From IMG/VR virus record IMGVR_UViG_3300042691_030319, positions 1-27,724 of that record: DNA of 27,724 nucleotides; one strand, 5' to 3'. This document shows positions 1-27,724 of this stretch, in pieces (position 1 is the first letter of the stretch; every line of letters starts with the position of its first letter). The notes under the pieces were generated by a model. It was not told where the DNA came from. It saw nothing but the letters and a program-made list of their open reading frames with translations, and ran no database searches. This stretch comes from a virus. The position numbers and the translations under genes are program-made.

Positions 1-2
1 CG

Positions 3-83
3 GCACCCGACCGCTGGTACATCCACAAGCGCGACATCCTCGCCATCCTCAACGGCACCGAGCGGAAGGGAGGGAAGCGATGA
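3..83 (+). CDS. C-terminal fragment of an excisionase-like helix-turn-helix protein (5' end outside window)
   Basis: An open frame enters from the left edge and stops with TGA at 81-83, giving 26 visible residues that begin APDRWYIHKRDILAIL. The run 'RWYIHKRDILAILNG' resembles the end of MerR/excisionase-type DNA-binding domains (helix_turn_helix_17), where an Arg-Trp/Tyr wing precedes a helix reading roughly 'r.dl.a.l.g'. Such proteins in phages are directionality factors or small transcription regulators. The stop overlaps the ATG of the next gene in an ATGA arrangement, which points to translational coupling. The N-terminal recognition helix is outside the window, so the family call rests on the wing and last helix only. 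Confidence 0.5.
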   Translation, partial: APDRWYIHKRDILAILNGTERKGGKR

Positions 84-445
84 GAACTCCATACCAGCAC
101 GGCTACGAAGACGCCCTTGATCGTGGATGGAACGCAAGCGGACAAGCCGATGAGCCCGGCGCGTACGAATACTCGAAGGGGTACGCCGCTGGTCAGTTGG
201 AACTCAGCAAAAGAACCCCGTTGGAATCCCGCATCCGCACCCTCGAAGCCGAACTGGATGAGCAAGCCGAACTCATCCGGGACTTAGAAAAATCGCTCGA
301 CCAGGCACGCGTGGACGCGATGGTGTTGGCGGCGGAGGTCTGGGCGTGGCGGACACATCACGAATCGGAAGACGACAACCGCATGGGCTATGACGAGTAC
401 GACGTGACAAACGCCTCCGGTGCCCTCGAAAGGAACAAGCCATGA
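80..445 (+). CDS. Hypothetical coiled-coil protein, 121 aa
   Basis: No family is recognised. The first 45 residues are rich in Gly, Tyr and acidic residues and contain two similar segments (HGYEDAL and YSKGYAAG), like small phage proteins that repeat a 'GY..G' element. Residues about 47-90 form a likely coiled coil with regular Leu/Ile spacing (LESRIRTLEAELDEQAELI). The tail is acidic and then ends with a short basic tip. The ATG overlaps the stop of the upstream HTH fragment and its own stop overlaps the next ATG, so it sits inside a coupled operon. A GGGAGGGAAG stretch just upstream serves as SD. Function unknown. Confidence 0.65.
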   Translation: MRTPYQHGYEDALDRGWNASGQADEPGAYEYSKGYAAGQLELSKRTPLESRIRTLEAELDEQAELIRDLEKSLDQARVDAMVLAAEVWAWRTHHESEDDNRMGYDEYDVTNASGALERNKP

Positions 446-546
446 CATTCACCGACGCAGACCACGCGAAGGCGGTGGAGTTGTACAAAACGTACAAAAA
501 GCACGGAACGACGGCGGCGGTGGATGGGATGGATGCTGTCCCATAA
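442..546 (+). CDS. Short HTH-like peptide, 34 aa, possibly a truncated DNA-binding protein
   Basis: The frame starts at an ATG that overlaps the preceding TGA (ATGA) and stops with TAA at 544-546. The peptide begins MTFTDADHAKAVELYKTYKK. The stretch 'AVELYKTYKKHGTTAAVDGM' looks like helix 1 and the turn of a HTH domain of the kind that starts small phage regulators, but the recognition helix that should follow is missing. The stop lies inside a perfect dyad (537-555). Either this is a genuine mini-protein or an HTH gene cut short by an insertion, deletion or frameshift. Two tandem 9-base units (TACAAAACG/TACAAAAAG) inside it also create a 6-base inverted repeat at 481-497. Confidence 0.45.
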   Translation: MTFTDADHAKAVELYKTYKKHGTTAAVDGMDAVP

Positions 547-555
547 TCAGGGACA
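537..555. repeat. Perfect dyad TGTCCC-N7-GGGACA
   Basis: TGTCCC at 537-542 is mirrored by GGGACA at 550-555 with a 7-base spacer. It overlaps the stop codon of the 34-aa frame and lies about 30 bases before the next start. It could be a protein-binding operator, an RNA stem-loop, or the scar of an element end. There is no T-run after it, so it is not an intrinsic terminator. Confidence 0.5.
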
Positions 556-564
556 CTATCACCT

Positions 565-586
565 ATCTGTAGAGGGAACTACAGAT
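565..586 (+). promoter_or_regulatory. Translation-initiation hairpin with the ribosome binding site in its loop
   Basis: ATCTGTAG (565-572) pairs perfectly with CTACAGAT (579-586) around the loop AGGGAA. The loop is the purine-rich SD of the gene whose ATG begins at 585, and the first two bases of that ATG lie in the 3' arm. In RNA the SD would be displayed in a hexaloop while the start codon is partly paired. This would set, or allow control of, translation of the downstream gene. Confidence 0.6.
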
Positions 587-1244
587 GGGCAAGCGGAAGA
601 AACGCAACGCGAAGAAACCGTTTAGCCCGTCCAAAGGGGGGGATGGGGGGGTTCTCCCAAAGGTGCGCGTAGAACTCGGCACCGACACGACAATCGCAAG
701 GAACGCGAACAGTCGGCGCGCCATGACCTGTGTACCACGTGACGATTGGGGTACACTGAAACCAACGAAAGACCCGTACGACAGATCGCACAGCACTAGG
801 GACGGTGCAATGCTGATACCCGCAGGGGTAACAGTCCGAGGCGTGGACAAGCCCGCACCAGGCTTGGACGCTAAACCGCGTCTCTACCCAGCGTGCTACA
901 TCACATCCGCCGGGTACTCGTTTGAGACAGCCGAAGAAAAACTCGCCGAACGCCGCAAGCGCATGGAAGGCTGGGCACCGCGTGAACTTGCCGCGCCCGT
1001 TTCCATGTCGGCACACGTCAAGGAAACGCTGTTCCGCATGGAACGGACGATGGACGCAGCACCGGGTTCAACTCACCGGGAGCGCGTTCGAGCCGCAGAA
1101 GCCAAGCGAAAGCTGCGGAAGTGCATCAGCCCCGGCGACGACCGAACCACAGAAGAACGCGCGAATGATGCTGTCGCTGACGAATGGGCGTCCGCTCGTG
1201 GTGTCGATCTGTCGGCGCGGCCCGGAGGGGGCGGCGGTGACTGA
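585..1244 (+). CDS. Hypothetical basic protein, 219 aa
   Basis: No family is recognised. The N-terminus is very basic (MGKRKKRNAKKP), followed by a Gly-rich stretch encoded by two G7 runs (636-651). Residues about 110-135 and 155-190 are charged helices (AEEKLAERRKRMEGW; RERVRAAEAKRKLRKC), and the C-terminus is Gly-rich. The charge pattern suggests nucleic-acid binding, but that is inference. The start is supported by the AGGGAA SD held in the loop of the hairpin at 565-586. The 3' end overlaps the GTG of the next gene by 8 bases. Because of the homopolymer runs, the reading frame near codons 17-23 is vulnerable to slippage or to sequencing error. Confidence 0.6.
   Translation: MGKRKKRNAKKPFSPSKGGDGGVLPKVRVELGTDTTIARNANSRRAMTCVPRDDWGTLKPTKDPYDRSHSTRDGAMLIPAGVTVRGVDKPAPGLDAKPRLYPACYITSAGYSFETAEEKLAERRKRMEGWAPRELAAPVSMSAHVKETLFRMERTMDAAPGSTHRERVRAAEAKRKLRKCISPGDDRTTEERANDAVADEWASARGVDLSARPGGGGGD
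636..651 (+). repeat. Double G7 homopolymer tract (slippage-prone, potential G-quadruplex)
   Basis: GGGGGGGATGGGGGGG lies 50 bases inside the 219-aa gene. Each run has seven G, separated only by AT. It fits the G3+N1-7 pattern for an intramolecular G-quadruplex on the coding strand and mRNA. A one-base change in either run would shift the frame after about codon 20. Confidence 0.8.
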
Positions 1245-1479
1245 CGAAATCCCCATTGAAACAGCCGAATTCGGCGTGTTCGTCGCTGCCGGTGGAAACA
1301 AAAAAGTAGCCTCGGCCCTCACACACGCGATCGTCTCCCAAGAACCGCTCCGCATGTGCGCCCGCAAGTACGGCGTGCCCGTGCAGACGTTGCACAACGC
1401 CCGAAAGCGGCTCCGTCGCCTCGGTGATTCGTACCGCCAGTGGCGCGCGGAGCAGGTCGAAGCCGAGAACTGGAACTAA
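1237..1479 (+). CDS. Small helix-turn-helix DNA-binding protein, 80 aa
   Basis: I place the start at GTG 1237. It follows a strong purine-rich SD (GGAGGGGGCGG, 1224-1234) and overlaps the upstream TGA, whereas longer frames run through the upstream gene. The protein reads MTDEIPIETAEFGVFVAAGG at the start. Residues about 38-66 contain a convincing HTH: 'PLRMCARKYGVPVQTLHNAR', where 'CARKYGVP' is the turn and 'VQTLHNARKRLR' the recognition helix. This matches Psq/HTH_7-like small phage regulators. The C-terminal tail is Trp- and Glu-rich. It may regulate this operon or act in packaging-site recognition; only DNA binding is supported by sequence. Confidence 0.6.
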   Translation: MTDEIPIETAEFGVFVAAGGNKKVASALTHAIVSQEPLRMCARKYGVPVQTLHNARKRLRRLGDSYRQWRAEQVEAENWN

Positions 1480-1565
1480 TCGCCGGACTGCGGAATCCAC
1501 CTAGTCAGGGACCGTATTCAGTCCGCCGCGTACCCATGCCTAACCGCTCGGGTGCGTTTTCAACT

Positions 1566-2345
1566 ATGACGCAGAACATCCGCCAAGCCCTCATCCGCGT
1601 AGGAATCGGCCTCGTTGCCGCCGTGTTCCTTATCGCGTTGGTGTTTTTGACGGGGTGTGCTTCACAATCCACCGCTGTGGTGAAAGCTCCCACCGTGCAG
1701 GGCGTGGGCGACGACATCAAGGGCCGTGCTGCCAACCAGATCAATGCCACGGAAGCGATCGACAAGCAGGCACAGGCCGCGAGCGACCGCGCCCCCGACG
1801 AAGCCGCCGCGATTGCTGCCAAGTCTCAGGAAATCCGCGACGACGCGCACGCGATACACCGGCTTGCCGGGACGCTTCGGGCCGCACAGGCCGACATCGA
1901 CCGCCTGGCACGCGAGAACGCAAGCCTCAAGTCTGACCGCGACCGGCTACAGAACCGCGTGCTGGGGCTGTCCGCCGTCGTCTGCGTGATCGGGCTGGGT
2001 GTGACCATCGCCCTGTTCCTGTTCGGCAAGCTGCCCAACCTCACGCTGTCCGCGATCTTCGCGTGCACCCTCGTGAGCATCCTCGTGTTCGATTGGCTTC
2101 TGGCCTACGCATGGTGGATCGGCGCCCTGTCCGTTGGTGCCGCTGTCGCCTACTTCGTCTACCTCGTGTGGATCAAGAACAAGAGCCTCCGCGAAGTCAT
2201 GCAGACCGTCGACGAAGCCCGCAAGGAAGGGGCGATCGTGTGGGAGAAGTTCACCCCCATCGCCAACCGCGTGCAGGATCGCGTCACGCGGGCGGTGATT
2301 GACGCCGAGCAGTACGCGAAGAAGAAGCTGGGAGCCAAGGCGTGA
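1566..2345 (+). CDS. Lipoprotein with coiled coil and further membrane segments, 259 aa
   Basis: The chosen start, ATG 1566, gives a canonical lipoprotein signal: Arg-containing n-region, hydrophobic run, and lipobox L-T-G-C with the lipidated Cys at residue 31. Upstream in-frame starts exist (1536, 1440) but put the signal far from the N-terminus. Residues about 45-130 are Ala/Asp/Gln-rich helix, likely coiled coil, ending SDRDRLQNRV. Two or three further hydrophobic segments follow (about 132-154 and 159-200). The C-terminus is a charged helix ending KKKLGAKA. A lipid anchor plus later transmembrane helices is unusual for a phage protein. It could be a membrane-remodelling, superinfection-exclusion or lysis (spanin/holin-like) protein. 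It overlaps the next membrane gene by GTGA, suggesting a pair. The SD is weak. Confidence 0.6.
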   Translation: MTQNIRQALIRVGIGLVAAVFLIALVFLTGCASQSTAVVKAPTVQGVGDDIKGRAANQINATEAIDKQAQAASDRAPDEAAAIAAKSQEIRDDAHAIHRLAGTLRAAQADIDRLARENASLKSDRDRLQNRVLGLSAVVCVIGLGVTIALFLFGKLPNLTLSAIFACTLVSILVFDWLLAYAWWIGALSVGAAVAYFVYLVWIKNKSLREVMQTVDEARKEGAIVWEKFTPIANRVQDRVTRAVIDAEQYAKKKLGAKA

Positions 2346-2698
2346 GCGACCCAGTATCCAGCAAGTCAGTAACAACCCGCCTCTTCAACGAATGGAAGCT
2401 GCTTGGCGTGGTGGTGGTCTGGATCGTGACCCATGCCGTTGCGATTGCAGCCGCGTGGTACGAAATCAAGGCCCAGGCACTTCGGGCCGAGACGACCGCC
2501 AAGTCCGCCCTCGCCATTACCGCACGGCTGGAAAAGAACTCGGCAACCAAATCCGACCTGCTGACGTTGAAGGAACGCGAGGACGCCATTGAGCGTCGGA
2601 TGGACCGCGAGAACGTTAACACGCATGTTCGTCTTGCTGACATCCAGACCCAACTGGCCGAGATTCGATCACTCATCCTCAACAACGCTAAGCGATAG
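2342..2698 (+). CDS. Membrane-anchored coiled-coil protein, 118 aa (holin/lysis-accessory candidate)
   Basis: The GTG start overlaps the TGA of the lipoprotein gene. Residues about 17-41 form one strong transmembrane helix (LLGVVVVWIVTHAVAIAAAW). Residues about 45-115 are a long amphipathic helix with heptad-like Leu/Ile positions (LEKNSATKSDLLTLKERE). One N-terminal membrane helix followed by a coiled coil is seen in several phage holin-associated and Mu/XhlA-like small membrane proteins, though the order is the reverse of XhlA. Its coupling to the lipoprotein suggests they act together at the envelope. No enzyme motif is present. No other holin candidate is obvious in the window, so a lysis role is possible but unproven. 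Confidence 0.55.
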   Translation: MSDPVSSKSVTTRLFNEWKLLGVVVVWIVTHAVAIAAAWYEIKAQALRAETTAKSALAITARLEKNSATKSDLLTLKEREDAIERRMDRENVNTHVRLADIQTQLAEIRSLILNNAKR

Positions 2699-2710
2699 GC
2701 ACATCCGTTC

Positions 2711-2923
2711 ATGCAAACCCGAAAGTTTATTGTCACCGATCGGGCTGAAGTGGGTGGCAACCTCATCGTGCGTCTTGCCCTTGCCACCGATGCCGAAGGG
2801 TTGACGATGAACGCGGGCCTTGTGCGTGCCCCCGGTACTCGCGTGTTTGACGATCCGGCAGACCCGGACGCCGCAGCTTTGACCGTTGGCGCGTTCGTGT
2901 ACTCGGCCCTCACACTTACCTAG
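2711..2923 (+). CDS. Hypothetical small protein, 70 aa
   Basis: No family is recognised. It begins MQTRKFIVTDRAEVGGNLIV and has alternating hydrophobic/polar residues throughout, consistent with a small all-beta domain. It contains a 'VRAPGTRVFDDPADPDAAAL' loop. It lies 12 bases after the membrane protein and 2 bases before the next gene, at the head of a run of four Ala/Thr-rich genes that look structural. There is no clear SD. A minor virion component is a guess from context only. Confidence 0.45.
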   Translation: MQTRKFIVTDRAEVGGNLIVRLALATDAEGLTMNAGLVRAPGTRVFDDPADPDAAALTVGAFVYSALTLT

Positions 2924-2925
2924 CC

Positions 2926-3651
2926 ATGCCTACGGACGTGTTTTACCCCACGGTGGGTTCTCAGCCGGTCGCAGGCGAGGGGCTGCTGATTGAAGGCGCA
3001 GGCGCGACCAACTGGACGAACGTAACGACCAAGTACAACAAGGATTCGGACAGCCTCACGAACGCCGGTTCCTTAACTCAGGGCGCGTCCCTTCCCTACG
3101 CCGCTTGTGTCGATGAGTTTGCCTACACCGATACGATAAGCATTGGCGCGGGCGGGTTCTCGAAGATGTTCCGTCTCGGGACGTGGCTTCGGATTTTAGA
3201 CAATGCCGACGTGTCAACCGTTCTGTCCGCGTCCGCAACCGTCACGGCGGTTGTGTTTGATTTCAGGGTGACTGACGCGGACCTCGGAATAAGCGGCACG
3301 GGCGGACCCGGCGTCAACAGCTACCAGTTCCAGGCCCAGCAACGGAACAGCGGAGGCGCGTTCGGCACTGTTGTCACAAGCACGTCGTTCTTTGATTTCG
3401 GGTCAATCGTTCCGCTCTATTTCTACCGCCCGTCAACCAACTTCGTCAACCTCGCGGCCACGCTGCCAACCACTGCACAACTACGCGACTCGACCTACGC
3501 ACTCAACGCCCGGCTCGGCTTCACCGGAGACGTGTTTGATAACTCGCCCGCGATGGGCTTCAACGGCGTGCGAATGAGCGTGACGTATACCGAGCCGAGC
3601 GGGTTTACCCGCATCCGTCCCGTCCGTAGCCGAAACAATCTGGTCCGCTAA
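2926..3651 (+). CDS. Putative virion/appendage protein, 241 aa
   Basis: The product is rich in Thr, Ser, Gly and Ala with short hydrophobic beta strands and no membrane segment. A central stretch (VTAVVFDFRVTDADLGISGT) and aromatic 'FFDFGSIVPLYFYRP' look like beta-sandwich strands. The C-terminus is basic (TRIRPVRSRNNLVR), an ending unlike the acidic body. The composition is typical of phage surface or fibre proteins. The stop shares its last base with the A of the next ATG (TAATG), so translation is coupled to a similar gene. It starts with ATGCC directly after TAG and lacks an SD. No database family is recognised. Confidence 0.5.
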   Translation: MPTDVFYPTVGSQPVAGEGLLIEGAGATNWTNVTTKYNKDSDSLTNAGSLTQGASLPYAACVDEFAYTDTISIGAGGFSKMFRLGTWLRILDNADVSTVLSASATVTAVVFDFRVTDADLGISGTGGPGVNSYQFQAQQRNSGGAFGTVVTSTSFFDFGSIVPLYFYRPSTNFVNLAATLPTTAQLRDSTYALNARLGFTGDVFDNSPAMGFNGVRMSVTYTEPSGFTRIRPVRSRNNLVR

Positions 3652-4277
3652 TGCCGTCCGCAACCTTCTACGCAACGAACGTGACGGCCTCTGCCTCCGC
3701 GTTCGGCGGCGACGTTGGCGTAGGTGCCACGACGTGGAACGGCACCGAGGGTAACGCGGCGGGTCCGGTGGACACGACGTACGCGACTCCGGCAGCGGCC
3801 AGCACCGAAACCCCCTGGCTCATCAACAACCTTGTCTTTGGCAGTTGGATCAACGAAGCGGACGGGTCTAGCACGATCACTCAGACGATCCCCTCTACGG
3901 CGGTCCTGACAGCCCTCAGCGTCGGCATCTGGGCGTACACCGACGTTGCGGGCATCCTCGCCTACGGGCGCGTGAACTCGGCTGTAACGAACGCCAGCGC
4001 GGGCACACGCGAAGGCGGGTTCAGCCTGTCAACGTCTCCACTGTCTCTGTTGTCAATGAACAGCAGCGGCAACGTCATCTTTGGTAACCGGGCATCGACG
4101 CCCATCGTTACCGCCGACCTTCTCGGGTCCAACTTTCGCATCGTCATGGGCCTGCTGCAATCGGCAGGCACACGCAAGCCGTTCATCGACGCCATGTACA
4201 TCACCGCGACATGGGGCGCGGATGGTTTCCGATCACGCGCAGGCAGGCCAATAGGCATTGCCCGCGCCAGTAGGTGA
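3651..4277 (+). CDS. Putative virion/appendage protein, 208 aa
   Basis: Similar in style to its upstream neighbour: an MPxxxFY start (MPSATFYATNVTASASAFGG versus MPTDVFYPTVGSQPVAGEG), a Thr/Ala/Ser-rich beta body, and a basic Arg-rich C-terminus (FRSRAGRPIGIARASR versus FTRIRPVRSRNNLVR). The shared start, size and tail suggest the two genes are diverged duplicates. Residues about 85-115 include strands VLTALSVGIWAYTDVAGIL. It has no transmembrane helix or catalytic motif. A fibre, decoration or tail-surface role is inferred from composition and position before the terminase genes. Confidence 0.5.
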   Translation: MPSATFYATNVTASASAFGGDVGVGATTWNGTEGNAAGPVDTTYATPAAASTETPWLINNLVFGSWINEADGSSTITQTIPSTAVLTALSVGIWAYTDVAGILAYGRVNSAVTNASAGTREGGFSLSTSPLSLLSMNSSGNVIFGNRASTPIVTADLLGSNFRIVMGLLQSAGTRKPFIDAMYITATWGADGFRSRAGRPIGIARASR

Positions 4278-4287
4278 GAACAACAAC

Positions 4288-4833
4288 ATGCCAGCAACCA
4301 CCAACGGTGGCGCGAACTTCGCCGCCGGTGCCGTCGTTTACCCCGCCAGTGTCAAGGGTATTTGGACGACGTGCCACAACAGCCTGATCGCCACGGCCTC
4401 GACCGCCGCGAACCTTGCCGCCCCGTACAACGCGGCGGACACGAACGCGGTGTGGGTCAAGGTGCCCGACAACTGCACGCGGGCGATCGTTCGCGGCAAG
4501 TGTGCGGTCGCTATCTCGGCTGTCACGACATCGCCGGTTGTGTACTGCTACGCGGTCTACACCAACTCCGAGATTGCGAACGGTGCCGCAGTGCCCAGCG
4601 ATGCGACTTTCCTGCGGGCGGACGCCACGACCCTCGCGGGCACGGGTACGACGCTGACGTTCGCGGCGGCGTCTGGCAACACCCAGCTCAAGGACGGAAC
4701 CTTCCTGTACACCAACCCGTCCAGCTCGTTTGACGTGAGCGGGGCGGCGTACTTCTTGCTCCTCGTGCAAACGGCTGGCGCTGGCCTGACCAACGGCGGC
4801 ACGCCCACTGCCGAAGTGATGTTCCTGAACTAG
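4288..4833 (+). CDS. Putative virion protein, 181 aa
   Basis: The start at ATG 4288 is preferred over an in-frame TTG at 4258 because AGGTGAG lies about 11 bases upstream. The protein begins MPATTNGGANFAAGAVVYPA and is Ala/Thr/Val-rich with many short strands and Cys residues in the first half (CHNSL, NCTRA, GKCAV, YCYAV). It ends 'GGTPTAEVMFLN', with hydrophobic strands before it (AAYFLLLVQTAGAGL). This fits a compact beta-sandwich surface protein. It precedes the candidate small terminase by 2 bases. No family is recognised; a capsid or appendage role is inference. Confidence 0.5.
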   Translation: MPATTNGGANFAAGAVVYPASVKGIWTTCHNSLIATASTAANLAAPYNAADTNAVWVKVPDNCTRAIVRGKCAVAISAVTTSPVVYCYAVYTNSEIANGAAVPSDATFLRADATTLAGTGTTLTFAAASGNTQLKDGTFLYTNPSSSFDVSGAAYFLLLVQTAGAGLTNGGTPTAEVMFLN

Positions 4834-4835
4834 CC

Positions 4836-5138
4836 ATGTCCACAATCAACGGCGGCCTCGGCCAGATGGGAACCCTTTCCCGCGCCGAACGCCTTCTCAA
4901 ATCTGACAAGGTGCTGGCGGACCACTTCGGCCAGACAATCGAGTACGTTCGCGGGGTGCGGGATAACCCGCTGTCGAGCGATAAGGAACGCCTGAAGGCA
5001 TCCGAAATCCTCATCGGCGTTATGGCACGCGGCGACAAGCTGGCGTCTGACATGGCAGCCGAGGAACGCATCGACGGCGGCAAGGCCACGACGAAGGGCG
5101 AGTTGATTATCAACGTCCGATTCGACGACGCGGGCTAA
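4836..5138 (+). CDS. Candidate terminase small subunit, 100 aa
   Basis: It lies directly upstream of the large terminase and overlaps it by one base (TAATG), the normal place for the small subunit, which recognises phage DNA for packaging. Residues about 14-70 are helical and basic/acidic mixed (LSRAERLLKSDKVLADHFGQ; DKERLKASEILIGVMARG), which could hold a short DNA-binding helical bundle. The C-terminus is a beta strand, ELIINVRFDDAG, similar in style to the ends of other small terminases. At 100 residues it is shorter than many family members and shows no textbook HTH, so the call depends mainly on position. Confidence 0.5.
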   Translation: MSTINGGLGQMGTLSRAERLLKSDKVLADHFGQTIEYVRGVRDNPLSSDKERLKASEILIGVMARGDKLASDMAAEERIDGGKATTKGELIINVRFDDAG

Positions 5139-6439
5139 TGGAACACGAGCGCGTCACCGTCAACCTTCCCAAGTTGACGCCGCACCAGCACACGATCTTC
5201 TTTGACGCATCCCGCATCGTTGTCTGTGACGGGTCCACCAAGAGCGGTAAGACGGTATCGGCTCTGACATGGCAGGCGGCACAGTGCTTCGGGACCGGCG
5301 CCGGTAAAGCCCATCTCTGGGTGGCATCCGTCTACCCGCAGGCCAAGATCGCATTCGACCGCATGTGCCGGTGGATGAGCAAGGCGGACCCGACGAAACG
5401 AATCTGGACCGACAATAAGTCGGAACTGTGCATCGCGTTTCACAACGGCTCGCGGTGGTTCTTCAAGGGCAGCGATAACCCAGACAGCATCTACGGTGCC
5501 GACTACTACAGCGTCGTTGTGGACGAGGCCAGCCGTTGCAAGGAAGAAGCCTGGCACGCGGTGCGGTCCACCACGACGGCGACGAAGGGACCAATCAGGA
5601 TCATCGGCAACGTCAAGGGGCGTGCGAACTGGGCGTACAAACTCGGCATGATGGCGAAGCAGGGCACGCCCGGTATCGCCTACTACGTCCGCACCGCAAT
5701 GGACGCCATCGCAGACGGGGTGACAAATCCCGAGGAAGTCGAGGACGCCAAGCGGGTACTGCCCGAACACGTCTTCAAGGAACTCTACCTGTGCGAGCCA
5801 AGCGAGGACGGGGCCAACCCCTTTGGCTTGTCGCACATCCGCGCGTGCATCCGCACGATGTCGTCAAAGCCGCCGGTCTGCTTCGGTGCCGACTTAGGAA
5901 ACGCTCAGGACTACACCGTCATCGTGGGGTTGGATGAGGACGGGGCGACGTGTTTCTTTGAGCGGTGGCACAAGCTGGGTTGGGAACTGACGACGGAGAA
6001 GCTGGCGAAGATCATCGGCGAACTGCCCGCGATGGTGGACGAGGCTGGCGTGGGTTCGCCGGTTGTCGATCGTCTGCGGCGTGTGTGCCCGAATGTCGAA
6101 GGGTTCCAGACCGGCGCGAAGAAACAAATGCTGTTGGAAGGGCTGTGCATGTCCATCCAGCAACGGACGATCGCATACCCCCCGAACAGCCCCGAGTGTC
6201 AGATACAAAGCGAACTGGAAGCGTACGAGTACGAGGTAGGGCGAACGGGCCGCGTGTCGTATTCGGCACCTGCTGGCCTGCACGACGACTGCGTAATAGC
6301 CCTTGCCCTTGCTGCCCTGCGGCATGACCGCGTGAAGGTGGCGGGCCAGATCAAAGTTGAATGGGTGGGACTCGGCAAGGAAGACCGGGACATCTGGGAT
6401 TCCATGTCGGCGGGCGAGTGGGAAGAAAGGCTAGCGTGA
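5138..6439 (+). CDS. terL: Terminase large subunit (packaging ATPase/nuclease), 433 aa
   Basis: This is the motor that pumps DNA into the prohead and cuts it. The ATPase half has Walker A GSTKSGKT at residues 32-39, Walker B hydrophobics plus D129-E130 (VVVDEA), and a coupling motif near IIGNVKG. The nuclease half has an RNase H-like fold: first acidic residue D252 in 'FGADLGNAQDYTV' and the C-terminal pair in 'LHDDCVIALALA' (D383-D384). The length is normal for short TerL proteins. It overlaps the upstream candidate small subunit by one base and the downstream methyltransferase by TGATG. Start ATG 5138 is the only one that keeps the N-terminal 'LTPHQ' segment. Confidence 0.95.
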   Translation: MEHERVTVNLPKLTPHQHTIFFDASRIVVCDGSTKSGKTVSALTWQAAQCFGTGAGKAHLWVASVYPQAKIAFDRMCRWMSKADPTKRIWTDNKSELCIAFHNGSRWFFKGSDNPDSIYGADYYSVVVDEASRCKEEAWHAVRSTTTATKGPIRIIGNVKGRANWAYKLGMMAKQGTPGIAYYVRTAMDAIADGVTNPEEVEDAKRVLPEHVFKELYLCEPSEDGANPFGLSHIRACIRTMSSKPPVCFGADLGNAQDYTVIVGLDEDGATCFFERWHKLGWELTTEKLAKIIGELPAMVDEAGVGSPVVDRLRRVCPNVEGFQTGAKKQMLLEGLCMSIQQRTIAYPPNSPECQIQSELEAYEYEVGRTGRVSYSAPAGLHDDCVIALALAALRHDRVKVAGQIKVEWVGLGKEDRDIWDSMSAGEWEERLA

Positions 6440-7686
6440 TGTGGGAGGTAAGGCACGGAGACTGCCTCGATGTTCTACGCGCGATGCCGGACGCAAGCGT
6501 TGACGCGGTTGTGACAGACCCGCCCTACGGCCTGTCGTTCATGGGCAAGAAGTGGGATTACGACGTGCCGGGTACGGACGTGTGGGCGGAATGTCTGCGG
6601 GTACTGAAACCGGGCGGGCACCTGCTCGCGTTCGCAGGCACGCGGACGCAGCACCGGATGTGCGTGCGGATCGAGGACGCGGGGTTTGAGATTCGGGACA
6701 TGATTGCGTGGGTATACGGATCGGGGTTTCCGAAGTCGCACGACGTGAGCAAGGCGATTGATAAGACGGCGGGGGCGGAGCGGGAAGTGGTTGGTTTCAA
6801 GAAGGCCGGAATGGGCACCGGAAAGACATTCGGCATGCTTCAGTCGGAAGGCCAGAACCACAGGGCTTCGGCCACGATCCCGGCCACGATCCCGGCCACG
6901 ATCCCGGCCCGCCAGTGGTCCGGCTGGGGCACCGCCCTCAAGCCCGCAATGGAGCCGATCACCGTCGCCCGCAAACCCCTCACCGGCACCGTTGCCGAGA
7001 ACGTGCAGGAGTGGGGGACGGGGGCATTGAATATCGACGGCACGCGAATCGGCACGCGAACGGCATCGACCGGCGAGGTTGTTTCTCAGAATGTGGCAAT
7101 GTCCGGTGCGAACTACGGGCGCATTCCTGTCGGCACAACCATCGGAAGATGGCCCGCGAACCTAATCCACGACGGCAGCGATGAAGTGGTGGCGGGGTTT
7201 CCGCAGACGACGAGCGGCGTTGGCGGACATCCGCAAAGCAACAACAGGACCGGCCATGCTGGGCTTGTTGGGTTGAATGGTTCTGGAACCAAAATAGGTC
7301 ACGGCGACTCCGGCTCCGCATCCCGCTTCTTCTACTGCGCGAAGGCGAGCAAGGCGGACCGCGAGGACGGCGTGGCGGGCGTGGCGGGCGTGGCGGGCGT
7401 GGGAGCATTGCGAGACGGCGGGCGCGAAAGCAAGCCACGAAAGAACCACCACCCCACCGTCAAGCCCACCGCCCTCATGCAGTACCTCTGCCGCCTAGTC
7501 ACCCCACCGGGCGGCACCGTGCTTGATCCGTTCACCGGCTCCGGCAGCACCGGAAAGGCCGCGATACTCGAAGGCTTCAACTTCATCGGCATCGAACGCG
7601 AGGCCGAGTACGTGAAGATTGCACGGGCGCGAATCTTGCACGCCGAATCCAAGCACTCCGAAACATTGGTATCCCATGCCATCTAA
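6439..7686 (+). CDS. Phage DNA N4-cytosine/N6-adenine methyltransferase, 415 aa
   Basis: It transfers methyl from S-adenosylmethionine to an exocyclic amino group in DNA. Catalytic motif IV is DPPY at residues 27-30 (VVTDPPYGLSF), and the SAM-binding motif is LDPFTGSGSTG at 362-372. Motif IV before motif I makes it a beta-class enzyme of the N6_N4_Mtase family. 'VLKPGGHLLAF' follows motif IV, and 'NHHPTVKP' precedes motif I, as in many phage members. The start is ATG 6439, overlapping the terL stop; GTG 6436 is an alternative. A hypervariable middle carries two in-frame tandem repeats (ATIP and GVA units). It sits between terL and portal. Protection from host restriction or marking of packaged DNA is likely. 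Confidence 0.92.
   Translation: MWEVRHGDCLDVLRAMPDASVDAVVTDPPYGLSFMGKKWDYDVPGTDVWAECLRVLKPGGHLLAFAGTRTQHRMCVRIEDAGFEIRDMIAWVYGSGFPKSHDVSKAIDKTAGAEREVVGFKKAGMGTGKTFGMLQSEGQNHRASATIPATIPATIPARQWSGWGTALKPAMEPITVARKPLTGTVAENVQEWGTGALNIDGTRIGTRTASTGEVVSQNVAMSGANYGRIPVGTTIGRWPANLIHDGSDEVVAGFPQTTSGVGGHPQSNNRTGHAGLVGLNGSGTKIGHGDSGSASRFFYCAKASKADREDGVAGVAGVAGVGALRDGGRESKPRKNHHPTVKPTALMQYLCRLVTPPGGTVLDPFTGSGSTGKAAILEGFNFIGIEREAEYVKIARARILHAESKHSETLVSHAI
6871..6909 (+). repeat. Three perfect 12-base tandem repeats inside the methyltransferase gene
   Basis: GCCACGATCCCG occurs three times in a row (6871-6906), followed by another GCC. It encodes Ala-Thr-Ile-Pro three times. The unit length is a multiple of three, so copy-number change keeps the frame. 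Confidence 0.9.
7369..7403 (+). repeat. Three-plus 9-base tandem repeats inside the methyltransferase gene
   Basis: GGCGTGGCG occurs three times (7369-7395) with a partial fourth copy, encoding Gly-Val-Ala repeats between the 'FFYCAKASKADRED' block and 'NHHPTVKP'. It is also frame-neutral and lies in the likely target-recognition or linker region. Confidence 0.9.
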
Positions 7687-10396
7687 GGCACGCGCGAAGC
7701 CGCGCACGATCAAACCCACCGAGGCGTCTGTCGAGTATTCGCTGGCGTACACGCGCCCGCAGGATACGAGCGGCGCACGGTTCACCGTCGCGGGGCGTGC
7801 GGACCTTCTGCTGCCACGCATCAACCAGTGGCTAGAGATTGCCGCGCACGACAACGCGCAGACGTGCGCGGGCGTGCCGTTGCGTCTGTACCGCTCTGCG
7901 AAGGCGTCCGGGCGTGGCAAGCAGTGGGGCGGCGTCAAGGTTGACAAGGCGCGCACGGCGTACCTGAAGGGCGATACGGGCGAGTACCCGAGCCTGAAGG
8001 CGGTCGCGTGGGCTACGCAGGGTGAAGACATCGAAGAGGTCGTTAACGGCGACCTTCTCGCGTTCCTCCGCAGGCCCAACCCGTGGATGAGCGGGCGCGA
8101 CTGGACCTATCTGCGATTCAAGAGCAAGGAAACCGTTGGTAACTCGTTCGCGTGGGTTGCTACCGACGGGCCGGAGCTTGAGGCGTACTTCTTGCCACCG
8201 CAGGGCGTGCGAATCGTCGCGTCGATGGATGAGCCCGTCTCGGCCTACCGCTACTCGCGGATGGGTGACAGGTATTTGGACATCGCCCCCGAGCAGGTGC
8301 AGCATGGCAAGTTCCGGCCCTCGATGCTCGACTGGCGCATCGGCGAGTCGTGGACGCATGGGCTAATCCAGGCTGCCGACGTGTTGCAGGCTGCCGTAGA
8401 CGCTCAGCTCGCACACTGGCGCAACGGTGCCCGCCCCGATTGGCTGCTCACGCTTCCGCAGGGGGCATCGGTCGAGACTCAGAAGTCCATCAAGGCCCAG
8501 ATTCAGAACGAGCATCGAGGCCCGCAGAAGCGCGGCGGGTTCATGGTTGCCCCCGAAGGCACCAACGTACACACGCTCGGCTACGCCCCGAAGGATCGCG
8601 GGTACGAGGCCGAGATGGACTACTACCGCCGCATGATCGACGTTGCGGCGGGGCGGCCCGAGTCGCGTTCCAAGATGAACGACGCGAACAGGGCGTCGGC
8701 ACAGGCAGGCGAGACGCAGTACGCGCGGCAAACGATCCTGCCCCGTCTCAGCAACGACGCGGAAGAGTTGACCGAGTTCCTTCTGCCGTTGTTCGGCCTG
8801 ACCCCCGGCGAGTATTGGCTTGCCTACGACAACCCGGTAGCCGAAGACACGCAGGCCCGCACCGATCGCGTGCAGAAATTGACCAGCTACGGCGTTATGA
8901 CCATCAACGAGGCCCGCGCCCTTGAGGGTCTGGACCCGGTAGACGCTGCGATCGGAGACGTGCTGCGGTATAACGGCCAGCCGTTGGCGGTCGAGACGGA
9001 AGAAGAAGAGGCCGACGACGCGGAAACGGAACCGGGCGAGAACGAGGCGGGCGAAGAAGCCGAGCAGGAAGACGGCATCGACCCGACCGAGGAAGCGACC
9101 AAGCGGGCAACAAAGGCCATCCACGACCTGACGCATAAGGCCGGTTGCGGGTGCTGCACGATCAAGGAATACGACGGCGAAGCGATCGACCCCGCGTTCG
9201 GTGAGATTGCCGAGGACTTTGAGGACGCCGTAGCCGCGTGGATCATCGCCAACTCTGAGAACGCAAGCATCGGCATTGACGGCACCGTGAACGTGGACGA
9301 GTCTGGGCTGGGTGACACGCTTTCTGCGTACATCCTTGCAGCCGTGGGCGTGTCCTTGTTCGGCGTGCTGTTCGGGAAAGTGAACTACGCCAAGCGTGAC
9401 GCGGACGCGGCTGCGGCTGAGATTGATAAAGCGGTCGCACGCTACCGATCCTCGCCGATGAACGAGGCCGACAAGGAAGCTATGCGGCGTTCGGTCGCGG
9501 CGAGCATCAAGCAGCATTGCGAACAGGGCAACGTCGGCAACGTGATTGCGAAGCTGGACGGGGACGCGAAGGAAGTCGCACGCGGCGTTGCTGCGGACGT
9601 GTACCAGTGGGCGGAAACGGACGGCACAGGTAGTGCGGCCCCGGTGATTCAGGCTTCTTACGGCAAGCTCTTGAGCCTCGCCGCGTTGGGTGCGCTGATC
9701 GCGGAACAGGCCCGCCGTGCGCGTGGCTTGGGCGGTGCGGCCAACCGTTACGCCCGGCGTGTCGCGTCTGGCATGGCGAACACGCAGCGCACGCTTATCA
9801 CCAGCGCCGTCGTAGCGGCCCAGGCTGGCGGCGTGCCGTTGGATGCGGCTCTCATGTCCGCCCGTTCGTCTGCGGCTGAGTCGGCTTCCTATCGCTCCGT
9901 AGCCGTTGCCCGCACTGAGATTGCCGCCACCGACAACTACACCAATATCTGGGCGTACTCCGCTGGCGGTCGCGTCGAAGGCGTGGAATGGGTTCTGTCT
10001 GCGGTCCCGTGCCAAGCGTGCATTCTGCTCGCCATCGACACGGCACAGGCCAATGGGTCAATGGACCCCGTAGCCGCTGCCGGATTCCGCCAACAGGCCG
10101 AGGCGATCGGACCCGGTTACAACGACAACACCAAGCCGCAGTTGGCCGCGCTGGGTGCGTCCATCATGGCATCTGGTGCCAACTTCACCGTGCCGCTGGG
10201 CCGGGCGTTCGGTCAACCGGGCCAAGCGTTCGGGAACATCGACGTAGACGACGACGCGGCGGCACGCCATATGGCATGGCTGCAAGCCGCTGGACAGGCT
10301 GACGGGCGACAGGCTGGCACGTTCGAGTACGGCATCCACGCCCCGCCGCTGCACCCCAATTGCAACTGCTCTATCCGGCCCGTCTTCCGAGCCTAA
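7676..10396 (+). CDS. Portal protein fused to a MuF-like head morphogenesis domain, 906 aa
   Basis: The N-terminal ~420 residues match the HK97-type portal plan: 'LLAFLRRPNPWMSGRDW' (typical NP..S..E.. helix region), 'FRPSMLDWRIGESW' and 'EYWLAYDNP'. Portals form the dodecameric DNA channel at one capsid vertex. A Glu/Asp-rich linker (about 438-475) and a Cys cluster CGCC (491-494) follow. The C-terminal ~215 residues look like Mu gpF (MuF): Ala-rich helices, 'AVARTEIAATDNYTNIWAY', then 'PCQACILL' and 'HPNCNCSIRP' as likely metal-binding Cys/His. Portal-MuF fusions are known but uncommon. ATG 7676 is chosen because it overlaps the methyltransferase end by 11 bases and gives MPSKARAKP; no SD is visible. 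Confidence 0.85.
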   Translation: MPSKARAKPRTIKPTEASVEYSLAYTRPQDTSGARFTVAGRADLLLPRINQWLEIAAHDNAQTCAGVPLRLYRSAKASGRGKQWGGVKVDKARTAYLKGDTGEYPSLKAVAWATQGEDIEEVVNGDLLAFLRRPNPWMSGRDWTYLRFKSKETVGNSFAWVATDGPELEAYFLPPQGVRIVASMDEPVSAYRYSRMGDRYLDIAPEQVQHGKFRPSMLDWRIGESWTHGLIQAADVLQAAVDAQLAHWRNGARPDWLLTLPQGASVETQKSIKAQIQNEHRGPQKRGGFMVAPEGTNVHTLGYAPKDRGYEAEMDYYRRMIDVAAGRPESRSKMNDANRASAQAGETQYARQTILPRLSNDAEELTEFLLPLFGLTPGEYWLAYDNPVAEDTQARTDRVQKLTSYGVMTINEARALEGLDPVDAAIGDVLRYNGQPLAVETEEEEADDAETEPGENEAGEEAEQEDGIDPTEEATKRATKAIHDLTHKAGCGCCTIKEYDGEAIDPAFGEIAEDFEDAVAAWIIANSENASIGIDGTVNVDESGLGDTLSAYILAAVGVSLFGVLFGKVNYAKRDADAAAAEIDKAVARYRSSPMNEADKEAMRRSVAASIKQHCEQGNVGNVIAKLDGDAKEVARGVAADVYQWAETDGTGSAAPVIQASYGKLLSLAALGALIAEQARRARGLGGAANRYARRVASGMANTQRTLITSAVVAAQAGGVPLDAALMSARSSAAESASYRSVAVARTEIAATDNYTNIWAYSAGGRVEGVEWVLSAVPCQACILLAIDTAQANGSMDPVAAAGFRQQAEAIGPGYNDNTKPQLAALGASIMASGANFTVPLGRAFGQPGQAFGNIDVDDDAAARHMAWLQAAGQADGRQAGTFEYGIHAPPLHPNCNCSIRPVFRA

Positions 10397-10399
10397 CTC

Positions 10400-11083
10400 A
10401 TGTCATTCGAGATACAGACGATCAAATCCCGCATCGCGGCGATCAAGTCGCGGCATGGGCTGGCCGAGGATGCGCCCGTTGGCATCTTCGCCACGTTCGA
10501 TACGAAGGCCGCACTCGACACCGAGAACGGCAACAACGATGTGCTGGCGATCGCGACGACCGACAACGTAGACCTTGACGATGAGGTTGTGTTGCCGAGC
10601 GGGTGCGACTGGTCGTATCTCAACGCGAACCGCAAGCTGTTCGTAGACCATCAGTACGACATCTCGCACTGCGTCGGTGCCCTTCGCTCGATGGCCCCGT
10701 ACCCGTCGAAGGGTGCGATGAAGGGCTGGTCGATTCGGGCGCGTCTCTACGACGGCATGCCCTACCCCGCTGCCGAGGCTGTCCAAAAGATCATCGCACA
10801 GGACGGAATCGGTATCAGCATCGGGTTCCTGGCACTGGACTACGGCGCACCGACCGCAGATGAGCGGATCAAGTACCCCGGCGCGTCGTCAATCGTCCGC
10901 AAGTCGAAGCTCTTGGAAGCATCGTTTACCTGCCTGCCCTGTAACGTCTCGTGTCAGACGCAGCGTGTGAGCATCGACGACAGCAAGGCTGCGAACATCG
11001 CCGCCCACGTTGACGCGAAGGCACGCGACATCCTCAGCATCAAGCTCCCCCGCCTGTCAATCAAACTCCCGCCCGTGTCCTAA
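10400..11083 (+). CDS. HK97-type prohead maturation protease, 227 aa
   Basis: It cleaves scaffold/delta regions of capsid proteins during head maturation. The herpesvirus-like serine protease fold (U35/S78) is supported by the His motif 'KLFVDHQY' (D83, H84), the nucleophile motif 'GIGISIGF' with S140, and the following strand 'KLLEASFTCLPCN', where family members usually read 'E.S.v..pan'. The protein ends in a repeated LSIKLP motif (LSIKLPRLSIKLPPVS), a likely linker or capsid-interaction tail. It lies between portal and capsid genes, the standard order. No SD is visible before the ATG. Confidence 0.88.
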   Translation: MSFEIQTIKSRIAAIKSRHGLAEDAPVGIFATFDTKAALDTENGNNDVLAIATTDNVDLDDEVVLPSGCDWSYLNANRKLFVDHQYDISHCVGALRSMAPYPSKGAMKGWSIRARLYDGMPYPAAEAVQKIIAQDGIGISIGFLALDYGAPTADERIKYPGASSIVRKSKLLEASFTCLPCNVSCQTQRVSIDDSKAANIAAHVDAKARDILSIKLPRLSIKLPPVS

Positions 11084-11230
11084 CCGGCCCGCGCGGTCTT
11101 TCCCCTTCCCACGTTCACGACGGCCAACGCCTGACCACTACGGCGCGTGTCTACTGCGCGCCCGCGTGTCGATCGCGTGATGCCCGGCTGAGCAACGGAC
11201 TTCCCACGTTCCAACCGGAGACACATACCC
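11084..11230 (+). promoter_or_regulatory. 147-base leader of the capsid gene with direct repeats and a hairpin
   Basis: This non-coding gap precedes the major capsid gene. CTTCCCACGTTC occurs twice as a perfect direct repeat (11105-11116 and 11200-11211), 95 bases apart. Between them GGCGCG (11142-11147) pairs with CGCGCC (11157-11162) around a 9-base loop. A weak SD (CCGGAGACA) lies before the ATG. I found no convincing sigma70 promoter. The layout suggests a transcript leader or binding sites that raise capsid expression; this is inference. Confidence 0.45.
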
Positions 11231-12640
11231 ATGAATCGCAAGCAACTGCTCGCAGCCTTGACCGCTGCGGGCTACACCGGCAAGGCTGACCTCGCCGACA
11301 TCAAGCAGTATCTCGCCAACGAAGGCCGAGATTCCGACAGCATCACCATCAACGACGAGACGTACAAGATTGACGACGTGTTCGCTAAGGCTGCTCCCCT
11401 GAGCGCCAAGGTGGACGCCGAAGCCGATGAGCCTGTCATCGTCAAGCCCACCAAGAAGGCGTCCACCGGCTACGCCAACACCGTTGGCAAGGTCGAGAGC
11501 AAGGGCGTGATTGGCGCTCCTGCGATCCGTTCGGATCGTGAACGCGCTGTCAAGGCGTACACCGCCCGCGCCCGCAACCAGTCGGCTGATACGCCCATCG
11601 AGAAGCGCGCTATTTGGGAGGACGGCGAAACCGCCGAAGCCTTCACCGCGTTCTTCCGTCTGGCGACCTGCCCGAACAGCGTCGGCTACTCGCAGAAGGC
11701 GACCGACCTGGAAATCATCGGCAAGGCCAATGTTGAGTTCGACAACACCCTCGGCGGCGCGACCGTTCCGCAGCAGTTCTCGAACCAGCTCATCTGGTTG
11801 ACTGAGCAGTACGGCGTTGCCCTCAAGGTCGCTTCGGTCGAGCGCATGACCAGCGACGTTGGCAACTTCCCGCGTCAGACCGTTATTCAGCCCATGACCC
11901 CCTCGGCGGAAGGTGCGGCCAAGTCCACGGCCGACGACACCTTCGACAGCGTGACCCTCACCTGCCGCGAGGCCTCGCTTATCAAGCAGGCTTCGTATCA
12001 GTGGTACGAGGATTCGGCTGTCAACGTCGGCGATACGTTCGCCCGCAACTTCGCCGAGTCTGCCGCCCGCCGCATCGACCTGGATTACTTCCTCGGCGAC
12101 GGCACCAGCGCCTACAACAACTTCATTGGCCTCAAGACGAAGCTGGGCACGTCGGGCAACAAGTACGTGCAGGCCACCGGCGGCGCGTGGTCGAGCTGGA
12201 CCTCCGCAGACTTCAACAAGGCTCTTGGCCGGTTGGAGTACGTCAATTCGGCCCGCCTCCGCATGATCGGTTCGCGTCAGAACTTCTACGCGGCTCCCAA
12301 TCGCCTCCAGACCAACACGAATCAGTTCTCGCAGTTGGTCGGACCCGGCGTTGAAGGCGCTGACAAGTCGTTCCTTTCGCTCCCGTACCACTTTGCGCAG
12401 GTTCTTTGGGAAAGCCAGACGGCTCCCGAAACCACCGGCGCAACCCCTGGCGTGTTCATCGGCGACTTTGCTGGCGGCAGCAAGATCGGCCTCCGCGATG
12501 AACTGAAGATCATGTACAGCGAGCATTACGGCTTTGCCAACGGCCTTCTGGCGTGGCGCGGCACGATGCGGTACGCGATCAACATCCACCTTGACGGTCG
12601 CGCTGCGACCTACGGCCCGATCCTCGCCCTCGGTAACTAA
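11231..12640 (+). CDS. Major capsid protein, HK97 fold, 469 aa
   Basis: It forms the icosahedral shell. Residues 1 to about 170 are a long charged N-terminal region suitable as a scaffolding delta domain removed by the upstream protease, beginning MNRKQLLAALTAAGYTGK. The mature part starts near 'NVEFDNTLGGATVPQQFSNQ', the typical HK97 entry segment (GG..VP..f...i). It continues through E-loop and spine-helix like stretches ('SAARRIDLDYFLGDGTS', with the common 'D..fl.G.G' pattern). P-domain and A-domain strands include 'FIGDFAGGSKIGLRDELKIMYSEH', which matches the common 'GDf..g..i..r..l.i' block. The size fits a capsid with an N-terminal delta domain. It follows the protease and a structured leader. 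Confidence 0.88.
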   Translation: MNRKQLLAALTAAGYTGKADLADIKQYLANEGRDSDSITINDETYKIDDVFAKAAPLSAKVDAEADEPVIVKPTKKASTGYANTVGKVESKGVIGAPAIRSDRERAVKAYTARARNQSADTPIEKRAIWEDGETAEAFTAFFRLATCPNSVGYSQKATDLEIIGKANVEFDNTLGGATVPQQFSNQLIWLTEQYGVALKVASVERMTSDVGNFPRQTVIQPMTPSAEGAAKSTADDTFDSVTLTCREASLIKQASYQWYEDSAVNVGDTFARNFAESAARRIDLDYFLGDGTSAYNNFIGLKTKLGTSGNKYVQATGGAWSSWTSADFNKALGRLEYVNSARLRMIGSRQNFYAAPNRLQTNTNQFSQLVGPGVEGADKSFLSLPYHFAQVLWESQTAPETTGATPGVFIGDFAGGSKIGLRDELKIMYSEHYGFANGLLAWRGTMRYAINIHLDGRAATYGPILALGN

Positions 12641-12677
12641 ACCACAAACCACCGGCCAAGCCGGAGGAGTCTCATAC

Positions 12678-13145
12678 ATGCTTTTCGGACAGAACGAGAA
12701 CATCCAAGTCCTTCGCCTTGCGACGAGCGCCGCGACCAACGCGACCGCTTCGTCCGCTGCGATGGACATGAACGGCTACAAGGCGGGCAAGATTTACGTT
12801 CTTGCTGCCGCCGCGTCTGCCACCAACGCCAGCGCTAAGTTCGATTCGTTGACTCTGGAATACTCCAGCGCATCGAACGCGGGCTGGGTGACCCAGTTCC
12901 AGGGCACCACCAACACCTCGACCACGAACACCTCGCAGTTCGTGATTGCGGGCAACAACAACACGAGCTTGAACTACATCGCGGAGTTCAACTTCGTGCC
13001 CCGTGATCGCTACTACCGCGTCGTTGTGCAGGGTCCGACTGGTTACAACACGACCAGCGTTATCGGCTTTGGCTTCCGCGCTGACGAAATCCCGTCCACG
13101 GCTGCCGAGGCTGGCGTCGTCACTCGCGTGACCGCTGCCGGATAA
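12678..13145 (+). CDS. Candidate head decoration or capsid-associated protein, 155 aa
   Basis: It directly follows the capsid gene and is Ala/Ser/Thr/Asn-rich with beta strands (GKIYVLAAAAS; FDSLTLEYSSASNAGWV; RDRYYRVVVQGPTGYNTTSV), consistent with a small beta-sandwich on the capsid surface. The start ATG 12678 has the SD GGAGGAG (12663-12669). A 5-bp hairpin (12652-12664) overlaps the first bases of that SD and could tune its use. It has several Asn-Thr-Ser-rich loops that would be plausible glycan acceptors, relevant because a glycosyltransferase gene follows. The family is not recognised; the call comes from position and composition. Confidence 0.55.
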   Translation: MLFGQNENIQVLRLATSAATNATASSAAMDMNGYKAGKIYVLAAAASATNASAKFDSLTLEYSSASNAGWVTQFQGTTNTSTTNTSQFVIAGNNNTSLNYIAEFNFVPRDRYYRVVVQGPTGYNTTSVIGFGFRADEIPSTAAEAGVVTRVTAAG

Positions 13146-13152
13146 CAACTCA

Positions 13153-13180
13153 CCGGAGCGGGGGTGAATCCCCGCTTCGG
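13153..13180 (+). terminator. Strong 11-bp hairpin after the capsid genes (weak terminator or processing site)
   Basis: CCGGAGCGGGG (13153-13163) pairs with CCCCGCTTCGG (13170-13180) around the loop GTGAAT, with one G-U pair. Only ATTTCTC follows, so the U-tract is poor. It separates the capsid/decoration genes from the modification gene and could reduce readthrough or protect the 3' end of abundant capsid mRNA. Confidence 0.55.
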
Positions 13181-13201
13181 ATTTCTCGCAAAGGAGGAAT
13201 C

Positions 13202-15004
13202 GTGGATTATCGCACAAAGGTTGCGCCGGAGTTTCGTTGGCTTATCGCACACGAGGATGGGTGGCAGTTCGGCGAGCGTGGCGTTCTGGCCCGCGTCGTC
13301 TCTGCCCTGCACGACCAGCCGAAAACGTGTGTGGAGTTCGGGGCTGGTGATGGGCTGCGTCTGCCGGTCCTGACTGGACCCCTGATTGACGCCGGGTGGA
13401 AGGCTCGGCTGATTGAGGAAGACACGGAGGCTGCGAAGGCGCTGGCGAACCGCTACCCGTCTGCGGAAGTGGTTGCGCAGCGTGTCACGCCCGAGACGAT
13501 CGACGTAGTAGACAAGGCGTTTGCCGAACCGCCCACGCTTGTGGTGATTGACGTTGACGCGAATGACCTTGACTTGGCGCTGGCGATCAAGACGAAGCCC
13601 GCCGCGCTCCTGATTGAACATTGGGACGAGGGCGACGACAACAACCCGCGTACGGCGGCTCGACCCGTCCGCGTTGGCGAGAGGACCGACCGCGAGTTCA
13701 CGAAGCAGGCAAACAGCGTTGCCGTAGCCGAGAGCATGGCGGCGGCTGGCTACGTTCCGGTCTGGGTTGGGCGGGTCAACGGCCTGTATGTCCGCAGCGA
13801 CCTTGCTGGCCGATTGGAGCGCAAGCGAACGCCCGCAGGCAAAGACCCGATCCGGCTGAACATCGGATCATACGACATCACGATCGACGGCTTCACGAAC
13901 ATCGACCGCAACAACGGAACGGAGGCGTACCCGCTCGACTACGACGATGCCAGCGTTGATGAGATTCGGGCCTCGCACATCCTCGAACACTTCTCGCACA
14001 CGCAGACGCAGGACGTTCTCAACGAGTGGGTGCGGGTGCTGAAGCCCGGTGGACGCATCCGGATTGCCGTGCCCGACTTCGGCAAGTTGGTGGAGGTCTA
14101 CGACGGCAAGCGGGTGTCCGAGTTCGGCGTGCAGAACGTGACCTTTGGCGGGCAGACCGACGCGAACGACTACCACAAGTCGATGTTCGATTACGGCGGC
14201 TTGTTCGTGATGATGCAACGGGCGGGGCTGGTTGGCATCGACCGATGGAAGGCAGACGTACCGAACGAGTGTGCATCCCTGTCGGTGTCGCTGAATCTTG
14301 AGGGCTACAAGCCGTCTCTGAACCTTCAGGAAATGTCACGGAAGACGCGGGCGGTCATGAGCGTGCCCCGCATTCTGTTCACCGACACGGCCCGATGCTG
14401 TGAAGAGGTCTTCCGCAGACACCAAATCCCGTGGGACATGGAAACGGGCGCGTTCTGGGGGCAGTGCCTTGAGCGTGCGATGGACCGCATCGCCAACCGC
14501 AACGACGGGACAGAGTTCATCCTTGCGGTGGACTATGACACGATCTTTGATTCCAACGTCCTCGGGCGGCTGTTCATGCTCATGGATGCCAACCCCGACG
14601 TAGACGCGATTGCTCCGCTCCAGGTTGGTCGCGGGCGTGACTTCATGCTGGTCGCGTCTGACAAAGCGGCTGGCCCGATGGAGTTGATCGGCCCGTTGTT
14701 CGATGCGACGATGGCGCACTTTGGATGCACGCTCATCCGCGTGTCGGCCCTGAAGAAGATGCCGCATCCGTGGTTCTGGGCACAGCCGAACGCTGAGAAC
14801 AAGTGGGGCGAGGGCCGCACCGACGACGACATCTATTTCTGGAAGAAGTTCCGCGAGGTTGGCAATCGTCTGTGCGTTGCAACCCGCGTGAGCGTCGGGC
14901 ACATCCAAAGCGTGATTAGCTGGCCGACAGAGAACATGCGGGTGCATCACCAGTACATGGACAACTACAACAACTACGGGCCACCGGACGAGCGGCGGCA
15001 GTAG
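13202..15004 (+). CDS. Tri-modular FkbM-like methyltransferase / class I methyltransferase / GT-A glycosyltransferase, 600 aa
   Basis: Three enzyme-like parts are visible. Residues ~1-190 look like an FkbM-type SAM methyltransferase: CVEFGAGDG (43-51, SAM loop), then 'ARLIEEDTEAAKALANRYP' and 'TLVVIDVDANDLDLALA'. Residues ~215-375 look like a second methyltransferase (Methyltransf_11 type): LNIGS (219-223), 'TNIDRNNG', 'ASHILEHF' and VLKPGG (279-284). Residues ~385-600 look like a GT-A glycosyltransferase: DYD at 444-446 in 'LAVDYDTIF', then 'HFGCTLIRVSALKKM', acidic TDDD ending at D543 and H567 in 'VGHI'. The start is GTG 13202 with SD AAAGGAGG. It lies between capsid and connector genes, so methylated sugar addition to virion proteins is a good hypothesis. 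Strong hairpins flank the gene. Confidence 0.75.
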   Translation: MDYRTKVAPEFRWLIAHEDGWQFGERGVLARVVSALHDQPKTCVEFGAGDGLRLPVLTGPLIDAGWKARLIEEDTEAAKALANRYPSAEVVAQRVTPETIDVVDKAFAEPPTLVVIDVDANDLDLALAIKTKPAALLIEHWDEGDDNNPRTAARPVRVGERTDREFTKQANSVAVAESMAAAGYVPVWVGRVNGLYVRSDLAGRLERKRTPAGKDPIRLNIGSYDITIDGFTNIDRNNGTEAYPLDYDDASVDEIRASHILEHFSHTQTQDVLNEWVRVLKPGGRIRIAVPDFGKLVEVYDGKRVSEFGVQNVTFGGQTDANDYHKSMFDYGGLFVMMQRAGLVGIDRWKADVPNECASLSVSLNLEGYKPSLNLQEMSRKTRAVMSVPRILFTDTARCCEEVFRRHQIPWDMETGAFWGQCLERAMDRIANRNDGTEFILAVDYDTIFDSNVLGRLFMLMDANPDVDAIAPLQVGRGRDFMLVASDKAAGPMELIGPLFDATMAHFGCTLIRVSALKKMPHPWFWAQPNAENKWGEGRTDDDIYFWKKFREVGNRLCVATRVSVGHIQSVISWPTENMRVHHQYMDNYNNYGPPDERRQ

Positions 15005-15081
15005 GCGCGGACCTAGTAACCACACGAATCATCGCTCCGCGCCTCCTTTCCTCGGCGCGTTGGGGGAAACCCCTTCGCGCC
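15004..15081 (+). promoter_or_regulatory. Four-arm RNA element with mutually exclusive hairpins
   Basis: Four complementary arms lie between the modification gene and the next small frame: GGCGCGG (15004-15010), CCGCGCC (15037-15043), GGCGCG (15054-15059) and CGCGCC (15076-15081). Arms 1:2 and 3:4 can pair, or instead 2:3. The 3:4 hairpin is especially neat: GGCGCG, a U-U/U-U internal loop, GGGG, a GAAA tetraloop, then the mirror. The layout recalls attenuators, but no U-run follows arm 4. Confidence 0.5.
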
Positions 15082-15086
15082 GGGTT

Positions 15087-15191
15087 ATGAAACAGAACGC
15101 AAAAAACAAGAAGGTCAAACCGGACAAGATCAAGAACAAGGGCACGCCCCGCGTCCTGATTGCGACCGCAGGCACCACGAAAGCCGCGTAA
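15087..15191 (+). CDS. Tiny basic peptide, 34 aa
   Basis: ATG 15087 to TAA 15189-15191 encodes a very Lys-rich peptide beginning MKQNAKNKKVKPDKIKNKG and ending with an Ala/Thr tail. It sits just after the GAAA-tetraloop hairpin and 3 bases before the connector gene. No domain can be assigned. A basic peptide next to head genes could bind packaged DNA or nucleate assembly, or the frame could be a translated leader that couples ribosomes into the connector gene. There is no good SD apart from the GGGTT/hairpin region. Confidence 0.4.
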   Translation: MKQNAKNKKVKPDKIKNKGTPRVLIATAGTTKAA

Positions 15192-15194
15192 CCA

Positions 15195-15836
15195 ATGGCA
15201 CTTATAACGAGCAGCGAGTACAAGGTTTATAGCGGTATCAGCGATACCTCATTCGATGCGTTCCTCGCCGTCGCTGTTCCGGCGGTGCAGGAAACCATTG
15301 AATCGCTGTGTGGCCGATCCGCAGGCGGTTTCGAGTCCGCATCGTGGACCGAAACCTTTAGCGGTGCCGAGACGCCGTGCAAGTATCTACGCAATTGGCC
15401 GGTCACGGCTATTGCGTCGGTGTCGTTCGTTGACGCGGACGGCACGTCATCGACGCTGGATTCGTCGCGGTACGCGATCGACCCCAGCGGGCGTGCGGTC
15501 TGTATGACCGGCTCGATGATGGGCCGGGCGCTCATGGCAACGGACGGCAGCTTTGAGGGGTACTTCGCCCCCAACCAGACCGGCGTGCGTCCGCAGTTCC
15601 TTGAGGGCATGAAGAACTACACGGTGACGTACACGGGCGGGTACTCGACCGTTCCGTCCCGGCTCAAGTGGGTCTGCTACCGGATGCTTGATCAGATGAT
15701 CGCAGACCGTCGCGTGCCCGGTGACCTGAAGTCTGAGAGCATCGGCGACTATTCGTACACGAAAGAGGCTGCGGCGGGCCTTATCTCGCAGGAAGTGCGG
15801 GACCGCCTGCAAGAGTGGATTGTGAGTGTGGCATGA
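15195..15836 (+). CDS. Head-tail connector (gp6-like adaptor), 213 aa
   Basis: Adaptor proteins bind beneath the portal and start the neck. The N-terminus (MALITSSEYKVYSGISDTSF) followed by 'FLAVAVPAVQETIESLCGR' is the usual helix pair of HK97 gp6-like/phage head-tail connector proteins. 'ETFSGAETPCKYLRNWPVTAIASV' matches their 'e.f.g....l.L...pi..i.sv' beta block. 'YTVTYTGGYSTVPSRLKWVCYRML' matches the 'v.Y.gGy..vP..lk.a......' block that closes the family. The length is typical. It overlaps the next gene by ATGA. Confidence 0.85.
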   Translation: MALITSSEYKVYSGISDTSFDAFLAVAVPAVQETIESLCGRSAGGFESASWTETFSGAETPCKYLRNWPVTAIASVSFVDADGTSSTLDSSRYAIDPSGRAVCMTGSMMGRALMATDGSFEGYFAPNQTGVRPQFLEGMKNYTVTYTGGYSTVPSRLKWVCYRMLDQMIADRRVPGDLKSESIGDYSYTKEAAAGLISQEVRDRLQEWIVSVA

Positions 15837-16186
15837 TCCGATTCCCCTGGCACCTCGCCAACGGCACGTGCGCGATTCAGGGCGGCACGGGCGGTACGGC
15901 GGTCAACGGCATGCCCGCGTACACGTTCGCCACGAAGACGGGCCTATCGGCGGTGCCGTGTCGGTATCAGCCGGCCGGCTACTCGGATTCGCTACGGCTC
16001 GGGCGTGAAATGGGCGAAATCACAGACACGTTTCTCCTGCCTCCCACGGTTGGCAGCACGGCGGTTGTCGTCAACGCACAGGACAAGATCGTTTTTAACG
16101 GCAACACGTACCGAGTCATCGGCTCGGGTGCGGTGTCGGCAGGTGACGGCGGCATGATTCGCGTTCTCTGTTCGCGGAACACGTAA
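15833..16186 (+). CDS. Head closure/stopper protein, 117 aa
   Basis: Start ATG 15833 overlaps the connector stop; the in-frame ATG at 15815 is less likely because it lies deeper in the upstream gene. The protein is all-beta (CAIQGGTGGTAVNGMPAYTF; GEITDTFLLPPTVGSTAVV; DKIVFNGNTYRVIGSG). 'D.i..nG..YrV.g' near the C-terminus is the common signature of phage head-tail joining/head-closure proteins (SPP1 gp16/lambda FII-like group). Its position between connector and gp10-like protein is the standard neck order. It shares its last base with the next start. Confidence 0.75.
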   Translation: MIRFPWHLANGTCAIQGGTGGTAVNGMPAYTFATKTGLSAVPCRYQPAGYSDSLRLGREMGEITDTFLLPPTVGSTAVVVNAQDKIVFNGNTYRVIGSGAVSAGDGGMIRVLCSRNT

Positions 16187-16803
16187 TGGCTATCACCGTC
16201 CGCATCGTGGACAACTCGAATGCGTTCATGCAGCGGACGATGGCGCAGGTCGGGATGGGTGTCGAAGCGGCGGCTGAGGCTCTTGCAGCCGCGATGAAGA
16301 ACACGCTGTCAAGCCGTGGCGGTGCTGGAGGCGGTCTTGGCTCGGGTGCTGGCGGTGCGATGCCGAGCAATCCCGGAAGCCCCCCGGCGTATCAGCGTGG
16401 CGGATTGCATCGGTCCATTCGGTCTACGAAAGCCCAGATTATCGGCAATCGCGCCTCGGCCTACGCGGGAACGTCGCTGCGGTACGGTGCCAGCCTCGAA
16501 CATGGCTTTACCGCAACCGCAAAGGGCGGTGCGTTGCTTGTCCCGTTGCAGCCCGAGGCACACCGACTGCTTGAGCGAAACATGGTGCGGAACAACCCGC
16601 AGCTGTTCATGGTCCGGCGTCCCGGCAAGCCTCCGCTGCTCGCCCGTCGCGGCCCGCGTGGGTCCATCGTGCCCCTGTTCGTGCTAAAGAAGTCCGTAAC
16701 CGTCAAGCCCCGCCCCTGGCTCCGTCCATCCCTTGACCGCGCACGCCCCGCAATGGCGGCGGCGTTTATCCGGGCGGCGTCCGTTGGAAGGAACGCGGCA
16801 TGA
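16186..16803 (+). CDS. HK97 gp10-like neck/tail-completion protein, 205 aa
   Basis: It belongs by order and pattern to the HK97-gp10/minor tail protein group that helps join tail to head. The helical N-terminus (VEAAAEALAAAMKNTLSSRG) is followed by a Gly-rich linker, 'SPPAYQRGGLHRSI' (family 'p..pp....G.Lr.Si' element), 'YGASLEHG' and the C-terminal 'SVTVKPRPWLRPSLDRARP' (family 'i..rPfl.pAl......'). All these hallmarks are present. The length is somewhat above the usual ~130-170 because of an inserted 'LLARRGPRGSIVPLFVLK' segment. It overlaps the next gene by 4 bases. Confidence 0.8.
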   Translation: MAITVRIVDNSNAFMQRTMAQVGMGVEAAAEALAAAMKNTLSSRGGAGGGLGSGAGGAMPSNPGSPPAYQRGGLHRSIRSTKAQIIGNRASAYAGTSLRYGASLEHGFTATAKGGALLVPLQPEAHRLLERNMVRNNPQLFMVRRPGKPPLLARRGPRGSIVPLFVLKKSVTVKPRPWLRPSLDRARPAMAAAFIRAASVGRNAA

Positions 16804-17246
16804 TCCCAGAACTTGAAACGTACATCTACGACACGCTGCAAGCGCAGACGAGCCTTACCGCGTTGGTGAGTACCCGCATCACCAACATCTACGGCAGTCG
16901 GTCCACGCTGGTTTGCCCATACATCGTCTACCAGATCACCGAGGATCAAGAGTCGGACACGATGCGCGGCGACGGCGTGACGGCCACCATCGAGTTCCAC
17001 ATCTACGACCTCGCCGAAGGCAACACGAACAACGTGTCACGCCAAATCATCGACCAGATTCGCGGCGATGCGGCGACACAATCGAACAAGGTACCGACGT
17101 ACGGGCTGCACCGTCGCATCCCCGGCGAGATGCCTAGCGGCTGGGAAATCTCACAGATCATGCGTGTGGGTGGCACGACCGCGCACGAGCGCGATTTTCT
17201 CCACTACATCGAAACGTACCGCGTCACGGGTTCGCTCGGAACCTGA
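16800..17246 (+). CDS. Tail terminator protein (DUF3168-like), 148 aa
   Basis: It starts MIPELETYIYDTLQAQTSLT, followed by 'ALVSTRITNIYG', 'CPYIVYQITED' and 'ATIEFHIYDLAEGNTNNV', the pattern of the DUF3168/lambda gpU-like proteins that cap the tail tube and dock it to the head. 'P.i.y........' and an alternating strand/helix layout with the central 'i.fhiyd' strand are seen. It follows the gp10-like gene and precedes the tail tube gene, which is the conserved order. Translation is coupled by the 4-base overlap with the upstream gene. Confidence 0.75.
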   Translation: MIPELETYIYDTLQAQTSLTALVSTRITNIYGSRSTLVCPYIVYQITEDQESDTMRGDGVTATIEFHIYDLAEGNTNNVSRQIIDQIRGDAATQSNKVPTYGLHRRIPGEMPSGWEISQIMRVGGTTAHERDFLHYIETYRVTGSLGT

Positions 17247-17255
17247 GGAGTCAAC

Positions 17256-18164
17256 ATGGGCAGGCAAGTCACAGGTCTTGAAGGCACGATCACCTCTTGG
17301 GGTTCGGGCGCGTCCGACTGGCACAATCACCTGATTGCCACGGGCACCGCACCAACCAACGTGACGGTGAACGTCGAAGGGCCGGAGATGGACACCACGT
17401 CCATCGGCGGGCCTTCGTCGAATCGCACGTACCGCAACATGCTGGCATCGTGGACCGTCACGGGCGAAAGCCTCTGGCCGCGTGCGAATGCGTACGTGGG
17501 CGCTCAGGGGCTTGTCACGTACGCCAGCGGGTACACGCAGCACGTCCGGGGCTGGTCGCTGAACATGGCGTGGGACGCTCTGGACGTGACCGAGTTCAAC
17601 GCCTCGGGCATCCTCTGGCGTTCCTTCCGCCCGTCGTTCCGTGGTAAGTTCACGGGTTCCTTCCGGGGGCTGGTGGACGATGCTGCGGCCCTCACGCTGG
17701 TTACGCCGTGGACGAACACGAGCGCGAAGGCGATGACGCTGAAGCTGTCAGAGGACACGCCGAACACCGACAACTCGTTCACGATCGCCGACGCGATCAT
17801 CACCCGTGCGGGCATCGGTATGCCGATTCAGGCGGGCGGGTTGGACACGCTCGATTACAACTTCACGGTGTCGGGTGCGATGAACTGTCTCTCATCCAGC
17901 GGCGACGGGTCCAGCACCTACGGCATCAACGTGCTACCCGGCAGCACAACCGGCGTGGCCGTGACCATGCCGACGTACGACAACGGCACCAACGGCGTAC
18001 CCAATAAGACCATGCTCATCAAGCTCGCCGATGGTTCGTCGGACGTGTCTCTGAGCGGTACCGCGTTCCTTACCAGCGTCAACATCACGTGCGACGTAGA
18101 CCAGCCGATCCGCGTCTCGTGGACCGCGCAAGGCACGGGCGTGCTGACTCCGGCGTATGCCTAA
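17256..18164 (+). CDS. Major tail (tube) protein, 302 aa
   Basis: It follows the tail terminator and has a strong SD (GAGGAG) before ATG 17256, as expected for an abundant structural protein. The sequence is beta-rich with 'TGLEGTITSWG' at the start, 'NVEGPEMDTTSIGG' and 'SWTVTGESLWPRANAYVGAQ', which resemble the 'D.t.f.....' and 'g..sg.g' stretches of siphophage tube proteins. Later 'GIGMPIQAGGLDTLDYNFTVSG' matches the final strand pattern of many tube proteins. The length is typical. Its stop overlaps the stop of the minus-strand gene that follows. The call is from order, SD and pattern, not from a catalytic motif. Confidence 0.7.
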   Translation: MGRQVTGLEGTITSWGSGASDWHNHLIATGTAPTNVTVNVEGPEMDTTSIGGPSSNRTYRNMLASWTVTGESLWPRANAYVGAQGLVTYASGYTQHVRGWSLNMAWDALDVTEFNASGILWRSFRPSFRGKFTGSFRGLVDDAAALTLVTPWTNTSAKAMTLKLSEDTPNTDNSFTIADAIITRAGIGMPIQAGGLDTLDYNFTVSGAMNCLSSSGDGSSTYGINVLPGSTTGVAVTMPTYDNGTNGVPNKTMLIKLADGSSDVSLSGTAFLTSVNITCDVDQPIRVSWTAQGTGVLTPAYA

Positions 18165-18520
18165 GCAGCAAGCGCCTTGATAAGCATGCTCAGGCCAACC
18201 AATCCGCCGATGATGACGACAACGCCAAGAACCGAAACGCCAAGCACGCGGAACGCGGACATGCTCGCCGATGGCGTTTCAACTACGACCGGCACAAGGT
18301 CCGACCGGCAGTAGCGACACACTGAAGCGTTGGCCTTGACGTTCTCGGCGCACTTTGGGCACTTGCGCGTTGGCGTTGGCGGCTGCACGAAGAACAGCAA
18401 CGGCGACAGGATGCCAAGCAACCCGCCAGCGATCAACGCGATAGGCATTGACAACCCGCGTTTCTCAGCGGCCATAGCCCCCACAAGGCATCCGACAGCG
18501 ATCCAGACAAGTCCAAACAT
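18161..18520 (-). CDS. Membrane-anchored zinc-ribbon protein, 119 aa, inserted on the opposite strand
   Basis: The chosen start is the ATG whose complement is 18518-18520. It is preceded on the minus strand by a perfect GGAGGT SD (18528-18533). The protein has an N-terminal hydrophobic hairpin (GLVWIAVGCLVGAM; IALIAGGLLGILSPLLFFV), a zinc ribbon with C54-P-K-C57 and C68-R-Y-C71, and a C-terminal transmembrane helix (VLGVSVLGVVVIIGGLVGL). The ribbon is of the CxxC...CxxC 'zinc-ribbon' group found in bacterial membrane proteins. It is the only convincing minus-strand gene here and lies tail-to-tail with the tube gene, where tail assembly chaperones normally sit. It behaves like a moron, possibly modifying the host envelope. 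Confidence 0.75.
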   Translation of the reverse strand: MFGLVWIAVGCLVGAMAAEKRGLSMPIALIAGGLLGILSPLLFFVQPPTPTRKCPKCAENVKANASVCRYCRSDLVPVVVETPSASMSAFRVLGVSVLGVVVIIGGLVGLSMLIKALAA

Positions 18521-18538
18521 GATCGGCACCTCCGGATA

Positions 18539-18568
18539 AGTATACCGTGAGTCAGATACCAAGCGCAA
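18539..18568 (-). promoter_or_regulatory. Candidate promoter for the minus-strand zinc-ribbon gene
   Basis: Reading the minus strand, TATACT (complement of 18539-18544) matches the -10 consensus at 5 of 6 bases. TTGCGC (complement of 18563-18568) gives a poor -35 with an 18-base spacer. A start near 18532-18533 would begin the mRNA at the SD, giving a very short leader. Its own promoter is what a moron needs, because the surrounding operon runs the other way. Confidence 0.35.
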
Positions 18569-19515
18569 ACACATTCGCTCAGGCTCAGGTCGAAGTCACG
18601 GCCAACACCGAGCCTCTGAAACAGGGCATTGCCGAGGCCAAGCAAGAGCTTGGCTCGCTTGGCGAAGCCGGTACGTCTGCCGGAACGATGACGGCAACGG
18701 GGCTGGCGGCTGCGGCTGCGGCGGCGGTTGCCGTTGGGCAGGCCGCGTATCAGGCCGGTGTCGAGATTGGCAACCTGCTAGAGAAGCAGCTCAACAACGG
18801 CAAGGACTCTGACTTTTTCCTGTCGCAGAAGGAAGAGCTAGAGGGACTTCGCCGCAAGCTGAAAGAGTTCCGCGACCAGGCCAACGACAAATCGCTAATT
18901 GCCAATCTGGATGACGTGCTGTCTACCGGAAAGCCCGAGGGTTTCATGTATTCTGACCGCGCGGCAGCGGTCAAGGGATACAACGACACCGCCAACGAGA
19001 TTGCGCGGATCGAGCAAAAGAACCGCGAACAGAAGGAAGCCGAAGAAAAGCAGAAAGAGCAAGAGAAGGCCGAACGAAAGAAAAAAGCCCTTGAACGGGA
19101 AATCGAGCAGACCCGCATTGGATCGCTTGAGGGTGAGGACCAGATTCGGGCACGTGCGGAGATGCGAAAGAAGCAGGCACGCGAGCAGTACGGCAACGAC
19201 GCGGACGGATTGATTCGTGAGATTGAGAAATCGGCACAGTCTGAAATCAACAAGTTCATGACAACGCAGGCGGTCAAGAAGGGCATCGAAGACAAAAACC
19301 GCGAGGAACGGGAAAAGAAGGAAATGGAGTCTGCCAAGCGACTTGCCGAGGCAATGGCAGAGGCCGCAGCAAAGGCCATGTCCAGCGCACTTGCTGGCGT
19401 CTCGGCTGAGTTCCAGAACGTGTTCAATTCCCAACTCGGCCAAATGTCCTTCACCATCGAAGGACTAGCCGCCAACGTCGAGAAGATCGCTAACCAGCGC
19501 CGCGCTGCTGGCTGA
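18547..19515 (+). CDS. Short tape measure protein, 322 aa
   Basis: Tape measure proteins span the tail lumen and set tail length. This one starts at GTG 18547. It has 'AQVEVTANTEPLKQGIAEAK' (a common tape-measure opening), an Ala-rich hydrophobic segment near residues 55-80, a long highly charged coiled coil (about 155-260, rich in Glu/Lys/Arg), and Ala-rich helices at the end. At 322 residues it is small for a siphophage. By the usual ~1.5 Angstrom per residue, a tail near 50 nm is expected. No lytic transglycosylase or peptidase domain is visible. The SD is weak (GGATAAG). Confidence 0.7.
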   Translation: MSQIPSANTFAQAQVEVTANTEPLKQGIAEAKQELGSLGEAGTSAGTMTATGLAAAAAAAVAVGQAAYQAGVEIGNLLEKQLNNGKDSDFFLSQKEELEGLRRKLKEFRDQANDKSLIANLDDVLSTGKPEGFMYSDRAAAVKGYNDTANEIARIEQKNREQKEAEEKQKEQEKAERKKKALEREIEQTRIGSLEGEDQIRARAEMRKKQAREQYGNDADGLIREIEKSAQSEINKFMTTQAVKKGIEDKNREEREKKEMESAKRLAEAMAEAAAKAMSSALAGVSAEFQNVFNSQLGQMSFTIEGLAANVEKIANQRRAAG

Positions 19516-19520
19516 TACCT

Positions 19521-20399
19521 ATGCCACTCACAGGCCGCGAAATCGTGACCAGCCGGTCTTACACCGGCAGTCTTCAAACCACGACCGCACAGCGGGTCTG
19601 GAAGACCGAAACGACCAGCCGCGCGGAAGCGTCAAACTGGTTGACCTCGCAGAGCGTGGCTTTGGGGGACGCACACCCCGACCTTACCGGCCTGTTCCTC
19701 GACTCGCTCACGTACTCGCCCGAGGCAGACGGCACGTACACGATCACGGGGAACTACTCGACATCCGGCCTGTTTGTTCTGGAACAGGTCAACAAGCAGA
19801 ATCGAGACTCCGCCCCGTACGTGCGTGTGAACTTCTCGACGTACGACTACACGATCGACGTGCCGTACGCACTCCGCGTAACGCTCAACGTTCCTGGCAA
19901 TCCTGCCAAGTTCATCTGGACGGCACAGAGCCAGAAGATTTCCAAGTCGGACGTGATTCTGTCGGTTGAAGTGCGCCCGAACAAGCTGACGCTTGGCGAC
20001 GTTGCGGCCATCGCCAAAGAGACGCAGCGCGTACATCGGTTTGCAGCGGACGGCGGGGCGAACGACTGGCTTTTCATGGGTGGCAACATCCGAAACGCCA
20101 GCAACACGCAAGACCTCGTGACCTACACGTGGCAGCGTGACGCTGGAGATTTTGAGTGGGTGGCGAAGGACGCCCCGGTTCTTTCGACAAACCAGAACAC
20201 CTACGACCCCATGAAATCGGGTGGCGCATCGACGGTCTGGTTCCCGTATGTCGCACGACAGCCGCACGCGCGATGGATCATGCGGCAGAATCAGATTGAC
20301 CCGTCTTTGCAACCCCTGTTTACGACCATGTTCCCGTATTCGCTCAACGCGCTTGGGTACAAGAACCTTCCCGGACTTTCGGACATCATGGGCCTATGA
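19521..20399 (+). CDS. Putative distal tail/tail-tip protein, 292 aa
   Basis: It directly follows the tape measure, where distal tail (Dit-like) proteins occur. The body is beta-rich (TYTITGNYSTSGLFVLEQVN; VNFSTYDYTIDVPYALRVTL; KFIWTAQSQKISKSDVILSV), and the C-terminal part includes Trp-rich strands (STVWFPYVARQPHARWIMRQ). No cysteine or enzymatic motif is obvious. It overlaps the next gene by 4 bases (ATGA). There is no SD before ATG 19521. A structural tail-tip role rests on position; no family is confidently recognised. Confidence 0.5.
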   Translation: MPLTGREIVTSRSYTGSLQTTTAQRVWKTETTSRAEASNWLTSQSVALGDAHPDLTGLFLDSLTYSPEADGTYTITGNYSTSGLFVLEQVNKQNRDSAPYVRVNFSTYDYTIDVPYALRVTLNVPGNPAKFIWTAQSQKISKSDVILSVEVRPNKLTLGDVAAIAKETQRVHRFAADGGANDWLFMGGNIRNASNTQDLVTYTWQRDAGDFEWVAKDAPVLSTNQNTYDPMKSGGASTVWFPYVARQPHARWIMRQNQIDPSLQPLFTTMFPYSLNALGYKNLPGLSDIMGL

Positions 20400-20677
20400 C
20401 GTTCGGCGAATCCGACATCCAGTTCGGCATGTACCACGCGATCATCGTGTCGGTACAGGGCACCAACCCCGGCGCGGCGTCCGGCATCTCGTACACCATC
20501 GACGTGAACTTCCCGGCAGGCAAGTTGCAACTCGTGGGCGTCAAGCCTGCTTGGAACCGACCGCCCGACACGATCGACACGCGGGCTGCTGCGGTTGGTA
20601 CGGCGTGCCTCGTGTCCATCGTTGGCGACTTGGTGCAAGCGTTTATCCCCGAGTTCCCTGATACCCAGTCATGCTGA
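20396..20677 (+). CDS. Small putative tail-tip protein, 93 aa
   Basis: ATG 20396 overlaps the previous stop. The protein has strands typical of a small beta-barrel or OB-like fold ('YHAIIVSVQGTNPGAASGIS', 'YTIDVNFPAGKLQLVGVKPA', 'AAVGTACLVSIVGDLVQAFI'). Such domains occur in baseplate hub proteins and phage 'gp5 OB-fold' proteins, where the sequence reads like a hydrolase-free connector. It overlaps the next start by 7 bases. Function is inferred only from fold-like pattern and place. Confidence 0.5.
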   Translation: MTFGESDIQFGMYHAIIVSVQGTNPGAASGISYTIDVNFPAGKLQLVGVKPAWNRPPDTIDTRAAAVGTACLVSIVGDLVQAFIPEFPDTQSC

Positions 20678-21024
20678 ACAAGCAAGTAATCCCCATGTCC
20701 CCCGTCTCCATCGCGTACGCGGGGCGTGCATCGCCATCGAACGGCGGTTCATCCGTGTTCTCGCTCATGGGTGCGGAATACATGAGCGTTACCGCCGCGT
20801 CGATTGGCGGTACGGCGTGGGTGCATGGCACGTTGACGCTCAAAGTGTCGAATCACCGTGAGGGTCCGTTCATGGCCCTTCCGTCCACTATCACGATTAC
20901 CAACTCCGCGCCCGTCTCCGCTGTGGTGGACGTGCGCGGTTACGCATTTGCCGTCCTCGATGTGACGACGGCTGAATCTGGCGTCGTTCTCGACATCGCT
21001 GCCTGCTTGTACGCGGCGGCCTGA
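20671..21024 (+). CDS. Putative virion beta-sandwich protein, 117 aa
   Basis: The sequence alternates strands and turns (GGSSVFSLMGAEYMSVTAAS; TAWVHGTLTLKVSNHREGPF; SAVVDVRGYAFAVLDVTTAE), like small phage appendage or fibre-base domains. It may start at ATG 20671, which overlaps the upstream stop, or at ATG 20695 (MSPVSIAYAG); neither has an SD. The final 'GVVLDIAACLYAAA' strand closes the domain. It precedes a fibre-like gene, so it may link the fibre to the tail tip. Confidence 0.5.
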   Translation: MLNKQVIPMSPVSIAYAGRASPSNGGSSVFSLMGAEYMSVTAASIGGTAWVHGTLTLKVSNHREGPFMALPSTITITNSAPVSAVVDVRGYAFAVLDVTTAESGVVLDIAACLYAAA

Positions 21025-21043
21025 ATTACAAGGAATCTGATCT

Positions 21044-21895
21044 ATGGCTATCGCCTATCTCAACGAGGGCGCGGTATCTCTTGCCGCAGTGAACTGGTCC
21101 GACGCTACGGGCCTCGTGTCGTCTGCCGAGTGCGTCATCGACAAGGGCGGTCAGGCCATTGTCAATAACCTCGACTTCTCGGCAATCGCCACGACCCGCG
21201 TTACGTACCTGCACATTCGCCGACCGTTTACCGGGAGCATTGGAAGCAGCAGCGTTGGCCCGTTGAAGGTAAACACGTCCAGCGCGACGTACTACGCGGC
21301 TGGTGGCGGTTCGCTGTACCTTCAGTCGGCAGGCCCGGCCAGCAACGCAACGGTTCTGTTTGAGATGCCCACCGGCACGGGTGGCGCGGCGTACCTGCAA
21401 GGCGGCACGTTCACCGAGGCCCGCGTCTACGGCGGTCAGTGCTACGTCAACGCCTCGACGGTCGTTACCACGCTCTACGCCATGTCGTCTTCGGTCACGG
21501 TGGACTACAACGCGACGGCGATTACCACGCTGTACGTCTTCCCCGGTGCAACGGTGTACCTGAAGCGGTCGGTTACCAACGTCGTTGTCATCGGTGGAAC
21601 GCTCATCATCGACGGCGACGGGATCAGCATTACCACGCTCCGTCAGTCGGGCGGCGTGGTTGACCATCGCTCCGGCGACATCCCGACCTTCACGCAGGAA
21701 GGCGGTCAGTACATCAACCAGAGCCTTCGCCGCGACTCGACCATCGCGGGCACGGCGGCCACGATCTTCCCCGGCGGCGCGGGTGCCCTCATGCGTGCCC
21801 CTGGTGCCACGGTCACTTGGACGACCGCAAACATCACCTACGTCGGTACGAACGCTGGTCCGTCCACGATGTACGGCACACCCCCGATCGTCTAA
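21044..21895 (+). CDS. Putative tail fibre/spike protein with repetitive beta structure, 283 aa
   Basis: Residues about 75-225 alternate short strands and turns at nearly regular spacing (SLYLQSAGPASNATVLFEMP, AAYLQGGTFTEARVYGGQCY, TTLYAMSSSVTVDYNATAIT, TLYVFPGATVYLKRSVTNVV). This resembles a stacked beta-helix of the kind found in spikes and fibres. The C-terminus is Gly/Pro-rich. AAGGA about 9 bases before ATG 21044 is a good SD. It is a receptor-binding candidate; no depolymerase active site is recognisable. Confidence 0.55.
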   Translation: MAIAYLNEGAVSLAAVNWSDATGLVSSAECVIDKGGQAIVNNLDFSAIATTRVTYLHIRRPFTGSIGSSSVGPLKVNTSSATYYAAGGGSLYLQSAGPASNATVLFEMPTGTGGAAYLQGGTFTEARVYGGQCYVNASTVVTTLYAMSSSVTVDYNATAITTLYVFPGATVYLKRSVTNVVVIGGTLIIDGDGISITTLRQSGGVVDHRSGDIPTFTQEGGQYINQSLRRDSTIAGTAATIFPGGAGALMRAPGATVTWTTANITYVGTNAGPSTMYGTPPIV

Positions 21896-21898
21896 CCC

Positions 21899-22702
21899 GT
21901 GCCAAAGCTCAAGCTGTCAGGGAGGAAGCTGTGTACCACGGGCCGCAAGTTGGCGGTTTGTGGGTGTGGTCTAACGCCGTGCTGCGAGAACGGCGGGCAT
22001 TGCCGTTTCGTCAACACGACCAACACGCGCCGCGTCAAGGCGTGGTACTCGTTCTCGTACAGCACGGTTTTGCTCGACCAGTCCGATGCCGACAAGTTTC
22101 CGGTATCTGGAACATGCGAGGGCAGTGGCGAGTTTTTGTCGAACGACACCACGTCCGACACAACCGGCGTGTTGCGTCCGTGCAGGGCGGCGGTTGGCAC
22201 GACAGACATTACAAACAAGATTTGCACCCCACCGGCAGGCACAACCAGCGACATTCGACTAAATTACATTCGAGGAACGTCAGGCTTTTTGGGCGCTGGA
22301 GCAAACGGCACGCAAGCAGCAACTCAGTTGCTGTCGTTCGCGTTTGCCGGAAGCTTTTTCCGAATCGGAAATTTCAACATTTCGGCTGGGCTTGGCCTGC
22401 AAATGAACTGGGGCTTCAACAACGGCACGCCGACGTACACGATTGTTGGCAACAACTGGCCCAACGGCACCGTGACGGTAACGCCGATCTTTGACGTGCT
22501 GTGCATTGTCGGGGCGCGGGTGGACTTCGACCTTTCCGCTCCCAACGGGCAGGACACCACGCGGACCATCAGCGGATACGCGGTCGTTGCCATCTGCGAC
22601 AAGTTTGTTGGCTGCAACGGAACGGGCATCGCGTGCGGTGCAAGCCCGCCCGGATCGTCCGCCGCGTTGACTGCGGCCCTTGACGACGCCCTGTTTTCAT
22701 AA
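21899..22702 (+). CDS. Cys-rich tail-associated protein, 267 aa
   Basis: It starts at GTG 21899, three bases after the previous stop, with no SD. The N-terminus has a dense Cys cluster (C12, C21, C23, C28, C29, C35 in 'LCTTGRKLAVCGCGLTPCC'), which could bind metal or form a disulfide knot. The rest is Thr/Asn/Gly-rich beta sequence with further Cys (GTCEGSG, RPCRAA, KICTPP) and ends in a 'CDKFVGCNGTGIACG' segment. The composition suggests a rigid external virion protein. It overlaps the next ATG by one base (TAATG). No family is recognised. Confidence 0.5.
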   Translation: MPKLKLSGRKLCTTGRKLAVCGCGLTPCCENGGHCRFVNTTNTRRVKAWYSFSYSTVLLDQSDADKFPVSGTCEGSGEFLSNDTTSDTTGVLRPCRAAVGTTDITNKICTPPAGTTSDIRLNYIRGTSGFLGAGANGTQAATQLLSFAFAGSFFRIGNFNISAGLGLQMNWGFNNGTPTYTIVGNNWPNGTVTVTPIFDVLCIVGARVDFDLSAPNGQDTTRTISGYAVVAICDKFVGCNGTGIACGASPPGSSAALTAALDDALFS

Positions 22703-22956
22703 TGTGCGGTTGCCAGTCCAACATCGACCCCGCGACCCGCGCGGCACTGGCCCTGTACGGACTCCCGTACCGGGACGGCATCGTGACGTGGCTCGGCATC
22801 GACTGGTACGGCGTGCCCTACCCGCTCCGGCTGTGGGTTATCGCGTGGCGCGTGCTGGTCGTGACTAGTCGCGGCGAGACGATGGAGATTCCCGACCCGT
22901 CCGTGTTCTCTGGATGCGGCTGCATCAAGCGGCTAAAGGATTGGGTGAACCCGTGA
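22702..22956 (+). CDS. Small Cys-rich, Trp-rich protein, 84 aa
   Basis: The product has mirrored cysteine pairs at its ends: MCGC at the start and 'FSGCGCIKRLKDW' near the C-terminus. Between them is a Trp/Tyr/Leu-rich amphipathic region (GIDWYGVPYPLRLWVIAWRV). The two CxC pairs suggest metal binding or oligomer disulfides. It overlaps the upstream TAA by one base and the downstream GTG by 4 bases, so it is tightly coupled between the Cys-rich tail protein and the glycosidase-like gene. A tail-tip plug or chaperone role is possible but not supported by homology I can recall. Confidence 0.55.
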   Translation: MCGCQSNIDPATRAALALYGLPYRDGIVTWLGIDWYGVPYPLRLWVIAWRVLVVTSRGETMEIPDPSVFSGCGCIKRLKDWVNP

Positions 22957-23759
22957 ACCTGTACGATTGTCTATTCGGCAAAGGACGCCCGTGGAAGCCC
23001 TGCGAGCCGTTCCCCGGCATGAAGCCGGTCCTCGTGGACGGGCAACGGTTCTACGCGGTCAAGCCCAACACGGGCGGGGCACGCGACCTGTCGCGGTTTG
23101 ATCCTGCCGAGGCTGCCAAGTGGCCGAAGCTGTGCCCGCGTGCCCTCGTGGTTGCGGACATCGAGAGCCGACACGACGACGACGAACACCGCGAGTTGCA
23201 TACGGACGTGCGGCTGTATCCGGGCCGTGCCGTTGACGCGGACCTTGAGTTTGTGAACCGCATTATCAACGCGGTTCGCTCCGGCATCACCGACCAATCT
23301 GTCGGCCTGTACGGGACACTCCCCACCGGATACAACGTCTTCAACGCCGTACTGTTGAAGGACTGGACCGAACTCAAACGGGCCTGTGCCGCGAACGACT
23401 ACATCGCCGCCCAGATCGGCGAGAACCTAGACGCCCTGCACCCGTCGCTGTACGTCAACTCGAAAGACGAATCGGCATGGGTCCAGTTCGCCGCGTGGCA
23501 GGTGCAAGAGTGCCGCCGTATCGCGCGTGCGGTTCACATGGCGTACCCGATCATCCCGTTCATCTCGCCCGAGATTCACCCGAGCGCGGGCGGCGGGCTA
23601 ATCCCGATGACGTTCTGGAAGAAGCAGATTCGCACGCTGATGGAACTCGGCTGCGACGGTGCTGTTCTCTGGTGCAGCCAGGATCACCCGGCAGATTCGA
23701 TGGTCCCGTACGCATCGGCGGCGGTTGTCACGGTTGGCACGGAGAGAAGCGGCGACTAG
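22953..23759 (+). CDS. TIM-barrel glycoside-hydrolase-like protein, 268 aa
   Basis: Start GTG 22953 overlaps the upstream stop. A strand ending in D69-I-E71 ('RALVVADIESR') matches the D-x-E acid pair at the end of a barrel strand in several glycosidases (GH56 hyaluronidase-like and GH25-like). It is followed by 'SVGLYGTLPTGYN', 'LDALHPSLYVN', 'AYPIIPFISPEIHP' and 'GCDGAVLWCSQD', which read like successive barrel strands of such enzymes. It could cut peptidoglycan as an endolysin or virion lysin, or a host surface glycan. No amidase- or lysozyme-type endolysin is otherwise visible in the window, which raises its value as the lysin candidate. The exact family is uncertain. Confidence 0.5.
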   Translation: MNLYDCLFGKGRPWKPCEPFPGMKPVLVDGQRFYAVKPNTGGARDLSRFDPAEAAKWPKLCPRALVVADIESRHDDDEHRELHTDVRLYPGRAVDADLEFVNRIINAVRSGITDQSVGLYGTLPTGYNVFNAVLLKDWTELKRACAANDYIAAQIGENLDALHPSLYVNSKDESAWVQFAAWQVQECRRIARAVHMAYPIIPFISPEIHPSAGGGLIPMTFWKKQIRTLMELGCDGAVLWCSQDHPADSMVPYASAAVVTVGTERSGD

Positions 23760-23778
23760 GCAGCGGAAGGGGCGAGCC

Positions 23779-24552
23779 TTGCACCTATTAGAGCGGCGTA
23801 CCAAACCCAGATTCTCCATCGTCCCGATCCCTGACGTTCACGCGCCATTCACCGACAAGGGGTGTTGGCGTGCTGGCCTTGACGTAGTGCGTGGTTTCCG
23901 CAAGGAGATCACGCACGTTGTCATTCTCGGGGACTTCGGGGACTTCGCGTGGGCGTCGGACCATCCGCGATCGGAGCCGTCAGACATCGACGGCGAATAC
24001 CGCCAGATGGCCGAACACTCAAAGGAACTGCGGGACGCAGCGGGGGAGCGGGCCGGCCAGATCAAATGGTTCTGGATGCAGGGTAACCACGAGTATCGAA
24101 TCGACCGCCGAAACGTCAAGTGCAAGATGCGGGACGGTCTGCTGCCGCCGTGGAAGTCAGAGTACAAAGACTCGTTCGCACACCTGAAAATCATCCGCTA
24201 CTCGTTCTCGCGCGAGGGGATGCTGCGGATCGGGAACACGGTCTGTTACCACGGGTCCGCCGTAGGCGAGACTTCCGACCGCACGGAGGGCTTGCGGATG
24301 CGGCACCTCGTGGGCGACTCGCCGAACCTGCTGACGGTTCGCGGGCATACGCACACGGTCACGGTGCCGCAGCCCATCCGCATCGGCGCGGGCGTGCGGT
24401 CTACACAGTGGATGTTCAATCCCGGCCATTGGGGGCCAGCCGATCCGCCGTACGCCGAGAACGAAAACCGCACAACATGGGGGTCCGCCGTTTCAGTCAT
24501 CCGTCAGTGGGGGTATGAACTGCCGAGGGTACAGTACGAAATCGTCCGCTAA
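23779..24552 (+). CDS. Calcineurin-like metallophosphoesterase, 257 aa
   Basis: The dinuclear-metal phosphoesterase motifs are all present in order: D19-x-H21 (PIPDVHAPF), G51-D52 (ILGDFGDF), GNHE at 102-105, H158 (CYHGS) and H190-T-H192 (RGHTHT). Phage members hydrolyse phosphodiester or phosphomonoester bonds in nucleotides, DNA or RNA ends. I choose TTG 23779 because it has an AGGGG-type SD just upstream (23764-23772) and lies after the previous stop; longer frames run back into the glycosidase-like gene. The substrate cannot be told from sequence. Its place at the end of the late unit is unusual for a replication-type nuclease. Confidence 0.88.
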   Translation: MHLLERRTKPRFSIVPIPDVHAPFTDKGCWRAGLDVVRGFRKEITHVVILGDFGDFAWASDHPRSEPSDIDGEYRQMAEHSKELRDAAGERAGQIKWFWMQGNHEYRIDRRNVKCKMRDGLLPPWKSEYKDSFAHLKIIRYSFSREGMLRIGNTVCYHGSAVGETSDRTEGLRMRHLVGDSPNLLTVRGHTHTVTVPQPIRIGAGVRSTQWMFNPGHWGPADPPYAENENRTTWGSAVSVIRQWGYELPRVQYEIVR

Positions 24553-24567
24553 CCGTGGGGGTGCGCC

Positions 24568-24687
24568 TTGGACGACATCACCGCGCCGACTCTAGACGAG
24601 TTGGTCGCCATTGCATCGGAGACGCCGTTTGCCGAGTTGTTGTCTGTTGTCGGACTCGGGGAAAAACATGCAAGGGGTAGCCGATGA
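24568..24687 (+). CDS. Small acidic peptide, 39 aa
   Basis: TTG 24568 follows a G-rich SD-like stretch (GTGGGGG) and encodes a start-Met form of LDDITAPTLDELVAIASETP, then 'FAELLSVVGLGEKHARGSR'. The amphipathic helix pattern and the ATGA overlap with the next gene support coding. No domain is recognised. It may be a small regulator or partner of the metallophosphoesterase upstream. Confidence 0.45.
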   Translation: MDDITAPTLDELVAIASETPFAELLSVVGLGEKHARGSR

Positions 24688-24869
24688 AAAAGGAAGACGC
24701 GAGCAAGATTCCCAAGTCTCACCACAAGCGGCTGAAGCAGGAAGCGATGATCCTGATTCGCTGCGGGTTCCAGCCGGAGGAACTGACTGTGCTGCATGTG
24801 GAGGGCGAGCAACGGCCGGAGGACGAATGGTCTGTCATGCCAATCAAAGTGCTGCTCAACTGGCCGTAA
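24684..24869 (+). CDS. Small basic protein, 61 aa
   Basis: It begins MKKEDASKIPKSHHKRLKQE, with a helix followed by 'LIRCGFQPEELTVLHVEGEQ' and a C-terminal strand. Basic at the N-terminus and acidic later, it may bind nucleic acid. Overlap with the 39-aa frame (ATGA) and a GGGGTAG stretch upstream support translation. No family is recognised. Confidence 0.5.
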   Translation: MKKEDASKIPKSHHKRLKQEAMILIRCGFQPEELTVLHVEGEQRPEDEWSVMPIKVLLNWP

Positions 24870-24877
24870 GCCCATGC

Positions 24878-24973
24878 GTGGTCGCGTTCCTTGACCGCTA
24901 CCCGTGGGTGCGGATTGCCCTGCACGCGAGCGGGGAGCCGTACAAGTTAGTATCCAGAAACACTGACTGTTAG
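24878..24973 (+). CDS. Possible tiny CDS, 31 aa, last frame of the late unit
   Basis: GTG 24878 to TAG 24971-24973 encodes 'VAFLDRYPWVRIALHASGEP' and a short tail. It starts 9 bases after the previous stop and looks protein-like, but it is short and has no good SD. It may equally be untranslated 3' sequence. Confidence 0.3.
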   Translation: MVAFLDRYPWVRIALHASGEPYKLVSRNTDC

Positions 24974-25013
24974 ACTATACATACAAACTCCAAACACCAC
25001 TAGACCGCACGCA

Positions 25014-25036
25014 CCCCGCTCCGGCGGGGTTTTTTT
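25014..25036 (+). terminator. Strong intrinsic terminator of the late operon
   Basis: CCCCGC (25014-25019) and GCGGGG (25024-25029) form a perfect 6-bp GC stem with a TCCG tetraloop. Seven T follow at once (25030-25036). It closes the long rightward structural unit. The remaining gap to 25149 holds the next promoter. Confidence 0.92.
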
Positions 25037-25114
25037 ATCGGCACGCCGCTACAACGTAAACTGTTACAGCTAAACCGCTTGCATATTTTCTGTGGTTTTC
25101 TTGCGTCTTTACTG

Positions 25115-25143
25115 TTGACGATGGTTGGGTGTGCCGATACATT
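25115..25143 (+). promoter_or_regulatory. Sigma70-like promoter of the early/recombination operon
   Basis: TTGACG (25115-25120) and TACATT (25138-25143) are separated by exactly 17 bases. They match the consensus at 5/6 and 4/6 positions. The expected transcript start is near 25150, the A of the next ATG. The right arm of a 9-base inverted repeat, TATCGGCAC (25036-25044) / GTGCCGATA (25131-25139), overlaps the spacer and the first bases of the -10, so it may be an operator. Confidence 0.6.
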
Positions 25144-25149
25144 CTGTGC

Positions 25150-25338
25150 ATGGAAACCCGAATCAAGACGATCACGGTTCAAGCCACGGAAGAATCCCAC
25201 GGCCTTATCAAGAACACGGCGCATCGGTACGGCATGAATCAGGCGGCGGTCCTTGCGGCAATGGCTCGCCTTTGGGAGCGTGCCACGGACAAGCAACGCG
25301 AAAAGGCGATGGGCAAGCCTTTGGTTGAAGTCGGATGA
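25150..25338 (+). CDS. Ribbon-helix-helix (CopG/Arc-like) regulator, 62 aa, probably leaderless
   Basis: The protein reads METRIKTITVQATEESHGLI, then 'KNTAHRYGMNQAAVLAAMAR'. A short N-terminal strand (RIKTITVQA), helix (TEESHGLIKNTAHRYG), turn 'MNQ' and second helix (AAVLAAMARLWERAT) is the ribbon-helix-helix plan, in which the strand pair inserts in the DNA major groove. As first gene behind the promoter at 25115-25143 it could repress its own operon. The predicted transcription start lies at the ATG, so there is no leader and no SD. An upstream in-frame GTG (25129) would lie inside the promoter and is rejected. Confidence 0.65.
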   Translation: METRIKTITVQATEESHGLIKNTAHRYGMNQAAVLAAMARLWERATDKQREKAMGKPLVEVG

Positions 25339-25382
25339 TCTATCTGCGCGGCGCGTGCCCGGAATCACGCTGCCGCCTCCTC

Positions 25383-25416
25383 CTCCGGCAGCGACGACAC
25401 CCGCTGCCGGGGTTTT
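25383..25416 (+). terminator. Terminator-like hairpin with a competing upstream arm
   Basis: CTCCGGCAGCG (25383-25393) pairs with CGCTGCCGGGG (25402-25412, one G-U pair) around an 8-base loop and is followed by TTTT (25413-25416). An upstream copy, CGCTGCCG (25368-25375), can instead pair with 25386-25393 and prevent this hairpin. This gives a terminator/antiterminator layout just after the regulator gene. A 27-codon frame (25335-25418) reads through all three arms. Confidence 0.55.
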
Positions 25417-25474
25417 AGAAGTCGCGGCCCGTGCAGTAACACGAGCCGCAAAGCCCAAATGGAGTGCGATTCCA

Positions 25475-25798
25475 ATGGACAGCAATAGGTTAGGCGACGA
25501 CAGGCTCATGCGTGCGATTCAGACCGGCGTGCCCGTGCCCGGAACGCCGGAGCAGGCGGCGGAACTGGTTGCGATGGAGATGCGTTTCGCGTCCCGCATG
25601 GCAGCCGACATCGTGCGTTGCCCCGAGTGCAACAAGCTCGGCCCACGCGATACCGAGTCGGTGTACGCCACGGACGGCGTGTGTGTGAAGTGTGGCCGCG
25701 AGCGTGAGGCTCGGGACCGCAACCGCGAATACATGAGCGACGGGCGCGAAGGCCGCGACTCGTTCGACCGCTACTGCGACGAAGGGGACGACGAATGA
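25475..25798 (+). CDS. Zinc-ribbon protein, 107 aa
   Basis: The start at ATG 25475 has a GGAG about 10 bases upstream. An in-frame GTG at 25355 would add a Pro/Ala-rich region that runs through the terminator-like hairpin, so the shorter form is preferred. Residues about 49-73 hold CPEC and CVKC pairs ('DIVRCPECNKLGPRD'; 'DGVCVKCGRERE'), a typical zinc ribbon. The C-terminus is very acidic/charged. It is likely a small nucleic-acid or protein-binding factor of the early operon. It overlaps the next gene by ATGA. Confidence 0.6.
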   Translation: MDSNRLGDDRLMRAIQTGVPVPGTPEQAAELVAMEMRFASRMAADIVRCPECNKLGPRDTESVYATDGVCVKCGREREARDRNREYMSDGREGRDSFDRYCDEGDDE

Positions 25799-26013
25799 AG
25801 TACCAGTGCATCTACACCGGGCCTGGCAAGTGCGATGTTGTCGTCACCGCTACGGGAGCGGTTCACAAACTCGACTTTGGCGCGATGACGGGCGGGACGT
25901 ACATCCTCGAAGCGATCCTCGAAGCCGCGTATGCGGCGGGGAAGTATGACGGGTTTCGGGAGTGCCGACTTATGGGTGCGTCGGGCGAGACGCGAGCGGA
26001 GGTGGAGCCATGA
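25795..26013 (+). CDS. Hypothetical small protein, 72 aa
   Basis: It starts MKYQCIYTGPGKCDVVVTAT and has a strand-rich first half and one helix (GTYILEAILEAAYAAGKYDG). No family is recognised. Overlaps by ATGA at both ends show coupling within the early operon. GAAGGGG upstream is a good SD. Function unknown. Confidence 0.6.
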   Translation: MKYQCIYTGPGKCDVVVTATGAVHKLDFGAMTGGTYILEAILEAAYAAGKYDGFRECRLMGASGETRAEVEP

Positions 26014-26123
26014 CCCTCTACGCCCTCTCCGTCATCTGCGGCCTCTGCGCCGTGATGGCCCTCCCCATCGTCGCGGTACTGGTCAGCGACATGCTCGATT
26101 TGTACGGCGATCGCAACGACTGA
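26010..26123 (+). CDS. Single-span membrane peptide, 37 aa
   Basis: ATG 26010 overlaps the previous TGA, with SD GGTGGAG. The peptide begins MTLYALSVICGLCAVMALPI, continues with VVAVLVSD-like hydrophobic residues, and ends in a polar tail (LYGDRND). Most of the length is one transmembrane helix. Small membrane peptides in early phage operons can be exclusion or toxin-like factors, but nothing more specific can be said. Confidence 0.55.
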   Translation: MTLYALSVICGLCAVMALPIVAVLVSDMLDLYGDRND

Positions 26124-26181
26124 CACCACCCCAACTCATCCGCGTCTGGAAACGGGCGCGGGTGGGGTTACAGGAGACACC

Positions 26182-26814
26182 ATGAACAAGAGCGAAAGCA
26201 TCGGCGAACTGGCGGCGGCACTGTGCAAGGCGCAGACGAAGATGAAGTCTGCGATCAAGGACCGGGCCAACCCCTTCTTCAAGTCGTCATACGCAGACCT
26301 GTCTTCCGTGTGGGATGCGTGCAAGGGTGAACTCGCCGCCAATGGGCTTGCGATCAGCCAGCACCCGACCACGGACGCCAACGGCAACGTCGAGGTTGAA
26401 ACCGTCCTCATCCATTCATCCGGCCAATGGATGTCGTCAACCCTGGCGATGAAGCCGGTCAAGAACGACCCGCAGGCGTTCGGTTCCGCGATCACCTACG
26501 CCCGCCGCTACGCCCTTGCTGCCGTGGTGGGAGTCGTCACGGACGACGACGACGGGAACCACGCCAGCGGACGCGGCGACAAGCCTGCCGCCGCCGAGGT
26601 TGCACGCAAGGCTGTGGCCGAGACGCCAAAGCAGATGACCGCGAAGGAAAAGCTGTTCAAGCTCATCGAGGGGCGCATCGGCGAGAAGATTTCCGCCGAC
26701 AACTCGGACAAGTGGAAGCCGATCATCGCGGCTACTGGCGTGAAGGTCAGCGCGAAGATGACGGATGAAGAAGCCGGTTCCGTCCTGTTCATTCTCGAAA
26801 CGGAGGCCGCGTGA
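26182..26814 (+). CDS. erf: ERF-family single-strand annealing recombinase, 210 aa
   Basis: It anneals complementary single strands in phage recombination and genome circularisation. The family opening is clear: 'IGELAAALCKAQTKMKSAIK', 'NPFFKSSYADLSSVWDACKG', 'LAANGLAISQHP', 'VETVLIHSSGQWMSS' and 'DPQAFGSAITYARRYALAAV' with 'GVVTDDDDGN'. These are the conserved blocks of ERF (PF04404) proteins. The C-terminal ~80 residues are a separate helical region that varies in the family. SD AGGAGA before ATG 26182 is strong. Its stop overlaps the next GTG, and an SSB gene follows: a standard annealing module. Confidence 0.92.
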   Translation: MNKSESIGELAAALCKAQTKMKSAIKDRANPFFKSSYADLSSVWDACKGELAANGLAISQHPTTDANGNVEVETVLIHSSGQWMSSTLAMKPVKNDPQAFGSAITYARRYALAAVVGVVTDDDDGNHASGRGDKPAAAEVARKAVAETPKQMTAKEKLFKLIEGRIGEKISADNSDKWKPIIAATGVKVSAKMTDEEAGSVLFILETEAA

Positions 26815-27260
26815 AGGGACTCATTGAACAGGTTGAAGATGCCGCCGTGATTATCGAGTCCGGCATGGGTAACGACCACGACCTGATCCGCATGTACGAC
26901 GCGATTGACACGCTCAACGCCCGCGTGCGGGAACTCAAGGCCAACGTCAGCAATGCGGCAATTGCGTACTTGGGCACGCGGGAGATTGTGAACGGCGACA
27001 TCCGGTACTACGTCGGGCGCAAGACGACCAAGAAGGTTGTTGAACCCGTACTGGTTGGCCAACGGCTGTTGGAAAAGGGTGGGCCGGACGAGTTGTTTCG
27101 GTTCCAGACAAAGACGGCTTACAAGGCGTCGAGCGTCATGGAGGCGCACCCCGACATGCCCCGCGAGTGGTTCAAGATCGAGACGAAGGACGAGTTGGTA
27201 GTGAAGCGTGCCCGCGTGTTCGCGGGCGGAAAGGACAGTGAAGATGTCGAGTCTGAATAG
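26811..27260 (+). CDS. Unknown protein between ERF and SSB, 149 aa
   Basis: GTG 26811 overlaps the ERF stop. The first half is helical ('MYDAIDTLNARVRELKANVS'), followed by mixed strands ('GDIRYYVGRKTTKKVVEPVL') and a C-terminal charged region. It is placed between an annealing protein and SSB, so a recombination or nuclease-inhibitor-like role is reasonable, but I recognise no family. Its end overlaps the SSB start by 17 bases, showing tight coupling. Confidence 0.6.
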   Translation: MKGLIEQVEDAAVIIESGMGNDHDLIRMYDAIDTLNARVRELKANVSNAAIAYLGTREIVNGDIRYYVGRKTTKKVVEPVLVGQRLLEKGGPDELFRFQTKTAYKASSVMEAHPDMPREWFKIETKDELVVKRARVFAGGKDSEDVESE

Positions 27261-27654
27261 GGTCACGCTGATGGGCAACCTCACCCGTGACATTGAACTG
27301 AAAGCGGTCGGGGGTAGTCAACAGATCGCCCGCATCGGCCTCGCCCTCAACCGCAACTACACCACGCAGGGCGGCGAGAAGCGCGAAGAAGTCACGTTCG
27401 TTGATTGCGAAGCCTGGGGCAAGACCGCCGAGGTGATGGCGAAGTACCTGAGCAAAGGTCGCCCCGTTCTCATCGAGGGCCGGTTGAAGCTCGACCAGTG
27501 GGACGACAAGGACACGGGCAAGAAGCAGTCCAAGTTGAAGGTTGTCGTTGACACGTTCCACTTCGTTGACAGCAAGGGCGGGGGCGAGCAGCAGCAGCCC
27601 GCCACGCGAGCGGCGACCGCCAACGCACTTCCCGACGACGATTTGCCCTTTTAG
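27244..27654 (+). CDS. ssb: Single-stranded DNA-binding protein, 136 aa
   Basis: It coats single-stranded DNA in replication and recombination. The OB-fold opening 'LNRVTLMGNLTRDIELKAVG' is typical of bacterial-type SSB. It is followed by 'IGLALNRNYTTQGGEKREEV', 'FVDCEAWGKTAEVMAKYLSK' and 'LIEGRLKLDQWDDKDTGKK', then 'KVVVDTFHFVD'. The C-terminus ends in the acidic tip DDDLPF, which docks partner proteins. Start ATG 27244 with an AAGGA SD is preferred; the in-frame upstream start lies deep in the preceding gene. Confidence 0.93.
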   Translation: MSSLNRVTLMGNLTRDIELKAVGGSQQIARIGLALNRNYTTQGGEKREEVTFVDCEAWGKTAEVMAKYLSKGRPVLIEGRLKLDQWDDKDTGKKQSKLKVVVDTFHFVDSKGGGEQQQPATRAATANALPDDDLPF

Positions 27655-27660
27655 TCCGAA

Positions 27661-27716
27661 GCGGTCATTCCGACCGCGACTCTCACTCGCCCCACGTTTG
27701 CCACGCGCGGGGCGGG
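27661..27716 (+). other. Two hairpins after the SSB gene
   Basis: GCGGTC (27661-27666) pairs perfectly with GACCGC (27672-27677) around ATTCC. A second hairpin pairs CTCGCCCC (27686-27693) with GGGGCGGG (27709-27716), including a G-U pair, over a 15-base loop, followed by TTT. The second could be a weak terminator of the recombination operon; the window ends soon after. Confidence 0.4.
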
Positions 27717-27724
27717 TTTCACGA

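Follow-up and report, generated by a model that had tools for sequence, protein, structure and literature searches.

The window, by which we mean the whole analysed stretch of 27,724 nucleotides, contains an intact open reading frame of 600 codons on the plus strand (13202-15004) that encodes a fused protein of 600 amino acids. It begins with a GTG codon, and the Shine-Dalgarno sequence AAAGGAGG (13190-13197, plus strand) ends 4 nt upstream of this start, in agreement with the strong ribosome-binding site that a previous sequence-only reading had assigned to the gene. The genes located upstream code for a terminase, a DNA methyltransferase, a portal protein, a protease-like protein, an HK97-fold major capsid protein (11231-12640, plus strand; PF05065, 2.8e-21) and a small Ser/Thr/Asn-rich protein (12678-13145, plus strand), here called dec. 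Downstream follow the genes for a head-tail adaptor (15195-15836, plus strand; phrog_442, 3e-25), which forms the downstream border of the slot occupied by the fused gene, head closure and neck proteins. The capsid, Ser/Thr/Asn-rich and neck genes that had been named as neighbours were thus all recovered. The DNA methyltransferase gene (6361-7686; phrog_67, 1.4e-80) is situated between the terminase and portal genes and overlaps both, and about 200 bp of it share 75-78% identity with DNA methylase genes of mycobacteriophages. A small open reading frame for a Lys-rich protein of 34 amino acids (MKQNAKNKKVKPDKIKNKG...; 15087-15191) lies in the gap that separates the fused gene from the adaptor gene, and a protein of 281 amino acids encoded further downstream (22914-23756), perhaps tail related, showed weak similarity to the hyaluronidase family PF01630 (21.7 bits, cut-off 23.2).

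The protein encoded by dec is predicted to adopt a jelly-roll fold (pLDDT 78). Its fold matches included the BPP-1 cement protein (3j4u_H, Z 7.7), 8cjz (Z 7.3) and 7dou (Z 7.0), and the phage cement proteins among them, from BPP-1, Carin1 and KHP40 (Z 7 to 7.7), were mixed with unrelated jelly rolls that reached Z 9.0. Because of this mixture, dec is only a probable head decoration protein, as suggested by the model and by synteny.

Compared with its counterpart in a relative that is 98% identical (L001), the fused gene shows 88 synonymous and 10 nonsynonymous differences, which corresponds to a dN/dS of 0.03 and argues that the gene is real. The ratios for the individual domains are 0.043, 0.042 and 0.014 from the N- to the C-terminus, and each of the three domains is under purifying selection. 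An AlphaFold2 model of the protein, built with 37 sequences, contains three folded domains (mean pLDDT 82.6), all of them soluble, and nothing beyond these. Searches of solved structures by sequence, using the full profile, returned a single weak methyltransferase match, but structural comparison of the model matched two methyltransferase folds followed by a GT-A glycosyltransferase fold. The structure prediction thereby bears out the proposed fusion of two methyltransferase-like modules with a GT-A module, which we refer to as MT1, MT2 and GT.

The GT domain (residues 380-590; 14339-14971, plus strand) is most similar in fold, over residues 380-588, to A197 of STIV (2c0n; Z 18.9, rmsd 2.5, 176 residues aligned), followed by mimivirus R699 (Z 15.6) and human COLGALT1 (Z 14.5). 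The DxD-type signature that had been read from the sequence corresponds to the motif DYD (residues 444-446; 14531-14539, plus strand), in which D444 and D446 are invariant in an alignment of 37 rows. In the same alignment, D541, D543, F546 and W547 in and after the late acidic motif TDDD (residues 540-543; 14819-14830, plus strand) are invariant, and so are G566 and H567 (His567 at 14900-14902, plus strand), the latter a likely ligand of the metal or the donor. The motif D[YF]D[ST] is present in 167 of 169 family members. The GT2-type Pfam families PF00535 and PF13632 gave no match above the curated cut-off for the window, and two relatives were also below these cut-offs (26.1 versus 27 for PF13632 in L003, and 20.1 versus 23.3 for PF00535 in L004).

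MT1 (residues 20-205; 13259-13816, plus strand) is an FkbM-like methyltransferase domain, as identified from its fold, homologues and alignment, with fibrillarin-type methyltransferases as fold matches over residues 20-204 (Z 13.8). Its motif I, CVEFGAGDG (residues 43-51; 13328-13354, plus strand), retains the GxGxG-like SAM-binding loop, and G47 and G51 are invariant in the MT1 alignment. Two homologues in this alignment (L105 and L143) exceed the cut-off for the FkbM family (PF05050) in the Pfam search, whereas MT1 of the window does not reach that model, and the sequence search of solved structures gave nothing useful for MT1. Among the members of the FkbM family are sugar O-methyltransferases, for instance NoeI. 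MT2 (residues 212-372; 13835-14317, plus strand) is a short class I methyltransferase domain that matches PF08241 (1.6e-7; 32.3 bits, cut-off 21.2) and phrog_6636 (6e-9), and its fold matches, over residues 213-372, are CgnL (7pd7, Z 13.4) and 3dli (Z 12.9).

A search of uncultured-phage and viral contigs with the GT alignment identified 401 related stretches, of which 80 were kept; with the results of later scans pooled in, 169 distinct GT proteins of the family were examined. Most have the architecture MT2-GT (118), followed by GT alone (30), MT3-GT (13; e.g., L004), in which MT3 is another methyltransferase, and MT1-MT2-GT (5), with single cases of GT-MT2-MT1 (L118), MT2-MT1-GT (L097) and GT-MT2; these counts vary with the HMM thresholds, some of the open reading frames are partial, and some of those scored as GT alone bear a decayed MT2 region. 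MT1 and MT3 are also found as separate genes adjoining the GT gene, as in loci where an MT1 gene (L092, L094, L103) or an MT3 gene (L002) accompanies an MT2-GT gene, and in L107 an N-terminal sulfotransferase domain (PF00685; 26.6 bits, cut-off 22) is fused to MT2-GT. One locus carries a second, stand-alone copy of GT downstream of an MT3-GT fusion (L071, 7183-7956). In the group L011-L060, there are members in which MT2 has no recognisable SAM motifs while GT is intact, a pseudo-methyltransferase subfamily (e.g., L013, 4094-5221; L031, 1628-2710). Among 50,697 phage records (cultured phages), the tested GT members had MT2-like matches but no GT-domain match, and the dec and capsid queries had no relatives. 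The sequence-only reading had been framed around actinobacteriophages, which is unsupported: the four relatives located in metagenome-assembled genomes come from bins of the Phycisphaerae (two), Coriobacteriia and Gammaproteobacteria, so that phages of this family may infect Planctomycetes, Actinobacteria or Proteobacteria.

The surroundings of GT are conserved across these relatives. In every one of the 75 loci that had 1 kb or more of upstream sequence, a dec gene was located within 2.5 kb upstream of GT, mostly as the immediately preceding gene, and the adaptor gene was located downstream in 71 of 73 testable loci. The slot in between also contains other genes for sugar synthesis and tailoring: GDP-mannose 4,6-dehydratase (GMD) genes in L125, L126, L133-135, L137, L145 and L156 (TIGR01472 in L126: 540.8 bits, cut-off 415), GDP-fucose synthase-like (Fcl) genes in L126 and L155, sulfotransferase genes in L092, L101, L106, L108, L132, L152 and L262, and an adenylyltransferase-like gene in L101, L106 and L262. 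A few genes of these types were found outside the slot (L054, L094, L144). In L126, GMD, Fcl, MT2-GT and FkbM-like MT1 genes occur in a single run, which would in effect lead all the way from GDP-mannose to a deoxyhexose bearing a methyl group. No GMD gene was found in the window; in the relatives with GMD or Fcl the donor is likely to be a GDP-6-deoxyhexose of the fucose type. A locus that is negative for the GT family (L261) has in its slot an open reading frame of 255 amino acids (9348-10115) that appears by eye to be another glycosyltransferase, with no Pfam or NCBIfam match. Judged by its gene content, the slot is a cassette in which modules are fused in varied orders, split, swapped or joined by sugar and sulfotransferase genes, and this composition, in which the fused and split arrangements count as Rosetta-stone evidence, strongly supports a predicted role in the building and tailoring of glycans.

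The position of GT beside dec and capsid genes leads us to infer a head protein as the acceptor, with dec and the capsid protein as the candidates. A scan based on the capsid protein, in which loci with at least 3 kb of downstream sequence were counted, yielded 25 loci with both dec and GT, 15 with dec only, one with neither and one with GT only. In the latter (L265), dec is reduced to a C-terminal remnant (5272-5483) while GT is retained, which may be an assembly or sequencing artefact. The link is thus one-way: GT is almost always accompanied by dec, the pattern expected if the acceptor is dec or the capsid protein, and dec also occurs without GT. In eight of the dec-only records GT was absent from the rest of the record, although these records are possibly fragments. 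An obligate pairing, as suggested by a scan based on dec (64 of 64 loci) with a query built from GT-positive loci, is ruled out by the 15 dec-only loci. The capsid and adaptor genes are as constant beside GT as dec is, and the pairwise distances of GT correlate about equally with those of all three, so that this test of coevolution singles out none of them as the acceptor. No conserved Ser, Thr, Asn or Tyr acceptor position was seen in dec. The higher Ser/Thr content of dec in GT-positive loci (0.236 versus 0.207) was set aside because the GT-negative set is nearly a single clade. Six records contain a second, long dec of about 575-585 amino acids (L048, 3799-5556; also L032, L041, L047, L049 and L050), whose dec domain is interrupted by an insert of about 390 amino acids with no Pfam match.

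The explanation that we favour, with moderate confidence, is that the fused protein acts as a soluble glycan enzyme with three modules, which is made together with the head proteins and glycosylates and methylates an acceptor on the head. The GT-A domain, with its DxD metal centre, would take a sugar from a nucleotide donor and attach it to the head acceptor, most likely the adjacent jelly-roll protein dec or the capsid protein. The FkbM-like MT1 would then O-methylate the transferred sugar, although the order of these steps is itself conjectural, and MT2 may either methylate a second position or, given its degenerate SAM loop, function as an acceptor-binding or scaffolding domain.

Two SAM-binding-type loops had been proposed previously, and only the one in MT1 stands. 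Motif I of MT2 (13856-13876, plus strand; LNIGS at residues 219-223) reads LNIGSYD in the window and in L001 rather than LNxGxG; the second glycine is absent and no GxG remains. It is therefore doubtful that both methyltransferases are active, and from the claim that one enzyme builds, attaches and methylates a sugar we retain the three domains and the role in glycan modification, to which the folds, the conserved catalytic residues of GT, the module shuffling and the slot genes point. Chances appear evenly balanced that, within the favoured explanation, GT and MT1 act as proposed while MT2 has lost its catalytic activity and is retained for a structural role or for recognition of the acceptor. 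The loss of the GxG is consistent with a dead MT2, and so are the domain dN/dS of 0.04 and the finding that about 40 of 126 MT2-bearing relatives have neither motif I nor HxLEH in a region that is still fused to GT, although some of these are partial open reading frames. However, the window retains both HxLEH and VLKPGG (residues 279-284), and most relatives keep the second glycine, among them L007, the nearest relative that differs from the window, which reads LNIGGGE.

It is unlikely that the protein instead modifies a glycan on the host surface (capsule, LPS or teichoic acid) and thereby blocks superinfection, with its place in the head region being incidental. Loci for bacterial surface polysaccharides typically contain genes for GMD, Fcl and FkbM-type methyltransferases, which would fit this alternative, but serotype-conversion genes are usually located away from the head region and include membrane proteins, whereas the model contains soluble domains only and the position between dec and the connector genes is constant across very diverse phages. 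Glycosylation of modified bases in the phage DNA is very improbable: virus-encoded glycosyltransferases can modify DNA, according to the statement in PMC12619734 that cites Pyle 2024, but no match to the thymidylate synthase/dCMP-hydroxymethylase family was obtained in 14 of the 15 records searched, which include the window and may be incomplete, and the location among head genes, the fused sugar-tailoring domains and the sulfotransferase fused in one relative argue against it.

Head modification is the preferred reading, and hundreds of relatives in the same spot, some of them beside sugar-making genes, suggest that a head coat of tailored sugars is probably a feature of many phages. There is, in our estimation, about an even chance that these relatives represent a large, undescribed family of uncultured phages with an interchangeable glycan cassette in a fixed slot behind the head-decoration gene. 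On this reading, GT would be combined in the cassette with sulfotransferases, GMD, GDP-fucose synthase and one or another of three methyltransferases, the head would be covered with methylated or sulfated sugars that vary, and the three-domain protein of the window would be the most fused form of the cassette. Virion glycosylation has so far been documented in few phages, and a common cassette of modular tailoring enzymes at one genomic place would make head glycosylation predictable from the sequence. For the genes of GDP-fucose synthesis, sulfotransferases and methyltransferases that occur in viral metagenomes, it would suggest a role other than host metabolism, and it would be the virion, not the host, that is served by related "auxiliary metabolic genes" of these phages.

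In the open-licence literature that was searched, we found no description of the GT family, the fixed slot or the interchangeable tailoring modules, but the kind of system is already known, with mycobacteriophages, STIV A197 and A064R of the chlorovirus PBCV-1 as the closest analogues. In mycobacteriophages, the phage-encoded enzymes Che8 gp110 and Corndog gp38 are required for capsid glycosylation (PMC12363180). A profile comparison of the GT family with Che8 gp110 and gp109 showed no similarity (hhalign probability 0.1 and 0.3 percent), and genes 108-110 of Che8 are located near the genome end and annotated as separate glycosyltransferases, unlike the fused gene of the window. In glycolipids of M. 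tuberculosis, fucose is O-methylated by dedicated methyltransferases (PMC3594219). STIV A197, whose solved structure comes closest in fold to the GT domain, is an essential viral glycosyltransferase suspected to modify the STIV coat protein (PMC10551542), but it is a single-domain protein of an archaeal virus with 14% identity over the aligned part. A064R is a GT-GT-MT fusion of about 640 amino acids that builds and O-methylates the glycan of the major capsid protein, with domain activities shown in vitro (PMC9614988). Compared by description, it resembles the protein of the window in being a single viral protein that fuses glycosyltransferase and methyltransferase domains, and it differs in domain order, in extending a larger N-glycan and in belonging to a virus of eukaryotic algae. 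If our reading is correct, the phage cassette parallels these fused capsid-glycan enzymes of the chloroviruses.
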